Source: Paraburkholderia sabiae
Lineage (GTDB): Bacteria; Pseudomonadota; Gammaproteobacteria; Burkholderiales; Burkholderiaceae
Assembly: GCF_030412785.1 (NCBI RefSeq)
Contig: NZ_CP125296.1
Coordinates: 496,001 to 560,000, forward strand
DNA length: 64,000 nt
Direction of reading: 5' to 3'
The notes beneath the pieces were generated by a model that saw only the letters and a program-made list of their open reading frames with translations, was not told the origin of the DNA and ran no database searches. Positions 1 to 64,000 of this stretch are shown one piece after another. Position numbers and translations under genes: made by a program. Position 1 is the stretch's first letter. Each line of letters opens with the position of its first letter.

Positions 1-1417
<1,417 letters not shown>

Positions 1418-1629
1418 GGCACCTCCCGGCCGAGATCGATCGTCCGATACGTTCGATGCGTGAACGCCTGTGCTTTTCCGTCGCGAGCGCAGCGCGCGCA
1501 TGACGGAATCATGATGATAGGCGTCAACGCGCCGCGTGGCGATTCAGGGGTAAATCTATCGACCATCCTGCATCGATATGTTGATTCCGCTGCATACTTG
1601 CGCGAATCACACGCGGAAAGACATTCGAC

Positions 1630-2556
1630 ATGGATGCAAACCTCGCACGCACCTGGCTGACCTTCAGCGCCCCCGTAGCCGCTGCGCAAGTTGCCGGCCG
1701 TCCGCTCGTGGCGCTGGAATCGACGATCATCGCTCACGGCATGCCGTATCCGCAGAACGTGCGCACCGCGCGCGAAGTCGAGGCGGTGATCCGCGAAATC
1801 GGCGCGGAACCCGCGACGATTGCCGTGATCGGCGGGCGAATCCGCATCGGATTATCGGACGATGAACTCGAACTGATCGGCCGTTCCGATGGCGTGCAAA
1901 AGGTCAGCCGACGCGATCTGCCCGCCGTGCTGACGAGCGGCGGCCTCGGCGCGACGACGGTCGCCGGCACGATGATCTGCGCGGCGCTCGCCGGGATCGA
2001 CGTGTTCGTGACGGGCGGTATCGGCGGCGTGCATCGGGGCGCGCCGGAGACCTTCGATATTTCCGCAGACCTGCAGGAGTTGGCGAAAACGTCGGTGGCC
2101 GTGGTGTGCGCGGGCGCGAAATCGATTCTCGACATCGGGCTCACACTCGAGTATCTGGAAACGCATGGCGTGCCCGTGCTCAGCTGCGAGCAGGACAATT
2201 TCGCCGCCTTCTACACCCGCGATAGCGGCTTTCGCGCGGACTTCCGGCTCGACGATCCAGTCGAGCAGGCGCGCTTCATCCGCACCAAATGGGACCTGGG
2301 TCTGACAGGCGGCGTGGTGTTGAGCACGCCCGTGCCCGAAGCCGCCGAAATGCCGCGCGAAGAGATCGACAGATGGACCCGCCAGGCGCTCGACGACGCT
2401 GCTGCGCAAGGCGTCACCGGAAAAGCCGTGACGCCGTTTCTGCTGGCGCGCATCAAGGCGCTGACGGGAGGCCGCAGCCTCGCCACCAACATCGCGTTGA
2501 TCAGGCACAACGCCGAGGTCGGTGCGCGGCTCGCGGTGGCCATGGCGGCCCGATAA
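1630..2556 (+). CDS. psuG: pseudouridine-5'-phosphate glycosidase
   Basis: This 308-residue protein is the full family length. PsuG reversibly splits pseudouridine 5'-phosphate into uracil and ribose 5-phosphate, the C-C bond-breaking step of pseudouridine breakdown. The family signature LVALESTIIAHGMPYPQN contains Glu30. The SADLQEL segment gives Asp147, a likely Mn ligand, and CAGAKSILDIG gives Lys164, the expected Schiff-base lysine. The start ATG is the one that begins the conserved region; the ribosome site (GGAAAG) is weak. No PfkB-type pseudouridine kinase (psuK) lies next to it here, which is unusual because the two are often paired or fused. The 212 bp upstream, shared with the divergent GH63 gene, must hold both promoters. 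Confidence 0.93.
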   Translation: MDANLARTWLTFSAPVAAAQVAGRPLVALESTIIAHGMPYPQNVRTAREVEAVIREIGAEPATIAVIGGRIRIGLSDDELELIGRSDGVQKVSRRDLPAVLTSGGLGATTVAGTMICAALAGIDVFVTGGIGGVHRGAPETFDISADLQELAKTSVAVVCAGAKSILDIGLTLEYLETHGVPVLSCEQDNFAAFYTRDSGFRADFRLDDPVEQARFIRTKWDLGLTGGVVLSTPVPEAAEMPREEIDRWTRQALDDAAAQGVTGKAVTPFLLARIKALTGGRSLATNIALIRHNAEVGARLAVAMAAR

Positions 2557-2577
2557 GCCGCCGTTGCAGCACTGCTT

Positions 2578-3174
2578 TTACGCCTCGCTTACCTGAATCT
2601 GATAAAGCCCCCAGGGACACAACACGAAGCGATCCTTGAGCGGCTTGGCAGCGAGTTCGGGAATGTTGTCGGCGTCGTAGATCGCCCATAGCGGTCCGAG
2701 TCCGCCGAGCGGCATCGGCTTGCCGTCCATCTGCGTCGCGACGATGAAGCGCCACGCACGGATGTTGTCGAGCGTCGTGAGGACCGCGTAGCCATCGACT
2801 GCACGCAGCGAAATCTTCGTATCACCCGCGCTCGGAGCGCCCGCCTGTTCGAGTACCTGCGCGAGCAGCGGACCGCTTAGCGTGTGCTGTTTCGCGTCGT
2901 ATTCGATGGTCGGTTTGATCGTGACGGTGGGCAGGCTGGCGATCGACGGATAGTCGAACGTGCAGGCCGACGTGAATTTGACGAGTTGCTTCGCCATTAA
3001 AGGATCGAAGACGGGATCGAGCGCGCCGCGGTTCGTGTGCTTGACCGCGCCCGACACCGTCAGTATCGCGGGAGCCGCCGCGCTTGCAGCGGGCTTCGCC
3101 TTGGACGCGCCGAATGCGGGCGCGACGCTCACGCCGAGTGCAGCGGCGCTGGTCAGGAACTGACGTTTCTTCAT
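2578..3174 (-). CDS. small exported molybdopterin-fold (sulfite oxidase-like) protein
   Basis: A 198-residue protein with an N-terminal export signal (MKKRQFLTSAAALGVSVAPA). The rest resembles the sulfite-oxidase molybdopterin-binding fold in its short form: an ILTVSGAVKHTN start, a PTIEYDAKQHTLSGPLLAQV middle, and IYDADNIPEL near the end. The ATG at 3174 has a GGAG site nine bases upstream; a TTG two codons earlier is less likely. Short members of this family often lack the full cofactor-binding and catalytic set. I do not see the conserved cysteine ligand typical of sulfite oxidase (the only cysteines lie in SACTFDYP and VLCPWG). It may be a non-catalytic periplasmic protein. No partner such as a heme subunit is adjacent. 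Confidence 0.6.
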   Translation of the reverse strand: MKKRQFLTSAAALGVSVAPAFGASKAKPAASAAAPAILTVSGAVKHTNRGALDPVFDPLMAKQLVKFTSACTFDYPSIASLPTVTIKPTIEYDAKQHTLSGPLLAQVLEQAGAPSAGDTKISLRAVDGYAVLTTLDNIRAWRFIVATQMDGKPMPLGGLGPLWAIYDADNIPELAAKPLKDRFVLCPWGLYQIQVSEA

Positions 3175-3358
3175 GTTCAAAGGCTCCGCAGATATCGGCG
3201 ATGTATTCGACCCTTATACACCGGCGAATCGTATTCCGTGATGTCGGCGGCCTGTTCAGTGAATGCTTCATGAGCCGCCGCCTTCAATCGATTCGCCGCG
3301 AATCGCGCGGCGTAAAATCGTTCTGCATTCAGCCGCCCATCGCAAGGGAGGATCGCAT

Positions 3359-3772
3359 ATGGAAGACGATTCACAAGGCCAACGTGCGCAAGTCGTCGTC
3401 GTGCGTCCCGAGCGGGAGATCGCCACGACGCAGCGCCTGCCGTACTTCGTCGGCATCTCGGCGACGACGGCGGGCTCGCAGGCGCTGTCGATGCATCTCG
3501 TCGTCGTGCCGCCGGGCGGGCATGCGGAACCACACATCCATTGCGGTTACGAAACGGGTATCTACGTGCTGGAAGGGCGCGTCGAAACGCGTTATGGACC
3601 GGGGTTGCGCGAGTCGGTCGTCACGGAAGCGGGCGACTTTCTGTTCATTCCGCCGGGCGTGCCGCATCAGCCGTTCAATCTGAGTGCGACGGAGCCGGCG
3701 CGGGCTGTCGTGGCGCGCAATCATCCGGAGGAGCGTGAGGAGGTGGTGCCTTATGATCCCGCCAGTGAATGA
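3359..3772 (+). CDS. single-domain cupin protein
   Basis: A 137-residue all-beta cupin. Motif 1 is GGHAEPHIHCGYETGIYVLEG, giving two His and one Glu for metal binding. Motif 2 is GDFLFIPPGVPHQPFN, with the fourth His ligand. ATG 3359 is chosen because an AAGGGAGG site lies directly upstream; longer in-frame starts back to 3263 lack one. The protein is probably cytoplasmic and binds a divalent metal. Cupins of this size include dioxygenases, isomerases and sugar-binding regulators, so no substrate is assigned. It is divergent from the exported molybdopterin-fold gene and shares a 184-bp intergenic region with it. Confidence 0.75.
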   Translation: MEDDSQGQRAQVVVVRPEREIATTQRLPYFVGISATTAGSQALSMHLVVVPPGGHAEPHIHCGYETGIYVLEGRVETRYGPGLRESVVTEAGDFLFIPPGVPHQPFNLSATEPARAVVARNHPEEREEVVPYDPASE

Positions 3773-3897
3773 ACGTCGCTTTATCATGCACCCGCTATCA
3801 GAAAACCTGAACGCTCCGATCCGAATTACGCGTTTTTCTTACGCCAGATAATCCTGCATAGTAGTCACACCACGATACACACGAGGCTGTGACTGCG

Positions 3898-4749
3898 ATG
3901 AACATGCGAACCGATCACTCATTGCTGGCCGATCCCCAGCTGAGTTTCGCGACTGTCGCATCGGGCATTTGCATTCCCTATGTCGAGCGTGGCGCGGGCG
4001 AACCGGTCGTCTTCGTGCACGGTTCGCTCTGCGATTTCCGCTACTGGGACGCGCAGATCGAACCGCTTTCCGCGCACTTTCGCTGCATCGCGCCGAGTCT
4101 CAGTCACTATTGGCCCGCCGTCGAAGCGTGCATCCAGAACGAATTCGGCTGGCAGGTTCACGTCGCCGAACTGGCGGAATTCATCGTCGCGATGGATCTC
4201 GCGCCCGTGCATCTGGTCGGGCATTCGCGCGGCGGATGCGTCGCGTTCCAGCTCGCGCGCGACTATCCGCGCCTCGTCAAAACCTTGATGCTCGCCGATC
4301 CCGGCGGCCCGTTGCAACTGGACGGGATGACCGAAGCATCGTTGCCCTCGCCGATGAACGCGCTGCGCGCGAAGGTGGCGGGCATGATCGAAGAGGGCGT
4401 CGTCGAGCCCGGACTCGAACTGTTCGTCGATTCCGTCAGCGCGCCGGGCGCCTGGCGCAAGAGCACCGACGCCTTCCGCATGATGGCGATCGACAACGCG
4501 AGCACGCTGCCCAAGCAGTTTCGCGATCCGTTGCCTGCCTATTCGCGCGACACGGCGGCAGACGTGATGTGCCGGACGCTGCTGATCGACGGACAGAAGA
4601 GCCCGCGCATGTTCCGCAACAACGTCGATAGTCTGGAAGGCTGGATCTGGCGCGCGGAACGCGGCACGATTGCGGGCGCGTCGCACGGCATGAATGTCGC
4701 GAACCCGGCTGCGTTCAACCGGATGCTGCAGTCGTTCATCGACAGCTGA
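3898..4749 (+). CDS. alpha/beta-fold hydrolase
   Basis: A 283-residue alpha/beta hydrolase. An oxyanion-hole segment VVFVHGSLCDFRYWD is followed by the nucleophile elbow GHSRGG with Ser110. The late acid is probably in LLIDGQKSPRM, and the catalytic His in GASHGMNVANPAAFN. This is the usual order for esterases and epoxide- or lactone-type hydrolases. No signal peptide is present. An upstream GTG at 3889 is also possible, but GAGG at 3883-3886 is better spaced for ATG 3898. It is convergent with the GNAT gene at 4766, 16 bp away. Substrate is not predictable. Confidence 0.8.
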   Translation: MNMRTDHSLLADPQLSFATVASGICIPYVERGAGEPVVFVHGSLCDFRYWDAQIEPLSAHFRCIAPSLSHYWPAVEACIQNEFGWQVHVAELAEFIVAMDLAPVHLVGHSRGGCVAFQLARDYPRLVKTLMLADPGGPLQLDGMTEASLPSPMNALRAKVAGMIEEGVVEPGLELFVDSVSAPGAWRKSTDAFRMMAIDNASTLPKQFRDPLPAYSRDTAADVMCRTLLIDGQKSPRMFRNNVDSLEGWIWRAERGTIAGASHGMNVANPAAFNRMLQSFIDS

Positions 4750-4765
4750 CGGCAAACCCAGCCGC

Positions 4766-5281
4766 TCAATCGAGCCGTAACACCATCTCGACCTCGCGAT
4801 CGAGATCGTCGTCGATCTCGTCGTCACACGATTCCTCGTCCACGGCTTCGAAGCCCGCCGAGCGGTAGAGCGCAATCGCGCCCGCATTGTCGACGCCCGT
4901 ATTCAGCGCGATCTGCGCGAGGCCCATCGCGCGTGCCTGATCGACTGCCGCCGCGATCAGACTGCGCGCGATGCCGCTCCTACGATGTTCCTGCACGACG
5001 AACAGTCCCCACAGAAAGCCCTTTTGCTGCACGGGACGCAACGGATAACGCCTCAAACCCGCCACCGCGACGAGCCGGTCGCCTGCGAACGCGCCGAATA
5101 CCACCTGATTCGCCGTCGAACAGATACGCGCTTCGATTTCATCGATCGATCGTTTCTCTTCTTCATCGCGCGTCGACAGGAAAGACTCCGGGGCTTCGTC
5201 GATCGCGCTCAGCCGCAGCGACGCGTAAGCAGGCGCGTCGCTGGCCGATAGCAGGCGAATGGTCGGGCAGGCTGTTTCCAT
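4766..5281 (-). CDS. GNAT-family N-acetyltransferase
   Basis: A 171-residue single-domain GNAT protein. The acetyl-CoA pyrophosphate loop is seen in VQEHRRSGIARSLIAAAV, and the late motif ALNTGVDNAGAIALYRSAGF is typical of the fold's beta6-beta7 end. It likely transfers acetyl from acetyl-CoA to an amine or a protein N-terminus. The C-terminus is acidic and short of Lys (CDDEIDDDLDREVEM). It is not closely similar to the two larger GNAT proteins at 7023 and 40810. Confidence 0.8.
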   Translation of the reverse strand: METACPTIRLLSASDAPAYASLRLSAIDEAPESFLSTRDEEEKRSIDEIEARICSTANQVVFGAFAGDRLVAVAGLRRYPLRPVQQKGFLWGLFVVQEHRRSGIARSLIAAAVDQARAMGLAQIALNTGVDNAGAIALYRSAGFEAVDEESCDDEIDDDLDREVEMVLRLD

Positions 5282-5590
5282 CGCGCGATTTTAAGGCACC
5301 TGCGCCTGCACGAGCCTGGTCAGTCCGGTGAGCGTAATGAAGTACGTCGTCGTACAACAAACAATAACAACAATCACCATGCAGCATTTCGCCAAGCGGG
5401 GACACTGTGCGACCCATTCGCACATGCACTCTGATTGACAGATTCTCCAGGGTAAACGCCGGATTGCAAATATTGGTACAGATCTTCAACATGTCGTCAG
5501 ACAACCTATGAGCCGACGTGCGCGCGGCTTCGTCATCCGGTTGTGCAATCTTGCCGGCAGGACGCTGGTGCTGAAGGAGGAGAACATTTC
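5282..5590. promoter_or_regulatory. intergenic region with two candidate operators before the MFS gene
   Basis: This 309-bp gap lies between divergent genes. It holds two short inverted repeats: GTACG-TCGT-CGTAC at 5342-5355 and TGTC-GTCA-GACA at 5492-5503. GntR/FCD regulators of sugar-acid genes bind TTGT/ACAA-type palindromes, so either could be an operator for the anion symporter. No GntR gene is adjacent to test this. An AAGGAGG ribosome site precedes the 5591 start. Confidence 0.35.
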
Positions 5591-6976
5591 ATGGCCAACG
5601 TAGTGCAAGGCGCTGCCGTCGCGCGTAGAACGCGCATCCGTTACGGAATCGTCGCGATGCTGTTTCTGGTCACGGCGATCAACTATGCGGATCGTGCGAC
5701 GCTGTCGATGGCAGGCACGTCGATGTCGAAAGACCTCGGCCTCGATGCGGTGGCGATGGGCTTCATCTTTTCCGCGTTCGGCTGGTCGTATGTGATCGGA
5801 CAGTTGCCGGGCGGCTGGCTGCTCGACCGCTTCGGTTCGAAACGCGTCTACGCGGCGAGCATTTTCATCTGGTCGCTGTTCACGATACTGCAGGGCACGG
5901 TCAGTTTTCTGAGCGTCTCGGTGGCGATCACGACGCTGTTCGCGCTGCGCTTTCTCGTCGGTCTCGCCGAAGCGCCGTCGTTCCCCGCGAATGGCCGAAT
6001 CGTCGCGTCGTGGTTTCCCGCCGCCGAGCGCGGCACGGCATCGGCGATCTTCAACTCCGCGCAATACTTCGCGACGGTGCTGTTCGCGCCGATCATGGGC
6101 TGGGTGACGCACCGCTTCGGCTGGCCGTACGTGTTTTACTTCATGGGCGTCGTGGGTGTCGTCGTGAGCCTCGTCTGGATCAAGACGGTCCATAGCCCGA
6201 AGGATCATCCGCGCATCAGCCGCGCCGAACTCGACCATATCAAGGAAGGTGGCGCGCTCGTCGATATGGACGTGCCCAAAAAGCAGCGCGCCGCGCTTGA
6301 AGCATCGGCACAGGCACCCGCGCAGACAACGGCGACCCAAGGCGCGAACGAAGTGCCGAAGTGGTCGTACATCAAGCAACTGCTGAGCAACCGGATGCTG
6401 CTCGGCGTGTATATCGGCCAGTACTGCATCACGACGCTCACGTATTTCTTCCTGACCTGGTTCCCTGTGTATCTCGTCAAGGAACGCGGCATGTCCATTC
6501 TCAATGCGGGCTTCGTCGCTGCGTTGCCGGCCGTGTGCGGCTTCATCGGCGGTGTGCTCGGCGGCATCTTCTCCGACTTCCTGATCCGCAAGGGCTGTTC
6601 GCTGACGGTAGCGCGCAAGGTGCCCATCGTCGTCGGCATGCTGCTGTCGACCAGCATGATCGCTTGCAACTACGTGGATTCGTCGGCCGTCGTCGTCGCG
6701 ATCATGGCCTTCGCGTTCTTCGGCAAGGGCCTGGGCGCGCTCGGCTGGGCGGTGGTGGCGGACACGTCGCCGAAGCAGATCGCAGGTCTGAGCGGCGGCA
6801 TGTTCAACACGTTCGGCAATATCGCTGCCATCACGACGCCGATCATCATCGGGTATATCGTCAAGGCGACGGGTTCGTTCAGCGGTGCGCTGGTGTTCGT
6901 GGCCTGCAATGCGCTGATTGCGATCGTCAGCTATCTGGTGATCGTCGGCGAGATCAAGCGCGTCGAATTGAAGTGA
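5591..6976 (+). CDS. MFS sugar-acid:cation symporter (GudP/DgoT type)
   Basis: A 461-residue major facilitator protein with twelve predicted membrane helices in two halves, split by a hydrophilic loop at about residues 205-265. The N-terminus (AINYADRATLSMAG) and FSAFGWSYVIGQLPGGWLLD match the anion:cation symporter family that imports glucarate, galactarate and galactonate. The G-X-L-D-R-F-G-S-K-R loop 2-3 motif is present (WLLDRFGSKRVY). ATG 5591 has a perfect AAGGAGG site; the longer frame from 5543 does not. No catabolic dehydratase is adjacent, so the exact anion is unknown. A strong terminator follows immediately, so it is transcribed alone. Confidence 0.87.
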   Translation: MANVVQGAAVARRTRIRYGIVAMLFLVTAINYADRATLSMAGTSMSKDLGLDAVAMGFIFSAFGWSYVIGQLPGGWLLDRFGSKRVYAASIFIWSLFTILQGTVSFLSVSVAITTLFALRFLVGLAEAPSFPANGRIVASWFPAAERGTASAIFNSAQYFATVLFAPIMGWVTHRFGWPYVFYFMGVVGVVVSLVWIKTVHSPKDHPRISRAELDHIKEGGALVDMDVPKKQRAALEASAQAPAQTTATQGANEVPKWSYIKQLLSNRMLLGVYIGQYCITTLTYFFLTWFPVYLVKERGMSILNAGFVAALPAVCGFIGGVLGGIFSDFLIRKGCSLTVARKVPIVVGMLLSTSMIACNYVDSSAVVVAIMAFAFFGKGLGALGWAVVADTSPKQIAGLSGGMFNTFGNIAAITTPIIIGYIVKATGSFSGALVFVACNALIAIVSYLVIVGEIKRVELK

Positions 6977-6983
6977 GTCTGCG

Positions 6984-7013
6984 ATGCCCGCTGCGTGCGC
7001 AGCGGGCATTTTT
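6984..7013 (+). terminator. rho-independent terminator of the MFS gene
   Basis: An 11-bp perfect stem ATGCCCGCTGC / GCAGCGGGCAT with a four-base GTGC loop is followed by a short T run (TTTTT). It begins eight bases after the stop codon. Confidence 0.9.
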
Positions 7014-7022
7014 ATCAGTGCT

Positions 7023-7892
7023 TCACCACACCGCCTGACTCGTAATCGCAAACTGCTTCAGCTGCGCATCGACGGGAAGCGGTCCATTGCGCATCATTCT
7101 TTCGATGCTGTCCACATGCGGCAGCCCCAGCCCTTCGAGCCACGAAGATAGCCCGAACGCGGCCGGCGTATCGATCCGCACGAACATCCCCGCATTCAGC
7201 GCGAGCCAATGGCTGATGAGCGCTTTCGCACGACTCGCATCGGGCGAATCTTCCGCGACGACGGGGCCGATCACATGTCCATCGCCGAAGCGCCTGAAAA
7301 GCGCAAAGCCGATCAGTTCGCCGTCGCGATCGAGCGCGATGCCGCTCGCGATATCGAGCAGCGCCGGCAACAGATCGCGTCGATCCAGCCCGCTTGCACG
7401 CGAGGCCAGTTCGACGAGACGCGGCGCATCGTTGACGCCGAGCGGGCGCAGGCGCTCGCCTGGCGGCAGCGACACGAGCGGCGGCTGAAATGCCGCGCCC
7501 TGATGTTGATGGATCGTGCCGATGCTCTGAAAGCCGAGCTTCTCGCACAGCGGTTCGCCCGCGGGGCTTGCGTGAATCAGCAGCGTGCGCGGGCCGAGTT
7601 CGTCGATCAACAGTTCGAGCAGCTTGCGCCCCACGCCGCGGCCCTGCTTGTCGGGCGCGACGATCATCAGGCCGAGCGTCGCGGCTTCGCGCCCGAAGCG
7701 CCATGACAATGCTGTGCCGATCACGCCGCTGTCGTCCTGTGCAACGAAACCTTGCCCGGTGCGCGCCGCGAAGCGCCAATCATCGGGACGATGCCGCCAT
7801 CTGACGGCGCTCGACAGCGCATGCGCTGCCGCGATGTCGTCGGAGGTGAAAGGGCGGTAGTCGATCATGCCGTTCTTGTGTGGGTCGGACAC
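7023..7892 (-). CDS. double-domain GNAT acetyltransferase (left boundary paralog)
   Basis: A 289-residue protein with two GNAT-like halves. The first has the acetyl-CoA loop KQGRGVGRKLLELL and the motif EPLCEKLGF. The second half is degenerate. GTG 7892 is chosen because GAGGAGG sits six bases upstream; the longer frame to 7919 would swallow that site. It is clearly paralogous to the 294-residue protein at 40810-41694: shared blocks include FTxDDIAAAHALS, DDWRF and GTINQHQ/GTIHQHQ. The two genes lie at opposite ends of the catabolic island and share an upstream motif. It probably acetylates a small amine. It is divergent from the aldehyde dehydrogenase at 8132. Confidence 0.8.
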   Translation of the reverse strand: MSDPHKNGMIDYRPFTSDDIAAAHALSSAVRWRHRPDDWRFAARTGQGFVAQDDSGVIGTALSWRFGREAATLGLMIVAPDKQGRGVGRKLLELLIDELGPRTLLIHASPAGEPLCEKLGFQSIGTIHQHQGAAFQPPLVSLPPGERLRPLGVNDAPRLVELASRASGLDRRDLLPALLDIASGIALDRDGELIGFALFRRFGDGHVIGPVVAEDSPDASRAKALISHWLALNAGMFVRIDTPAAFGLSSWLEGLGLPHVDSIERMMRNGPLPVDAQLKQFAITSQAVW

Positions 7893-7951
7893 GCCGGCCT
7901 CCTCGTTCTGAAGACACATACCGTGACTCTCTCACCGTATCGCGCGCATGA

Positions 7952-7964
7952 CTAGGACGATCCT
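7952..7964 (-). promoter_or_regulatory. CTAGGACGATCCT motif upstream of the left GNAT paralog
   Basis: On the coding (minus) strand this reads AGGATCGTCCTAG, an odd palindrome AGGA-TCG-TCCT, 60 bases upstream of the GTG start. The same 13 bases occur at 41751-41763, 57 bases before the start of the paralog. Downstream of both there is also a conserved GTGA-N4-GT-N-ACGG block. It may be an operator or a promoter element. Confidence 0.5.
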
Positions 7965-8131
7965 TTTATCGCGACGTCGGCATGCCCACCCGGGCGTGAT
8001 GCGCTGCAAAACGCGGCGTTCGGGCGGCGATAACGCGTCGATTGTGCTGTGCGCGCTTTTTTGTCGGTGAAATATGCGGTGGCCGCGAGCCTACGATTTC
8101 CATCATCGAAGGCAATCGAGGACTCACGCAC

Positions 8132-9622
8132 ATGGACCGCTTCATCAACGGTTTCGATCCACTCACGATCAACGTGCGCAGCGGACATTTCATCGGCGGC
8201 GAATATGTCGATGCGCAGGGACCGCGCATCGAAGTCGCGCGTCCGTCCGACGGCGTCGTCTACGCGTCGGTGCCCATCGCGGATGCGGCGATGATCGATC
8301 GTGCAGTGCAAAACGCATGGACGGCGTTCCGCACGAGCCGCTGGGCTTGCATTGCGCCACGCGAACGCGCCCGTGTGCTGCGTCGTTTCGCCGATCTCGT
8401 CGCTGCGGATGCACACAACCTCGCGCCGCTCGAATCGCTCGGCTCGACGCGGCCCATTCGCGACGCGTTCAACTGGGACGTGCCGTTCACGGCGGAAGGC
8501 ATCCGCTTCTATGCGGAGTTCGCCGACAAGATAGGCGGCGACGTGGCCGCGACCGATCACGATCATCTCGGCATGACGATTGCCGAACCGTACGGCGTGA
8601 TCGGCGCGATCGCGCCGTGGAATTTCCCGCTCGTAATGGCGTCGTGGAAGATCGCGCCCGCGCTCGCGGCGGGGAACGCCGTCGTGCTGAAGCCTTCGGA
8701 AATGACGCCGTTTTCCGTGCTGCGGCTCGCCGAGCTTGCCGTCGAAGCGGGCGTGCCGCCCGGCATCTTCAACGTCGTGCAAGGCGACGGCCGCACGACG
8801 GGCGACGCGCTCGTGCGTCATTCGCGCATCGCGAAGGTGACGTTCACGGGCTCGACGCGCACGGGCGCGGCGATCATGGCCGCGTGCGCCGAGACGGGCA
8901 CGAAGCCCGTCACGCTCGAACTGGGCGGCAAGAGTCCGCAGATCGTTTTCGCCGACGCGCCGCGCCTCGACGATGTCGCGCGCCGCATCGCCGGCGCGAT
9001 CACGGCCAACGCAGGACAGGTGTGCGTCGCGGGCTCGCGGCTGCTGGTCGAACGATCGATCGCAGATGAACTCGCCGAAGGTCTCCAGCGCCTCTTTAGC
9101 GAGCCCAGGGCGGGCGCGACGTGGTCGGCCGACACGACACTCCCACCGATCATCTCGGAGCCGCAGGCGGCGCGTATCGAGGCCATCGTCGGGCGCAGCA
9201 TCGCGGGCGGCGCGACATTGCGCTGCGGCGGCCAGCGCGCGGACGCGGCCACGCCGGGCGCCTTCTACATGCCTACCTTGCTCACGAACGTCACGCCACA
9301 CACGGATGCCGTGCGCGAGGAAATCTTCGGCCCGGTGCTGACCTTGCAGACCTTCGACACCGAAGACGAAGCGCTCGCGCTGGCCGCGCATCCCGACTAC
9401 GGGCTCGCCGCCGGCGTGCATACAGCCGATCTGGGCCGCGCGCTGCGCATGGTGCGCGGCATCGAGGCGGGCACGGTCTGGGTGAACCGCTACGGACGCA
9501 CCAGCGACTTCATGATCCCGACGGGCGGCTACAAGCGTTCGGGCATCGGCAAGGATCTCGGACGGCAGGCTTACGAAGCGAATCTGCGTTTCAAGAGCGT
9601 GCTGATCGATGCGCGCGTCTGA
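8132..9622 (+). CDS. NAD(P)-dependent aldehyde dehydrogenase (module A)
   Basis: A 496-residue aldehyde dehydrogenase. The catalytic Glu lies in LELGGKSPQIVF and the nucleophilic Cys in AGQVCVAGSR. The cofactor segment APWNFPLVMASWKIAPALA and the C-terminal EEIFGPVL are also intact. ATG 8132 follows a weak GAGGA site and begins the conserved region. It likely oxidises an amino-aldehyde made by the DAO-type oxidase at 10548, as PuuC does after PuuB. A 216-bp gap separates it from the HAD gene, so it may have its own promoter. Substrate assignment is inference from neighbours. Confidence 0.85.
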   Translation: MDRFINGFDPLTINVRSGHFIGGEYVDAQGPRIEVARPSDGVVYASVPIADAAMIDRAVQNAWTAFRTSRWACIAPRERARVLRRFADLVAADAHNLAPLESLGSTRPIRDAFNWDVPFTAEGIRFYAEFADKIGGDVAATDHDHLGMTIAEPYGVIGAIAPWNFPLVMASWKIAPALAAGNAVVLKPSEMTPFSVLRLAELAVEAGVPPGIFNVVQGDGRTTGDALVRHSRIAKVTFTGSTRTGAAIMAACAETGTKPVTLELGGKSPQIVFADAPRLDDVARRIAGAITANAGQVCVAGSRLLVERSIADELAEGLQRLFSEPRAGATWSADTTLPPIISEPQAARIEAIVGRSIAGGATLRCGGQRADAATPGAFYMPTLLTNVTPHTDAVREEIFGPVLTLQTFDTEDEALALAAHPDYGLAAGVHTADLGRALRMVRGIEAGTVWVNRYGRTSDFMIPTGGYKRSGIGKDLGRQAYEANLRFKSVLIDARV

Positions 9623-9838
9623 CAAATGCAAGGCGACGTACAGCCACGCGACAGCCATGAAAACGCCGCCGCATAGTCTGCTGCCGACGCCCCTCAAAAC
9701 GCGTGGTTTATATCGCGCGAGCCACTCGAATCAACGACATCCGTACTTTTTGCACTGTTTAAATTTTCCGCAGGGATGCGATTTCCTGTTCCGCCACTGA
9801 ACTCCGCGTGAGTTCACAACAACGATAGGACTGACACC

Positions 9839-10507
9839 ATGATCGATTTCGAGCCGAAGTACATCACGTTCGACTGCTACGGCACGCTGACGAAGTTCCG
9901 CATGGCCGACATGGCCCGCGAGATGTACGGCGACCGTCTGCACGGCGCCGAGCTGGAGCAATTCGTCGCGTTCTTCTCGGGCTATCGCCGCGATGAAGTG
10001 CTCGGCGCATGGAAGCCGTATCGCGATGTGATCGTCAACGCCGTGCGTCGCACGTGCAAGCGCATGAACGTCGAGTTCAATGAAGCGGAAGCAGAAAAAT
10101 TCTATCTGGCCGTGCCGACGTGGGGCCCGCATCCCGACGTGCCGGAAGGCCTCTCGCGTCTCGCGAAGAAGTACAAGCTCGTGATTCTGTCTAACGCTTC
10201 GGACGATCAGATCCAGAGCAACGTCGACAAGCTCGGCGCACCGTTCCATCGCGTGTTCACCGCGCAGCAGGCGCAATCGTACAAGCCGCGCATGCCGGGC
10301 TTCGAGTACATGTTCGACCAGCTCAACTGCAATCCCGGCGACGTGCTGCACGTGTCGTCGAGCCTGCGCTACGACCTGATGACGGCGCACGACATGGGCA
10401 TCAAGCACAAGGCGTTCGTGAAGCGCGGCCACGAGCCGGGCACGCCGTACTACGAGTACTACGAAGTCGACACGATCGGCGACCTCGCGACGAAGCTGGG
10501 CCTTTGA
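9839..10507 (+). CDS. HAD superfamily hydrolase, haloacid dehalogenase type II-like (module A)
   Basis: A 222-residue HAD protein. Motif I is ITFDCYGTLTKF with Asp12 as the nucleophile, motif II is VILSNASDD, and motif III includes the Lys in SYKPRMPG. This is the layout of L-2-haloacid dehalogenases, but a dehalogenase role is doubtful here. A second type II-like HAD (23429) also sits beside a DAO-family oxidase, so both more likely act on a phosphorylated or other intermediate of the amine pathway, or as a repair phosphatase. An AGGA site lies ten bases before ATG 9839. The next gene starts 40 bp downstream. Confidence 0.8.
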   Translation: MIDFEPKYITFDCYGTLTKFRMADMAREMYGDRLHGAELEQFVAFFSGYRRDEVLGAWKPYRDVIVNAVRRTCKRMNVEFNEAEAEKFYLAVPTWGPHPDVPEGLSRLAKKYKLVILSNASDDQIQSNVDKLGAPFHRVFTAQQAQSYKPRMPGFEYMFDQLNCNPGDVLHVSSSLRYDLMTAHDMGIKHKAFVKRGHEPGTPYYEYYEVDTIGDLATKLGL

Positions 10508-10547
10508 TCCACGAACGCCACGCTCGATACACGCGCAAAGACACCCG

Positions 10548-11822
10548 ATGAAACTCGACTCCTACTGGCTCGACACCGCACCCGCCGGCATGCCGGCGAG
10601 CGAAGGGCCCGTCGAAGGCTATGTCGACGTCGCCGTGATCGGCGGCGGCTTCACCGGGTTGTCCGCAGCGCTCGCGCTAGGCAAACGCGGTGCCTCGGTG
10701 ACTGTGCTCGACGCGGGGCGCATCGGCGGCGGCGCATCGGGACGCAATGGCGGCCAGTGCAATACGGGCGTCGCGCAGGACTATTCGGCGCTGCGCGCGC
10801 AACTGGGCGTCGAGCGTGCGCAGGGCTGCTATCGCGCGTATGCGGCTGCTGTGGATACCGTCGAGCGGCTCATTCGCGAAGAGCAGATGGATTGCGACTA
10901 TCTCGCGTCGGGCAAGCTGAAGCTCGCCGCGAAGCCGCATCATCTCGCGCACCTTGAGCAGACGGCGGAACTGATTCGCCGCGAAGTCGATCCCGATGTC
11001 GAGATCATTTCGCGCGAGCGTATTTGCGGCGAAGTCGAATCGGACAGTTTCTTTGGCGGCCTGCTGCAAAAGCGCGGCGGCCAGATGCATATGGGCAAAT
11101 TCGCGGCGGGACTCGCGAACGCTGCGGTGCGCAATGGCGCGCGTCTGTTCGAGCATGCCACCGTCACGTCGATCGACAAGGATCGCGGCGCGTACCGCAT
11201 CGAAACGGCGCGCGGCACGCTGCGCGCACAGCAGGTGCTGATCGCAACGGGGCCGTCGCGGCATGGACCGTTCGGCTGGTATCGGCGCAGGCTCGCGCCC
11301 GTGGGTTCGTTCATCGTTGTGACGGAGCCGTTGCCCGCCGATCAGCTTGCGCGTCTCTTGCCGCAGCGCCGCTCGTACACGACGAGCCGCCTGATGCACA
11401 ACTACTTCCGCGTGACGCCCGACTCGCGTCTGCTGTTCGGCGGACGCGCGCGCTTCACCGCTTCCGAACAACCGTCCGATGAGAAGAGCGGCCGCATCCT
11501 GCAGGCGAATCTCGCGCAGACGTTTCCTTCTCTCGCGGATGCGCGCATCGACTATTGCTGGGGCGGACTCGTCGACATCACGGCGGACCGCTTGCCGCGC
11601 GCGGGACAGCATGACGGCATCTACTTTTCGATGGGCTATAGCGGGCACGGCACGCAGATGTCGACGCATATGGGCCAGGTGATGGCCGACGTAATCGGCG
11701 GCAATGCGGCAGCGAACCCCTGGCGCGATTTCGATTGGCCCGCGATTCCGGGGCACACAGGCAAGCCGTGGTTTCTGCCGCTCGTCGGCGCGTACTACCA
11801 GATCAAAGACGTTTTCTACTGA
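10548..11822 (+). CDS. DAO-family FAD oxidoreductase (gamma-glutamylputrescine oxidase-like)
   Basis: A 424-residue flavoprotein. The N-terminal dinucleotide fold reads VAVIGGGFTGLSAALALGKR, followed by GGGASGRNGGQCNTG, a second FAD contact typical of the PuuB/ordL group. Near the C-terminus, FSMGYSGHGTQMSTHMGQVM is the conserved FAD-ribityl region. The enzyme probably oxidises a secondary or primary amine, releasing an aldehyde for the dehydrogenase at 8132. A short tandem repeat (ACGTTGCATCT/ACGTTGCATTT, 11822-11843) follows it before the binding-protein gene. It is paralogous to the oxidase at 24142. Confidence 0.85.
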   Translation: MKLDSYWLDTAPAGMPASEGPVEGYVDVAVIGGGFTGLSAALALGKRGASVTVLDAGRIGGGASGRNGGQCNTGVAQDYSALRAQLGVERAQGCYRAYAAAVDTVERLIREEQMDCDYLASGKLKLAAKPHHLAHLEQTAELIRREVDPDVEIISRERICGEVESDSFFGGLLQKRGGQMHMGKFAAGLANAAVRNGARLFEHATVTSIDKDRGAYRIETARGTLRAQQVLIATGPSRHGPFGWYRRRLAPVGSFIVVTEPLPADQLARLLPQRRSYTTSRLMHNYFRVTPDSRLLFGGRARFTASEQPSDEKSGRILQANLAQTFPSLADARIDYCWGGLVDITADRLPRAGQHDGIYFSMGYSGHGTQMSTHMGQVMADVIGGNAAANPWRDFDWPAIPGHTGKPWFLPLVGAYYQIKDVFY

Positions 11823-11900
11823 CGTTGCATCTACGTTGCATTTACACAGACAGCCCGAAGCTGCCGAATTTCCCCATGACCATCTGACGCGGAGAGTTTC

Positions 11901-13523
11901 ATGAGCATCGATAAATCGCCTGAAGCAGTCGCCCACGCCGGCCTCCGGCTCGAAGAGTTGACGCGGCGCGGCGCCTCGCGACGCGACGTGCTGCGCGCGA
12001 TGGCCGCGGGCGGACTGATGTCGCTGACGGGCGCGGGCCTGCTGGCGACCAGCAGCGCCGCATTCGCCCAGCAGCAGGGCAAGCCGAAGCAGGGCGGGCG
12101 GATTCGCGTCGCGACGCAATCGGCGTCCGCCGCCGATACGCTCGATCCCGCGAAGGGCGCGCTCGGCACCGACTACGTGCGCGCGAACATGTTCTACAAC
12201 GGTCTGACGGAACTCGACTCGCATCTCGGCGCGAAGATGGCGCTGGCGGAATCGCTCGATACGAAAGATGCAACCGTGTGGGTCGTGAAGCTGCGCAGCG
12301 GCGTGCAGTTCCACGACGGCAAGTCGCTCACGCCGAACGACGTGATCTATTCGCTGATGCGTCACAAGGACCCCGCTGTCGCTTCGAAGGCGAAGACGCT
12401 CGCCGACCAGATCAAGGAAGCGAAAGCGACGGGCCCGAACGAAGTGACGATCACGCTCGAAGGCGCGAACGCCGATCTGCCTGTGATTCTCGCGACGTCG
12501 CACTTCCTCATCATCAAGGACGGCACAACCGACTTCAAGACGGCCATCGGCACGGGGCCGTTCAAGGTCAAGGAGTTCTCGCCGGGCGTGCGCACGGTCG
12601 GCGTGCGCAACGAGAAGTACTGGAAGCCGGGCATGCCGCATCTCGACGAAGTGGAGCTGATCGGCATCGGCGACGAATCGGCGCGCGTGAATGCGCTGCT
12701 GTCCGGCGACGTGCAACTGATCAACGCCGTGAGTCCGCGTTCGACTGCGCGCATCAAGGGCACGCCGGGTTTCTCCGTGCTGGAGACGAAGACGGGCCAA
12801 TACACGGACCTCATCATGCGCGACGAAGGCGGCATCACCGGCACGACGGACTTCCGCCGCGGCCTCACGCATCTGATGGATCGCGAGCAGATTCGCCGCG
12901 CCGTGTTTCTCGGCTATGGCGCGATCGGCAACGACCAGCCGATCGATCCGACCAACAAGTACTACCTGTCGGGTCTGCCGCAACGCGCGTTCGACCCGGA
13001 GAAGGCGAAGTTCTATTTCCAGAAAGCGAAGCTCGGCAGCGCGCCCGTGCAGTTGTACGCGTCGCCCGCTGCGGAAGGCTCCGTCGAAATGGCGATGCTG
13101 CTGCAACAGGTCGCGCCGCAAGCGGGCCTGAATCTGCAGGTGGTGCGCGTGCCTTCCGACGGCTACTGGTCGAATCACTGGATGAAGCATCCGCTCGGCT
13201 ACGGCAACATCAACGCGCGCCCGAGCGCCGATGTGCTGTTCACGCAGTTCTTCAAGTCAGATGCGCCGTGGAACGAGGCGAACTGGAAGAACCCGAAGTT
13301 CGATCAGATGCTGGTCGCCGCGCGCGGCGAACCCGACGACGCGAAGCGCAAGAAGATCTACGGCGACATGCAGCAGCTCGTGCATGAAGACGGCGGCATT
13401 GGCATTCCGATGTTCCAGAGTTCGCTCGATGCGCATTCATCGAAGCTCAAAGGCCTGAATTCGATTCCGCTCGCGGGCCTTGGCGGCTTCATGTTCGCGG
13501 AGAACGTCTGGCTCGAAGCCTGA
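11901..13523 (+). CDS. ABC transporter periplasmic binding protein, family 5 (peptide/opine type)
   Basis: A 540-residue DppA/OppA-like binding protein. The N-terminus carries a twin-arginine signal (SRRDVLRAMAAGGLMS) ending near AAFA, so it is probably exported folded by Tat. The domain starts at KQGGRIRVATQSASAADTLD; LRSGVQFHDGKSLTPNDVIYS is a family signature. Together with the two permeases and the fused ATPase that follow, it forms a complete dipeptide/opine-type importer. An intercistronic stem-loop follows the stop codon and should favour higher levels of this subunit. The ligand is unknown; opines, modified dipeptides or N-substituted amino acids fit the neighbouring oxidases. Confidence 0.9.
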   Translation: MSIDKSPEAVAHAGLRLEELTRRGASRRDVLRAMAAGGLMSLTGAGLLATSSAAFAQQQGKPKQGGRIRVATQSASAADTLDPAKGALGTDYVRANMFYNGLTELDSHLGAKMALAESLDTKDATVWVVKLRSGVQFHDGKSLTPNDVIYSLMRHKDPAVASKAKTLADQIKEAKATGPNEVTITLEGANADLPVILATSHFLIIKDGTTDFKTAIGTGPFKVKEFSPGVRTVGVRNEKYWKPGMPHLDEVELIGIGDESARVNALLSGDVQLINAVSPRSTARIKGTPGFSVLETKTGQYTDLIMRDEGGITGTTDFRRGLTHLMDREQIRRAVFLGYGAIGNDQPIDPTNKYYLSGLPQRAFDPEKAKFYFQKAKLGSAPVQLYASPAAEGSVEMAMLLQQVAPQAGLNLQVVRVPSDGYWSNHWMKHPLGYGNINARPSADVLFTQFFKSDAPWNEANWKNPKFDQMLVAARGEPDDAKRKKIYGDMQQLVHEDGGIGIPMFQSSLDAHSSKLKGLNSIPLAGLGGFMFAENVWLEA

Positions 13524-13540
13524 GTCCGCTTTGCCATCAC

Positions 13541-13564
13541 GCGTGCCGCCGATGTGCGGCACGC
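13541..13564 (+). promoter_or_regulatory. intercistronic stem-loop after the binding-protein gene
   Basis: A nine-bp perfect stem GCGTGCCGC / GCGGCACGC with a six-base loop lies 17 bases after the stop and 26 bases before the permease start. There is no T run. Such hairpins commonly protect the upstream message from 3' decay, giving excess binding protein over the membrane subunits. Confidence 0.6.
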
Positions 13565-13590
13565 GGCTTCGAAGAAGGAGGCGATATCCG

Positions 13591-14547
13591 ATGAAAGCTC
13601 ACGCGCAACGACTCATCGCCGCGCGCCTCGGTCTCGCGTTGCTGACGCTGCTGCTGGTGTCGGCGATCGTGTTCGCGATCACGGGACTATTGCCCGGCGA
13701 TGCAGCGCAACAGGCGCTCGGTCAGGCTGCGACGCCCGAACAGGTCGCGGCTTTGCGTCACCAGTTCGGCCTCGATCAGCCTGCGTTGCAGCGCTATGTG
13801 CAGTGGCTCATGCATGTGGTGAGCGGCAACTTCGGCACATCGCTGTCGAACAACATGCCCGTCAGCGAACTGATCGCGACGCGTCTGCCGAACTCGCTCG
13901 TGCTGGCCGGACTGACTGCTTTGGTGTCGGTTCCTGTCGCGCTCGTGATCGGTATTCTGTCCGCGATGTTTCGCGGTTCGCTGCTCGATCGCGTGCTCAA
14001 TGTGCTGACGTTGTCGACGGTGGCCGTGCCCGAGTTTCTGATCGCGACCATCGCCGTGCTCGTGTTTGCAGTGAAGCTGCGCTGGCTGCCCGCGCTGTCG
14101 TATCTGTCGGAGGTGACGTCGTTCGGCGCGTTGCTGCGCATCTACGCGATGCCCGTGATGACGCTGTGCTGCGTGATCGTCGCGCAGATGGCGCGCATGA
14201 CGCGCGCGGCCGTGCTCGATCAGCTGAATGCATCGTATGTCGAAATGGCCTTGCTGAAGGGCGCATCGCCGATGCGCATCGTATTGCGTCACGTGCTGCC
14301 CAATACGATCGGTCCGATCGCCAATGCCGTCGCGTTGAGCCTGTCGTATCTGTTCGGCGGCGTGGTGATCGTCGAGTCGATCTTCAACTATCCGGGGCTC
14401 GCGAGCCTGATGGTCGATGCCGTCACGAACCGCGACATGCCGCTCGTGCAAGGCTGCGTGATGGTGTTCTGTGCAGCGTATCTCGCGCTCGTGCTGATCG
14501 CCGACCTGTGTCAAATCATCTCCAACCCGAGGCTGCGTCAACGATGA
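13591..14547 (+). CDS. ABC transporter permease 1 (DppB type)
   Basis: A 318-residue inner-membrane permease with about six membrane helices. Its N-terminus (LIAARLGLALLTLLLVSAIVFAITGLLPGD) and the cytoplasmic EAA loop (MALLKGASPMRIVLRHVLPN) match DppB. ATG 13591 has a GAAGGAGG site; earlier in-frame starts do not. It overlaps the next permease by four bases (ATGA), so the two are translationally coupled. Confidence 0.9.
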   Translation: MKAHAQRLIAARLGLALLTLLLVSAIVFAITGLLPGDAAQQALGQAATPEQVAALRHQFGLDQPALQRYVQWLMHVVSGNFGTSLSNNMPVSELIATRLPNSLVLAGLTALVSVPVALVIGILSAMFRGSLLDRVLNVLTLSTVAVPEFLIATIAVLVFAVKLRWLPALSYLSEVTSFGALLRIYAMPVMTLCCVIVAQMARMTRAAVLDQLNASYVEMALLKGASPMRIVLRHVLPNTIGPIANAVALSLSYLFGGVVIVESIFNYPGLASLMVDAVTNRDMPLVQGCVMVFCAAYLALVLIADLCQIISNPRLRQR

Positions 14548-15503
14548 ACCGACCCGCCACATCTCACGCGACCACCGTTCTCTACGCGACGCCCGACGAA
14601 GACGGCAAGCCTTGCGCCGACGCTCGTCAGGAAGACGTCTCCGTCGAAACGCAAGTCGTGAAGCACAGTGCGTTGCGCCGCCTCTTGAACCGTTTCTCGT
14701 TGCTCGGTCTGATCGGTCTCACGCTCGTCGTGTTCTGGCTTTGCGTCGCGTTCATCGGGCCACTGGTTGCGCCATACAAGGGCGGCGCAGTGACGTCGAC
14801 GGAAATCTTCGGCTTGTATAGCGCTGCGCATCCGCTCGGCACCGACTACCTGGGACGCGACATGCTGAGCCGCGTGCTGTACGGCACGCAGTACACGGTC
14901 GGACTTGCGCTGGCATCGACGGTGCTCGCGAGTTGCATCGGCACGTTCTTCGGACTCGTCGCGGCTGTGTCCGGACGCTGGGTCGATGAAATTCTCAGCC
15001 GTCTGTTCGACGCGCTGATCTCGATTCCGAGCAAGGTACTCGCGCTCGTCGTGATCGCGGCGTTCGGCTCATCGGTGCCGATGCTCATTATGGTCGCTGC
15101 GCTTGCGTACATTCCCGGCGCATTCCGCATCTCGCGCTCGCTTGCGGTCAACCTGATGACGCTCGAATACGTGCAGGTCGCGAAGGCGCGCGGCGAAGGG
15201 CTCTTTTATATCGCGCGCGTCGAAGTGCTGCCGAACATGATTCATCCGATGCTCGCGGACTTCGGCTTGCGCTTCGTGTTCATCGTGCTGCTGCTTTCGG
15301 GTTTGAGCTTCCTTGGACTCGGCGTGCAGCCGCCGAATGCGGACTGGGGCTCGCTCGTGCGCGAGAACATCGGCGGTCTCGCGGAGGGCGCGCCCGCCGT
15401 GCTGATGCCCGCTGTCGCGATCGCCACGCTGACGGTCGGCGTGAATCTCTTGATCGACAGTCTGCGCCGTCACGGCGCGCGCGCGCACGGAGGCCGTCAA
15501 TGA
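14544..15503 (+). CDS. ABC transporter permease 2 (DppC type)
   Basis: A 319-residue permease. About 50 cytoplasmic residues precede the first helix (LLGLIGLTLVVFWLCVAFIG). HPLGTDYLGRDMLSRVLYGT is the DppC hallmark, and the EAA loop is VAKARGEGLFYIARVEVLPN. The start codon overlaps the stop of permease 1, and its own stop overlaps the start of the ATPase gene, both by four bases. It pairs with permease 1 as the heterodimeric channel of the importer. Confidence 0.9.
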   Translation: MNRPATSHATTVLYATPDEDGKPCADARQEDVSVETQVVKHSALRRLLNRFSLLGLIGLTLVVFWLCVAFIGPLVAPYKGGAVTSTEIFGLYSAAHPLGTDYLGRDMLSRVLYGTQYTVGLALASTVLASCIGTFFGLVAAVSGRWVDEILSRLFDALISIPSKVLALVVIAAFGSSVPMLIMVAALAYIPGAFRISRSLAVNLMTLEYVQVAKARGEGLFYIARVEVLPNMIHPMLADFGLRFVFIVLLLSGLSFLGLGVQPPNADWGSLVRENIGGLAEGAPAVLMPAVAIATLTVGVNLLIDSLRRHGARAHGGRQ

Positions 15504-17329
15504 ACATGATCGAAGTGAAAGACCTGCGCGTGGTCGCGGGCACGGCGCCCGATCCCGTCGTGCATATTGTGAAGGGTGTCGACTTCACGGTGAAGAAGGG
15601 CGAAGTGCTCGCGCTGATCGGCGAGTCGGGTTCGGGCAAGACGACGATCGCGTTGTCGCTGCTCGGTCACGCGCGCGGCGGCTGCTCGATTGCGGGCGGC
15701 ACTGTGAAAATCGGCGGCGTGGACGTGTTGGCGCTCGACGATAACGAACGGCGCGCGCTGCGCGCGCGTACCGTCGCGTATGTTGCGCAGAGTGCGTCGG
15801 CGGGCTTCAATCCGGCTCGCACGATCATGGATCAGGTGACGGAGCCCGCGCTGCTGCACAAGCTGATGACACCCGCCGACGCGCGCAAGAAAGCCGTCGA
15901 TCTGTTCCGTGCTCTCGCACTGCCTTCGCCGGAGACGATCGGTACACGCTATCCGCATCAGGTGTCGGGCGGGCAGTTGCAGCGTTTGATGGCGGCGATG
16001 GCGCTGATCACCGATCCCGCTGTCGTCGTGTTCGACGAGCCGACGACGGCGCTCGACGTGACCACGCAGATCGAAGTGCTTGCCGCGTTCAAGCGCGTGG
16101 TCCGCGAACTCGGCACGACGGCCGTGTACGTGTCGCACGATCTTGCCGTGGTCGCGCAGATGGCGGATCGCATCGTCGTGCTCAACGGCGGCCTGGTGCG
16201 CGAAAACGGCACGACGGCACAAGTGCTCGATGCACCCGCCGACGAATACACGCAGCAATTGCTCGCAGCAACGCGTCGCCCGGAGCCCGAGCTTGCATCG
16301 ACGGTTGCCGACGATCCGCCGCCGCTGCTCGAAATCCGCAACCTGAGCGCGGGCTACGGACGCATCGATTCGAACGGCGTACCCGCCGTACGCGTGCTCG
16401 ACGACGTGAGCCTGAAGATCGCGCGCGGCTGCACGCTCGGCGTGATCGGCGAATCGGGTTCGGGCAAGACGACGCTGGCGCGCGTGGTGGCAGGGCTGGT
16501 CGATCGCGCGCACGGCGACGTGCTGCTCGACGGCAAGCCGCTACCCGCGAAGCTCTCCGAGCGCACGCTCGATCAGTATCGTCGCGTGCAGATCGTGTTC
16601 CAGAACGCCGACACCGCGCTCAATCCGAGCCGCACGATCGCCGACATTCTCGCGCGTCCGATGAACTTCTATCACGGCCTGCGCGGCGCGGCTGCGCAGA
16701 AGCGGATGCTCGAACTGCTCGATCTCGTGAAGCTGCCTGCGTCGGTGGCGAAGCGTCAGCCGGGCGGTTTGTCGGGCGGACAGAAGCAGCGCGTGAACCT
16801 GGCGCGCGCGCTCGCCGCGAACCCCGCGCTGATTCTCTGCGACGAAGTGACGTCCGCGCTCGATACCGTGGTCGGCGCGGCGATCCTCGATCTGCTCGGC
16901 GAATTGCGGCGCGAACTCGGCGTGTCGTACATGTTCATCAGCCACGACATTTCGACGGTGCGCGCGATCTGCGATGAAGTGATCGTGCTGTATGCCGGGC
17001 AGTGTGTCGAAGCGGGCCAGCGCGATGCGCTCGCGGCGCCGCCGTATCACCCGTACACGGGCTTGCTGGTCGATTCGGTGCCAGCATTGCGGCCCGGCTG
17101 GCTCGACTCGCGGCGTGCGCTGACAGGCGGCGCGTTGCCCGCGATGGGACCGGCGAGCGATTCGAACGAGCTGTGCAGTTTCCGCGCGCGTTGTACGGCG
17201 CGGATCGATGGCAAGTGCAACGTCACGCCGCCTGCGATGAAGAAACTGCCGTCGGGCGCGGAGATTCGTTGTCATCACTCGGCAGAAGAACTGATCCGGA
17301 TGCAGACCGCCGAGACGGTGGCCGCATGA
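15500..17329 (+). CDS. fused double ABC ATPase (DppD-DppF type)
   Basis: A 609-residue protein with two complete nucleotide-binding domains joined head to tail. Each has a Walker A GESGSGKTT, at about residues 41 and 319. Signatures are VSGGQLQR in the first half and LSGGQKQR in the second. Walker B segments are VVVFDEPTT and LILCDEVTS; in the second the usual Glu-Pro is Glu-Val. The C-terminal oligopeptide-transporter extension has the expected cysteines (ELCSFRARC...GKC). It powers the peptide-type importer. It overlaps the gene before it and the gene after it, each by four bases. Confidence 0.92.
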   Translation: MNMIEVKDLRVVAGTAPDPVVHIVKGVDFTVKKGEVLALIGESGSGKTTIALSLLGHARGGCSIAGGTVKIGGVDVLALDDNERRALRARTVAYVAQSASAGFNPARTIMDQVTEPALLHKLMTPADARKKAVDLFRALALPSPETIGTRYPHQVSGGQLQRLMAAMALITDPAVVVFDEPTTALDVTTQIEVLAAFKRVVRELGTTAVYVSHDLAVVAQMADRIVVLNGGLVRENGTTAQVLDAPADEYTQQLLAATRRPEPELASTVADDPPPLLEIRNLSAGYGRIDSNGVPAVRVLDDVSLKIARGCTLGVIGESGSGKTTLARVVAGLVDRAHGDVLLDGKPLPAKLSERTLDQYRRVQIVFQNADTALNPSRTIADILARPMNFYHGLRGAAAQKRMLELLDLVKLPASVAKRQPGGLSGGQKQRVNLARALAANPALILCDEVTSALDTVVGAAILDLLGELRRELGVSYMFISHDISTVRAICDEVIVLYAGQCVEAGQRDALAAPPYHPYTGLLVDSVPALRPGWLDSRRALTGGALPAMGPASDSNELCSFRARCTARIDGKCNVTPPAMKKLPSGAEIRCHHSAEELIRMQTAETVAA

Positions 17330-17646
17330 ACGCGCGCTTCGTGAGAGTGGCGGAAACGGCACGCGAGACGTTCGACATCACTGTCGACGGCGCGGTCACG
17401 CAAGCATCGGAAGGCGACACGTTGATGGTCGCATTGCTGACCACGCACGACACGTTGCGCGATTCCGAATTCGGCGACGGCCGACGCGCGGGCTTCTGCC
17501 TGATGGGCGCGTGCCAGGACTGCTGGGTCTGGACGTCGGAAGGCGAGCGCGTACGCGCGTGCACGACGCCCGCTGCGCCGGGCATGTCGATCGTGACGCG
17601 CATGGCGCTTGCCGGGGAGGGCGTATGGCCGCGCAGCGGGACGTGA
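17326..17646 (+). CDS. (2Fe-2S) subunit of an HcnABC/opine oxidase-like complex
   Basis: A 106-residue ferredoxin-like protein of the Fer2_4 type. The cluster ligands are Cys58, Cys63, Cys66 and Cys79 in GFCLMGACQDCWVW...RACT. Proteins of this type are the small subunit of hydrogen cyanide synthase, opine oxidases and D-hydroxyproline dehydrogenases, where they relay electrons between two flavin subunits. The start ATG overlaps the ATPase stop (ATGA). The gene's end overlaps the next start by 22 bases. Membership of the complex follows from gene order; the substrate is unknown. Confidence 0.85.
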   Translation: MNARFVRVAETARETFDITVDGAVTQASEGDTLMVALLTTHDTLRDSEFGDGRRAGFCLMGACQDCWVWTSEGERVRACTTPAAPGMSIVTRMALAGEGVWPRSGT

Positions 17647-19064
17647 AGCAGCTGAAGGTGATCGTGATCGGCGCGGGGCCGGCGGGTGTGCACGCGGCGC
17701 AGGCTCTCGTCGAAGCGGGATTGCGTCCGACCGTCATTGATGAAGGCCGGCGCGATGGCGGTCAGATTTATCGACGGCAGCCGGAAGGGTTTTCGCGTTC
17801 GTATGAAACGCTGTATGGAACGGAGGCGGCGCGGGCGGAATCGCTGCATCGCGACTTCGATGCGTTGCGTGCGCGGATCGACTATCTGCCTGAGACGCTG
17901 GTCTGGAATATTGCGCAGAAGACTGTGCACGTCGTAAGCGGCTCGCGCTACGACGAACTCGCGTTCGATGCATTGATCATCTGCAGCGGCGCGACCGATC
18001 GCTTGATGCCCGTTCCGGGTTGGCATCACGCGGGCACGTTCAGTCTCGGCGGCGCGCAGGTCGCTTTGAAATCGCAGGGCTGCGCGATTGGCGCGCGCGT
18101 TGTGATGATGGGAACAGGTCCGCTGCTGTATCTGGTTGCCGCGCAATACGTGAAGGCGGGCGCGACTGTGAGTGCCGTGCTCGACACGTCGACGTTGGCG
18201 CAACGCATGCGTGCGTTGCCGCAATTGCTTGCCATACCGCGCGCGCTGCGCAACGGTATCGCGCTGATGAGTGTGTTGCGGCACGCGCGCGTGCCGGTCC
18301 ATCGCGGCGTGACGCCGCTTGCAATCGATGGTTCTTCAGAGCATGGCGTGACGGGCGTTCGCGTGAAGCTCGCGAACGACGCGACGCTCGATGTGAATTG
18401 CGATGCCATCGCGCTCGGTTATCACTTGCGTCCGGAAACACAGCTTGCCGATCTCGCGGGCTGCGAGTTCCGTTTCGACAATGCGACGCAAACGTGGCTG
18501 CCGCATATCGACACGGATGGCCGCAGCAGTGTCGCAGGCGTTTATCTGGCCGGCGATGGGGCGCGCGTGCGCGGCGCGGATGCTGCGGAGCGCGCGGGGC
18601 GGCTTGCTGCGCTGGCAGCATTGCGCGATGTGGGTGTCGAACGTGAAGGAGCGGCATCGTTGCGTACCGAACTCGCGCGCTATACGCGATTCGCTGCGGG
18701 CTTGCGTACGGCGTTTCCGTGGCCTGCGCGGATTGCGGCTTCTTTGCCCGACGAGACCATCGTATGTCGCTGCGAGGCCATCACAGCGGGCGAATTGCGG
18801 CACGTCGTGCGCGAGATGGGCGCGACAGAAGCGAATCGCGCGAAGGCGTTTTCGCGTGTCGGCATGGGGCGTTGTCAGGGCCGATTCTGCGCGCATGCAG
18901 GGGCCGAAGTGATTGCAGCGGAAGCGCGTGTGCCGCTCGAAGCGGTCGGCCGTCTGCGCGGCCAGGCGCCCGTGAAGCCGCTACCGATGGCTATCACGCC
19001 TGTTCACACGCCTTCCCGCGTCTGCGAAGCTGCGGACAGTTGCGCACAGGAGTACAGCGAATGA
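17625..19064 (+). CDS. FAD/NAD-binding subunit with C-terminal (2Fe-2S) BFD-like domain (HcnB-like)
   Basis: A 479-residue pyridine-nucleotide-disulfide-type flavoprotein. The N-terminal fold is VIVIGAGPAGVHAAQALVEAG, a second dinucleotide fold contains GARVVMMGTGPLLYL, and a Cys-rich BFD-like segment near the end reads CRCEAI...GRCQGRFC. ATG 17625 follows GGGGAGG at 17614-17620. This is the middle subunit of HcnABC/opine-oxidase-like enzymes and likely passes electrons to the respiratory chain. It overlaps the (2Fe-2S) gene by 22 bases and the third subunit by four. Confidence 0.88.
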   Translation: MAAQRDVKQLKVIVIGAGPAGVHAAQALVEAGLRPTVIDEGRRDGGQIYRRQPEGFSRSYETLYGTEAARAESLHRDFDALRARIDYLPETLVWNIAQKTVHVVSGSRYDELAFDALIICSGATDRLMPVPGWHHAGTFSLGGAQVALKSQGCAIGARVVMMGTGPLLYLVAAQYVKAGATVSAVLDTSTLAQRMRALPQLLAIPRALRNGIALMSVLRHARVPVHRGVTPLAIDGSSEHGVTGVRVKLANDATLDVNCDAIALGYHLRPETQLADLAGCEFRFDNATQTWLPHIDTDGRSSVAGVYLAGDGARVRGADAAERAGRLAALAALRDVGVEREGAASLRTELARYTRFAAGLRTAFPWPARIAASLPDETIVCRCEAITAGELRHVVREMGATEANRAKAFSRVGMGRCQGRFCAHAGAEVIAAEARVPLEAVGRLRGQAPVKPLPMAITPVHTPSRVCEAADSCAQEYSE

Positions 19065-20224
19065 GCGATCGTGCCGATGTGATCGTGATCGGCGGTGGAA
19101 TCGTCGGGACGTCGACGGCGTTTTTTCTGCGGCGCAGAAGGCGTTCGGTGATCCTTCTCGAACGCGGCTTGACGGGGCAGCAGGCGAGCGGCGTCAACTT
19201 TGGTGGCGTACGTCGGCAAGGGCGCGCGATGACCCAACTGGCGATGTCCAGTCGCGCGCTCGAAACGTGGCGGCGTTCGAAAGAACTGCTCGGCGAAGAC
19301 GTTGAGTTTCTCGCGTCGGGTCACACGCGTGTGTGTTATCACGCGCACGACGCCGAGTACTTTCATCGCTATGCCGCGGAGGCGCGCGCTTACGGACTCG
19401 ATCTTGAAGTGCTTGATGGCGCGGCGATGTTCAGGCGCTTTCCGTTTCTCGGACGCGAAGTGCTGGCGGCGTCGATATCCCCGCTCGACGGTCATGCGAA
19501 TCCGCGACTCGCGGCGCCTGCGTTTGGCCGCGCTGCGGCGCGAATGGGCGCGCATATCGTCGAGAACACAGAGATCGTACGCATCGAGAAAGAGGCGGGC
19601 GGCTTTCGCGTCGAGAGTGCGGCGGGCGAGGTGTATCGCGCGGAACAGGTGTTGATCTGCGCGGGCGCGTGGGCGAATACGCTGTCGACGCAACTCGGCG
19701 AACCCGTGCCGCTCGTTGCGCGCGGTCCGCAGATGGCTGTTACCGAGCCGGTGCCGTATGTGTTCGGATCGTCGATGGGCGTGTACACGTCGGTGAAGGC
19801 CGAGAGCGTTTATTTCCGGCAGATTCCGCGCGGCAACATCGTGCTTGGCGGCGGCCCGCCCGGTCCCGCTGATGCATCGACGCGCCGCGCATCGGTTCTG
19901 CCGGAGAACACGGTGCAACAGATGGCGCAATTCCGCAGGCTCGTGCCCGCGCTCGCGCCGTTGCATGTGATTCGCGTGTGGAGTGGTGTCGAAAGTTATC
20001 TGCCTGATTCCGAGCCGGTGATCGGTCCCAGTTCGAAATTGCCGGGACTTTTTTATGCATTCGGTTTCAGTGGGTCGGGGTTTCAGATTGGGCCGGGTGT
20101 CGGCGAGACGCTTGCCGAATTGATCGATACCGGCAGTACACCGATTCCACTTGATACTTTTTCGATTACGCGGTTTTTGCGCGCTGAGCCGGCGCAAGTG
20201 GCTACTAGTGAGGCTTCTTTATGA
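19061..20224 (+). CDS. DAO-family FAD oxidase subunit (HcnC-like)
   Basis: A 387-residue flavoprotein related to D-amino acid and sarcosine oxidases. The N-terminus is VIVIGGGIVGTSTAFFLRRR, the middle has ISPLDGHANPRLAAPAFGRA, and the C-terminal FAD contact is FYAFGFSGSGFQIGPGVGE. It is the likely catalytic subunit of the trimer, oxidising a C-N bond of an imported opine-like or N-alkyl amino acid. It is coupled at both ends by four-base overlaps. A role as a true cyanide synthase is unlikely because it is embedded in an uptake and catabolic operon. Confidence 0.85.
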   Translation: MSDRADVIVIGGGIVGTSTAFFLRRRRRSVILLERGLTGQQASGVNFGGVRRQGRAMTQLAMSSRALETWRRSKELLGEDVEFLASGHTRVCYHAHDAEYFHRYAAEARAYGLDLEVLDGAAMFRRFPFLGREVLAASISPLDGHANPRLAAPAFGRAAARMGAHIVENTEIVRIEKEAGGFRVESAAGEVYRAEQVLICAGAWANTLSTQLGEPVPLVARGPQMAVTEPVPYVFGSSMGVYTSVKAESVYFRQIPRGNIVLGGGPPGPADASTRRASVLPENTVQQMAQFRRLVPALAPLHVIRVWSGVESYLPDSEPVIGPSSKLPGLFYAFGFSGSGFQIGPGVGETLAELIDTGSTPIPLDTFSITRFLRAEPAQVATSEASL

Positions 20225-20559
20225 GTACCGTCGATCAGTCATCGATCACCCTGCGGGATGCCGTTGCTTATATCGAAGCGAATTTCGATAAGGCTGTGAG
20301 TCTTGCTCAGCTGGCAGAGATTTCTGCGCTCAGTGTTTCGCGGTTTGCTACTGTGTTTAGACAGCAGGTTGGGCTTTCGCCTTATAAGTATTTGTGTGGA
20401 GTTCGGGTTAGACGTGCTCAGACTTTGCTGTTAGCCGGTGTGCCCGGGGCTGTTGTTGCTGCTGAGGTTGGGTTTTTTGATCAGAGCCATCTGGCTCGGC
20501 ATTTTAAGAGGTTTTGTGGGGTGACGCCCAGCAGTTTCTTGCAGAAGGCTAAAGGGTAG
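20221..20559 (+). CDS. stand-alone AraC-type HTH regulator
   Basis: A 112-residue protein that is almost only the AraC DNA-binding domain. HTH1 is VSLAQLAEISALSVSRFATVF and HTH2 is VAAEVGFFDQSHLARHFKR, ending with the signature GVTPSSFLQ. It has no effector domain; full-length AraC proteins have about 300 residues. Its start overlaps the oxidase stop by four bases, so it is made as the last gene of the operon and probably regulates it. Codon use shifts strongly toward T-ending codons (GCT, TTT, GTT) compared with the rest of the operon, which may mark recent sequence drift next to the repeat that follows. Confidence 0.85.
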   Translation: MSTVDQSSITLRDAVAYIEANFDKAVSLAQLAEISALSVSRFATVFRQQVGLSPYKYLCGVRVRRAQTLLLAGVPGAVVAAEVGFFDQSHLARHFKRFCGVTPSSFLQKAKG

Positions 20560-20566
20560 CGTTTTT

Positions 20567-21094
20567 GCTGGCATCCGCGATTTCTTTTTGGTCTGCTAGC
20601 GTCGCCCCTGTGCGGGGCGGCACCTACTTTTCTTTGCAGCGGCAAAGAAAAGTAGGCAAAAGAAAGCCGCTTTTGAACCTCCGGTGCCCGCCAGGATGGC
20701 GCTGTGGCATGCCGCAGTCGAGTTGTCGCGCAGCGACGTCCGCACTCTGTAGAAAGCCCGCAGTCAACCGCGCACGACGCGAAAAGCCCCCACACAGTCT
20801 GGAGCACATACCGCCGCAATCAACTGACGGTAAATAAAAAACGTGCTGACCGAATGTGCTCCAGGTGGATGTCATTTTTCGCGCCGCGCGCGCCTGACTG
20901 TGGGCTTTCTACGGAGTGTTTGCGTCGCTGCGCGACGGCTCAAAGAACGTGCGCCGTGCCGTTATCGTGGCAGGCACCGGAGGTTTGAAGCGGCTTTCTT
21001 TTGCCTACTTTTCTTTGCCGCTGCAAAGAAAAGTAGGTGCCGCCCCGCACAGGGGCAACGCATGAAGTACAGATACGAAATCGCGGATGCCAGC
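20567..21094. repeat. long imperfect inverted repeat (arms about 240 bp)
   Basis: The sequence reading inward from 20567 (GCTGGCATCCGCGATTTC) returns in reverse complement ending at 21094. Matched blocks include CCCCTGTGCGGGGCGGCACC with TACTTTTCTTTGCAGCGGCA, then AAAGAAAGCCGCTT, the CCTCCGGTGCC block, TCGCGCAGCGACG, TAGAAAGCCC and CTGGAGCAC (20799-20807 with 20856-20864). The unpaired centre is about 48 bases around 20831. Each arm also contains a small internal hairpin, CTTTTCTTTGC-AGCG-GCAAAGAAAAG. I recall similar TTTCTTTGC/GCAAAGAAA blocks as dispersed repeats in this genus, but cannot verify that here. No ORF or transposase lies inside. Confidence 0.85.
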
Positions 21095-21106
21095 GCAGCA
21101 AAAAGA

Positions 21107-21187
21107 CCAGATTAGCGACTGCGTCGCAGACAAGAACAAGAAAAAAACGAAAAACCAGAATGGCGACTAGCGTCGCAGACAAAAAAA
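21107..21187 (-). terminator. tandem hairpin units at the LysR 3' end
   Basis: Two near-identical units share CCAGA-N3-GCGACT and GCGTCGCAGACAA (from 21107 and from 21155). On the minus strand each forms GCGAC-GC(T)A-GTCGC followed by CTGG and a T-rich run. Together they look like duplicated weak terminators downstream of the LysR gene. Confidence 0.4.
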
Positions 21188-21188
21188 C

Positions 21189-22160
21189 CTACCCCACCTT
21201 CAACCCACCTTGCCGCATGGCATCAAAAACCCCGAGCCTCGGATATTTCTTCTCAATGATCCGCATATCGTTACGAGTCTCTTCGATGATCCAGTCGCGC
21301 ACATCATCGACAATAGGCCTTAGCGGCTTATTAGCCGGCCGCACAAGACAACACCGCCGACTGGTCACAATAACTTCCTGCTCAGCGGGCAGCAGAGCCC
21401 CTTGCGCAAGCCAATGCGAAACCACATTGAGCCACCCAAGCGCAATCCCCTGTCCAAGCAACGCAGCCTGCACAACAATCGCATAGTCCCCGAAGCTCAG
21501 CATCCCGGCGACATGCCGCCCATGCTCCGCATACGCACCGAAACGCTCATGCCACCCGCGCTCTTCGTCATCCATGACGATCACGGTATCGCCATGTACA
21601 CGGCCTTCGTCAGTCTGCGAGTTCTCCAGATAACGCTCGTTGCAAACGGGCAAGAGCGTCTCAGGCATCACCAGCACGGCGTTTTCGTCGATCTCGCCAT
21701 CGTGCAGAAAACGCATACCGAGATCGACATCGTTCAGCGGCCCACCGATGCGCCCCGATATCAGCTGAAAGCGCAAATCGATATTAGGGAAAGCCTGATT
21801 CAGCCGGCTCATTCGCGGCATCAGCCAATGCGTGGTGAAACCCGTCGATACCGACAGCGTCACCGACTCCACGCCCGTCGCGCGGGCCTCGATTTCCCTG
21901 ATTGCATTTTCGATGCCGTTGAAGCCCTCGGAAATCGCGCGGTACAGAATCCGGCCGCTTTCCGTCAGTTCGATACCGCCGCGCACCCGCTCGAACAGGC
22001 GCACGCCGATGTGGTCCTCCATCCGCGCGAGCATGCGGCTCACGGCTGGCTGGCTCACATAGAGCTCCTGCGCAGCGCGCGTGAAGTTGCCGCAGCGTGC
22101 AGCCGCTTCGAACACGAACAGCGCGTTGGCGCTCGGCAGTTTCTTGCGAAGATTTGGCAT
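21189..22160 (-). CDS. LysR-type regulator of module B
   Basis: A 323-residue LysR protein. The winged HTH covers about residues 7-66 (FTRAAQELYVSQPAVSRMLARMEDHIGVRLFER), followed by a two-lobe effector domain. It is divergent from the PotA-like operon with 100 bp between starts, the classic layout for a LysR activator. The shared intergenic sequence closely resembles the promoter of the binding-protein gene at 31518, so it probably controls both. Its C-terminal end abuts the tandem hairpins and the giant palindrome. Confidence 0.87.
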   Translation of the reverse strand: MPNLRKKLPSANALFVFEAAARCGNFTRAAQELYVSQPAVSRMLARMEDHIGVRLFERVRGGIELTESGRILYRAISEGFNGIENAIREIEARATGVESVTLSVSTGFTTHWLMPRMSRLNQAFPNIDLRFQLISGRIGGPLNDVDLGMRFLHDGEIDENAVLVMPETLLPVCNERYLENSQTDEGRVHGDTVIVMDDEERGWHERFGAYAEHGRHVAGMLSFGDYAIVVQAALLGQGIALGWLNVVSHWLAQGALLPAEQEVIVTSRRCCLVRPANKPLRPIVDDVRDWIIEETRNDMRIIEKKYPRLGVFDAMRQGGLKVG

Positions 22161-22169
22161 GACCTGATG

Positions 22170-22217
22170 TTATGCCTGATCCAACAATTTGGGAATTGCC
22201 GCCAAAAAGATCGAGCC
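22170..22217 (+). promoter_or_regulatory. promoter/operator of module B, shared with the orphan binding protein
   Basis: The order is TTATG, TCCAACAATT (22180-22189), CCGCCAAAA (22199-22207) and TATATTTT (from 22219 counting back two bases of the T run). The same blocks in the same order occur on the minus strand at about 32750-32673. TCCAACAATT to TATATTTT is 39 bases in both. CAATT-TGGG-AATTG is an inverted repeat that could bind LysR. The T-rich block may be the -10 region. Confidence 0.6.
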
Positions 22218-22260
22218 GTATATTTTTCTCAACGTATCCCCTTCCAGCGAGAGACACGCC

Positions 22261-23337
22261 ATGGACGCACGAGCGAAAACGGGAGTATCGATCAGGTCGG
22301 CAACGAAACGTTATGGTCCAGTGGTCGCGCTGGACGACGTATCGCTCGATATCGCGCCGGGTGAATTCGTGTCGTTGCTCGGGCCGTCCGGGTCGGGCAA
22401 GACGACGCTGCTGGGCATTCTCGGCGGCTTCGTGCAGCCGACTTCGGGCACGGTCTGGGTCGGCGAGCGCGACATTACATTTGCGCCGCCGCACAAGCGC
22501 AACATCGGCATCGTGTTCCAGAACTATGCGTTGTTCCCGCACATGACAGTTGGCGAGAACGTCGCGTTTCCGTTGCGTGCGCGTCGCGAGCCGAAAGCGG
22601 GCTGGGCGAAGAAAGTCGCCGACGCGCTCGCGATGGTCGAACTGAACGGCTACGAGTCGCGCAATATCAGCCAGCTGTCCGGCGGCCAGCGTCAGCGCGT
22701 CGCGCTCGCTCGCGCGATGGTGTTCGAGCCGCAACTGATCCTGATGGACGAGCCGCTCTCCGCGCTCGACAAACAACTGCGCGAAACGATGCAGATCGAA
22801 TTGCGCCGCCTGCATCGCAAGCTCGGCGCGACCATCGTCAACGTCACGCACGATCAACGCGAAGCGCTCACGATGAGCGATCGCGTCGCCGTGTTGAAGG
22901 ACGGCAAGCTCGTGCAGATCGACACGCCCGAGCGTCTCTATGACCGTCCGTGCGATGCATTCGTCGCAAGCTTTATCGGCGAAGCCACGTTGCTCGACGT
23001 GAGCCGCGCAGGCGACGACGCCGTGCGTCTCGGCGATTCGATCTTGCGCACTGCGCATCCTCTGCCGCGAGGTGAAAAGCTGTTGCTCGCAGTGCAAACG
23101 GAAAAGCTCGTGATCGACGGTATAGAAGGACAGAACGGTACGAACCGTCTGTCATGCCGCGTGACGGAAGTGCTGTACCAGGGCGAGAGTCTGCGTGTGT
23201 TTGCAGCGCTCGCCGACGGCACGGCCATCAGTCTTCGGCAGCCCGGCAGTCATGAAGCGCGTCGGCGCATTCCATCGCCTGGCGCGCAGATGACAGTCGC
23301 ACTCGACCCTCAAGACACGATCGTCGTGGCCGCATGA
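22261..23337 (+). CDS. polyamine-type ABC transporter ATPase (PotA-like)
   Basis: A 358-residue ATPase. Walker A is GPSGSGKTT, the signature is LSGGQRQRVALARAM, and Walker B is LILMDEPLSALD. A C-terminal TOBE-type domain follows from about residue 240. ATG 22261 is chosen because homology starts there; a GAGAG element precedes it. It drives the PotB/PotC-like permease pair encoded four kilobases downstream, with two catabolic genes inserted between. This order, enzyme genes inside the transporter set, argues for import and degradation of one substrate. Confidence 0.9.
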   Translation: MDARAKTGVSIRSATKRYGPVVALDDVSLDIAPGEFVSLLGPSGSGKTTLLGILGGFVQPTSGTVWVGERDITFAPPHKRNIGIVFQNYALFPHMTVGENVAFPLRARREPKAGWAKKVADALAMVELNGYESRNISQLSGGQRQRVALARAMVFEPQLILMDEPLSALDKQLRETMQIELRRLHRKLGATIVNVTHDQREALTMSDRVAVLKDGKLVQIDTPERLYDRPCDAFVASFIGEATLLDVSRAGDDAVRLGDSILRTAHPLPRGEKLLLAVQTEKLVIDGIEGQNGTNRLSCRVTEVLYQGESLRVFAALADGTAISLRQPGSHEARRRIPSPGAQMTVALDPQDTIVVAA

Positions 23338-23428
23338 ATTAGCCTGATTTCAAGCCTGATTTAACCCATCGCCTGTGCACGGGCATGCCTTCTTACGCGA
23401 TACACGCAAACTGCAAAAGGATGATGCA

Positions 23429-24139
23429 ATGAAGCTCACCGATTTCAAGGTTCTGACGTTCGATGTCGTCGGCACGCTGATCAACTTCGAGAAGGGCGTG
23501 CTCGCGTCCGTACGGCGACTCGGCGGCGCAAAAGCGAAAGACCTCAGCGACGACCAGATTTTCGAGCCGTACATGGCCGGCCGCGCGAAATATCCTGGCC
23601 GTTCGAGCCACGAAATGGCGAACGTCTACCTGCATCTCGCGAAAGAACTCGGCCTGCCTGACGATGCGCAATCGGCGGCGGCATTCCAGCGCGACGTGCT
23701 CGAATGGCCCGCGTTCGAAGACTCCGTCGCGGCATTGAAGCGCCTGCGCAAGCACTATCGTCTCGTCGCGATGACGAATGCGGACCGCGTCGCGTTGTCG
23801 GCGTACGCACACACGCTCGGCGATCCGTTCGACGATTCCGTCTGCTGCGACGAAACGGGCGTTGCGAAACCCGATCCGCAATTCTTCGCGTATAACCGCG
23901 GACGTCAGGCTGCATTCGGCTACAAGTTTGGCGAGATTTTGCACACCGCGCAAAGCCAGTATCACGACATCGGTGTGGCGACGAAACTCGGCTATGCGAC
24001 GTGCTGGATCGAGCGTCGTCAGGGCTTGAAGGGTTTCGGCGCGACGCCCGTGCCCGAAGCCGTCACGGAGCCGACCTTCAAGTTCGCGACGCTCGCCGCG
24101 CTCGCGGATGCCGTCGAAGCCGAAGCGCGCGCTGCCTGA
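23429..24139 (+). CDS. HAD superfamily hydrolase, haloacid dehalogenase type II-like (module B)
   Basis: A 236-residue HAD protein. Motif I is LTFDVVGTLINF with Asp12 as the nucleophile, motif II is VAMTNADR, and motif III contains the Lys of AKPDPQFFAY. It is related to, but clearly diverged from, the HAD at 9839. Both lie directly beside a DAO-family oxidase gene. ATG 23429 has an AAAAGG site. The stop is followed two bases later by the oxidase start. The true substrate is unknown; dehalogenation is not implied by context. Confidence 0.8.
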   Translation: MKLTDFKVLTFDVVGTLINFEKGVLASVRRLGGAKAKDLSDDQIFEPYMAGRAKYPGRSSHEMANVYLHLAKELGLPDDAQSAAAFQRDVLEWPAFEDSVAALKRLRKHYRLVAMTNADRVALSAYAHTLGDPFDDSVCCDETGVAKPDPQFFAYNRGRQAAFGYKFGEILHTAQSQYHDIGVATKLGYATCWIERRQGLKGFGATPVPEAVTEPTFKFATLAALADAVEAEARAA

Positions 24140-24141
24140 TC

Positions 24142-25470
24142 ATGCTCGCACCGACACCGCACCGGCCGCAGCCCGACTCGCTCTGGCGCGCGATGGCGGC
24201 GCGCTCGCCCGTCACGCATGCGCCTGTCAGCACGGGCTCGCCGCTCGCGCGCGATCTGATCGTCGACGTGGCGATCATCGGCGCGGGATATTCGGGCCTC
24301 GCGGCGGCGTATGCGCTGCAAAAGCGCGGCGTCGACTGCGCGGTGTTCGATGCGAACCCGATCGGCTGGGGCGCGAGCGGGCGCAACGGCGGTGTGGTGT
24401 CGTCGAAATTCCGCTTGTCGTTTCCGTCGATTGCGAGCACCTACGATCTCGATACTGCCAAACGCATGCACCGGCTCGCGCATGACGGCGTGCGCGTGGT
24501 CGAACAGTTCGTCGATGAGTTCAAGCTGGAACGCGCGCAATTCGAGCATACGGGCAGCCTGCGTTGCGCGCATACGGACCGCGCGCTTGCTTCGATTTGC
24601 GCGGAAGCGGACTGGGTGCGCACGCAGTTGGGCGATACGTCGATGACCGTTCAATCGCGCGAGGAGATCACACACGAGACGGGCTCGAAAGGATTCGTAG
24701 GCGGCGTATTGAGCGCCGACGCGGGCACGATCCTGCCGCTCGAATACGTGCGCGGTATCGCTCGCGGTTTGACGGCGCGCGGCGTGCCCATCTACGAATC
24801 GACGCCCGTTCTGGACATGACGCGCGTGCAGCAAGGCGTGATGATTCGCACGCCCGGCGGCAGCGTGCGCGCGAAGCAGGTGATCGTCGCGACCAACGCC
24901 TACTCGAATCTCACGGATGCAACCGCGCCTTATCAGCGCGAACTCGTGCCGTTCCGCAGCGCGATGATAGCGACGGAAAGACTGTCGCCGGAACTCGACG
25001 CGAAGCTGATGGTCAACCGCCGGAGCTATACAGAAACGCGCCGCATGATGAAGTGGTTTCGCAAGGTGGACGGACGCATGCTGTTCGGCGGGCGCGACGC
25101 GTTCGGCAAGGAAGGCCAGGACACGGGCTTCGCCGCGTTGCAACGCGCGATGGTTGCGCTCTTTCCCGATCTTGCGGGCGTGGGTGTCGAGTATCGCTGG
25201 TCGGGTTATGTGGGCATGACGTTCAACGCATTGCCGCATGTCGGCCGCAGCAATGATGTCACGACGTTCTGTCTCGGGTATAACGGTGCAGGTGTCGCGA
25301 TGGCGAGCCTGATCGGTCAGCATGCCGCAGCGCTCGCGCTCGGCGACAAGCCCGAGCTTGCATTGCTGGCGCAGCAAGGTTTGCGGCCAGTGCCGTTTCA
25401 TTCGCTGCGCGCGCCGGGTGTCCGGCTCGTTGCAGCGTGGTATCAGTTTCTCGACGCCGTGGGTGCATGA
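24142..25470 (+). CDS. DAO-family FAD oxidoreductase (module B)
   Basis: A 442-residue flavoprotein of the PuuB/ordL group. The dinucleotide fold VAIIGAGYSGLAAAYALQKR is preceded by about 35 residues, including SLWRAMAARSP. Then come GWGASGRNGGVVSSKF and, near the end, FCLGYNGAGVAMASLIGQHAA. It is paralogous to the oxidase at 10548. It starts two bases after the HAD stop and overlaps the permease start by four bases. It most likely oxidises the amine imported by the polyamine-type transporter, feeding the dehydrogenase at 27193. Confidence 0.86.
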   Translation: MLAPTPHRPQPDSLWRAMAARSPVTHAPVSTGSPLARDLIVDVAIIGAGYSGLAAAYALQKRGVDCAVFDANPIGWGASGRNGGVVSSKFRLSFPSIASTYDLDTAKRMHRLAHDGVRVVEQFVDEFKLERAQFEHTGSLRCAHTDRALASICAEADWVRTQLGDTSMTVQSREEITHETGSKGFVGGVLSADAGTILPLEYVRGIARGLTARGVPIYESTPVLDMTRVQQGVMIRTPGGSVRAKQVIVATNAYSNLTDATAPYQRELVPFRSAMIATERLSPELDAKLMVNRRSYTETRRMMKWFRKVDGRMLFGGRDAFGKEGQDTGFAALQRAMVALFPDLAGVGVEYRWSGYVGMTFNALPHVGRSNDVTTFCLGYNGAGVAMASLIGQHAAALALGDKPELALLAQQGLRPVPFHSLRAPGVRLVAAWYQFLDAVGA

Positions 25471-26378
25471 TGACGACAGTCAAACACGCTTTCCAGGATC
25501 AGACTGTGATGCAGACCGCTACGATCGATCCGTCGGTTCGCCACCAGCAGCGCGAAGATCGCGCGATGCTGCTGCTGATGGCGCCCGCGCTGCTCGTCGT
25601 CGTGGTGCTGCTGGTGTTGCCGCTTGCGTGGCTGTCGTGGCAGTCGATCTATCACGACGGCGCATTCACGCTTGTCAACTATCGACGCATTTTTACGGGC
25701 ACGTATCTCGACACGTTCCTGATGACGTTCAAGCTGAGCATCATCGTGACGGGTATTACATTGCTGCTCGGTTATCCCGTGGCGTATTTCGCGGCTTCCG
25801 TGCCGCCGAAATGGAGCGCGCTGATACTCGGCATGGTCATTCTGCCGTTCTGGACCAGTGTGCTCGTACGCACGTATGCGTGGCTCGTGCTGCTGCAGCG
25901 TACCGGGCTCGTGAACAAGGCGCTGCTGTCGATGGGTCTGATCGACCGGCCGGTGCAACTCGCGTACAACCAGTTCGGCACGATCATCGCGATGGTGCAC
26001 ATCCTGTTGCCGTTCATGGTGCTGCCGCTGTACTCCGCGATGCAGAAGATTCCTTCGAACCTGTCGCAAGCGGGCGCGAGCCTTGGTGGATCGCCGCTGC
26101 ATGTGTTCTACCGCGTGTTCCTGCCGCTGTCGATGAGCGGTGTGGTCGCGGGCGTCACGCTCGTGTTCGTACTGTGCCTTGGTTTCTACATCACGCCTGA
26201 GCTGATGGGCGGCGGCAAGTCGATCATGGTGTCGATGGTCGTGAGCCGCAACGTCGAGATCTACAACAGTTGGGGCGCGGCAAGTGCGGTGAGCGTCGTG
26301 CTGCTGGTCTGCGTGTTCGCGATCTTCTATGCCGCCAGCCGCGTGATTCCCCTCGAAAAGACATTGGGCGCGAAATGA
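25467..26378 (+). CDS. ABC transporter permease (PotB-like)
   Basis: A 303-residue permease with about six helices; an unusually long cytoplasmic N-terminus (about 35 residues) precedes the first helix MLLLMAPALLVVVVLLVLPL. The EAA loop ASLGGSPLHVFYRVFLPLSM and the segment PFWTSVLVRTYAW are typical of PotB. Its start overlaps the oxidase stop, and its stop overlaps the next start, by four bases each. Confidence 0.9.
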   Translation: MMTTVKHAFQDQTVMQTATIDPSVRHQQREDRAMLLLMAPALLVVVVLLVLPLAWLSWQSIYHDGAFTLVNYRRIFTGTYLDTFLMTFKLSIIVTGITLLLGYPVAYFAASVPPKWSALILGMVILPFWTSVLVRTYAWLVLLQRTGLVNKALLSMGLIDRPVQLAYNQFGTIIAMVHILLPFMVLPLYSAMQKIPSNLSQAGASLGGSPLHVFYRVFLPLSMSGVVAGVTLVFVLCLGFYITPELMGGGKSIMVSMVVSRNVEIYNSWGAASAVSVVLLVCVFAIFYAASRVIPLEKTLGAK

Positions 26379-27172
26379 ACAAGCTCTCATTCGGAAGGCT
26401 GACGCTGGGTGCGGGCGTCGTGCTGATCCTCGTGTTCCTGATGCTGCCTGTGGTGATCGTCGTGCCGCTGTCGTTCTCCGACACGCGCTTCATGACGTTC
26501 CCGCCGCCCGCGTATTCGCTGCGCTGGTATCACTCGTTCTTCGATAACCCCGCGTGGATCGACGCGGCGCGCGTAACGTTGACGGCGTCCGTTTGCGCCG
26601 CGCTGATCGCGACGCCGCTCGGCATCGCGGCGGCGTATGGCATCCAGCACGGCTCGCACTGGTCGATGAAGTATCTGCGCACGCTGCTGATGCTGCCGCT
26701 GATGGTGCCGATCATCATCGTCGCCGTCGGCGTGTTTTTCGTGTTCACGCAAGCAGGGTATGTGAACACGCTGGGTGGGCTGATCGTCGCGGATACGATG
26801 CTCGGGCTGCCGTATGTGCTGATCTCCGTCGGCGCGGATTTGCGGACCTTCGATCGCACGCAGGAGATGGTCGCGCGCAGTCTCGGCATGAACCGCTTTC
26901 GCAGCTTCATGACGGTGACGCTGCCGCAGATCAAGGCGAGCGTGATTTCGGGCGCGGTGTTCGTCTTCATTCAGGCGCTCGATGAAACGGTCGTCGCACT
27001 GTTCATTTCGGGCGGCTCGAACCAGACGTTGACGCGGCGCATGTTCGTCACGTTGCGTGACGAAATCGATCCGACTATCGCGGCAATCAGCACGATGCTG
27101 ACGGCGCTGACCTTGTGCCTCGTGATGATCGTTGTCGTGAGCCGACGTTCGTCGTCGATGGCGCGGGCCTGA
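26375..27172 (+). CDS. ABC transporter permease (PotC-like)
   Basis: A 265-residue permease. The N-terminal helix is VVLILVFLMLPVVIVVPLSF, followed by FPPPAYSLRWYHSFFDNPAW, a PotC hallmark. The EAA loop is ARSLGMNRFRSFMTVTLPQI. It is coupled to the PotB-like gene by a four-base overlap and is followed 20 bases later by the aldehyde dehydrogenase gene. Confidence 0.9.
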   Translation: MNKLSFGRLTLGAGVVLILVFLMLPVVIVVPLSFSDTRFMTFPPPAYSLRWYHSFFDNPAWIDAARVTLTASVCAALIATPLGIAAAYGIQHGSHWSMKYLRTLLMLPLMVPIIIVAVGVFFVFTQAGYVNTLGGLIVADTMLGLPYVLISVGADLRTFDRTQEMVARSLGMNRFRSFMTVTLPQIKASVISGAVFVFIQALDETVVALFISGGSNQTLTRRMFVTLRDEIDPTIAAISTMLTALTLCLVMIVVVSRRSSSMARA

Positions 27173-27192
27173 TTTCATTCTACGGAAGCGGC

Positions 27193-28617
27193 ATGTCCAA
27201 CTCCCTGAAGTTCTATATCGACGGCGCGTGGGTCGAGCCGTCCGGCACGGCGCGTCTGCCCGTCATCGATCCTTGCACGGAAATGCCGTTCGCCGAAATC
27301 GCGCTTGGCAATGCGCAGGACGTCGATCGCGCGGTCGATGCGGCGAAGCGTGCGTTTGTGTCGTTCTCGCGCACGCAGCCCGAAGAGCGCGTGGCGCTGG
27401 TGCGGCGCATTCTCGATGCGTATCTCGAACGCTACGAGGAGATGGCCGAGACGATCATGCGCGAAATCGGCGCGCCCGCAAAGCTGTCGCACGCGTGGCA
27501 AGCGGGGCTTGGCAAGCGGCATCTGGAAGAAGTGCTGCGTACGTGCGAGACGTTCGAATGGCAGCGCAAGAAAGGCACGACGTTGATCAATCATGAGCCC
27601 GTCGGTGTCGTCGCGTTGATCACGCCGTGGAACTGGCCGATCAACCAGATCGTCTGCAAGGTTGCGCCCGCGATTGCCGCGGGCTGCACAATGGTGCTCA
27701 AGCCGAGCGAAGTGTCGCCGCTCAATGCCGTGCTGTTCGCCGAGATCATCGATGCCGCCGGCGTGCCTGCGGGCGTGTTCAATCTGGTGAACGGCGATGG
27801 GCCGACAGTGGGCGCGGCGCTGTGCAGTCATCCCGATGTCGATATGGTGTCGTTCACGGGTTCGACACGCGCCGGCATCGACATTGCGAAACTCGCTGCG
27901 CCTACCGTGAAGCGCGTGCATCAGGAGTTGGGCGGCAAGTCGGCGAACATTCTGCTCGACGATGTCGATCTCGAAGCGGCTGTGACGGCGGGCGTGAATT
28001 CGTGCTTCGGCAATAGCGGACAGTCGTGCAATGCGCCGACGCGGATGCTCGTCCCTGCGGCGCGGCATGAGGAAGCGGTCGGGATTGCGCGGCGTGCGGC
28101 GCAAGCGCATCGCGTCGGGGCTGCGGACGCGTCGGACACGACGATGGGACCCGTGGTCAGCGAAGTGCAATTCGGGCGCGTGCAGCGTCTGATCGGCATC
28201 GGTATCGATGAAGGCGCGCAGCTCGTGACGGGCGGTCTTGGGCGTCCCGATGGTCTGACGCGCGGCTACTTCGTGAAGCCCACTGTGTTCGCGAACGTGA
28301 ATCCGTCGATGACGATCGCGCGCGAGGAAATCTTCGGTCCGGTGCTCGCGATCATGCCGTATCGCGATGAAGAGGAAGCCATCGCGATCGCCAACGATAC
28401 GCCGTTCGGGCTGGCCGCTTACGTGCAATCGGCGGATATCGCGCGGGCGCGTGACGTTGCGTTCAGGATGCGCGCGGGCAGTGTGTATCTGAACTATCCG
28501 GCGTGGGATGCGGGCTCGCCGTTCGGCGGGTACAGGCAGTCGGGCAACGGGCGCGAATACGGAGAGTGGGGGCTGGAGGCGTTTCTGGAGGTGAAGGGGA
28601 TTGTGGGGTTTGGGTGA
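27193..28617 (+). CDS. aldehyde dehydrogenase (module B)
   Basis: A 474-residue aldehyde dehydrogenase. The catalytic Glu is in HQELGGKSANILL and the Cys in GNSGQSCNAPTRM. The cofactor segment ITPWNWPINQIVCKVAPAIA uses Trp-Pro-Ile-Asn where most relatives have Phe-Pro. EEIFGPVLAIMPY is present near the end. It is the last gene of module B and probably oxidises the aldehyde formed by the oxidase at 24142. It is not especially close to the enzyme at 8132 or the GabD-like one at 34147, so each module has its own dehydrogenase type. Confidence 0.87.
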   Translation: MSNSLKFYIDGAWVEPSGTARLPVIDPCTEMPFAEIALGNAQDVDRAVDAAKRAFVSFSRTQPEERVALVRRILDAYLERYEEMAETIMREIGAPAKLSHAWQAGLGKRHLEEVLRTCETFEWQRKKGTTLINHEPVGVVALITPWNWPINQIVCKVAPAIAAGCTMVLKPSEVSPLNAVLFAEIIDAAGVPAGVFNLVNGDGPTVGAALCSHPDVDMVSFTGSTRAGIDIAKLAAPTVKRVHQELGGKSANILLDDVDLEAAVTAGVNSCFGNSGQSCNAPTRMLVPAARHEEAVGIARRAAQAHRVGAADASDTTMGPVVSEVQFGRVQRLIGIGIDEGAQLVTGGLGRPDGLTRGYFVKPTVFANVNPSMTIAREEIFGPVLAIMPYRDEEEAIAIANDTPFGLAAYVQSADIARARDVAFRMRAGSVYLNYPAWDAGSPFGGYRQSGNGREYGEWGLEAFLEVKGIVGFG

Positions 28618-28644
28618 GGGGAATGGCGGCGAGGCAGGCTCGTT

Positions 28645-28680
28645 TCGTTTATTGCTTTTTTCGTTTATTTCGAATAGACT
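28645..28680 (+). promoter_or_regulatory. toxin-antitoxin promoter with direct repeats
   Basis: TTGCTT (28652-28657) and TAGACT (28675-28680) with a 17-base spacer form a plausible sigma-70 promoter. The nine-base direct repeat TCGTTTATT occurs at 28645 and 28661, overlapping the -35 region and the spacer. This is a likely autoregulatory operator for the antitoxin. Confidence 0.5.
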
Positions 28681-28716
28681 GGCGGCTCCGCTATCGTTTT
28701 AGCTTTGGATCTAGCT

Positions 28717-29184
28717 ATGCCACACGCCAATATGTCCGGAATGACCTTGCCGGTCGAGCGCGAGGTAGAAGCGGCTGTCCAGGGGCAACGAGCTCTGGCC
28801 GCCTATCTCGCAACGAACTTCGAGACCCAGCGCATCCAGATTTTCGATGAAAAGAACCGCGCGCATCAGGTAGAACTGCCGACGTCGGCATTGCGTCTGC
28901 TGGTCGATATTCTCGCGGAGCTCGCGGACGGAAACGCCGTTCGGGTCGTGCCCGTTCATGCCGAGTTGACCACGCAGGAAGCGGCCGATCTGCTCAATGT
29001 CTCGCGTCCGCATCTGGTCAAGTTGCTCGAAGAGAAGGCGCTGCCGTATCACAAGACGGGTAAGCATCGGCGCGTTCGCTTCGCCGATCTGATGCGGTTC
29101 AAGGCCGAACGCGATCAGGCCAGCGAACAGGCAATGGAGGCGCTCGCCCAACAAGCCCAAAAGCTTGGAATGGGCTACGAATGA
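28717..29184 (+). CDS. type II antitoxin with excisionase-like HTH
   Basis: A 155-residue protein. The C-terminal part (residues 83-130) is a MerR/excisionase-type HTH: LTTQEAADLLNVSRPHLVKLLEE, then the wing KTGKHRRVRFADL. The N-terminal half is helical and probably part of the dimer or toxin-binding surface. ATG 28717 is the most upstream ATG; a TTG at 28705 and ATGs at 28732 and 28741 are alternatives, and no clear ribosome site is seen. It overlaps the toxin start by four bases, the usual antitoxin-first order. It should bind its own promoter and neutralise the PIN toxin. Confidence 0.8.
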   Translation: MPHANMSGMTLPVEREVEAAVQGQRALAAYLATNFETQRIQIFDEKNRAHQVELPTSALRLLVDILAELADGNAVRVVPVHAELTTQEAADLLNVSRPHLVKLLEEKALPYHKTGKHRRVRFADLMRFKAERDQASEQAMEALAQQAQKLGMGYE

Positions 29185-29756
29185 GGTGTTCGTCGTTTAC
29201 AGCGGTCTACGACGCATGTGTGCTCTACCCCGCGCCGTTGCGGGACTTCTTGATGTGGCTAGGACTGACCGGGCAGTTCAGGGCGCGATGGAGCGCACAG
29301 ATCCATGAGGAATGGAAGCGCAATCTGTTGAGCAATCGTCCTGATCTGACGGCCGGGCACCTGGATCGCACATCGGATCTGATGGATCAGGCTATTCCCG
29401 GCGCTCTGGTCAGTGGGCATGAAGATCTGATCGCCGGATTGACGCTGCCGGATACCGGCGATCGCCATGTATTGGCGGCTGCGATCCGCTGCAACGCGAG
29501 CGTGATCGTTACGTTCAACGAGAAGGACTTCCCCGACGAAGTACTTGCCGGCTTCGGTGTCGAAGCTCAGCATCCCGATGTGTTCGTCGAGAATCTGTTC
29601 GATCTCGATCCTGCCGCCGTCGTGTCGGCCGCCCAACGCCAGCGGCGGACGCTCAAGCATCCACCGATCGATGTCGAACGATACCTCGAGATTCTGTTGA
29701 AACAGGGGATGGTGCAGACCTGCAAATCGCTTGCGACGTATCGCGCGATCCTTTGA
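29181..29756 (+). CDS. PIN-domain ribonuclease toxin
   Basis: A 191-residue PIN-domain protein. Candidate metal ligands are Asp11 (VYDACVLYP), Glu43 or Glu44 (IHEEW), Asp94 (TGDRHVLAA) and Asp116 (NEKDFP), in the order of VapC-type nucleases. The C-terminal 60 residues form an extra helical domain, making it larger than classical VapC (about 130). It likely cleaves RNA when the antitoxin is lost. Its last 104 bases overlap the 3' end of the GMC gene on the other strand, so the module sits tightly against, or was inserted into, the end of that gene. Confidence 0.82.
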   Translation: MRCSSFTAVYDACVLYPAPLRDFLMWLGLTGQFRARWSAQIHEEWKRNLLSNRPDLTAGHLDRTSDLMDQAIPGALVSGHEDLIAGLTLPDTGDRHVLAAAIRCNASVIVTFNEKDFPDEVLAGFGVEAQHPDVFVENLFDLDPAAVVSAAQRQRRTLKHPPIDVERYLEILLKQGMVQTCKSLATYRAIL

Positions 29757-31419
29757 TCATCTCCGCCACCCGCTCCGCGATCATAATCGTCGGCACATTC
29801 GTATTCGCGCACGGAATCGACGGCATCAGTGACGCATCGCACACATGCAGACCTTCCACGCCATACACGGCGCCATCGGCGTCCGTCACGGCGAGCGGAT
29901 CACTTGCAGCACCCATCCGGCAAGTCCCCGACGGATGCCACGTTCCGCCGACCGAGCGTGTGACGAACTCCGTCATCGCCTGATCGTCGGCGAGCAGGTC
30001 TTCGATCGACACACCTTGCGTCACCACACGGCGAATCAATAATCCACGCAGAGGCCCGGCAACATCGAGCAATGCACTTAACGCCCCACGCTGAACCGTA
30101 TTCCACGTACCGGGCACGGCCACAGCCGCAACACGCGGCGAATAACTCGACGGAAACACGACATCACGATGCCGCGCCATCGAAGGCGCAGCCAGCGTCT
30201 GCGCCCCGAAACGCAACGCCAGCTTCAGCCGTTCGAGATCGCGCGGATCGGACAGCATCGCGAAGTCGACCTGAGGCTCATCGAAAGGACTCGCCGACTT
30301 CAGCTTCAAATGCCCGCGCGAATACGACTTGTTGACCCAGAAGAAAATCGTCCCCAGCCGATAACCAACCGAATGCCAGCCCGAACGCGACAGAATCGCG
30401 CCGTGCATATCGCCGGGTACCGTATCCGGCAGGCCGGAAGAAAAGCGCACGATGGCCTGCTCATGATGTTCGTCGGGGAACGGCGTGCGCGTCGCGCGTG
30501 GCAGGAACGCGGACACGGCAATCGACGGATGCTCCATCAGATTGCGCCCCACGCCCGCGCGATCGGCACGCACGTCAATGCCGAGCGCCTTCAGATCGTT
30601 AGCCGGGCCAATGCCGCTTCTAAGCAGCAATGCAGGACTATGAATTGCACCCGCGCTGACGATCACGCGTGCCGCGCGCACGTCCTCATGCGTGCCGTCC
30701 GCGTGCAACACGCGTGCGCCCGTGGCGCGTGGCCCATCGAACAGAATACGATCGACAACCAGGCCCGTGCGGATCGACAGATTCTTACGCGCGCGCACTT
30801 CGTCGTCGAGGTAGCAGACGGAAGTCGGAATGCGTTCGCCCTGTGCGCTCACCGCAATCGAACCGATGAAAGTCCCGTCTTGCCATGGTCCGTTCTGATC
30901 CTCATGCAGCACATGTCCGCGCTGTTGCAGCGTATCTAGCACGGCTTTCACGAACGGCGAGATGCGTGGCCACGCGGTGCGTTGAATGCGCAGCGGACCA
31001 CTTGCCCCATGAAGTTCACCGCCGAAGTCGCAATCGCTTTCGAGCTTGCGAAAGTAGGGCAGGCACGCGTCCCAGTTCCAGCCGCGCGCGCCTAGCTTTT
31101 CCCACTCGTCGTAATCGGCGGGTGCGCCGCGATTGGCCATCAACGCATTGATCGCCGAACCGCCGCCCAACAGCTTCGCCTGTTCGTAGCGACGCAGCGC
31201 GGCAGGCGGGCTCATCCGAGCTTTCAACTGCTGCCAGATGTTATTCGTGTCGAGATACGCACGGCCCGGATAGCGACTGCGGATCGCATCGGGCATGGTC
31301 GTCTGCGAAATGTCGCGCCCCGCTTCGATCAGGCAGACGTTCTTGCTCGCGTCTTCGGAAAGGCGCGCGGCCAGCACGCATCCAGCCGAGCCGCCACCGA
31401 GAATCAGATAGTCGATCAC
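29653..31419 (-). CDS. GMC-family FAD oxidoreductase (choline dehydrogenase-like)
   Basis: About 588 residues. The FAD fold is YLILGGGSAGCVLAARLSED near the start, GGGSAINALMANRGAPADYD is GMC signature 1, and GAIHSPALLLRSGIGP is signature 2. The catalytic His is likely in GTWHPSGTCRMG, and the family end NTNVPTIMIAERVAEMI is intact. The enzyme oxidises an alcohol to an aldehyde. The start is uncertain: GTG 31419 is in frame just before the FAD fold, but no ATG or good ribosome site exists, and a terminator hairpin lies 45 bases upstream. About 30 residues past the conserved end are encoded opposite the toxin gene and look non-native. Confidence 0.8.
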   Translation of the reverse strand: MIDYLILGGGSAGCVLAARLSEDASKNVCLIEAGRDISQTTMPDAIRSRYPGRAYLDTNNIWQQLKARMSPPAALRRYEQAKLLGGGSAINALMANRGAPADYDEWEKLGARGWNWDACLPYFRKLESDCDFGGELHGASGPLRIQRTAWPRISPFVKAVLDTLQQRGHVLHEDQNGPWQDGTFIGSIAVSAQGERIPTSVCYLDDEVRARKNLSIRTGLVVDRILFDGPRATGARVLHADGTHEDVRAARVIVSAGAIHSPALLLRSGIGPANDLKALGIDVRADRAGVGRNLMEHPSIAVSAFLPRATRTPFPDEHHEQAIVRFSSGLPDTVPGDMHGAILSRSGWHSVGYRLGTIFFWVNKSYSRGHLKLKSASPFDEPQVDFAMLSDPRDLERLKLALRFGAQTLAAPSMARHRDVVFPSSYSPRVAAVAVPGTWNTVQRGALSALLDVAGPLRGLLIRRVVTQGVSIEDLLADDQAMTEFVTRSVGGTWHPSGTCRMGAASDPLAVTDADGAVYGVEGLHVCDASLMPSIPCANTNVPTIMIAERVAEMIKGSRDTSQAICRSAPSPVSTESRGIVRHRSVDA

Positions 31420-31463
31420 GTCGAATGTGATGAGGCGCAGTTCACCAAAAGAAGAAATGGAAA

Positions 31464-31493
31464 CGCCCGCAACGAACGAGGTTCCTGCGGGCG
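31464..31493 (-). terminator. terminator of the module B binding-protein gene
   Basis: CGCCCGCA / TGCGGGCG is an eight-bp stem with an inner GAAC/GTTC stem. On the minus strand it is followed by TTTCCATTTCTTCTTTT. It lies 24 bases after the binding-protein stop codon. Confidence 0.75.
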
Positions 31494-31517
31494 CTTGAAG
31501 AGAAGTGCAAACCGCGC

Positions 31518-32573
31518 TTACTGCATGAACTTCAGCCAGCGCGCCTTCGCCTGAATGCCGGCATCGGAGGCCCACCATTCTTCCGACATCAACGCCTGCT
31601 TCGACGCATTCTCCGGCGAACTCGGCAGCTCGCTCGCGCGCTTCGCGGTGATCTTGCCCGTCTTGAAGGCAGCAGGATTGCCGGGACCGTAGTCGATATA
31701 AAGCGGCAAATTAGCCTGCAATTCAGGCGACAACGCCGCGTTGACGAACTTGATCGCGTCGGGCAAATTCGGCGCGTTCTTCAGCACGCACAGTTGCGTG
31801 TTCTGCAGAATGCCGTCGTTGAACGTGAAATCGACATCGGGATCGTCCTTCTTCACGGCGCTGGCGCGGCCGTTCCAGATCATCGTCATGTCGACTTCGC
31901 CGTCGTGCAGCAGTTGCGCCGACTGTCCGCCCGAGGTCCACCACACGGTGATATCCGGCTTGATCTGCTGAAGCTTCTTGAACGCGCGATCGACATCGAG
32001 CGGATAGAGCTTGTCGCGCGCCACGCCGTCTGCGAGCAACGCCGCTTCGAGCACGGTCTGCGGATCGTTGCGCAGAGCGCGCGTGCCCGGGAAATTCTTC
32101 ACGTCCCAGAAGTCTTTCCAGCTTTGCGGTACTTTCTTCAGCGTCTTCTTGTTGTAGCCGATGACGGTCGAATAGAACTCGTACGCAACTGAATACGGCG
32201 TGCGGTATTTATCCGGCACGGCTGCGGCGTTCGGGATCTTCGAGAAGTCCAGCTTTTCCAGCAGACCTTCGCGGCCGCCACGCAGACAGTTCGACGTCGG
32301 CGTATCGACCACGTCCCAGATCGGCTTGCCCGTTGCGCCTTGTGCCTTGATCTGCGGCCACGCGTCAGGGATGCTGTCCTGATTGATCGTGATGCCGAGT
32401 TCCTTGGCAGCGGGATCGAGGATCGCCTTGGTCTGGGCTTCCTGATACGTGCCGCCTTGCGAGACGAACGTGATTTTTCCCGCAGCGAAGGCGGGCGACA
32501 TGCCCGCGATGCTCAACGCGAGAGTCATGGCTAATGGGCGCAAACCTGGGCGCAACTTTGGAATGTTGATCAC
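31518..32573 (-). CDS. polyamine-type periplasmic binding protein (PotD/PotF-like)
   Basis: A 351-residue protein with a Sec signal ending at SPAFAAG. Mature blocks such as ITFVSQGGTYQEAQTKAI and VDMTMIWNGRAS match binding proteins of putrescine/spermidine-type importers. GTG 32573 has a GAGGAAAA site. No transporter genes lie beside it on this strand. Its promoter region matches that of the PotA-like operon at 22261, which lacks a binding protein, so it is almost certainly that importer's ligand subunit. It is transcribed alone, with a terminator behind it, so it can be made in excess. Confidence 0.88.
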   Translation of the reverse strand: MINIPKLRPGLRPLAMTLALSIAGMSPAFAAGKITFVSQGGTYQEAQTKAILDPAAKELGITINQDSIPDAWPQIKAQGATGKPIWDVVDTPTSNCLRGGREGLLEKLDFSKIPNAAAVPDKYRTPYSVAYEFYSTVIGYNKKTLKKVPQSWKDFWDVKNFPGTRALRNDPQTVLEAALLADGVARDKLYPLDVDRAFKKLQQIKPDITVWWTSGGQSAQLLHDGEVDMTMIWNGRASAVKKDDPDVDFTFNDGILQNTQLCVLKNAPNLPDAIKFVNAALSPELQANLPLYIDYGPGNPAAFKTGKITAKRASELPSSPENASKQALMSEEWWASDAGIQAKARWLKFMQ

Positions 32574-32672
32574 GAATTTTCCTCGACACGGTTGAAGCGA
32601 AGGACGTCTTCCAGGTCGTGCTGTCGTGCTTCCGGCTTATCGCTGGAAAGCAAAACAGCGCGGGAATGATTG

Positions 32673-32750
32673 AAAATATAGTGAGTCAATTTTGGCGGAG
32701 CAACGCCGGAATTGTTGGAGTCCCCATGACATAGCGTTATGTCAGACGCT
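32673..32750 (-). promoter_or_regulatory. promoter/operator matching that of the PotA-like operon, plus TGACATA palindrome
   Basis: On the minus strand the order is TGACATA-ACGC-TATGTCA (a seven-bp-arm palindrome), then TCCAACAATT, CCGCCAAAA and TATATTTT. The last three blocks match 22180-22217 in order, with the same 39-base distance from first to last. The leader to the GTG start is about 100 bases. Confidence 0.65.
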
Positions 32751-32790
32751 TGCCGCGCATGTCACCAGGGCTCTTACCGATCGCACGTTG

Positions 32791-33135
32791 TCAGAAGATC
32801 ACGTAGACCTTGCGCATCGTCTCTTCGACTTCCCATGTGCCTTCCGTCTGGGCTTCGAAGAACAGCGTATCGCCGCCCATGAAGTGAATCGTGTCTTCGC
32901 CATCGGGCGTGAAGCGGCCGCGGCCGCTGAGGAAATGCATGACTTCGGCTTCCTTCACCGAGCGGCGATACGTGCCGGGCGTGCATTCGAAGATGCCCGT
33001 ATCGATCGCCTCGCTGCCCCGTATGACCTTCTGCACGCCGGATACCTTGATCTCCGGCGTATTGGGAAGACCGGCCGTGCCCCAGTCCTCCAGCCCCTGC
33101 AACGCGATGCTTTGTTTGATCTGCTGGACTTTCAT
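32791..33135 (-). CDS. cupin-domain protein (EutQ/DUF861-like)
   Basis: A 114-residue single cupin. Its core reads FECTPGTYRRSVKEAEVMHF, GRGRFTPDGEDTIHFMGGD and a C-terminal EGTWEVEETMRKVYVIF, like the cupin_3 group found in ethanolamine, ureidoglycine and amine pathways. The classical His-X-His metal motif is not evident, as in many cupin_3 members. ATG 33135 fits the family start; the ribosome site is weak. It lies 37 bases behind the deacylase gene and is probably the last gene of that operon. Function is unknown, perhaps a binding or isomerising step on a pathway intermediate. Confidence 0.7.
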   Translation of the reverse strand: MKVQQIKQSIALQGLEDWGTAGLPNTPEIKVSGVQKVIRGSEAIDTGIFECTPGTYRRSVKEAEVMHFLSGRGRFTPDGEDTIHFMGGDTLFFEAQTEGTWEVEETMRKVYVIF

Positions 33136-33172
33136 CTCGTGTTTTCGTTGACGATAGTTGAAGGACAAACGC

Positions 33173-34150
33173 TTATTGCGCTCTCGGGATGCGCCGCTCG
33201 ATCTTGCCGAGCCGCACGACGGTCACGCCCGCGCGCAACTGCCTGAGCGACGGCATCACGAGCATGCAGTCGGGATAGGGCGTGCGCACGGCCTCGCCTT
33301 CCGACCATGCGATCACGCTGTCTGCATCGGGAAACACTTCGAGGCCGGTGTAGTTGTCGGCGAAGCGGAAGTCGAGACTCTTCGCGACGACGGGCTCCGT
33401 CACACGCACGATCAGCATCTCTTCGGGCAACGGCATGAGCCAGCCATCGGGCAGATCCGCTTCATCGACGACACCCGACAGCAGCAGAAAGCGCGCCGTC
33501 ACATCGCGTGCAACGGCCACCGCGCTCGCTTCCCAATGCTGGCCGCATTCGATCAGCAGCGCGTTCTTCGCGCTCTGCGGATCGCCGAAGCCTTCGTAAT
33601 CGCGCATGCGGCGGCCTTCGGGATGACCCTCGTCGCAGATCACCGTGGCCGGCGTGCCGAGCTTCTCCGACAGCGCGATGCCTTTATCGAGCGGCCCCGC
33701 GACGATCAACGGCTTGCTCTTCTCATGCATCGAATGCAGGTCGAGCAGCAGATCGACACTATCGATCACGGGCCGCATCGCGCGTGCGCGGCGCAGCTCG
33801 CTCGAATCGAGCGCGGCGTTGTCGAGCGTTTGCGTCGTCCACACACGGTTGAAGTCCTGATCGACGAAGCGCGCCGCATCCGGCTTTGACGGATCGAAGC
33901 GCGCATACGCGTCGACATTCGCGAACGCGAGCGTCAGCTTGCCGCGCTTCGGACGCAGCTTCGCCCGCAGCAATGCATCGACGACGATCGCGCCGCACAC
34001 TTCGTTGCCGTGCGTGAGCGCATTGATCATCACGTGCGGACCGTCGACGCCCGAATCGAAGGTATGCACGTATGCAATGCCCGTGTCGCTGCGCTCGTGC
34101 ACGTAGATGTCGGGAAACGCGAGTTCGATCGGATAGGCGTGCGCGCTCAT
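33173..34150 (-). CDS. AstE/AspA-family zinc deacylase
   Basis: A 325-residue protein of the succinylglutamate desuccinylase/aspartoacylase family. Zinc ligands are in ALTHGNEVCGA (His and Glu) and in LLLDLHSMHEK (His). The Asn-Arg pair DQDFNRVW is the expected carboxylate-binding element, and NALLIECGQHWE carries the catalytic Glu. It should remove an acyl group from an N-acylated amino acid or amine. It starts by overlapping the GabD-like stop by four bases (ATGA), so deacylation and aldehyde oxidation are tightly linked. The actual acyl group is not predictable. Confidence 0.85.
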   Translation of the reverse strand: MSAHAYPIELAFPDIYVHERSDTGIAYVHTFDSGVDGPHVMINALTHGNEVCGAIVVDALLRAKLRPKRGKLTLAFANVDAYARFDPSKPDAARFVDQDFNRVWTTQTLDNAALDSSELRRARAMRPVIDSVDLLLDLHSMHEKSKPLIVAGPLDKGIALSEKLGTPATVICDEGHPEGRRMRDYEGFGDPQSAKNALLIECGQHWEASAVAVARDVTARFLLLSGVVDEADLPDGWLMPLPEEMLIVRVTEPVVAKSLDFRFADNYTGLEVFPDADSVIAWSEGEAVRTPYPDCMLVMPSLRQLRAGVTVVRLGKIERRIPRAQ

Positions 34151-35619
34151 TCGAGTCCGCCCTGGCAGAGATATTTGATCGACAGGTAATCGTCGAGGCC
34201 GTATTTCGAGCCTTCGCGGCCATAGCCCGATTCCTTCACGCCGCCGAACGGCGCGGCTTCGCTGGCGAGCGCACCTTCGTTGATGCCGACGATGCCCGCT
34301 TCGAGTTGTCGCGCAACGCGATCGATGCGGCGCACGTCCTGGCTGTAGAAGTACGACGCGAGGCCGAACGGTGTGTCGTTGGCGGCGCGGAGCGCTTGCT
34401 CTTCGTCGTCGAAACGGAACAGCGGCACGACAGGTCCGAAGGTTTCTTCGCAGCTCAGCTGCATGTCGGGCGTGGCATCGGCGAGCACGGTCGGCGCGTA
34501 GTAAGTCGGACCGAGTTCCGTCAACCGCTTGCCGCCCGTCAGCACGCGCGCGCCGCGGCTCACGGCGTCGTCGACATGACGCGCTATCTTGTCGATGGCG
34601 CGCGCGTTGATCATCGGGCCGATCTGCGCAGCGGGATCGGTGGCGGGCGCGACCTTGAGGGCAGCGACGCGCGTCGCGAGCTGATCGGCGAAACGCTCGT
34701 ACACGCCGGACTGCACATACACGCGATTCGGGCACACGCAGGTCTGCCCGCCGTTACGGAATTTCGATGCGAGCAGGCCCGCGACGGCGGCGTCGAGATC
34801 GGCGTCGTCGAACACGATGAAGGGCGCATTGCCGCCCAGTTCCAGCGAGAGCTTCTTCAACGTCCCCGCCGATTCGCGCGCCAGATACTTGCCGACAGGC
34901 GTCGAGCCCGTGAATGTGATCTTGCGCACGCGGCTATCGGCGAGCCAGTCCGCGACAGCGGGCACCGCGTTCTCTCGCGAAGCCGAGATCAGGTTCAGCG
35001 CGCCCGCCGGCACGCCCGCTTCATGCGCGAGCATCACGAGCGCGAGCGCGGTGAGCGGCGTGTCTTCGGCGGGCTTGCCGACGACCGTGCAGCCTGCCGC
35101 GAGCGCGGGCGCGATCTTGCGCGCGATCATCGCGAGCGGGAAATTCCACGGCGTGATCGCGGCGACGATGCCGACAGGTTCCTTGATTGCGCTCATGCGC
35201 TTCCCGCGCTGCTGCTGCGGAATGATGTCGCCGTAGATGCGCGTCGCTTCGTCCGCGAACCACGCGACATACGACGCGCCGTACATCACCTCGCCGCGCC
35301 CTTCGGCGAACGGCTTGCCCTGTTCGAGCGAGATCAGGCGGCCGAGCGCGTCGGCGTTTTCGACCATCAGCGCGTGCCAGCGATGCAGCACGGCCGCGCG
35401 GTCCCTCGGCAACGTATCGCGCCATGCGGGGAAGGCGCGCGCGGCGGCATCGGTGGCGGCGCGGGCGTCGGCGGCGGTGCTGTCGGCGACCTGCGCGATC
35501 ACGTTGCCCGTCGCCGGATCGGTGACGTCGAAGCGCTTGCCGCCCGCCGACGCCACCCATTTACCGTCGATGAAATTGTCGCTGCGGATCAGTTCACTCA
35601 ACTCATATCGCTTTGTCAT
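34147..35619 (-). CDS. gabD: succinate-semialdehyde dehydrogenase-like enzyme (GabD type)
   Basis: A 490-residue aldehyde dehydrogenase, the usual GabD length. The catalytic Glu is in SLELGGNAPFIVF and the Cys in GGQTCVCPNRVYVQ; the second Cys two positions later is a GabD trait. TPWNFPLAMIARKIAPALAA is the cofactor segment, and the C-terminus SKYGLDDYLSIKYLCQGGL is typical of GabD. Succinate semialdehyde or a near homolog is the likely substrate, which would be the end product of 4-aminobutyrate-like amines. It is coupled to the deacylase gene downstream; the dehydrogenase at 35664 lies 44 bases upstream in the same direction. Confidence 0.85.
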   Translation of the reverse strand: MTKRYELSELIRSDNFIDGKWVASAGGKRFDVTDPATGNVIAQVADSTAADARAATDAAARAFPAWRDTLPRDRAAVLHRWHALMVENADALGRLISLEQGKPFAEGRGEVMYGASYVAWFADEATRIYGDIIPQQQRGKRMSAIKEPVGIVAAITPWNFPLAMIARKIAPALAAGCTVVGKPAEDTPLTALALVMLAHEAGVPAGALNLISASRENAVPAVADWLADSRVRKITFTGSTPVGKYLARESAGTLKKLSLELGGNAPFIVFDDADLDAAVAGLLASKFRNGGQTCVCPNRVYVQSGVYERFADQLATRVAALKVAPATDPAAQIGPMINARAIDKIARHVDDAVSRGARVLTGGKRLTELGPTYYAPTVLADATPDMQLSCEETFGPVVPLFRFDDEEQALRAANDTPFGLASYFYSQDVRRIDRVARQLEAGIVGINEGALASEAAPFGGVKESGYGREGSKYGLDDYLSIKYLCQGGLE

Positions 35620-35663
35620 CAGAACACTCCTTTGCGTATCAAACGGTGTGCATCAGACGCACA

Positions 35664-36743
35664 TCACGCGAGCCGGTGCACGACCGCAGCGCCCACTTCC
35701 GCCGTGTTGGCCTTGCCGCCCAGATCGCCCGTATGCGGGCCTTCCTTGAGCACCGCTTCGATCGCGGCGAGGATCGCGTCGTGCGCTTCGCGCTCCTTGC
35801 CCTGACCGTTGCCGAGAAAATCGAGCATCATCGCCGCCGACCAGATCATCGCGATCGGATTGGCGATGCCCTTGCCCGCGATGTCGGGCGCCGAGCCGTG
35901 TACGGGTTCGAACAGCGACGGGAACGTGCGGTCCGGATTCATGTTCGCCGACGGCGCAATGCCGATCGTGCCCGTGCAGGCCGGACCGAGATCCGAGAGG
36001 ATGTCGCCGAACAGGTTGGTCGCGACGACCACATCGAAGCGATCCGGATTCAACACGAAGCGTGCACAAAGAATGTCGATGTGCTGCTTGTCCCACTTCA
36101 CGTCGGGATAACGCGCGGCCATTTCGGCGGCGCGCGCGTCCCACCACGGCATGCTGATCGAAATGCCGTTGCTCTTCGTCGCGACCGTGATCTTTTTCGC
36201 GCGGCTCTGCGCGAGATCGAACGCGAACTTCAGTACGCGCTCGGAGCCTTTGCGCGTGAAGATCGACTGCTGCATCACGAACTCGCGCTCGGTGCCTTCG
36301 AACATCGTGCCGCCCACCGACGAATACTCGCCCTCTGTGTTTTCACGCACGATCATGAAATCGATATCGCCTGCCTTGCGGCCCGCGAGCGGCGACGGCA
36401 CGCCTTCGAACAGGCGCGCCGGGCGCAGGTTGATGTACTGGTCGAATTCGCGGCGGAACTTGAGCAGCGAGCCCCACAGCGAGATGTGATCGGGCACGGT
36501 GTCGGGCCAGCCAACCGCGCCGAACAGGATGGCGTCAGCATCGGCGAGTTGCGCTTTCCAGTCGTCGGGCATCATCTGGCCGTGCTGCGCGTAGTAATCG
36601 CAGCTTGCCCACTCGATATGCTGATAATCGAGGCCGATGCCATAGCGCTTGCTGACGGCGTCGAGCGCGCGCAGCGCTTCGGGCATCACTTCCTTACCGA
36701 TGCCGTCGCCGGGAATCACTGCGATGCGGTAGTTGCGGGTCAT
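35664..36743 (-). CDS. tartrate/D-malate dehydrogenase (decarboxylating)
   Basis: A 359-residue protein of the beta-decarboxylating dehydrogenase family (isopropylmalate/isocitrate type). [18 protein letters not shown] is the N-terminal signature. [19 protein letters not shown] holds the phosphate/substrate loop with the family's R-E-N-T-E-G-E, and [16 protein letters not shown] contains the metal-binding aspartates. [19 protein letters not shown] is the NAD-binding signature. This is the TtuC/DmlA group, acting on tartrate or D-malate. It is divergent from a LysR gene, the same arrangement as dmlA-dmlR. It is the first gene of an operon with the GabD-like, deacylase and cupin genes. Confidence 0.88.
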
Positions 36744-36824
36744 GTGCGTCTCCTCGTTGGGAAAGTGTCGGGAATGGTTCGGGTCAAAGCGGGTCAGGTG
36801 ACTTACCGACTAGTCTATTCCTGA

Positions 36825-36855
36825 TTAACCGTCATAAAATCGCGCTTTCGGTTAA
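36825..36855. promoter_or_regulatory. inverted repeat between divergent LysR and tartrate/D-malate dehydrogenase genes
   Basis: TTAACCG (36825-36831) and CGGTTAA (36849-36855) are perfect inverted copies, 17 bases apart, within the 129-bp divergent promoter region. The position close to the LysR start fits a LysR binding site used for autoregulation and activation. Confidence 0.5.
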
Positions 36856-36872
36856 GCCACTATGCACGAACT

Positions 36873-37790
36873 GTGAATAAATCGCCGAACCTCGACGACC
36901 TGCGCGTGTTCTGCACCGTCGCCCGCAAAGCCAGCTTCAGCGCGGCGGCGGAAGCGCTGTCGGTGTCGGCGGCGTATGTCAGCAAGCGCGTGAACATGCT
37001 CGAAACCGATCTCGGCACGCGGCTCTTTCATCGCTCCACACGCCGCGTCGCGATCACGGAAGCGGGCGAGCGCGTGTTCGCGTGGGCCGAAAAAATTCTC
37101 GACGACGTGGACCGCCTCGTCGAAGACGTATCCACCACACGACGCGTGCCGCGCGGCACGTTGCGTGTATCGAGCAGTTTCGGTTTCGGCCGGCATATCG
37201 TCGCGCCCGCGCTTGCGCGGCTCACCGAGCGCTACCCGCAACTGAGCGTGCGGCTCGATCTGTTCGACCGGATCGTCGACGTCGCGGGCGAAGGATTCGA
37301 CCTCGATATCCGCATCGGCGACGAAATCGCGCCGCATCTGATCGCCAGAAAGCTCGCGTCGAATCATCGCGTGCTGTGCGCGGCGCCTGCGTATCTGAAG
37401 CGGCATGGCACGCCGCGTCAGCTCGCCGATCTCGGCGCGCATCAATGCCTCGCGATCAAGGAGCGCGATCATCCATCCGGCATCTGGCGTCTGACGGAGC
37501 GCGGCGAAACCGTGTCCGTGAAAGTGACGGGCCCGCTCTCCACCAATCACGGCGAAGTGGCCGTGCAATGGGCGCTGGCGGGGCGCGGCATCGTGTTGCG
37601 TTCGATGTGGGATGTGCGCGGGCTGCTCGACAGCGGCGCACTGGTGCAGGTGCTGCCGGGTGTTACGCAGCCCGCCAACGTGTGGGCTGTGTATCCGGCG
37701 CGGCTGGCTTCGTCGGCGAAAGTGCGCGTGTGCGTCGACTTTCTTGCCGACGAGTTCGGCCGGCTCGCCGAGCCGGGCGCATCTCAGTGA
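36873..37790 (+). CDS. LysR-type regulator of the tartrate/D-malate dehydrogenase operon (DmlR-like)
   Basis: A 305-residue LysR protein. The HTH covers about residues 6-65 (FSAAAEALSVSAAYVSKRVNMLETDLGTRLFHRSTR). The segment LRVSSSFGFGRHIVAPALARL starts the effector domain, as in the DmlR/TtuA group. GTG 36873 is the start; ribosome site not clear. It is divergent from the dehydrogenase operon and likely activates it in response to D-malate, tartrate or a pathway intermediate. Its 3' end overlaps the Lrp-type gene on the other strand by seven bases. Confidence 0.87.
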   Translation: MNKSPNLDDLRVFCTVARKASFSAAAEALSVSAAYVSKRVNMLETDLGTRLFHRSTRRVAITEAGERVFAWAEKILDDVDRLVEDVSTTRRVPRGTLRVSSSFGFGRHIVAPALARLTERYPQLSVRLDLFDRIVDVAGEGFDLDIRIGDEIAPHLIARKLASNHRVLCAAPAYLKRHGTPRQLADLGAHQCLAIKERDHPSGIWRLTERGETVSVKVTGPLSTNHGEVAVQWALAGRGIVLRSMWDVRGLLDSGALVQVLPGVTQPANVWAVYPARLASSAKVRVCVDFLADEFGRLAEPGASQ

Positions 37791-38281
37791 TGGTTCTGTG
37801 AGAAGAGCGTTTCGAGCGGGTAGTGCGTCTTCACGAACGGCGTCTTGATGATCACGTAGCTGAAGTACTTTTCGATGCCGATATCGCGCTCCAGCAGCCC
37901 TTCGATAATGCTCTGGTAATGACTGACGCTGCGCGTGACGAACTTCAGCAGGTAGTCGTAGCCGCCACTCGCCAGATGGCATTCGACGATCTCGTCGACA
38001 TCCTTGACTGCGTTGACGAACTTGATGAAGTCCTCGCGGCGATGATCGGCGAGCGTGACCTCGGTGAAAACGATCTGCACGTCGCCGAGCTTTTCCAGCT
38101 GGATCTGCGCGCCATACCCCACGATATAACCCGCCTTCTCCAGCCGCTTCACGCGGATCAGACAGGGACTGGGCGATAGCCCGACTGCGTCGGCCAGCTC
38201 GACGTTCGTGATACGCCCTCGCTTTTGCAGTTGCGAGAGGATGCGCAGATCGATTCGGTCCAGCTTGCAGTCGGTACTCAT
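37784..38281 (-). CDS. Lrp/AsnC-family regulator
   Basis: A 165-residue Lrp-type protein. The HTH is LDRIDLRILSQLQKRGRITNVELADAVGLSPSPCLIRVKRLE, followed by the ligand-sensing RAM domain (ECHLASGGYDYLLKFVTRSV). ATG 38281 begins the conserved region; an upstream GTG at 38329 would overlap the transaminase stop by four bases and is an alternative. It is the distal partner of the class III transaminase gene, 44 bases upstream, and probably senses an amino acid to control it. Lrp-type regulators next to transaminases are common in ectoine, lysine and polyamine degradation. Confidence 0.87.
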   Translation of the reverse strand: MSTDCKLDRIDLRILSQLQKRGRITNVELADAVGLSPSPCLIRVKRLEKAGYIVGYGAQIQLEKLGDVQIVFTEVTLADHRREDFIKFVNAVKDVDEIVECHLASGGYDYLLKFVTRSVSHYQSIIEGLLERDIGIEKYFSYVIIKTPFVKTHYPLETLFSQNHH

Positions 38282-38325
38282 CGTGAGTCGGTCGGTCCCG
38301 CATGTCGAAGGGTCGGTCGATGGTA

Positions 38326-39735
38326 TCACGCAGCCGCACGGCGTTTAAATTCGTTCGAACCCTTCAATGCAGCGCGCACGTCGGCTTGCGCGAGCACGTC
38401 GTCGAGCGTCTTTTCGAGGCGCTCGAACAGCATGTCGAACTCGCTTTCCGTGTAGCACAGCGCCGGGGCAAAGCCGAGAATGTTGTCGCCGAATGCGCGG
38501 AACACGAGGCCGTTTGCATAGGCGGCTGTGGCGATGCGGTCGGGCAGTTTGAGCGACGCATCGAAGCCCTGCTTGCTGGTCTTGTCGGACACGAGTTCGA
38601 GCGCGCCCAGCAGCCCGCGATGCCGCGAGTCGCCGACGAGCGGATGCGCGAGCAGCGCATCGAGCCCTTGCGCGAAGCGTGGCGCACGCGCCTGGCCATT
38701 CGCGAGCAAGCCGCCTTCGTGATACAGGCGCATCACTTCGAGGCCGATCGCGGCGCTCACCGGGTGCGCCGAATATGTGTGGCCGTGCCCGATCGCCGCC
38801 GTGACGTCGCCGCCGTCCGCGATGCCCTGATAGATGGCATCCGACATCAGCACTGCGCCCATCGGCGCATAGCCCGCCGTCAGGCCCTTGGCGACCGTCA
38901 TCAGGTCCGGCTCGACGCCTTCCGCTTCGCACGCGAAGAGCGGCCCTGTGCGGCCGAAGCCTGTGATGACTTCGTCGGCGACGAACAGGATATCGAGCTT
39001 GCGGCACGCTTCGCGCATCGCCTTCAACCAGCCGGCAGGCGGCACGATCACGCCGCCCGAACCCTGAATCGGCTCGCAGAAGAACGCGGCGACGTTGTCC
39101 GCGCCGAGCGCTTCGACCTTGGCTTCGAGTGCGGCGACGGAGGCGGCGATCAGCGCGGCGTCATCGGCGAAATCGTTGCGGTAGGCGTAGGGCGACGGAA
39201 TGTGATGCTGCGTCGGCAGCGGCACGTCGAAGTGGCGATGGAACGCGGGCAGCGCCGTCAGCCCCGCGCCGATCGACGACGAGCCGTGATAGCCGCGTTG
39301 CAGCGCGATGATGTGCTTCTTCGTCGAGCGCCCCGTCGCGTTGTAGTAATGCGTGATGAAGCGCAGCGCGGAATCGACGGCATCCGATCCGCCCAGCGTG
39401 AAATACACATGCTGTAACGACGCAGGCGACAGTTCGACGAGCTTCTCGGCAAGCTCGATGGCCGGTTCCGAACCGAAGTGAAAATAGCCCGTCGCGTAAG
39501 GCAGGCGGGCCATTTGCCGCGTGGCGGCATCGACGATGCTCTGGTGGCCGTAACCGGTGTTCACGCACCAGAGGCCGGAGAAGGCGTCGAGCAGTTCATT
39601 GCCGTCGATATCGCGCAGGAACACGCCCTGCGCAGAGTCGAGCACGGTGACGCCGCGCGCTTCATGCGCGCGATAGCTGACGACGGGGTGGATCAGGTGC
39701 TTACGGTCGGCTTCGATGAGCGATGGATTCGGCAT
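38326..39735 (-). CDS. class III aminotransferase (omega-amino acid/putrescine:pyruvate type)
   Basis: A 469-residue PLP enzyme. Asp254 in LFVADEVITGFGRTG contacts the pyridine nitrogen, and Lys283 in MTVAKGLTAGYAPMGA is the PLP lysine. FSGLWCVNTGYGHQSI and YHGSSSIGAGLT are typical of the omega-transaminase group that includes putrescine- and taurine-pyruvate aminotransferases. It would convert a primary amine to an aldehyde, supplying the GabD-like dehydrogenase. It sits upstream of the Lrp gene in the same transcript, with 144 bp of promoter space before it. Confidence 0.87.
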   Translation of the reverse strand: MPNPSLIEADRKHLIHPVVSYRAHEARGVTVLDSAQGVFLRDIDGNELLDAFSGLWCVNTGYGHQSIVDAATRQMARLPYATGYFHFGSEPAIELAEKLVELSPASLQHVYFTLGGSDAVDSALRFITHYYNATGRSTKKHIIALQRGYHGSSSIGAGLTALPAFHRHFDVPLPTQHHIPSPYAYRNDFADDAALIAASVAALEAKVEALGADNVAAFFCEPIQGSGGVIVPPAGWLKAMREACRKLDILFVADEVITGFGRTGPLFACEAEGVEPDLMTVAKGLTAGYAPMGAVLMSDAIYQGIADGGDVTAAIGHGHTYSAHPVSAAIGLEVMRLYHEGGLLANGQARAPRFAQGLDALLAHPLVGDSRHRGLLGALELVSDKTSKQGFDASLKLPDRIATAAYANGLVFRAFGDNILGFAPALCYTESEFDMLFERLEKTLDDVLAQADVRAALKGSNEFKRRAAA

Positions 39736-39850
39736 GGTGCGGTTCTCTTCTCGGAGTGGGCTGCGGACCGTTCCATACTACTGAGAGAGCCTCATCCGCC
39801 GATTCGCCAAATAATTCGCGGAAAAGCGCAAATGCCGTTTTTTGCGGGGT

Positions 39851-39875
39851 GTGCGCAGCATTTTGTGCTGCGCAC
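39851..39875. terminator. stem-loop at the 3' end of the hydroxyacid dehydrogenase gene
   Basis: GTGCGCAGCA / TGCTGCGCAC form a perfect ten-bp stem with a TTTTG loop. It is nested in an outer GCGGGGT/ACCCCGC pair (39844-39850 and 39886-39892) that reaches into the last codons of the dehydrogenase. There is no T run on the minus strand, so a rho-independent role is uncertain. Confidence 0.5.
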
Positions 39876-39879
39876 GTTT

Positions 39880-40806
39880 TCAATAACCCCGCTTGCGGTC
39901 GATTTCGCCGAGCATCGGCAGGCCGTCGCGATGACGGCGGATATTGTCGAGCACCACGTCGACGGCCGTCTCGGGCCGCGTCGCGCTCGCGATATGCGGC
40001 GTGATCCGCACCCGCGGATGCGTCCAGAACGGGTGCGATTCTAAAAGCGGCTCGGGATCGGTCACGTCGAGAATCGCGTTCTGCAGCTGGCCGTTGTCGA
40101 GTGCGTCGAGCAGATCTTGCTGGTTCAGCTGCGGGCCGCGACCGACATTGATCAGCGACGCGCCTTTCGGCAGCTTGCCGAACAGACGCTTGTCGAGCAG
40201 ACCGCGCGTTGCATCGGTGAGCGGCAGCAGGCAGACGAGGATATCGGCGCGGGCAAGAAAGGCATCGAGCGTTTCGACGCCCGCATGACATTCGACGCCT
40301 TCAATCGCGTGCGCCGAACGGCTCCAGCCTGCGCACGGAAAGCCGAACAGGCGCAACCGTTCGAGCACGGCCGTGCCCAGCATGCCGAGCCCCAACACGC
40401 CAATGCGCCGCGTCGCCGCTGCGCGCACGGGCATCTCGCGCCAGACGCGCTCGCGCTGCTGGATCGCGTAATCGAACAGATCGCGATGGATGGTCAGCAC
40501 GGCTTGCGTCACATACTCGACCATCCCTTCGACGATACCCGGCTCGATCATCCTGACGACGGCGATATGCGGCGGCACGCGCGACAGATCGAATTGATCG
40601 ATGCCCGCGCCCACGGAAAAGATCACTTCGAGATTCGGCAGCGTGCGCGCCGGATCGTCGGGCGGCTGCCACGCGGCGAGATAGCGGACGGATGCCGCAT
40701 CGCCGATATCGGGCCACAGGCGAAAGGGAATGTCGGGCGCCTTCTGCGCAAAGTGTTGCGCCCATTGCTTGCCGCGTTCGGGATCGGCCTTGTAGAGAAG
40801 CGTCAT
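39880..40806 (-). CDS. ghrA: D-2-hydroxyacid dehydrogenase (glyoxylate/hydroxypyruvate reductase A-like)
   Basis: A 308-residue NAD(P)-dependent reductase. The cofactor fold is RIGVLGLGMLGTAVLERLRL. The catalytic Arg is in LINVGRGPQLNQQDLL, the Glu in TDPEPLLESHPFW, and the His in VRITPHIASATRP. Length and the WSRSAH cofactor segment match GhrA, which reduces glyoxylate and hydroxypyruvate. It begins three bases after the GNAT stop, so the two are co-transcribed. In context it may remove an oxo-acid made during amine breakdown. Confidence 0.82.
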   Translation of the reverse strand: MTLLYKADPERGKQWAQHFAQKAPDIPFRLWPDIGDAASVRYLAAWQPPDDPARTLPNLEVIFSVGAGIDQFDLSRVPPHIAVVRMIEPGIVEGMVEYVTQAVLTIHRDLFDYAIQQRERVWREMPVRAAATRRIGVLGLGMLGTAVLERLRLFGFPCAGWSRSAHAIEGVECHAGVETLDAFLARADILVCLLPLTDATRGLLDKRLFGKLPKGASLINVGRGPQLNQQDLLDALDNGQLQNAILDVTDPEPLLESHPFWTHPRVRITPHIASATRPETAVDVVLDNIRRHRDGLPMLGEIDRKRGY

Positions 40807-40809
40807 GTT

Positions 40810-41694
40810 CTAACCGAGTGCCTGGTTGACGATGGCGAACTGCGCGACGGAAGGATCGCTGGCAGGTACGCCGTTGCGGGACATCTTCACGACGGTATCG
40901 ACGCACTTGAGACCGAGGTCTTCGAGCCACAGTGTGAGGCCGCTGTCGCCGGGCGTATCGATTCGCGTGAATGCGCCTGCGTTCGCGGCAAGGCAATGCG
41001 CGATCAATGCCTGCGCGTGGCGGGTGGAATCATCGGCTGAGTTCAGCGCGACGACGGGGCCGATCGCGTGCCCACGTCCGAAGGGACGCAGCAGCGCGAA
41101 GCCCGACAGTTCTTCATTACGAATCAGCGCAACGCCGTCCGCAATGCCGAGCAATGCAGGCAGCAACGCACTGCGATCAAGGCCACCCGCGCGCGATGCA
41201 AGCTCGATCAGGCGCGGCGTATCGGCGGCTTGCAGCGTGCGCAGTTGCTCGTCCGATGCCAACGTGATCGGCGGCACGCGGAAGTCGGCGGCCTGGTGCT
41301 GATTGATCGTCCCGATCGCCTTGAAGCCGAGCTTTTCATAGAGCGGCTGACCGGCGGGCGTCGCGTGCAGCACGGTGATCCGTCCGCCGAGCGCTTCGAG
41401 CAGCCGCTCCATCAGTTCGCGTCCGATACCGCGCCCCTGCTGATCCGGCGACACGATCACCATGCCGAGCGATGCGCCGCTCGCGCCGTATTTCCAGCAC
41501 AGCGCCGTCCCGACGACACCGTCTTCGCTCTCCGCCACGAAGCCGCTGCCGACGCTTGCAACAAAGCGCCAGTCGTCCGCGCGATGCGGCCAGCTGACCT
41601 GAAGCGACAGCGCGTGCGCGGCGGCGATGTCGTCGGCGGTGAAGGGGCGGAAGGTGACGGGGGCGAGCTGCGGAACAGGTTGGGGCGCGGACAC
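40810..41694 (-). CDS. double-domain GNAT acetyltransferase (right boundary paralog)
   Basis: A 294-residue paralog of the protein at 7023-7892, similar along its full length. The first-domain acetyl-CoA loop is QQGRGIGRELMERL, with GQPLYEKLGFKAIGTINQHQ. The second half is degenerate but conserved between the two copies. GTG 41694 follows AGAGGAG at nine bases; both paralogs use GTG. It is the first gene of a two-gene operon with the GhrA-like reductase. It may acetylate or detoxify the amine handled by the island. The promoter region shares a 13-base motif with its paralog. Confidence 0.82.
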   Translation of the reverse strand: MSAPQPVPQLAPVTFRPFTADDIAAAHALSLQVSWPHRADDWRFVASVGSGFVAESEDGVVGTALCWKYGASGASLGMVIVSPDQQGRGIGRELMERLLEALGGRITVLHATPAGQPLYEKLGFKAIGTINQHQAADFRVPPITLASDEQLRTLQAADTPRLIELASRAGGLDRSALLPALLGIADGVALIRNEELSGFALLRPFGRGHAIGPVVALNSADDSTRHAQALIAHCLAANAGAFTRIDTPGDSGLTLWLEDLGLKCVDTVVKMSRNGVPASDPSVAQFAIVNQALG

Positions 41695-41750
41695 GAGCGG
41701 CTCCTCTGGCTGGATACGCCCGTCACTTTGTCACGTGAGCGGCACGATGG

Positions 41751-41763
41751 CTAGGACGATCCT
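41751..41763 (-). promoter_or_regulatory. CTAGGACGATCCT motif upstream of the right GNAT paralog
   Basis: It is identical to 7952-7964 and lies 57 bases before the GTG start. Both are followed on the coding strand by GTGA-N4-GT-N-ACGG. The conservation of position in both paralogs argues for function, or for descent from one duplicated unit. Confidence 0.5.
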
Positions 41764-41904
41764 GTTGCGGCGCGCCTGCGGCCTTTGCAGGCCATTTTGC
41801 GCAGCGCCGCAAAGCCGGCAGACCAGGTCTTTCCCGCACGAAACAGGCGCTCGCAATGCGGTCTATCATGGTATCAACAACATTCTTCAGCGCAGGAGCA
41901 CACC

Positions 41905-42069
41905 ATGCCCTCCGATAAGTCCGCTGAGCCGAAAGGCAAACCTCTCGACCCCGCGCAAACCAGGTCCGGCAAGCCGCCGGCCAAACCCGCGCGCGACGAC
42001 CTTCCCGACGCCGCCGCGGCCGAGCCCGTCCCGCACGAGCATCTTCCGAGCCGAAGCGACGACAACTGA
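41905..42069 (+). CDS. small disordered hypothetical protein
   Basis: A 54-residue Pro-, Lys- and Asp-rich protein (MPSDKSAEPKGKPLDPAQTR at its start) with no hydrophobic core and no recognised domain. A GCAGGAG site lies seven bases before ATG 41905, which makes translation likely. It precedes a UspA gene by 55 bp and may be co-transcribed with it. No function can be assigned. Confidence 0.55.
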   Translation: MPSDKSAEPKGKPLDPAQTRSGKPPAKPARDDLPDAAAAEPVPHEHLPSRSDDN

Positions 42070-42124
42070 TCCATTCGCCGTCACTTCGCAGCTCGCTCCG
42101 GTTCGAACCGGAAGGGAGCGAATC

Positions 42125-42610
42125 ATGCACAACATACTCGTTGGTTATGACGGGTCGCCGTCCGCGCGCCACGCGGTGACGTTCGCCGTCGACCTCGCGA
42201 AGCGTTTCGATGCGCGTCTGCACGTGCTCGTCGTGGCGCGCGCGCCCGACTGGGGCGCGATCGAACTCGAAAGAAAGGAAATGGTCGACTACGAAATGCG
42301 CCACGCAACCGAAGTGCTCGACGACATCAAGGCCAAGCTCGCCGCATCGAACGAACACCCTGAGTTCGATCTCGTGATCGGCCAGCCCGCGAAGGAGATC
42401 GTGCTGTATGCCGAGCAGCACGAGATCGATCATCTCGTCGTGGGGCATCGCGGCCATACGCCGTTCGACCGCTGGCTGATCGGCTCGGTGGCGCGTCAGG
42501 TGCTGGCGTATGCGCCGTGCGCGGTGACCATCGTGCGCGATCCGTCGACGGTGAAGAAGCGCCACGCGAAGAACGGGCAGCACGCGGCGGATGAAATGCC
42601 GCTCGTTTGA
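42125..42610 (+). CDS. universal stress protein, UspA family
   Basis: A 161-residue UspA-fold protein. The start MHNILVGYDGSPSARHAVTF and the ATP-binding loop VVGHRGHTPFDRWLIGSVARQVL (G-2X-G-9X-GS) indicate the ATP-binding MJ0577 class. A GGGAG site precedes ATG 42125. It is probably cytoplasmic and induced by stress or low oxygen. The other UspA in the window (50494) has a different loop. Confidence 0.9.
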   Translation: MHNILVGYDGSPSARHAVTFAVDLAKRFDARLHVLVVARAPDWGAIELERKEMVDYEMRHATEVLDDIKAKLAASNEHPEFDLVIGQPAKEIVLYAEQHEIDHLVVGHRGHTPFDRWLIGSVARQVLAYAPCAVTIVRDPSTVKKRHAKNGQHAADEMPLV

Positions 42611-42623
42611 AGCGGGCGTCCGT

Positions 42624-42908
42624 CTATGCGGTATCGCGTTCGCGGCCGAGAGGTTCGAGCCGCATGCTGAAACGCGGCTCGTCGATCCATGCCGCGAGCC
42701 AGTCGTGAAACTGGCCCCAGTCGTCGGCTAGGTCGAGTTCGCGCGCGGTGTGGTGAGCTTTTTCGAGGGCTTCGTCGCCGACCCATGCATAGACCACGCG
42801 CGCGCCGTTCCACCACGCGATCATGCCGTCCGTCAGTTCGGCGATCGTGGTCGCCGGCATCGCGCGCAGCATCTGCGACAAACGCGAATCGAATGTTTCG
42901 AACTTCAT
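42624..42908 (-). CDS. hypothetical protein, 94 residues
   Basis: No family is recognised. The protein is Trp-rich (GMIAWWNGARVVYAWVGDEA, DWGQFHDWLAAWID) and mostly helical, ending in a charged tail. It is convergent with the UspA gene, 13 bp away. It is the last of three short minus-strand genes (from 43441 down) that appear to form an operon. Confidence 0.6.
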   Translation of the reverse strand: MKFETFDSRLSQMLRAMPATTIAELTDGMIAWWNGARVVYAWVGDEALEKAHHTARELDLADDWGQFHDWLAAWIDEPRFSMRLEPLGRERDTA

Positions 42909-42918
42909 GCGCGGCCTC

Positions 42919-43128
42919 TCAGTGCACGGTGCCGAAGAACGCGATCGCGCCTTCGACGGGTGTCAGCCCGGCCTTGAAGTAGCCTTCGAGCCGGTCGGCG
43001 ATCGCGTCGTCGAGCGTGAAAGGCGGCCGGACGAGGCCCACCTTGAACGCGTGGTCGTACCAGTCGCTGAGCCATGTGCGCAGATCGATCACGTACTGCG
43101 GCAAGGCGTTCGAAGCGTCGTCAATCAT
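42919..43128 (-). CDS. hypothetical protein, 69 residues
   Basis: A short protein (MIDDASNALPQYVIDLRTWL at its start) with a GGGAG site before ATG 43128; the longer frame upstream lacks support. It has one segment, DWYDHAFKVGLVRPPFTLDD, that reads like a small conserved domain, but I do not recognise it. It lies ten bases before the 94-residue gene, consistent with one operon. Confidence 0.6.
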   Translation of the reverse strand: MIDDASNALPQYVIDLRTWLSDWYDHAFKVGLVRPPFTLDDAIADRLEGYFKAGLTPVEGAIAFFGTVH

Positions 43129-43192
43129 GTGCGTCTCCCATCTGATGCTGTGCTTCCGCCGCGAGCCGGATGACGTCCGTCTTGCGGCGCGG

Positions 43193-43441
43193 TCAGGCCG
43201 CGATGCGGCACACGCCCATCTCCGGACGGCGGCGGTCCGGCGGAAACACGTGCCATGTCCCGTCGGCATGGCGAAAGAAGAACAGCGAGAACGACCCGGT
43301 CGGACGTTCGAACTGGATGCAGACCCGACGGGTGCCACCCATTCGCGAGCGCTCCAGCAGGCGAACGCGTGCCGTGTCGCCGCGCGTCGAACCCACCAGT
43401 TTCTCGACCTGAAAGCGAAGTGATGTGTTGCCCGCCGCCAT
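43193..43441 (-). CDS. hypothetical protein, 82 residues
   Basis: A small basic protein with a GAGGGGA site before ATG 43441. The segment FSLFFFRHADGTWHVFPPDR suggests a compact beta-rich fold. No family is recognised. It is first in the minus-strand group of three small genes next to a UspA gene; its promoter must lie in the 313-bp gap that holds repeated TCAGGA motifs. Confidence 0.6.
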   Translation of the reverse strand: MAAGNTSLRFQVEKLVGSTRGDTARVRLLERSRMGGTRRVCIQFERPTGSFSLFFFRHADGTWHVFPPDRRRPEMGVCRIAA

Positions 43442-43754
43442 GCGTGTCCCCTCGATGCCCGATGACCCGATGCTAGGGGCAACACAAAATGGCACCAATC
43501 GGCGGCGGCGGAATGTGCATTCAGGAAGCGCTGATTTCAGGCGTCAGGATTTCCCTGGCCGAAAGCGCGTTTATCAACGACATACAAGGGTTTTCACGCA
43601 TCGGCAGCGGGTTTGGGCGTGCAGATCGCGTTCAGGATTTCCTGACACATGAATCAGGATGTCGCACGCGGATTTTCCAGCCTGTGCTGACTGCGACACA
43701 AAATCGGCTCGCGGATCATGAGCTATCGAAAACGCACTGCCGAGCCGACGCGTC
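43442..43754. promoter_or_regulatory. divergent intergenic region with repeated TCAGGA elements
   Basis: TCAGGA occurs at 43521, 43544, 43632 and 43654. At 43632-43645 it forms a perfect palindrome TCAGGA-TT-TCCTGA; at 43544-43558 there is a near copy (TCAGGATTTCCCTGG). An 89-codon plus-strand frame here lacks a ribosome site and family features and is not called. Confidence 0.45.
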
Positions 43755-44108
43755 ATGAATGCCTATCCGTCCGAGCGTGACAACATCGTCGAGCGCGTCA
43801 ACTCGCTCTGTCTGCGGCTGTTCGATGCATGGTGCGACACGCGCAGCGTCACCGCGCTCGCGTATCTGATGCATTGCTGGCCGATGATCGACAGCACGCC
43901 CGGCGCGCTGCGGCGTCTGGGCGAAACGATGCGCGACCTGCAGCGCTATCACGGCGATCAGCTCGACGACGAGGCTTTTCGGGCGCTGTGCGAAATGGCC
44001 GCGCTGATCGACGAACTGGTCGGGCGGCCGGCGCGCTCGGTGCGGCTGATGGTGCCAGGGGAAGTGCTAGGTGAGGTGCCCGGCGAGGTGCCGGAAACGA
44101 TGGGGTAA
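43755..44108 (+). CDS. hypothetical protein upstream of the kinase operon
   Basis: A 117-residue protein with no recognised family. It is helical (VERVNSLCLRLFDAWCDTRS, ALRRLGETMRDLQRY) and ends in a short repeat-like tail, VPGEVLGEVPGEVPE, whose codons are themselves repeated. It lies 97 bp upstream of the hybrid kinase gene and could be its first operon member or a small partner protein. Confidence 0.55.
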   Translation: MNAYPSERDNIVERVNSLCLRLFDAWCDTRSVTALAYLMHCWPMIDSTPGALRRLGETMRDLQRYHGDQLDDEAFRALCEMAALIDELVGRPARSVRLMVPGEVLGEVPGEVPETMG

Positions 44109-44205
44109 AGATCGGACGTTTGAAACCCAGTATGGGCGCGGTAGACCGGTATTTGGCATCGAGTGCAGAATAGGACAACCAGAACGGCGGCACTCCCGGG
44201 GTGAT

Positions 44206-46368
44206 ATGGCTCTCGACAGGTTCGACGCATGGTGGAGCGGGCTCCGTTACGTGCGGCGCAGCGTGGTGCTGCGGCTGCTCGGGACGGTGCTCGCCTTCAG
44301 CTGCGCGATCACGCTGATCCTGACCGCGGTGCAGCTCTTCCGCGACTACGAACGCGGCTTCGAGCAGATCCAGAACCGTCTCGTCGATATCGACCGCAGC
44401 TATCGCGACAGTCTCGGCGAAGCGCTGTGGCGGCTCGATCAGCCGCAACTCAAACTCGAACTCGAAGGCATGCTGCGGCTGCGCGATATCCGCGCCGCGG
44501 AAGTGCGCGAGGTGCCACCCGTCAGTTCATCGATGGTGGTGAGCGTGGGCGAACGCGAGCACATGTCCGGCATGCGAGTCGCGCGCGAGTTCCCCATCAT
44601 GTACCACGTGCAGGACAGGGTCGAGCAGATCGGGACGCTGTATGTCGAAGCGACGCTCGCCAATCTCTTTCACGACCTCACGCGCACGGCGCTCGTGATT
44701 CTCGTGAGCCAGGGCGCGAATACCTTTCTCGTCGCGCTGTTCACGTTTTACATTCTGTCGCGGCTCGTCACGCGGCATCTCGCGGCGATTGCGCGTAGCG
44801 TCAGCGATTACGACTTCCACGAGCCGCCTTCAGCATTCGTGCTGCAGCGCAAGCCGCCGCGCGAACCCGATGAACTCGATCGCGTGGTGTCGGCAATCAA
44901 CGCAATGGGAATGCGCTTGCATCGCGCGTATCTCGACGAACGCGAAGCTGCCGTCGAGCGCGAAGCGCGGCACATGGCAGAAGCGGCCAATCGCGCGAAG
45001 GGCGAATTCCTCGCGAACCTGAGCCACGAATTGCGCACGCCGCTGAACGGCATTCTCGGCTATGCGCAGATTCTCGGACGCGACGACACGCTGAGTCTGC
45101 GTCAGCGCGACGGCGTCGCCGTGATCCAGCAAAGCGGCGAGCATCTGCTGACGCTGATCGACGAGACGCTCGATTTCGCGAAGGTCGAAGCGGGCAAACT
45201 GCGCATCGAGATCTGCGACGTGCCGCTGGAGGGACTCGTCGATACGATCCGCGAGATCATCGGCGTGAAGGCCGAGCAGCGGCATCTTGCGTTCGAATGC
45301 AGCGTCGCCGCCGATGCGCCCTGCGGCGTGCGTGCCGACGAACACCGCTTGCGCCAGGTGCTGCTGAATCTGCTGTCGAACGCGGTGAAGTTCACCGATG
45401 GCGGCGGCGTACGTCTGCTCATCGCGCGCGGCGAAAGCGGTGCGGTCCGTTTCGAGGTGCACGACACGGGCATCGGCATTCCCGCCGAGTATCACGAGCA
45501 GATCTTCATGCCGTTCGAACAGGCGGGCGGCGCGGAACGGCGCGCGGGCGGCACAGGGCTCGGGCTCGCGATCAGCCGCCAGTTCGTGCGCGCAATGGGC
45601 GGCGAGGTGAAAGTAGAAAGCGAAGTCGGGCGCGGCAGCGTGTTCTGGTTCGAACTGCCGCCCGCGCTCGTCGAACCGTGCGTGTCGCACGTCACAAGCG
45701 CGGCTGCGATCATCACGGGCTACGAAGGCCCGCGCCGCAAGGTGCTCGTGATCGACGACGTGCAGATCAACCGCGCGGTCATCATCGAACTGTTGACGCG
45801 GATCGGCTTCACCACAACGGAAGCGGCGGGCGGCGTGGACGGCATCGCGATCGCGCAGGCGGAAAGCCCCGATCTGATTCTCACGGACATCGTGATGCCC
45901 GGCATCGACGGTCTCGACGTGACGCGCCGTTTGCGCGCGATGCCGCCGTTCGCGCGCACGCCCATCATCGCCATTTCCGCGTCGCCGTTCGGCGTGGACG
46001 GCGCGAAGAGTCTGGAAGCGGGCGCGAATGCGTTCATCACCAAGCCCGTCGATTTCGACGTGCTGCTGGCGCGCATCGGCGAATTGCTCGATATCGAATG
46101 GATTCGTGCGGCCGTGCAGCGGGATGCCGCGCTGGACACGCCCGCGGCCTGTCCGGCCAGCATGCCCGCCGACGCAATGAGCGAACTGCACCGCCTCGCG
46201 CGCGACGGCAATATGAGCGGCATCGTGCAATGGGCGGAGCGGATTGCGGCCAGCGATCCGCCGCATGCCGCGTTCGCCGCGCGGCTGCATCAGCTGGCGC
46301 GCGCGTATCAGTCGAAGGCGATACTGCAACTGGTCGAGCGGTATCTCGAAGGGAACACGGCGTCATGA
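44206..46368 (+). CDS. hybrid sensor histidine kinase with C-terminal receiver
   Basis: A 720-residue membrane sensor. TM1 is at about 21-42, a periplasmic sensor domain spans 43-160, and TM2 is at about 161-186. Then come a HAMP-like linker, HisKA with phospho-acceptor His274 (NLSHELRTPLNG), and HATPase with LLNLLSNAVKF, DTGIGI and GGTGLGLAI. A receiver domain follows with Asp561 (LILTDIVMPG) and the Lys of ITKPVD. The last 90 residues are a helical extension seen in some Burkholderia hybrid kinases. Its stop overlaps the next kinase gene by four bases. The chain of coupled genes implies a phosphorelay. Confidence 0.9.
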   Translation: MALDRFDAWWSGLRYVRRSVVLRLLGTVLAFSCAITLILTAVQLFRDYERGFEQIQNRLVDIDRSYRDSLGEALWRLDQPQLKLELEGMLRLRDIRAAEVREVPPVSSSMVVSVGEREHMSGMRVAREFPIMYHVQDRVEQIGTLYVEATLANLFHDLTRTALVILVSQGANTFLVALFTFYILSRLVTRHLAAIARSVSDYDFHEPPSAFVLQRKPPREPDELDRVVSAINAMGMRLHRAYLDEREAAVEREARHMAEAANRAKGEFLANLSHELRTPLNGILGYAQILGRDDTLSLRQRDGVAVIQQSGEHLLTLIDETLDFAKVEAGKLRIEICDVPLEGLVDTIREIIGVKAEQRHLAFECSVAADAPCGVRADEHRLRQVLLNLLSNAVKFTDGGGVRLLIARGESGAVRFEVHDTGIGIPAEYHEQIFMPFEQAGGAERRAGGTGLGLAISRQFVRAMGGEVKVESEVGRGSVFWFELPPALVEPCVSHVTSAAAIITGYEGPRRKVLVIDDVQINRAVIIELLTRIGFTTTEAAGGVDGIAIAQAESPDLILTDIVMPGIDGLDVTRRLRAMPPFARTPIIAISASPFGVDGAKSLEAGANAFITKPVDFDVLLARIGELLDIEWIRAAVQRDAALDTPAACPASMPADAMSELHRLARDGNMSGIVQWAERIAASDPPHAAFAARLHQLARAYQSKAILQLVERYLEGNTAS

Positions 46369-47990
46369 GCCATCTCGCCGCTTCCGCCGCGCAAACGGGG
46401 ACGATCCTGATCGTCGACGATACGCCCGCCAATCTCGGCGTCGTGGTCGACAGTCTGGAGGCGCGCGGCATCCGCGTGCTGGTCGCGCTCGACGGCCTCG
46501 AGGCGCTCGAACGTGCCGCGTTTGCGCAGCCCGATCTGATTCTGCTCGACGTGAAAATGCCGGGCATCGACGGCTTCGAGACCTGTCGGCGCCTCAAACG
46601 TGACGAGCGCACGCGCGAGATCGCCGTGATCTTCATGACCTCGCTGACGGGCAACGAAGATCGTGTCGAAGGATTCGCGGCGGGCGGCGTCGATTACGTG
46701 ACGAAGCCGCTGCGTGTCGACGAGATGCTCGCGCGCGTCGGTGTGCATCTCGAACTGCGCGCGATGCACACGCAACTCGTCGCGCAGAACCGGCAACTGC
46801 TCGCGGAAGTGGCCGTGCGCAAGGAAACGGAAGCGGCGCTCAAGCAGGCGCGCGACGATCTCGAACGGCGCGTCGCGCTGCGCACGGAAGAACTGGCGCG
46901 CGCGAATGCGAATCTGCAGGCGCAAATCGACGAACGCCGTCGTGCCGACGCGCGCTTGCAGGCGAGCGAAGCGCGTTTTCGCGCAATCGTCGAAACGAGT
47001 CCGGTGCCGTTGTGCATCACGTCGATGCCGGACGGGCGCATCCTCTACACGAACGAGCCGCTGCGCGCGCTGTTCGGCATGAATGCGGGCGTGGCTGCGA
47101 ACATCGCTGATTTCTACGCAGACCCGCTGGAGCGCGAACGGCTGATCGATCATCTGCGAACGGAGGGCAGTCTGCGCGACACGGAAGTGCGATTCCAGCG
47201 TCCCGACGGCACGCGCTTCTGGGCGATGGCGACGGCGCGCGTTGCGACTTACGACGATTCCCCCGCGATCTACGTCGGCATGAACGACATCACGGGACGC
47301 AAGCAGATGGAACAGGAACTGGTCGAGTCGCGCGAACAGCAGCGCGAGCTGTCCGCGTACATGGAAGCGATCCGCGAAGAGGAGAGAAAGCGCATCGCGA
47401 TGGAGATTCACGACGAACTCGGCCAGTTGCTGACGGCGCTCAAGATGGACGTGTCGCTCCTGAAGATGCGCCTCGCACACGACGCGGAAGCGACCAAGAA
47501 GGCCGACGACATGCGCGAACTCGTCGAAGGCACGATCTGGATGGTACGCAACGTGGCGAGCCATTTGCGGCCGGCGGCGCTCAACTTCGGCATCGTTTCG
47601 GCGCTGGAATGGCTCGTCGACGAATTCAACCGGCGCAACGCGATTCCCTGCGAACTGCGCATCGAGGGCGGCGAGCCCGTGCTGTCGGATGCGCACGCGA
47701 CGGCCGTGTTCCGTATCGTGCAGGCGTCGTTGACGAATGTGGCGCGGCATGCGAAGGCGAAGCGTGTCGATGTGTCGCTCGTGTCGACGGCGGACAGGCT
47801 CGAACTGCGCGTGCGCGACGATGGCCGGGGCTTCGACCGCGAGGCGGCGCGCCGCGAGTATTCGTACGGCCTGCTCGGCATGTATGAACGCGCGCGGCTG
47901 ATCGGCGCGACGCTTTCGATCGACAGCGCGCCGGGTGCAGGCACCACGGTTTCGATTCACATTCCGCTCGATGGCAGCCCTAAAACATGA
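46365..47990 (+). CDS. cytosolic REC-PAS-HisKA_3 hybrid kinase
   Basis: A 541-residue soluble protein. An N-terminal receiver has Asp62 (LILLDVKMPGIDG), followed by a coiled coil (about 140-200), a PAS domain (about 202-315), and a HisKA_3 dimerisation domain with His349 (RIAMEIHDELGQLL). The HATPase domain ends with DGRGFD and GLLGMYERARL. There is no membrane segment. Receiver-first architecture suits input from the membrane hybrid kinase encoded upstream, with output to the NarL-type regulator downstream. Both junctions are four-base overlaps. Confidence 0.9.
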   Translation: MSHLAASAAQTGTILIVDDTPANLGVVVDSLEARGIRVLVALDGLEALERAAFAQPDLILLDVKMPGIDGFETCRRLKRDERTREIAVIFMTSLTGNEDRVEGFAAGGVDYVTKPLRVDEMLARVGVHLELRAMHTQLVAQNRQLLAEVAVRKETEAALKQARDDLERRVALRTEELARANANLQAQIDERRRADARLQASEARFRAIVETSPVPLCITSMPDGRILYTNEPLRALFGMNAGVAANIADFYADPLERERLIDHLRTEGSLRDTEVRFQRPDGTRFWAMATARVATYDDSPAIYVGMNDITGRKQMEQELVESREQQRELSAYMEAIREEERKRIAMEIHDELGQLLTALKMDVSLLKMRLAHDAEATKKADDMRELVEGTIWMVRNVASHLRPAALNFGIVSALEWLVDEFNRRNAIPCELRIEGGEPVLSDAHATAVFRIVQASLTNVARHAKAKRVDVSLVSTADRLELRVRDDGRGFDREAARREYSYGLLGMYERARLIGATLSIDSAPGAGTTVSIHIPLDGSPKT

Positions 47991-48619
47991 TCAGAATACT
48001 CATTGCCGACGACCACGCGATCGTCCGCGGCGGACTCAAGCAGATCATCGCGACGACGAGCGACATGATCGTTGCGGCGGAAGCGGCGCAAGGCTCGGAA
48101 GTCGTCGACAAACTGCGTAGCTGCGCCGTCGATCTTCTTCTGCTCGACATGACGATGCCGGGCATTAGCGGCGTCGATCTGATTCGCCGCGTGCGCGCCG
48201 AACAGCCCGCGTTGCCCGTGCTGGTGCTGAGCATCCACGACGAGGCGCAGGTCGCATCGCGTGCGCTGCGCGCGGGCGCGACGGGTTATCTGACGAAAGA
48301 CAGCGATCCCGACGTGCTGCTCGCGGCGATCCGAAAGCTCGCGGACGGCGGGCGTTTCATCGATCCGAAGCTGGTCGATGCGATGGTCTTCGAGACGCAT
48401 CGCGGCGACATGCCGCCGCATGAAGTGCTGTCCGACCGCGAATTTCAGGTGTTGCAGATGCTCGCGGCAGGCAGGAGCATCAACGAAATCGCCGACATCT
48501 GCGCGCTCAGTGCGAAGACGATCAGCACACACAAGATGCGGCTGATGCAGAAGCTCGGCCTTTCCAACAATGCCGAAGTGATCCGCTACGCGATCCGTCA
48601 TGGACTGATCGTCGAGTAG
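47987..48619 (+). CDS. NarL/FixJ-type response regulator
   Basis: A 210-residue regulator. The receiver has Asp54 (LLLLDMTMPGISG) and the Lys of GYLTKDSDP. The LuxR-type HTH is at about 145-205 (LSDREFQVLQMLAAGRSINEIADI...KTISTHKMRLMQKL). It is the DNA-binding output of the two-kinase system; HisKA_3 kinases typically pair with this regulator type. UspA, phasin and small stress genes on either side are plausible targets. Confidence 0.92.
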   Translation: MIRILIADDHAIVRGGLKQIIATTSDMIVAAEAAQGSEVVDKLRSCAVDLLLLDMTMPGISGVDLIRRVRAEQPALPVLVLSIHDEAQVASRALRAGATGYLTKDSDPDVLLAAIRKLADGGRFIDPKLVDAMVFETHRGDMPPHEVLSDREFQVLQMLAAGRSINEIADICALSAKTISTHKMRLMQKLGLSNNAEVIRYAIRHGLIVE

Positions 48620-48667
48620 ATACGACGCGCGGTACATGCGTAGCGCGCCCTGAATGCGCGGAGAAAG

Positions 48668-48683
48668 TATTGCGTCTGCAATA
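48668..48683. promoter_or_regulatory. palindrome before the periplasmic binding-protein gene
   Basis: TATTGC-GTCT-GCAATA is a perfect six-bp-arm inverted repeat about 110 bases upstream of the 48794 start and 49 bases after the response regulator stop. It could be a binding site for the NarL-type regulator or another factor. Confidence 0.4.
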
Positions 48684-48793
48684 TGTCAGCGGGTTTATCC
48701 GAATGTCGATGCCGGCGTGGTCCGTGACACGATCTGCTCAAGCTCGGCAATGAACGGGCTACCCGCACGTTTCTGTATTTGTCACGCGTATTT

Positions 48794-49669
48794 ATGCATC
48801 GCAGGCGTTTCATACTCGCCGCGGCGAGTGCCGCGGGCGCAGCGCTCGCTGCGCGAGCCGCACCCGGCGAACACTTCGATATCGTCTATCCGCAGATCAG
48901 GCCGGGCAGGGATGTGCACGCGGCCTTCGCGCTCGCGACGCTCGATCTCGCGATGAAGGCGGCCAACGCGTCGTACACGACGCATCAACTCGAACTCGTG
49001 ATGGAGCGCGGCCGCGCGCTCGCCGAACTCGCCAACGGCACGACCATCAATCTGCACTGGACGAGCATGGAAGCGCAGGCCGAACGCGGCCTGAACGTCG
49101 TGCATATTCCGATTCATCGCGGGCTGATTGGCTACCGCGTGTTCATCATCCGCGAGGACCGGCAGCCCGATTTCGACAGGATCGAAACGCTCGACGATCT
49201 GCGCTCGATGACGGCCGTGCAGGGACTCGGCTGGATCGACACCGAGATCATGCGCAACGCGGGCCTTCCGGTGCAGACGCCTTCGACGTACGAAACGATC
49301 TTCAAGATGGTGGAGGCCAAACGCGTCGACTATTTTCCGCGGGGCGTGATCGAGGCGTATCCGGAGATCGAATCGCGCAAGGATACGGAGCCGAGCCTTG
49401 TCGTCGAAAACCGTTTGCTGCTCGCGTATCGCTCGGACTTTCTGTTCTATGTGTCGCCGAATCACGAACGCCTCGCAGCGACGATCGCGCGAGGCTTCGC
49501 GGCGGCGTGGCGCGACGGCTCGTATCTGAAGCTGTTCAACACGCATCCGTATATCCAGAATGGGCTGAAGCGCACGAATCCGGGCGGCCGGAAAATCATC
49601 CGTCTGGACAATCCGTTCATGTCCGACGAGGATCGCGCGATTCCCGATATGTACTGGCTGCATCTGTAA
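48794..49669 (+). CDS. periplasmic solute-binding (SBP_bac_3-like) protein
   Basis: A 291-residue exported protein. The N-terminus MHRRRFILAAASAAGAALAA has consecutive arginines and could be a Tat or Sec signal; cleavage is probably after ARA or RAA. The mature part resembles amino-acid-type solute-binding domains (NVVHIPIHRGLIGYRVFIIR, AEAKRVDYFP-like region VEAKRVDYFPRGVIEAYPE). A TTG at 48779 is an alternative start. No ABC permease or ATPase is adjacent, and the gene follows a sensor kinase operon. It may therefore present a ligand to the kinase's periplasmic domain rather than feed a transporter. Confidence 0.7.
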   Translation: MHRRRFILAAASAAGAALAARAAPGEHFDIVYPQIRPGRDVHAAFALATLDLAMKAANASYTTHQLELVMERGRALAELANGTTINLHWTSMEAQAERGLNVVHIPIHRGLIGYRVFIIREDRQPDFDRIETLDDLRSMTAVQGLGWIDTEIMRNAGLPVQTPSTYETIFKMVEAKRVDYFPRGVIEAYPEIESRKDTEPSLVVENRLLLAYRSDFLFYVSPNHERLAATIARGFAAAWRDGSYLKLFNTHPYIQNGLKRTNPGGRKIIRLDNPFMSDEDRAIPDMYWLHL

Positions 49670-49775
49670 TTGCTACGTGTGATCGGATCGAATGCGTGAA
49701 TTGCGCGGGAAAGCTTGCTCTGATCGCGGCTTACGCAGCCTCAAGCCGGGCGTTCCGCATGCCGACATACTGTGT

Positions 49776-49961
49776 ATGGATATGGATCATGTACAGACGC
49801 TGTTTCAGTCGGCGCACGAAACCGCAAAAACCATCGTGAAGGCGCGCGGGTGGCGCGACAGGACGAATCCTTCGCTATACGACCGCATTTTCTATGCGCT
49901 GCTGGCCAATCATCTGGATGAAGCCGAAGCGGAGCACGACGAGTGGGATCAGGACGACTGA
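49776..49961 (+). CDS. small acidic hypothetical protein
   Basis: About 61 residues from ATG 49776 (MDMDHVQTLFQSAHETAKTI), ending in an acidic tail HLDEAEAEHDEWDQDD. It is mostly helical with no recognised family. An upstream ATG at 49692 would add 28 residues with little coding character; neither start has a clear ribosome site. Whether it is expressed is uncertain. Confidence 0.4.
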   Translation: MDMDHVQTLFQSAHETAKTIVKARGWRDRTNPSLYDRIFYALLANHLDEAEAEHDEWDQDD

Positions 49962-49992
49962 CGTCACCGTGTAATCCACTATGTTTTAATGC

Positions 49993-50013
49993 ATCACAAC
50001 ATGATATAAAATG
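49993..50013 (+). promoter_or_regulatory. ATCACAACATGA element, copy 1
   Basis: ATCACAACATGATATAAAATG lies just upstream of the structured leader of the DUF1840 gene. TATAAA within it (50005-50010) may serve as a -10 box. The 12-mer ATCACAACATGA recurs exactly at 51210. Confidence 0.5.
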
Positions 50014-50020
50014 AAGGTGT

Positions 50021-50138
50021 GCCTTCGGGCGGCTGCAGCATGATCGGGACTGCGCCAAGTCCAACACCTCCGTGAACGAAAGCGCGTAGTCCCTGGGGAC
50101 GCAACCGCTACGAAGGCCCTGAATTCACTACAGGGGAG
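50021..50138 (+). promoter_or_regulatory. structured 5' leader that can sequester the ribosome site (candidate RNA switch)
   Basis: P1 pairs GCCTTCG (50021-50027) with CGAAGGC (50111-50117), extended by GCGG/CCGC (50029-50032 with 50105-50108) and TGC/GCA. Inside it, P2 pairs GGGACT (50046-50051) with AGTCCC (50088-50093) and GCGC with GCGC (50052-50055 with 50082-50085), with a two-base bulge. A third hairpin, CCCTG/CAGGG (50117-50121 with 50131-50135), covers part of the AGGGGAG ribosome site. P1 and the third hairpin share base 50117, so they can compete. No known riboswitch class was recognised. Confidence 0.5.
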
Positions 50139-50143
50139 CTGTC

Positions 50144-50458
50144 TTGCTCGTCACCTTCCAGTCACCGGCCACGCCGGACGTCATCATGCTCCGCGACCTC
50201 GCGCAATATATGCTGGGGTTGATCGGCAAGCGGCTCGACAATCAGGGCGTCATCGCGCACGACGATTTGCCCGAAGCTATCCGTCGTCTGGAAGCAGCCA
50301 TCGTCGACGACAAACAGACGGCCGCTGCGCACGAAGCATCGACGGCGTCGAATACCGGACATCATCAGCATGCGGGCTTTTCACAGCGCGCATGGCCTTT
50401 CCTCGACATGCTCCGCGAAGCACGCAGGCAAAACGCGGATATTCTTTGGGGACTCTAG
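50144..50458 (+). CDS. DUF1840 family protein
   Basis: A 104-residue protein. The start MLVTFQSPATPDVIMLRDLA and the order of conserved helices match DUF1840, a small beta- and gammaproteobacterial family of unknown function; the C-terminus WPFLDMLREARRQNADILWG is the family's most conserved part. Translation starts at TTG 50144 with AGGGGAG five bases upstream. A variable His-rich linker (NTGHHQHAGF) lies in the middle. The gene is preceded by a structured leader. Confidence 0.8.
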   Translation: MLVTFQSPATPDVIMLRDLAQYMLGLIGKRLDNQGVIAHDDLPEAIRRLEAAIVDDKQTAAAHEASTASNTGHHQHAGFSQRAWPFLDMLREARRQNADILWGL

Positions 50459-50493
50459 GTTCGCGCGTGATTTTGTGCGCGAAATCCGGCCGT

Positions 50494-50940
50494 TCACGGA
50501 ACGGTGTCGGGCGAAACTTCGAAGAGAATGCCGCAACCTACACGGTCTAGCAGTTGAGCATGGCGCTCGCCTGTCCACCAGCGCGCGAAAGGCCCGAGAT
50601 GATGATGCCCGATGACGATCAGATCAGCGCGCAATCTGTCGGCCATCGTCGCAATGCGATCTACGGGATCGCCCACGCAGAAATGTCCCGTCGCGGTGAT
50701 GCCGCACGCGGATAGCCGCTCGATACCATCGTTCAATACTTCGCGTGCCGCCTGTTCGTCGATGTCGAATGCCATCGACGAGAGCACGTCGTAGCCGCTC
50801 GACCACCACGACGAATCGACCACGGAAAGCAGATGCGTTTCCGCATCGAGTTGCTGCGCAAGCGATGCGCCGCAACGCAACGCGCGACGGCCTTCTGACG
50901 TGCCGTCATAGCAGAGCAGAATGCGTTTGAAGGGAATCAC
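50494..50940 (-). CDS. universal stress protein, UspA family
   Basis: A 148-residue UspA-like protein (ILLCYDGTSEGRRALRCGAS at the start; LIVIGHHHLGPFARWWTGERHAQLLDR near the end). The ATP loop is altered: GHHH replaces GHRG and the terminal Gly-Ser is missing, so nucleotide binding is doubtful. GTG 50940 is the start. It lies 32 bases downstream of the small membrane protein gene on the same strand, probably one transcript. Confidence 0.85.
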   Translation of the reverse strand: MIPFKRILLCYDGTSEGRRALRCGASLAQQLDAETHLLSVVDSSWWSSGYDVLSSMAFDIDEQAAREVLNDGIERLSACGITATGHFCVGDPVDRIATMADRLRADLIVIGHHHLGPFARWWTGERHAQLLDRVGCGILFEVSPDTVP

Positions 50941-50972
50941 GCCGGCACTCCGTTATTCGCGAGTGCTGCAAA

Positions 50973-51158
50973 TCACGTAATGAGCGGCACGGCTTCGATC
51001 AGCGCGATGCCGAGCAATGCGCCGACTGCAGCGCCGACCAGCTTTGGATGCCATCGTTCGAGATGCACCGCCGTCAACAGACTGCCGACGAGAATCACGC
51101 CGAGCAGCGTGAATGCACCGACGAGAAAAGCGATTTCGAAATCGCTATTGATGATCAT
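50973..51158 (-). CDS. small two-helix membrane protein
   Basis: A 61-residue protein with two hydrophobic stretches: IAFLVGAFTLLGVILVGSLL and LVGAAVGALLGIALIEAVPL. GGAG lies eight bases before ATG 51158. TATAAT on the minus strand (51203-51208) is a likely -10 box. It is upstream of and probably co-transcribed with the UspA gene. Function unknown. Confidence 0.65.
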   Translation of the reverse strand: MIINSDFEIAFLVGAFTLLGVILVGSLLTAVHLERWHPKLVGAAVGALLGIALIEAVPLIT

Positions 51159-51544
51159 GATGTCGTCTCCCTGGTAGGACATCTGTTGCGTCCGTCGATT
51201 CGATTATATATCACAACATGACGTAAATGCGCGATACGGATCATCGTGCATCAACGTGTTGACGCAGAAAAATGCGTCGGTTGAGGAAGCGTTTTCGCTA
51301 ACCCGACCGGTCGGTCGCTGTTGCATCTGTCCCAACATGTAGCAAATGCCTGCGACAACCCAGGGTAACTACTGACGTAAGACTGCGTAAAAATTGTCAA
51401 ATGATGTGTTTAGAATGGCGGTTCTAAATGGTGCTTCGCACAACAACGCGTTGCTAGCGAACACCCATGCTATTCGCATCACACAGTGCGGCCCCGCTGT
51501 GCGTATGCAATAAGCTAATTAGTAAGACTAACGGAGTCGCGTCA
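51159..51544. promoter_or_regulatory. divergent control region of the small membrane/UspA operon and the phasin gene
   Basis: This 386-bp gap has no gene. It holds ATCACAACATGACGTAAATG (51210-51229), a perfect CCGACCGGTCGG palindrome (51303-51314) like TetR-family operators, and a third CAACATG-N4-AAATG copy (51329-51348). CACA-GT-GCGG / CCGC-TGTG near 51480-51500 may form a leader hairpin before phasin. Confidence 0.55.
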
Positions 51545-52069
51545 ATGAACACTCGGAATTCCGCAGGTGTCATTTCGGCGTGGGAGCCCGGCATCTCCGC
51601 TCTCTACGCGTGGGCCAATCCCGTCGTTCGGGAAGCGCAATCGGTTGCGGTACTCAATCTGCATACGATTAACCAGCTGAACGGCGAAGTGCTGAAAACC
51701 GTGAGCATGCTCAGCAATGCTCGCAATCCCGCTGACTGGCCCGCGATTCAATGGAACGCGGCCAACGGCATCGCTACGTTCTTTGCCGGATATGGCAACG
51801 AACTGAGTCGCATCGTTTCGCGGCTGAATGGAGCGCTTCAGGAAGTCGGACAAACACAAGCGAAAACGAACGACATCCATGTGCGCTCCGTCGTGGACGC
51901 ATTTCAGAGCCGCACGCAAGCGGCTGCATCCGCGGTGACTTCGGCGGTTGCAACGGCGCTGTCCGCTGCGCCGTCATCCGAAGCACTCGCACGACAGCAA
52001 ACCGAAGACGCGATCGCGCGCGCCGCAAGCGCCACCGATACGCGTCCCCACAAAGCGGTTGTCGATTAA
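51545..52069 (+). CDS. phasin (polyhydroxyalkanoate granule protein)
   Basis: A 174-residue amphipathic helical protein of the phasin family. The N-terminal WEPGISALYAWANPVVREAQ and the segment TINQLNGEVLKTVSMLSNAR resemble PhaP-type granule coats, and the tail is Ala-rich and disordered. GGAG precedes ATG 51545. Phasins coat poly-3-hydroxybutyrate granules. The PhaB gene follows 190 bp later, but no synthase (phaC) is in the window. Confidence 0.75.
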   Translation: MNTRNSAGVISAWEPGISALYAWANPVVREAQSVAVLNLHTINQLNGEVLKTVSMLSNARNPADWPAIQWNAANGIATFFAGYGNELSRIVSRLNGALQEVGQTQAKTNDIHVRSVVDAFQSRTQAAASAVTSAVATALSAAPSSEALARQQTEDAIARAASATDTRPHKAVVD

Positions 52070-52259
52070 TCACCTTAAGCACAGGCATACGCCGGATCAT
52101 CTACCGACACGCGACGTCGCAGTGAATCGCGAAACGCGCATGCCGCAGTGAGCGGCGAACACAAAGGATCAGTCGGGGAGACCAGTCAACGGCTGCATCT
52201 GCGAACCAGCCAATTGACTATCGGGAAGCTTCGCATTGAACGACTGATAGGTGTAAAGG

Positions 52260-53003
52260 ATGACTAATCGAATTGCTGTGGTAACGGGTGGCATGGGCGG
52301 TCTAGGCGAGGCCATCAGTATCCGGTTGCACGATGCCGGCTACCGCGTGATCGTGACGTGCTCGCCCGGCAACACGTGCAGCGACGACTGGCTTGCTTCG
52401 ATGGAAGCAGCGGGCCGCACGTTCCGTGCGTATCACGTCGACGTCGCCGACTACGACTCATGTCACGAATGCGTGGCGAAGATCACGGCCGAAATCGGCC
52501 CCATCGACATCCTTGTGAACAATGCGGGCATCACGCGCGACATGACGCTGCGCAAGCTCGACAAGGTGAACTGGGACGCCGTGATGCGCACGAATCTCGA
52601 TTCCATCTTCAACATGACGAAGCCCGTCTGCGAAATGATGGTGGAACGCGGCTGGGGACGTGTGATCAATATTTCTTCGGTGAATGGCTCGAAGGGATCG
52701 ATCGGACAGACCAACTATGCAGCGGCGAAAGCAGGCATGCACGGCTTCACGAAGTCGCTCGCGCTCGAAGTGGCGCGCAAAGGCGTGACCGTCAACACGA
52801 TTTCGCCCGGTTATCTCGCCACGAAAATGGTCACGGCGATTCCGCAAGACATCCTCGACACGAAGATCCTGCCGCAGATTCCCGCCGGTCGTCTTGGCAA
52901 GCCGGAAGAAGTGGCCGCACTCGTCGCATTCCTCTGTTCCGACGATGCGGGCTTCATCACGGGCGCGAACCTGGCCGTAAACGGCGGCCAGCACATGAAC
53001 TGA
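52260..53003 (+). CDS. phaB: acetoacetyl-CoA reductase
   Basis: A 247-residue short-chain dehydrogenase, the normal PhaB length. The cofactor loop is VTGGMGGLGEAISIRL, then NNAGITRD, the catalytic Ser in INISSVNGSKGSIGQ and Tyr-X3-Lys in TNYAAAKAG. SPGYLATKMV and AAKAGMHGFTKSLALE are PhaB hallmarks. It reduces acetoacetyl-CoA to (R)-3-hydroxybutyryl-CoA with NADPH. It is an accessory copy away from the phaCA operon, placed with stress proteins and phasin. Confidence 0.9.
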   Translation: MTNRIAVVTGGMGGLGEAISIRLHDAGYRVIVTCSPGNTCSDDWLASMEAAGRTFRAYHVDVADYDSCHECVAKITAEIGPIDILVNNAGITRDMTLRKLDKVNWDAVMRTNLDSIFNMTKPVCEMMVERGWGRVINISSVNGSKGSIGQTNYAAAKAGMHGFTKSLALEVARKGVTVNTISPGYLATKMVTAIPQDILDTKILPQIPAGRLGKPEEVAALVAFLCSDDAGFITGANLAVNGGQHMN

Positions 53004-53044
53004 TCTTGAACTGATCGTGTATCGACAATAACAAGGGCTCGCAC

Positions 53045-53266
53045 ATGTCCGTCCGGGAGACGGCGCCAGGGCCCGACAAGGAAGAAGTGGTGGAGACAAA
53101 ACAACAGCTTTATCAATGCCGGTGCACGAATCAGGTGGTCGTCGTGAACCGGACTTTCGGGCCGCGTACGCCTGCGGATCGCGATGCTGGCCGATACCGC
53201 GAACTGGTTTTCGAGCAGTGCATGCATGCGGGCAATTGTCCGAAGGCGGGCCAGTGTCCGCTCTGA
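53045..53266 (+). CDS. small cysteine-rich hypothetical protein
   Basis: A 73-residue protein. Cysteines are arranged CRC near residue 25 and C-X5-C-X5-C at the end (EQCMHAGNCPKAGQCPL), which suggests a metal or redox site. No family is recognised. It follows phaB by 41 bp and could be co-transcribed. The next small gene starts 45 bp later. Confidence 0.5.
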   Translation: MSVRETAPGPDKEEVVETKQQLYQCRCTNQVVVVNRTFGPRTPADRDAGRYRELVFEQCMHAGNCPKAGQCPL

Positions 53267-53311
53267 AAACCACACGCATCGCGGCAAGCGTAGTTGCTAC
53301 AGGGGATGGCA

Positions 53312-53470
53312 ATGAACGAAACATGGATTGGTGTGGCGCTTGGGGGATCCGTGCTGTTGATTGCGTTGCTGTCGGTGGTGCAGCACTACCGTCGCGAGCG
53401 GCTGCGCGCGGAGTTGCTGAAGAATCTCGATCACCATAGCTGGTGTCATTTTTCGCGCGCGCGACGTTGA
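53312..53470 (+). CDS. small single-helix membrane protein, 52 residues
   Basis: ATG 53312 has AGGGG six bases upstream and gives MNETWIGVALGGSVLLIALL, one membrane helix, then a basic tail QHYRRERLRAELLKNLDHHS ending in CHFSRARR. The frame is 53 codons including the stop. No family is recognised. It completes a short run phaB, Cys-rich protein, membrane protein. Confidence 0.5.
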   Translation: MNETWIGVALGGSVLLIALLSVVQHYRRERLRAELLKNLDHHSWCHFSRARR

Positions 53471-53491
53471 ACGTTCGATATCGCGGCTGTT

Positions 53492-54739
53492 TTATGCTGC
53501 CGCGATGCTGATCGTTCGCGCGACATCGACGACGGCAAGACGTATCGCGTCGATCAATGCGCGCGCAGCGGGAGACGGCGTGCCGGCTGCGCGCAGCGTC
53601 AGGCCGATATCGCGCCGCGTGTTGTGCAACTTCACGTCGAGCACGACCAGTTCGCCCGACTGACATTCATAGTGCAACTGCTGCGCGGACAATGCCGCGA
53701 GCATGTCCGTGCCGAGCAGCAAGCCGCGGATCACCGCGAAGTCGGCGGTTTCGACCGATGGCATCGGCGGCTTCAGTTTGACCCGTTTGAATTGCGCCTC
53801 GAACAGACCGCGCGCGGGCGCGTGGCTGCGCGGCACGATCCATTGCACGTCCTGCAGGTCGGTCATCGTCAGGCCGCGTTCGTTCGCGAGCGGATGCGTG
53901 CGACGTGCGAGCACGACCATATCTTCCGACATCAACCGCTCGTTCATCAGGCCGCTCGACGCATCGTTCTCGCGCAACGCGCCGAGAATGAAATCGATGT
54001 CGCCTGCACGCAAACCGGCAACCAGTGTTTCGTACGCGCTTTCATCGGTGATGATGCGCACGCCCGGATGCTTCGCGCTCATGCTCGCGATCGCTTTCGG
54101 CAGGATCAATGTGCGCCCGAGCGGCAGCGCGCCGACCGTCACTGCGCCCTGAATATAGCCGTGCAATGCAGCGATATCGTCGGGCACGTGACGCAGTTCG
54201 TTCAACGCGCGCCGCACGTGAAGCAGAAACGTTTCGCCTTCCGTTGTTAGCAGAATGCCGCGCGGACTGCGGTGAAAGAGCTGCAATCCCGAGCCGCTTT
54301 CGAGCACGCGGATCGCGGTGCTCACGGCTGGCTGGCTGATGCCGAACGCTTTCGCTGCGCTGGGCATATGCCGATGTCGCGCGAGCGCTGTGAACAATTG
54401 CAGACGACGCGTATTGAGTAGATACGCAGGCAATGAACCTTCCGCAGCAGGACGCCGGCGCGCCTGACGCGCGGCGCACCATTGCGCGAGTTCTTCGAGT
54501 TCGGCAAAGAGCCGCTCACAGCGATGCAGCACGGCGCGTCCGACGGGCGTCGGCAGCATGCCTGAAGGCTTGCGATCGAAGAGCGGTTCGCCGAGCGCCG
54601 CCTCGAGTTCCTGCACGGATCGCGTGACAGCCGATTGCGCGCGAAACAGCGCGGACGCCGCGCGCGTCGCGCTGCCCGTATCCGCGACGAGTTTGAAGGC
54701 GCGCAGCTGCGCGATGTTGAGAAGGTCTTTGCTGCTCAC
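53492..54739 (-). CDS. LysR-type regulator with two tandem HTH domains
   Basis: A 415-residue protein, about 100 longer than ordinary LysR proteins. Residues 8-67 form a first HTH (ATRAASALFRAQSAVTRSVQ...PLFDR) and residues 109-168 a second (MPSAAKAFGISQPAVSTAIR...LQLFHR). A normal effector domain follows from about 190. The two HTHs are clearly different from each other, so this is an old fusion rather than a recent duplication. It lies 49 bases downstream of the GntR gene on the same strand and may be co-transcribed. No adjacent catabolic target is evident. Confidence 0.85.
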   Translation of the reverse strand: MSSKDLLNIAQLRAFKLVADTGSATRAASALFRAQSAVTRSVQELEAALGEPLFDRKPSGMLPTPVGRAVLHRCERLFAELEELAQWCAARQARRRPAAEGSLPAYLLNTRRLQLFTALARHRHMPSAAKAFGISQPAVSTAIRVLESGSGLQLFHRSPRGILLTTEGETFLLHVRRALNELRHVPDDIAALHGYIQGAVTVGALPLGRTLILPKAIASMSAKHPGVRIITDESAYETLVAGLRAGDIDFILGALRENDASSGLMNERLMSEDMVVLARRTHPLANERGLTMTDLQDVQWIVPRSHAPARGLFEAQFKRVKLKPPMPSVETADFAVIRGLLLGTDMLAALSAQQLHYECQSGELVVLDVKLHNTRRDIGLTLRAAGTPSPAARALIDAIRLAVVDVARTISIAAA

Positions 54740-54788
54740 GGAAGTGCCCGTAGGGAAGTGCGGATTGCAGGAATCGACAGGGTCGCCG

Positions 54789-55490
54789 TCATGCCGCGCC
54801 TGCGATCAGATGCAGCGCGGGCAACGACAGATTGAGACTTTCCTTCGATATGTGCGTGTGTTCCTTCATCAGCGCTTCGACGCGGGCGCCTTCGCCATTG
54901 ACGAGTGCGCCGACGATCGCATGATGCTGGCGATGCGCGTACATGAGCATCGCGAACTGACGCTCACGCGCGGATTCGTCGAAGGCGATAGTAGACGGTG
55001 CGACGAACGGGATCTTGTCGTTGAGGCTCAACGCGGCGCTGACCGCTGCGTTCTGCGCGGCTTCGACGATGAGTGCATGGAAGCGGCCATTCATTTCCGC
55101 GTAACGCACGTCGTCGCCTTCCTTCAATGCGCCTGCGTTGAAGATGTCGTCGCCTTCGCGCAGGCATGCATTCAACTCAGCAGCCAGCGCAGCCGATACG
55201 CCGCTTTCCGCAACCATGCGTGCCGCGAGACCTTCGAGCACGCCGCGTACGTCGATCGCATTCAATACGTCGCGCACGCTGAAGCGTCGCACGACATAAC
55301 CACGCGCGCCCGATCGTTCGAGGAGCGCTTCGCCTGCCAGCACGCTCAATGCGTAGCGCAGCGGCGTGCGGGATACGCCGAGCCATTGCGCTAACTGTGC
55401 TTCGACGAGGCGCTGGCCGGGCGCGAGTTCACCCGACAGGATCTTCTCGCGGAGCGTCTGCACGATCGCTTGCTGTGTTGTCTCGTTCAT
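54789..55490 (-). CDS. GntR-family regulator, FCD subgroup
   Basis: A 233-residue protein. The winged HTH is LREKILSGELAPGQRLVEAQLAQWLGVSRTPLRYAL, followed by an FCD ligand domain (DVRGVLEGLAARMVAESG, AEMNGRFHALIVEAAQN, ayaHRQHHAIVGAL with the expected His ligands). Such regulators usually repress genes for organic acid or aromatic acid use. It is paired with the double-HTH LysR gene, and both lack neighbouring enzyme genes. Confidence 0.87.
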   Translation of the reverse strand: MNETTQQAIVQTLREKILSGELAPGQRLVEAQLAQWLGVSRTPLRYALSVLAGEALLERSGARGYVVRRFSVRDVLNAIDVRGVLEGLAARMVAESGVSAALAAELNACLREGDDIFNAGALKEGDDVRYAEMNGRFHALIVEAAQNAAVSAALSLNDKIPFVAPSTIAFDESARERQFAMLMYAHRQHHAIVGALVNGEGARVEALMKEHTHISKESLNLSLPALHLIAGAA

Positions 55491-56016
55491 ATGTTTCTAC
55501 TCTTTGGCTGCTCAGTATAGCGGCGCTTGCGTCGGCATCACAACGCTTCTATAGAGGGTTGCGACTTGCCTCGCTTGCCATCTGTTCTGTTTATCGGAAC
55601 ATGCGCTTGCGCGATCGTGAAGAGGCGCTTCGAACAGTGTTCCGGGATACCAAAGTGCTTGATCTGTCTGGGAACACAGACACGCGCGACGGGTTCACGT
55701 TCCCTCTAAAGCCCTGTCTTACCGAATCTGTCCGGCATTACATGTGGTTAACCCGCACTACCTGAAAAGCATCTCGCGTCTATATCGTTGTATCCCAAGA
55801 TAGCAGCAAGTCAAAGGATCAGGAACACAGGCGGTCGATCCGTTTGACGCGCGGGCGCTGCGCATCGAGAAGTGACGGAAGACATCGAAATGTTCTACGA
55901 CGACCACGCGAATAGCTGCTTCTTCGATTGCCGGACCGGGCGAATGCAGCGCATCACGCTCGAGCAAATAGAAGAATCCAAACAGCAGTAAAACCAGGAA
56001 GATGGAGGTCAGAAGA
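55491..56016. other. 526-bp gap between the GntR and porin genes
   Basis: No solid gene is seen. The porin promoter must lie here. A 39-codon frame at 55872-55991 is annotated separately as a possible microprotein. A minus-strand frame with a hydrophobic start (55758-56036) lacks a ribosome site and runs into the porin gene. Confidence 0.5.
55872..55991 (+). CDS. possible 39-residue microprotein
   Basis: A GTG-initiated frame encodes an acidic peptide containing MFYDDHANSCFFDCRTGRMQ followed by RITLEQIEESKQQ. The Cys-X3-Cys pair and the balanced composition look protein-like. There is no convincing ribosome site, and it ends 25 bases before the porin start, so it could be a leader peptide. 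Confidence is low. Confidence 0.25.
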   Translation: MTEDIEMFYDDHANSCFFDCRTGRMQRITLEQIEESKQQ

Positions 56017-57237
56017 ATGAAGAGGAGTACCAGCAAGGCAAAGGCAGTCGTGATCGGGGCCGCGCTCGTCGGCAGCGTTCCGGCATTCGCGCAAAGCAGC
56101 GTGACGCTGTACGGTATCGTCGATAACGGGCTGGCTTATCAAAGCAGCTCGACGTCGCTCGGTTCGACGAGCGGCGGGCACTCGGTCGTCAAGATGACGC
56201 CGGGCGTGTGGGCAGGCAGCCGTTTCGGCTTGAAGGGCGGAGAAGATCTCGGCGGCGGTACGAAGGCCATTTTCCAGCTCGAATCGGGCTTGAACTCGGG
56301 AACGGGCGCGGCACAGTACACCAATGCATTGTTCGGCCGCCTTGCGTATGTCGGCGTGACGAATGCCTCTTACGGTACGTTCACGGCGGGTCGTCAATAC
56401 GCTTCGTATTACCAGATGCTGTCGCCGTATAGCCCGACGACGTGGATCACGGGCTTCTATGGCGCACACCCTGGCGATATCGACGGCCTCGACACGATTT
56501 ACCGCGCGAACAATACACTCGAATACACGTCGCCGAAGATGTACGGCTTGACGGTGAGCGGCTCGTATTCGCTCGGCGGTGTGGCGGGCAGCGTGAATCA
56601 GGGCTCGACGTGGGCGACAGGGGTCCAGTACGCGATGGGTCCGATCGGTCTCGCAGTCGGTTTCTCGCGCATCAACAATTCGACGTCGGGCGGCGGTACG
56701 TGGGGCTCGGATTCGACCACGACGAACGGCGGCTCGCAGATCGGCGTATCTGCGCTGACGAACGGTTATCAGACCGCGCAGGCGCAACAGCGCTTTGCAG
56801 TGGGCGGCGGCTATACGTTCAATAGCGCGTGGGACATCACTGCAACGTACTCGAACGTCCAGTACATTCCCGGCATCAATTCGAAGTTCAGGGATACGGC
56901 GATCTTCAATACGGGCGGTGTCGTTCTGCACTGGAAGCCGGCTATCGTGTGGGACTTCGCGGCGGGCTACAGCTACACGCGTGCGACGCGCGCGAACGGC
57001 ATTACGGATAGCGCGTCGTATCAGCAGTTCAACCTCTCGCAGTATTACTCGCTGTCGAAGCGCACTGGCCTCTATGCGCTCGAAGCGTATCAGCGCGCGA
57101 ACGGCAAGACGCTCGGCACGAACGGTTCGAGTCAGATCATCGACGCGACCGCGAGCATCGGCGATGGCTTCAACTCGACGCCGGCTTCGTCGGCAAGTCA
57201 GTTCGCGTTCGGTCTGGGCATCATCCACCGCTTCTGA
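56017..57237 (+). CDS. outer-membrane porin (OmpC-like, burkholderial type)
   Basis: A 406-residue porin. A Sec signal ends at PAFAQSS, followed by the hallmark SSVTLYGIVDNGLAYQ. The beta-barrel blocks RFGLKGGEDLGGGTKAIFQLE, GRLAYVGVTNASYGTFTAGR and the C-terminal FGLGIIHRF, ending in Phe, are typical of the 16-strand burkholderial family. ATG 56017 has a GGAGG site. It provides general or weakly anion-selective diffusion across the outer membrane; specificity cannot be told from sequence. Confidence 0.92.
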   Translation: MKRSTSKAKAVVIGAALVGSVPAFAQSSVTLYGIVDNGLAYQSSSTSLGSTSGGHSVVKMTPGVWAGSRFGLKGGEDLGGGTKAIFQLESGLNSGTGAAQYTNALFGRLAYVGVTNASYGTFTAGRQYASYYQMLSPYSPTTWITGFYGAHPGDIDGLDTIYRANNTLEYTSPKMYGLTVSGSYSLGGVAGSVNQGSTWATGVQYAMGPIGLAVGFSRINNSTSGGGTWGSDSTTTNGGSQIGVSALTNGYQTAQAQQRFAVGGGYTFNSAWDITATYSNVQYIPGINSKFRDTAIFNTGGVVLHWKPAIVWDFAAGYSYTRATRANGITDSASYQQFNLSQYYSLSKRTGLYALEAYQRANGKTLGTNGSSQIIDATASIGDGFNSTPASSASQFAFGLGIIHRF

Positions 57238-57292
57238 CGTAACGCGTAACACGTAGCCTGTACGGACAAGCGAGAATTTCGCTGTGTGGTAG

Positions 57293-57314
57293 CGTAGCGG
57301 ATCCGTCCGCTACG
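57293..57314 (+). terminator. stem-loop between porin and surE
   Basis: CGTAGCGGA-TCCG-TCCGCTACG is a nine-bp perfect stem with a four-base loop, 55 bases after the porin stop and 13 bases before surE. There is no long T run. It may end the porin transcript or shape the surE leader. Confidence 0.5.
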
Positions 57315-57327
57315 TCTATCGCACATC

Positions 57328-58113
57328 ATGTCCACATCTTCCAGCAAAGTCCCGCGCGTTCTGTTGACCAACGACGACGGCATCGACGCACCCGGCCTCG
57401 CCGTACTCGAAGCCGTGGCCGCCGAACTCGCCGAAGAAGTGTGGGTCGTCGCACCGGAACACGATCAAAGCGGCACGTCCCATTCGATCAGCCTCCATTC
57501 GCCGTTGCGCGTGAGCCGCCAGGGCGAGCGACGTTTCGGCGTCGTGGGTACGCCGGGCGATTGCGTCGTGATGGCCGTGCGTCATCTGATGGTCGATGCA
57601 CCGCCGACGCTCGTGCTGTCCGGCATCAATCGCGGCGGCAACCTCGGTGTCGAGACGATGTTCTCCGGCACCGTCGGCGCAGCCATGACGGGGCTGCTGC
57701 TCGGCTTGCCGTCGATCGCGCTCAGTCAGACATTCCGCGACCGCGAGAACGTGCGGTGGGACACGGCGCGTGCGCTCGCGCCCGGCGTGATTCGTCAGCT
57801 GCTCGCGATCGAGCATGCAGCGCCCGTGTGCCTGAACGTGAATTTCCCCGATATCGATGCAGCGGCTGCAGGTCCGCTGACGCCGACGAAGCAGGGCGTC
57901 GGTCTGGTGCAGGGCATCGACGTGTTGCCGCATGTCGATCCGCGCGGGCTCGAATATCACTGGCTGCGATTCCAGCGCGGCCAGCGCGAAAATGCGCCCG
58001 ACAGCGAGACGGCCGTGGTGGCATCGGGGCGCGTGTCGGTGACGCCGCTTTACTTCGATCGCACGGACGAGGGTACTTTCGCGAAGCTCGCGGCGTCGTT
58101 GAGCAACGTGTAA
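57328..58113 (+). CDS. surE: 5'/3'-nucleotidase SurE
   Basis: A 261-residue SurE protein. The N-terminal VLLTNDDGIDAPGLAVL carries the metal-binding Asp-Asp pair, then APEHDQSGTSHSISLHSPLR and the Asn-bearing SGINRGGNLGVETMFSGTVG, all characteristic of the family. It removes phosphate from nucleoside monophosphates and short polyphosphates, usually in stationary phase or stress. This copy is not next to pcm, nlpD or rpoS, so it may be a second, accessory surE. Confidence 0.93.
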   Translation: MSTSSSKVPRVLLTNDDGIDAPGLAVLEAVAAELAEEVWVVAPEHDQSGTSHSISLHSPLRVSRQGERRFGVVGTPGDCVVMAVRHLMVDAPPTLVLSGINRGGNLGVETMFSGTVGAAMTGLLLGLPSIALSQTFRDRENVRWDTARALAPGVIRQLLAIEHAAPVCLNVNFPDIDAAAAGPLTPTKQGVGLVQGIDVLPHVDPRGLEYHWLRFQRGQRENAPDSETAVVASGRVSVTPLYFDRTDEGTFAKLAASLSNV

Positions 58114-58120
58114 CGATCAA

Positions 58121-58148
58121 CGTAGATCCTTTTGACCATCGATCTACG
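58121..58148 (+). terminator. inverted repeat after surE
   Basis: CGTAGATC (58121-58128) and GATCTACG (58141-58148) are perfect inverted copies around a 12-base loop, seven bases after the surE stop. There is no T run after the stem; some T residues lie in the loop. Confidence 0.45.
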
Positions 58149-58202
58149 CGGTGCGATCAGCTGGTAGCCGCTAGAATTGCGGCTTTAGCCCGGAATACGC
58201 CG

Positions 58203-59666
58203 ATGTCTTTTGCCTCGCTTGGCCTGATCGATCCCTTGCTGCGGAATCTGCAGGACCGCAATTACCAGACACCTACGCCGGTGCAGGCCAAGGCGATTCC
58301 TGTTGTGCTGAATGGCAAGGACGTCATGGCCGCGGCGCAGACGGGCACTGGAAAAACGGCGGGTTTTGCGTTGCCGCTGTTGCAACGGCTGGTGCAAAAC
58401 GGCCCGGCGGTGTCGAGCAACCGTGCGCGCGTTCTGGTCCTGGTGCCCACGCGTGAACTGGCCGAACAGGTGCTGCAAAGCTTTATCGAGTACGGCAAAG
58501 GCCTCGACTTGCGATTTTTGGCCGCTTACGGTGGTGTGAGTATCAACCCGCAGATGATGAAGTTGCGCAAAGGCGTGGATGTGCTCGTTGCCACGCCCGG
58601 CCGTTTGCTGGATCTCAACCGACAGAACGCAGTCCAGTTCGATCAGGTGCAAACGCTGGTGCTCGATGAAGCCGATCGCATGCTGGATCTCGGCTTTGCG
58701 CGCGAACTCAACGCTGTGTTTGCAGCCTTACCCGCCCGGCGGCAGACCCTGCTGTTCTCCGCCACGTTCACCGACGATATCCGCGCCATGGCGGCGGGCA
58801 TTCTGCGCGACCCGGTCAATATCAGCGTCAGCCCGCCCAACGCCACGGCCAGCAAGATCAGGCAGTGGGTGGTGCCGGTGGATAAAAGGAACAAGCCTGA
58901 GCTTTTCATGCACCTTGTTGCCGAGAACAACTGGGAGCACGCGCTGGTGTTCGTCAAAACCCGCAATGGAGTGGATTACCTGGCGGCGATGCTGGATGAG
59001 GCGGGCTATGCGGTCGACACCATCCACGGCGACAAACCGCAACCCGCGCGTCTGCGTGCACTGGAGCGCTTCAAGACGCGCGAAGTGCAAATGCTGGTAG
59101 CCACCGATGTGGCTGCGCGCGGGCTGGATATCGACGACCTGCCGCTGGTGATCAACGTGGATCTGCCGATCGTGGCGCAAGACTATGTGCACCGTATCGG
59201 CCGTACCGGACGTGCGGGTGCCAGCGGCGTGGCGGTGTCCCTCGTGTGCGCCGATGAAGCGCCGCAACTGGCTGCGATTGAAGCGTTGATTAGGCAGACG
59301 CTGCCCCGTGAAGAAGAGCCGGGTTTTGAAGCCGAACACCGCGTGCCGGAAACCAGCGCGACGGGCCAGATCATCAAGAAACCGAAAAAGCCGAAGAAGC
59401 CCAAGGTGCCGCAAGTTGCGCTGGGGGCCACGCAGACGCCCAGCAAAAAGCCACGTCCGCAAGGTGTCGAAAACAAGCGCAAGCCTGCGGCACAACGCGC
59501 TGTGGGCGCGGGTAAAGTTGCAAGCAGTACAAGCGGTACAGACTTCACTAGCGGCAGCCCGTTCAGCACGCAAAAGCCACGGAGCAAACCGGCCACCAAG
59601 CCAGCTGCGGGTTCACACAAACCGGCTGGCAAACCTGCTGGTGGTCGCGGCAAACGGCAACCCTGA
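58203..59666 (+). CDS. rhlE: DEAD-box RNA helicase, RhlE-like
   Basis: A 487-residue helicase. Motifs in order: Q-motif (NYQTPTPVQAKAIP), Walker A AQTGTGKTAGF, Ia PTRELAEQ, Ib TPGRLLDL, DEAD as LDEADRMLDLGF, SAT as FSATFTDDI, then VATDVAARGLDI and HRIGRTGRAG. The last 100 residues are a low-complexity basic tail rich in Lys-Pro (KKPKKPKKPK). It remodels RNA in ribosome assembly or mRNA decay. The codon mix (more AAA, TTT, GTG) is less extreme than that of its neighbours, which hints at a different origin. Confidence 0.9.
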   Translation: MSFASLGLIDPLLRNLQDRNYQTPTPVQAKAIPVVLNGKDVMAAAQTGTGKTAGFALPLLQRLVQNGPAVSSNRARVLVLVPTRELAEQVLQSFIEYGKGLDLRFLAAYGGVSINPQMMKLRKGVDVLVATPGRLLDLNRQNAVQFDQVQTLVLDEADRMLDLGFARELNAVFAALPARRQTLLFSATFTDDIRAMAAGILRDPVNISVSPPNATASKIRQWVVPVDKRNKPELFMHLVAENNWEHALVFVKTRNGVDYLAAMLDEAGYAVDTIHGDKPQPARLRALERFKTREVQMLVATDVAARGLDIDDLPLVINVDLPIVAQDYVHRIGRTGRAGASGVAVSLVCADEAPQLAAIEALIRQTLPREEEPGFEAEHRVPETSATGQIIKKPKKPKKPKVPQVALGATQTPSKKPRPQGVENKRKPAAQRAVGAGKVASSTSGTDFTSGSPFSTQKPRSKPATKPAAGSHKPAGKPAGGRGKRQP

Positions 59667-60080
59667 TCCGGAGTACGTGCCGGATCTGTTCTTCGGCGAT
59701 CGTGATCGCGAGCAACCGACGAACGGCCCGAAATCGGAAGACGGCCTATTCCGGCCGCTCTACGACGAGTACCGCAGCACTGCGCTCATCAGCCGTCTTC
59801 AGGAGGCCGAGCAGTTGCTCACAATCGCTCGGAAACAGGCAGGCAAGCGTGAATTCGCTGAGAGATACGCTTTGACCTCGCGGCAGCAAATCGAGAATGC
59901 CCGGGAATTTCTCGCGAACGATAAATCCAAGGCAGGAGAACGCGGACAACGTGACGGCAGAAAACGCCACCTTCTCGAGAACCCGAAAATTCACTTTCAT
60001 GGCTGCACCTCTCGTATGCCGCAAATTCGTCTGTATGGGTGATAGAGCGCTCATCGCCGGGCGTCGGCCGTTATGTGCCG
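59667..60080. other. 414-bp region with two opposing candidate short frames
   Basis: On the plus strand an open frame from a GTG near 59641 to 60042 has high G/C at third positions and reads as a helical protein (STALISRLQEAEQLLTIARK), but has no good start. On the minus strand a short gene with a good ribosome site is possible (next entry). Only one, or neither, may be real. Confidence 0.4.
59746..60000 (-). CDS. possible small membrane protein
   Basis: An 84-residue frame starting MKVNFRVLEKVAFSAVTLSA, with one hydrophobic stretch (VAFSAVTLSAFSCLGFIV). GAGAGGTG lies six bases before ATG 60000, the best start signal in this gap. It is downstream of the GlxA-type regulator gene on the same strand. 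Codon bias is weaker than in the opposing plus-strand frame, so confidence is low. Confidence 0.35.
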   Translation of the reverse strand: MKVNFRVLEKVAFSAVTLSAFSCLGFIVREKFPGILDLLPRGQSVSLSEFTLACLFPSDCEQLLGLLKTADERSAAVLVVERPE

Positions 60081-61118
60081 TCACCCGCCGCCGTCGAGCG
60101 CCGTGCGCATCGTCCCGAACCTCCTGCGATATTGCGCGGGCGTCAGACTCACGTTCCGCCGGAACAGCCTGCTGAAGAAGCTCGCGTCTTCATAGCCGAC
60201 CTCGTTGGCGATGGCTTCGATCGGTTGCTGATTGGATTCGAGCATCTGCTTGGCCTCTTCGAGCCGCAGCGTGTGCACGTAGACGAGCGGCGACATGCCC
60301 GTCGCCTGCTGGAAGCGCCGCTTGAACGAGCGCTCGGGTAAGCCGCTCAGATGCACCATGGCTGCCACGGGCGATGCCTCGGCGTAATGCCCGGCGATCC
60401 ACGCCTGGCATCGCGCGATCACGGCATCCTCGACCTGGCGCGTACGTGCGAGCCGCGCGAACGGTTGCTGCCCGACGTCGTTCCAGACGACGAGGTTGAT
60501 GCGTGCCGTCTGCATCGCGATTTCAATGCCCGCCAGCCGCGCAATCAGATAGAGCGCAAGATCCAGCCACGAGGTTCCGCCGCCCGCCATGATGAGACGC
60601 TGCCCCTCGCCCGAGGCGACCAGTGCCCGGTGGCTGCGCACCTTGATCGCGGGATAGCGGCGCCGCATCAGATCGCACCAGGCCCAGTGCGTGGTGGCTT
60701 CGCAGCCGTCGAGCAGTCCGGCTTCCGCGAGCAGGATCGCGCCCGAGCAGGCTGTCGCCAGAATCTTGCCGTCGTCGTAGCAACGGCGTAAGCAGTCGAT
60801 CTCCTCGGCAAATCTTCCTTCCAGCGATTCGCCCGGAGGCACCATCAGTTCGGGCACGCAGACGACGTCGGCCGTTGCGCAGGCGTCGAGCGTCGCGTCG
60901 GGCGTGAGACGAACGTTGTTCGCGGCGATGAACGACGCGCCGTGACACGAGACGACCTGCGGCACGAACGGCACGATGCCGGGCGCTCCTTCGACGATCA
61001 GGCTCCAGTCCCTTCCCGCCGACATGAACATGTCGTACATGCCGTACACCACGGAGGCCGAGGTCTCCGGCATCGCCAGGATGGCGATGCGGGCGGATGT
61101 GCGGATTTTCGCTTTCAT
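60081..61118 (-). CDS. GlxA-family regulator (DJ-1/PfpI domain plus AraC HTH)
   Basis: A 345-residue protein. Residues about 10-190 form a DJ-1/PfpI-like domain (GKILATACSGAILLAEAGLL contains the nucleophile-elbow Cys). The C-terminal AraC-type HTH spans about 240-335 (VHLSGLPERSFKRRFQQATG, IANEVGYEDASFFSRLFRRN). This architecture is common for activators of nitrogen-compound genes such as those for carnitine, glycine betaine or arginine. It is divergent from the methyltransferase gene at 61276, its most likely target. Confidence 0.88.
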   Translation of the reverse strand: MKAKIRTSARIAILAMPETSASVVYGMYDMFMSAGRDWSLIVEGAPGIVPFVPQVVSCHGASFIAANNVRLTPDATLDACATADVVCVPELMVPPGESLEGRFAEEIDCLRRCYDDGKILATACSGAILLAEAGLLDGCEATTHWAWCDLMRRRYPAIKVRSHRALVASGEGQRLIMAGGGTSWLDLALYLIARLAGIEIAMQTARINLVVWNDVGQQPFARLARTRQVEDAVIARCQAWIAGHYAEASPVAAMVHLSGLPERSFKRRFQQATGMSPLVYVHTLRLEEAKQMLESNQQPIEAIANEVGYEDASFFSRLFRRNVSLTPAQYRRRFGTMRTALDGGG

Positions 61119-61275
61119 GGCCGATTCGTCCTGTTCGTGGCCGTTAACGCTTTCGTCGGAAGCGCGGGCTCGTCGTATCGTGACGGCGTCGTAGATGTAA
61201 TTTAAGTGTAAGGATCGCGTTTATGCCAGTTCGGGCAACGCCCGATGTCGCGCGATCGACTGAAGGAGCACTTCC

Positions 61276-62250
61276 ATGAGCGCGTATCGCCAGCACCTGC
61301 CACAACTGTCCGATTCCCTGTTTTTGACGGACGGGGGACTCGAAACCACCCTGATTTTTCACGAAGGCACACCACTGCCTTGCTTCGCCGCGTTCACGCT
61401 GTTGCGCGACGAGGCCGGCACAGCGGCGCTCGAGCGCTATTTCGCGCGTTATGCGGCGCTCGCGCGCAGCGAGAATGTCGGTCTGGTGCTGGAATCGCCG
61501 ACCTGGCGCGCGAATCCGGATTGGGCGAGCAAGCTCGGCTATACAGAGGCGTCGCTCGCCGATGCAAACCGCCGGGCGATCGCGTTGCTCGCGCGCGTTC
61601 GCGCGGCGTATGAAGCGCCCGCGACGCCCATTGTGATCAGCGGCAATCTCGGTCCGCGCGGTGACGGCTATCGCGCCGATACGCGCATGAGTGCAGACGA
61701 GGCGCGCGCCTATCATCAGCCGCAAATCGAAACGTTCGCTGCCACCGAGGCCGATATGGTCGCGGCCTTCACGATCAACTACGTGGAAGAGGCGATCGGT
61801 GCGATCCGGGCGGCGAAGGCGTGCGAGATGCCCGTGGCGATCTCGTTCACGCTGGAGACAGATGGACGGCTGCCGTCCGGGGAGTCGCTGCGCGACGCGA
61901 TCGAACGCGTCGACGACGCGACGAACACTTACGCCGCCTACTTCATGATCAACTGCGCGCATCCGTCGCATTTCGTGGCGACGCTCTCGGCCGAAGGCAC
62001 ATGGCGTGAGCGGATTCGCGGTGTGCGTGCCAATGCGTCGAAGCGCAGCCACGCCGAACTCGACGAGGCCGACGACCTCGACGACGGCGATCCCGATGAA
62101 CTTGGAGGGGACTATGTCTCATTGCGTCGCGTACTGCCGCGCATGAGTGTGGTCGGAGGATGTTGCGGCACGGATGAGCGGCACGTCGGGCGGCTCTGTC
62201 ACTTCATGAAAAAGGAATTGGCTCACGACAGTCGCGTCGATGCGGTTTGA
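61276..62250 (+). CDS. homocysteine S-methyltransferase-family protein
   Basis: A 324-residue protein. FLTDGGLETTLIFHEG at the start, the substrate segment ISGNLGPRGDGYRADTRMS, and zinc-binding cysteines in FMINCAHPSHF and GGCCGTDERH match the family of BHMT and MmuM. It transfers a methyl group to homocysteine or another thiol from a betaine or S-methylmethionine-like donor. ATG 61276 follows GGAG (AAGGAGCACTTCC). The GlxA-type regulator is divergent with 157 bp between. An acidic insert (DEADDLDDGDPDEL) before the last zinc motif is unusual. Confidence 0.87.
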   Translation: MSAYRQHLPQLSDSLFLTDGGLETTLIFHEGTPLPCFAAFTLLRDEAGTAALERYFARYAALARSENVGLVLESPTWRANPDWASKLGYTEASLADANRRAIALLARVRAAYEAPATPIVISGNLGPRGDGYRADTRMSADEARAYHQPQIETFAATEADMVAAFTINYVEEAIGAIRAAKACEMPVAISFTLETDGRLPSGESLRDAIERVDDATNTYAAYFMINCAHPSHFVATLSAEGTWRERIRGVRANASKRSHAELDEADDLDDGDPDELGGDYVSLRRVLPRMSVVGGCCGTDERHVGRLCHFMKKELAHDSRVDAV

Positions 62251-62282
62251 CGACTGGTTTCCCCGAGGATTGCGCGGCACGA

Positions 62283-62313
62283 CACGTGGACGCGACCCCC
62301 TTGCGTCCACGTG
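62283..62313. terminator. bidirectional stem-loop between converging genes
   Basis: CACGTGGACGC and GCGTCCACGTG are perfect 11-bp inverted copies with a nine-base loop. It lies between the methyltransferase stop (62250) and the GH28 stop (62322). No T run is present on either side, so it may be a strong pause or decay barrier. Confidence 0.6.
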
Positions 62314-62321
62314 CGCCCGCA

Positions 62322-64000
62322 TCAGGTCGCCGGTGCGCTCAGCGATGTGTTGTACGTGGTGCCTGCAATCACCACGTTAGTCAGCGTGATGCCGCTGACG
62401 TTACTCACGAAGAGCGGACCGGGCGCGGCCGACGCGGAAGTAGCAGGCGTTGTCGGTACTGCGCCCGTGCACACCGGGTTGCCAAGATTGCAGTTCGAAA
62501 TCGTCACGCCGCTGATCGGACTGACATTCGGCACGGGCAGCGCGCCGTTGTAATCGACCGCCTCGGGGCCCTGCATGACGAGCGCCTGAAAGCACGAGTT
62601 CGTACCCGCGACGAAGCCCGCGGGCATCGAGTACGACACCGCGCCCGACACGTTGCTCGCGTTCACGTTCGTGATGTTGATGTTGCTGATGACGGAAGGG
62701 CTCCAGCGCACCGCATCGCCGGACGGGCTGTAGTCGCAGTCGAAGGTGATGAGGCCGCCCTGGCCCGTGGAGGGATTGGTCGCGAGACCCGTCGTGCCCG
62801 TACCCGTGATCTTGCTGATCGCGGCGCCCAGCGAGCCGCCGCCATACTTCCCGGCCAGATTCACGCCGTTGGCCAGCGTCACGCCGTTGATCCACACATT
62901 GTTGATAAACCCGCCGCGGTTCATGTTGCTCTTGAACCGCAGCGCGATGTTCAGCGGATTGCTTGCCCAGTTCTCGTTTTGCATCGTCAGGTTGCGAGCG
63001 TAGACGTTGCGCACGCCCGCGCTCATTTCGCTGCCGATGGTCAGCCCGCCGTGGCCGCTTTGCATCGTGCAGTTCTGCACGACGATGTTCTGCATCGGGC
63101 CATACTCAGTGTCGAGGTACTTGCCGGACTTGATCGCAATGCAGTCGTCGCCGGTGTTGAACTGAACGTTCTGCACCAGCACGTGATTGCACGCGTCCGG
63201 ATCGAAGCCGTCGTTGTTCGGTCCGACGCTATCGGCAAACACGCCGTCGATCACCACGTTCGTGCAATCGGTGGGATGGTGCTGCCAGAACGGTGTGTTC
63301 TGCGTGTGGTAGTTCTGCAGGAGCACGTTCGTGCAACCGATGAACTCGATCATGCACGGACGCAGAAAGTGTCCGTTGCCGAAGATGCGTTTCTCGAATG
63401 GCACGCGCAGTTCGGAGAGCGCGGGAAGATAGTTCTGGTCCTGGTTCCAGCCCGTGCCGGTGAGCAGGCCCATCAGCGTAGTCGTCGCGCCGTACTGGTT
63501 CGTGAACGAAACGTTGGCCTGCGGGTTCTGGATCTGCGAAGCGGGGAGGCTGGTGAGCGGGACATTGTTCGGATTCGCGTAAGCCTGTGAAGGCGTCGAG
63601 GAACCCGCGCAGCCGTAGGTGTTGCTGCTTCCCTTGTAGGTCCACCAGCAGGAGGTGGGCGGCTGGCTGCTCAACTGCATGGGCGTCATGGCCTGGCCAT
63701 TGAGCACGCAGGTGTTGTCGTCGGCGGTCAGGGCGATGTTGGTCTGGCGGAATGCATAGATTGGCGAGCCGAAATTCAGGCAGTCGTTCGCCTGCCAGCG
63801 CGTGTGATACAGATTGCCGTTTGCCGTTTTGTAGGGGCCGTTCTTCGCGTAATCGGCCGGGTTAGGGCTGAAATAGATCGTGCAGCCCGATTCCAGATGG
63901 AAGTTCACGTGGCTCAAGAGCACGATGGGTCCGCCGCAATACCAGTTGCCGGCCGGCACGACGACGCGGCCGCCACCGGCGCGGCTTGCATCGACGATCG
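62322..64000 (-). CDS. GH28 polygalacturonase, partial (5' end outside window)
   Basis: At least 559 residues; the frame runs out of the window at its N-terminus, where the upstream sequence reads IVDASRAGGGRVVVPAG. Catalytic GH28 elements are present in order: PNNDGFDPDACN (N-X-D), GDDCIAIKSG (D-D), SGHGGLTIGSE (G-H-G) and ALRFKSN (the R-X-K position). It hydrolyses alpha-1,4-galacturonan of pectin or a related polymer, and the missing N-terminus probably carries a signal peptide. The extended loop with Gln- and Thr-rich sequence around NNVPLTSLPASQIQNP is a family variable region. It fits a plant-associated lifestyle. Confidence 0.88.
   Translation of the reverse strand, partial: IVDASRAGGGRVVVPAGNWYCGGPIVLLSHVNFHLESGCTIYFSPNPADYAKNGPYKTANGNLYHTRWQANDCLNFGSPIYAFRQTNIALTADDNTCVLNGQAMTPMQLSSQPPTSCWWTYKGSSNTYGCAGSSTPSQAYANPNNVPLTSLPASQIQNPQANVSFTNQYGATTTLMGLLTGTGWNQDQNYLPALSELRVPFEKRIFGNGHFLRPCMIEFIGCTNVLLQNYHTQNTPFWQHHPTDCTNVVIDGVFADSVGPNNDGFDPDACNHVLVQNVQFNTGDDCIAIKSGKYLDTEYGPMQNIVVQNCTMQSGHGGLTIGSEMSAGVRNVYARNLTMQNENWASNPLNIALRFKSNMNRGGFINNVWINGVTLANGVNLAGKYGGGSLGAAISKITGTGTTGLATNPSTGQGGLITFDCDYSPSGDAVRWSPSVISNINITNVNASNVSGAVSYSMPAGFVAGTNSCFQALVMQGPEAVDYNGALPVPNVSPISGVTISNCNLGNPVCTGAVPTTPATSASAAPGPLFVSNVSGITLTNVVIAGTTYNTSLSAPAT

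Follow-up and report, generated by a model that had tools for sequence, protein, structure and literature searches.

A putative promoter-linked structured mRNA leader upstream of DUF1840 genes in Paraburkholderia

RppH and RNase E depend on single-stranded 5' ends, and secondary structure at the 5' end stabilises mRNA (accessible text of PMC3997798). Stabilisation of messengers linked to stress is widely reported, as stated in the available part of PMC7509114. The 5' stabilising stem-loops of the E. coli ompA and papA messengers resemble the leader described here in that a helix stands at the very 5' end, which in our case is inferred from the -10 box, and this likeness holds whatever the distance to the start codon (PMC3997798, accessible text). 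As far as the same text describes them, the ompA and papA structures are stem-loops, whereas the leader analysed here is a multi-helix domain of about 130 nt that is kept by covariation and whose stabilising role is putative. Translational riboswitches are similar in having a promoter-proximal multi-helix domain followed by hairpins that cover the Shine-Dalgarno (SD) sequence, here in two clades. They differ in that no clade-wide binding core is seen here, that the domain is found in one genus so far and that its coupling to the SD is not general. RNA thermometers also hide the ribosome site, but the predicted opening in this leader has no useful temperature response. Burkholderia sRNAs of Rfam such as Bcj11 (RF02835) and Bp1_684 (RF02421) are likewise structured RNAs of related bacteria, and none of them matches the element in the window or at 26 element-bearing loci.

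The window, by which we mean the whole stretch of 64,000 nt that was analysed, comes from Paraburkholderia sabiae (contig NZ_CP125296.1, positions 496,001 to 560,000). A first-pass annotation, made from the letters of the window, had proposed a structured leader with a hidden ribosome site in front of a DUF1840 gene and a candidate new riboswitch or RNA thermometer. A full-text search, in texts covered in part, gave no functional paper on DUF1840 and one mention, in a paper on fish-pathogen prophages. The element is not described in the titles and abstract starts of the literature on riboswitches and structured RNAs of Paraburkholderia and Burkholderia, a literature whose subscription papers are mostly uncovered, and the parts covered of PMC4603805, PMC5688073, PMC9104464 and PMC6127331 hold nothing on DUF1840 or the leader. 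By analogy with B. cenocepacia, a link to the low-oxygen (lxa) regulon would be only a lead.

Fold of the leader in the window

The features of the locus are collected in Table 1. P1, P2 and both small hairpins are all part of the minimum free energy (MFE) fold of 50010-50160 (RNAfold), and the pairs of P1, P2 and CCCUG/CAGGG recur in the centroid fold. The folding energy of this segment is -64.7 kcal/mol (z -3.19), and one of 200 shuffles folds as well; P1 and P2 reappear when the ribosome site is left out (z -2.76; matched by 3 of 200 shuffles). Extending the segment by 57 nt of coding sequence lets a competing long-range pairing open P1 in the MFE of the window leader, which is not seen with 30 nt. 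The small GAGC/GCUC hairpin covers the final part of the SD together with the third base of the TTG codon, and is not formed as such in the related leader L008. We take the ACCUCC in the apical loop to be similar to the 16S anti-SD sequence.

Table 1. Positions of the leader features and the downstream gene in the window
Feature	Position	Strand	Details
Palindromic promoter/operator ATCACAACATGATATAAAAT	49993..50012	+	-10 box TAAAAT at 50007-50012
Structured leader element, shortened 99-nt copy	50020..50118	+	R2 match end to end; RNAfold
P1 5' arm, GCCUUCG + GGCGG + UGC	50021..50036	+	partner 50101-50117
P1 3' arm, GCA + CCGCU + CGAAGGC	50101..50117	+	partner 50021-50036
P1 outer segment	50021-50027 with 50111-50117		GCCUUCG with CGAAGGC, 7 bp
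P1 middle segment	50028-50032 with 50105-50109		GGCGG with CCGCU, 5 bp including one G-U
P1 inner segment	50034-50036 with 50101-50103		UGC with GCA, 3 bp
P2 5' arm GGGACUGCGC	50046..50055	+	contiguous 10 bp with 50084-50093
ACCUCC in apical loop	50066..50071	+	identical in 6/6 window-clade leaders (alignment A3)
P2 3' arm GCGUAGUCCC	50084..50093	+	contiguous 10 bp with 50046-50055
SD-covering hairpin	50117..50135	+	CCCUG 50117-50121 / CAGGG 50131-50135; MFE fold
Shine-Dalgarno GGGGAG	50133..50138	+	5 nt before TTG start
Second small hairpin	50136..50149	+	GAGC 50136-50139 / GCUC 50146-50149; MFE fold and six-sequence consensus
DUF1840 gene, 104 aa, TTG start	50144..50458	+	PF08895, 105.8 bits (cut-off 25), E 1.8e-30

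Much of the architecture proposed by the first-pass annotation was recovered, namely the 10-bp P2 and the terminal hairpin over the ribosome site, each at its proposed place and in both the MFE and the centroid, as well as the TTG start and the DUF1840 gene. P1, proposed as 7+4+3 bp, has the location and the outer and inner segments given for it, and its middle segment is one pair longer, with a G-U. The proposal that only P1 or the terminal hairpin can be complete at a time stands in so far as base 50117 is common to both; here, the price of the overlap is a single pair, and the family as a whole does not follow this arrangement. The unpaired strand GGGGACGCAA, which had been taken for a conserved core, is absent in three of the six closest relatives, where its position is held by AUCAAGGCAA (L006), AUCAGGGCAA (L007) and AUCGGAGCAA (L008).

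Conservation and distribution of the element

Leaders with the element were sorted into groups A (the window clade), B, Bx, C and D, and the rest are without it. The full element consists of P1, P2 and a junction with the hairpins P3 and P4. Between the ends of P1 it measures 127-133 nt in 32 of 33 extracted leaders, a set from which L015 and L081 were left out as no P1 was found in them; the window copy measures 99 nt and is without P3, the missing 31 nt coinciding with the P3 hairpin of its closest relatives. Wider model matches include an element of 134 nt in L205 and a decayed one of 159 nt in L189 (=L050, G131:C1:6256880-6257038), in which a unit of the P3 loop, TTACGAGGATGAAA, is repeated.

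Judged from the aligned leaders, it is the shape rather than the letters that is kept across related bacteria. When 16 group B leaders were aligned by sequence alone, nine of 41 pairs showed double compensatory changes, as against 1-2 in slid controls, a level of double changes that none of 500 shuffles reached, and 96.9% of cells were paired compared with 34-47% with the partner slid. G-U pairs are common in P1 of this alignment, which points to RNA and not to a DNA inverted repeat. For P1 across all groups, we used 27 leaders (alignment A5), that is, the 33 elements minus the near-copies L012, L017, L018, L051, L040 and L084. Here, 89.6% of cells are paired (24-54% slid) and both sides have changed in 37 cells compared with 16.0 in shuffles and 4-8 when slid; six of the 15 pairs carry a double change, a count not above that of shuffles (255 of 500). 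An alignment of 24 leaders to the model (A6), which is fitted to structure and holds only leaders matched by the model R1 described below, gave double changes in 25 of 41 pairs compared with 6-11 in slid controls; the window, L005, L008, L089, L066, L069 and L080, with no R1 match at E <= 1, are not part of it. Among the six leaders of the window clade, double changes affect three of 31 pairs, of which two belong to P2 and one to P1. The remaining P1 pairs are nearly invariant there and so little informative, and one P2 pair cannot form in two of the sequences. L196 and L207 build their outer helix from different letters, with the pairing judged by eye. A lack of compensatory changes in P1 and P2 among leaders of orthologous genes had been named in advance as evidence against a structured leader, and such changes are found in both helices.

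The interior and the loops are poorly conserved between clades, and no unpaired core common to all clades was seen in the 27-leader alignment. Subgroups do have loop motifs of their own; many B-type copies, for example, show UACARnnAUGAU in P3 when inspected by eye. The group B P3 loop UACAAGGAUG presumably resembles the CsrA/RsmA SELEX consensus; a CsrA/RsmA site in P3 was considered and rejected, as the GGA is missing in six of 16 group B leaders (L010, L011, L016, L020, L031 and L040) and in L022 and L068 as well. A leader peptide was also rejected as a reading of this region, since the alignments carry gaps of 1-2 nt.

A protein search found DUF1840 in all 144 genomes of the genus, and Caballeronia and Trinickia appear as neighbours of Paraburkholderia. 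Upstream DNA was examined for 30 loci of this search, for 38 further places chosen from its list and for 80 named genome-scan loci, minus duplicates and core-type leaders. The core DUF1840 paralogues L083 (G000:C1), L074, L087 and L088 have a different conserved upstream stretch, TTTTAGCAGGTGCTAATATG, at a distance of over 100 nt from the start codon. Covariance searches with leader-built models, as suggested by the first-pass annotation, found relatives of the leader in the genus. R1, trained on group B only and thus on no member of the window clade, matched two of the six window-clade leaders end to end (L006, E 0.016; L007, E 0.048; 117 kb) and, at E <= 1, none of the other four, the window included; one further R1 match, in L153, lies far from the leader and was set aside as chance. 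R2, a model that includes L006 and L007, matched all six, L005, L089 and L008 among them, and aligned to the window element with 22 bits (E 0.0047 in 154 kb). When the complete genome of the window was searched with R2, no matches were listed and the window copy was not recovered either, so that R2 is not to be trusted for shortened copies in whole genomes, and the membership of the window rests on the smaller search, orthology, the similarity of P1 (window GCCUUCGGGCGGCUG, L031 GCCUUCUGGUGGCUG) and the promoter. With R2, we found 38 places in 29 of the 144 genomes of the genus. Among 398 genomes of the family, taken from a larger group, R2 matched nine genomes of the genus and gave two weak matches elsewhere, L197 and L198 in two other genera, which lie in coding-like DNA with no palindrome (by eye) and which we attribute to chance; the search of these 398 genomes gave no credible copy in any other genus.

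The Rfam search of the window leader gave nothing at the gathering score and, at E up to 10, only a snoRNA (E 1.5), and no match to the element was obtained at 30 loci, 26 of them element-bearing; two sub-threshold matches to Bcj11 lie outside the element. The element looks like a new, lineage-limited structured mRNA leader. Elsewhere in the window, Bp1_684 matches at 20543-20633 on the minus strand, exactly at the gathering score. In a DUF1840 protein tree of 105 columns, many of whose forks are unresolved, the window clade forms one group with good support (99/96) apart from B-D, and 23 rows without the element form a weak group (84/57) next to B-D. On these sequences, the tree fits an old element that was lost several times, or one that was gained more than once.

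Promoter register and downstream genes

The promoter that had been proposed in front of the leader can be described as a palindrome of the form ATCAC-NNN-RTGAT, which overlaps the region just before the -10 box TAAAAT and lies directly upstream of the leader; a scan for the sigma-70 consensus detected no promoter at this place. Of 44 copies of the element, 42 have the palindrome immediately in front of them. With the -10 hexamer picked by script and several of the 44 rows being near-copies, the spacing from the hexamer to P1 is exactly 7 nt in 38 of 44 cases, the exceptions being L184 (4 nt), L089 (6), L189 (9), L206 (9), L195 (11) and L199 (16). The spacing between element and start codon, in contrast, ranges from 21 to 205 nt. 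As the 7-nt register is fixed while this spacing is variable, the constant is the 5' end of the RNA and not the ribosome site. Judging by the position of the hexamer, the transcription start very probably coincides with the first base of P1 or lies no more than one or two bases away.

The strict palindrome pattern matches the 9.9-Mb genome of the window at this site only, and relaxing the pattern brings in two distant places with three mismatches. Within the window, a second copy with two mismatches, ATCACAACATGACGTAAA, is found at 51210-51227, about 240 nt before a phasin ORF at 51467. Several leaders (L009, L019, L026, L032 and others) have a further promoter-like sequence, ATTATATTTCAATRTGATATAAA, upstream of the DUF1840 promoter, and in several loci without the element ATTATATTTCAATRTGATATAAA stands behind a conserved ACCGGGGAAACCCTGGCAACGCGAATACA. 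The stretch 45297-48619, which lies about 1.4 kb before the DUF1840 leader, holds an 897-aa ORF with matches to a receiver domain of response regulators, to PAS, to HisKA_3 and to a histidine-kinase ATPase, followed by a LuxR-type response regulator; here lies a candidate regulator of the palindromic promoter.

The gene behind the element was checked by tblastn at 37 of the 38 places, and the 38th is that of L006 from the protein search. A full-length DUF1840 match follows 29 of the 38 copies and a partial or broken one follows two (L178, L184). The other seven are without DUF1840 behind them. In L187, L194 and L195, the element precedes a 55-aa ORF with no Pfam match and a hydrophobic-looking N-terminus, and in L205 an amino-acid permease (PF13520), so that the element is found before three gene families. 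The remaining three are L189 and L199 (=L048), whose -10 region is altered, and L192, which has no palindrome. Conversely, 38 leaders of the same paralogue group are without the element, which indicates that it is dispensable.

Possible roles of the leader

The ribosome site of the window leader is predicted to be hidden, with the 5-nt SD core 8% unpaired, and the SD is predicted to be 8-21% unpaired in all six window-clade leaders, compared with a median of 33% in the 38 leaders without the element, four of which are at 21% or lower. The letters of CCCUG and GGGGAG are kept in all six, the loop between them differs, and the CCCUG/CAGGG stem forms in each when the last 42 nt are folded; since this hairpin never varies by double change, covariation is no test of it. 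With the 5' part shuffled by dinucleotides, the SD is masked equally well in 12 of 60 cases for the window and in 19 (L005), 5 (L089), 11 (L006), 16 (L007) and 12 (L008) of 60 for its relatives, with 3 each for group C. On these models, the masking in the window alone is not exceptional and could be within reach of chance. In the four group C leaders, the SD is 1% unpaired through a hairpin whose anti-SD strand has five bases in common with the 3' strand of P1, compared with one base in the window clade, and the leaders of groups B, Bx and D show an SD opening of 2-62%.

An RNA thermometer, in which heat melts the hairpin over the ribosome site, would suit the base-paired SD near the start codon. 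We regard it as very improbable, as the modelled opening of the SD rises only from 0.000 at 15 °C to 0.005 at 37 °C, 0.014 at 42 °C and 0.059 at 52 °C, and as 51-205 nt separate the end of the element from the start codon in groups B, Bx and D. That same distance speaks against the proposed alternation of P1 and the SD hairpin as a mechanism of the family, which we reject for most members; blocking P1 in silico raises SD exposure in three of the six window-clade leaders and lowers it in the other three. A riboswitch, in which the P1-P4 domain binds a small molecule and alters translation of the gene behind it, would be in line with the covariation expected of a conserved structured leader domain, the typical aptamer size of the junction domain and its presence before three different gene families, and the five-base overlap in group C suits a translational switch. 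However, no clade-wide unpaired core of the kind expected for a ligand was seen in the 27 leaders, no credible copy was found beyond the genus among the 398 family genomes, SD exposure moves by at most 0.1 when P1 is blocked in silico in 19 of the 23 leaders of groups B, Bx and D, and in the model the SD of group C is masked with or without P1. We therefore consider a riboswitch unlikely.

The predominance of DUF1840 behind the element might point to autogenous control, with DUF1840 or another protein binding its own leader and adjusting translation. In this case, the leader would be expected only before the gene of the binding protein, yet the seven copies without DUF1840 include those before the 55-aa ORF and the permease. 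The predicted structure of DUF1840 is of low confidence (mean pLDDT 60.3) and gives no functional hint either way, and we hold autogenous control to be quite improbable. Even more doubtful, in our view, is a trans-acting sRNA that is cut or terminated from the leader and to which the ORF is secondary. In its favour are the start of the element at the promoter, a length of about 130 nt and the persistence of copies in L199, L189 and L192 with no DUF1840 behind them, but no terminator-like site was found on the plus strand of 49900-50520, the loops differ between clades, and the altered -10 regions of L199 and L189 and the missing palindrome of L192 are what would be expected of decaying leftovers if the gene matters.

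We propose, with middling confidence and on comparative grounds, that the element may be a 5'-terminal structured leader that acts in cis on mRNA stability and translation. A function at the 5' end is ranked first given the constant position of the element at the RNA 5' end and the mechanism described in the accessible text of PMC3997798. The palindromic promoter and the structured leader would be inherited as one lineage-specific cassette and the messenger would begin inside the P1 helix, whose base-paired 5' end could deny RppH and RNase E a single-stranded end and thereby stabilise the messenger. In the window clade, P1 would be stacked on the hairpin that hides the ribosome site, and this hairpin might keep translation of DUF1840 low as long as it is not opened by ribosomes, a protein or a ligand. 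Several points sit uneasily with this proposal. Among them are the dispensability of the element in the paralogue group, an SD masking in the window that chance could produce, the shuffle-level count of P1 pairs with a double change, the four window-clade leaders unmatched by R1 and the opening of P1 in the MFE with 57 nt of coding sequence. The stabilising and the translation-masking roles also act in opposite directions, and a short 5' hairpin suffices for a stabiliser, so that a conserved junction fold of about 130 nt seems excessive for the job. We further speculate, as a rather unlikely extension, that the cassette represents a new class of portable regulatory RNA. Its flush 5'-terminal multi-helix domain would respond to a signal in the cell and adjust both decay and translation of a small set of Paraburkholderia genes that may be stress-linked (DUF1840, the 55-aa ORF and the permease), the interior sensor perhaps having been replaced in the window clade.

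Taken together, a putative structured RNA family with good covariation support and unmatched by Rfam 15 was found from raw sequence, and it gives a handle on the control of the DUF1840 paralogues. With its interior turning over rapidly while the outer helix stays constant, the family is a good case for the study of RNA structural evolution, and the fixed register from promoter to first helix offers a clean test of flush 5' helices as built-in messenger stabilisers.
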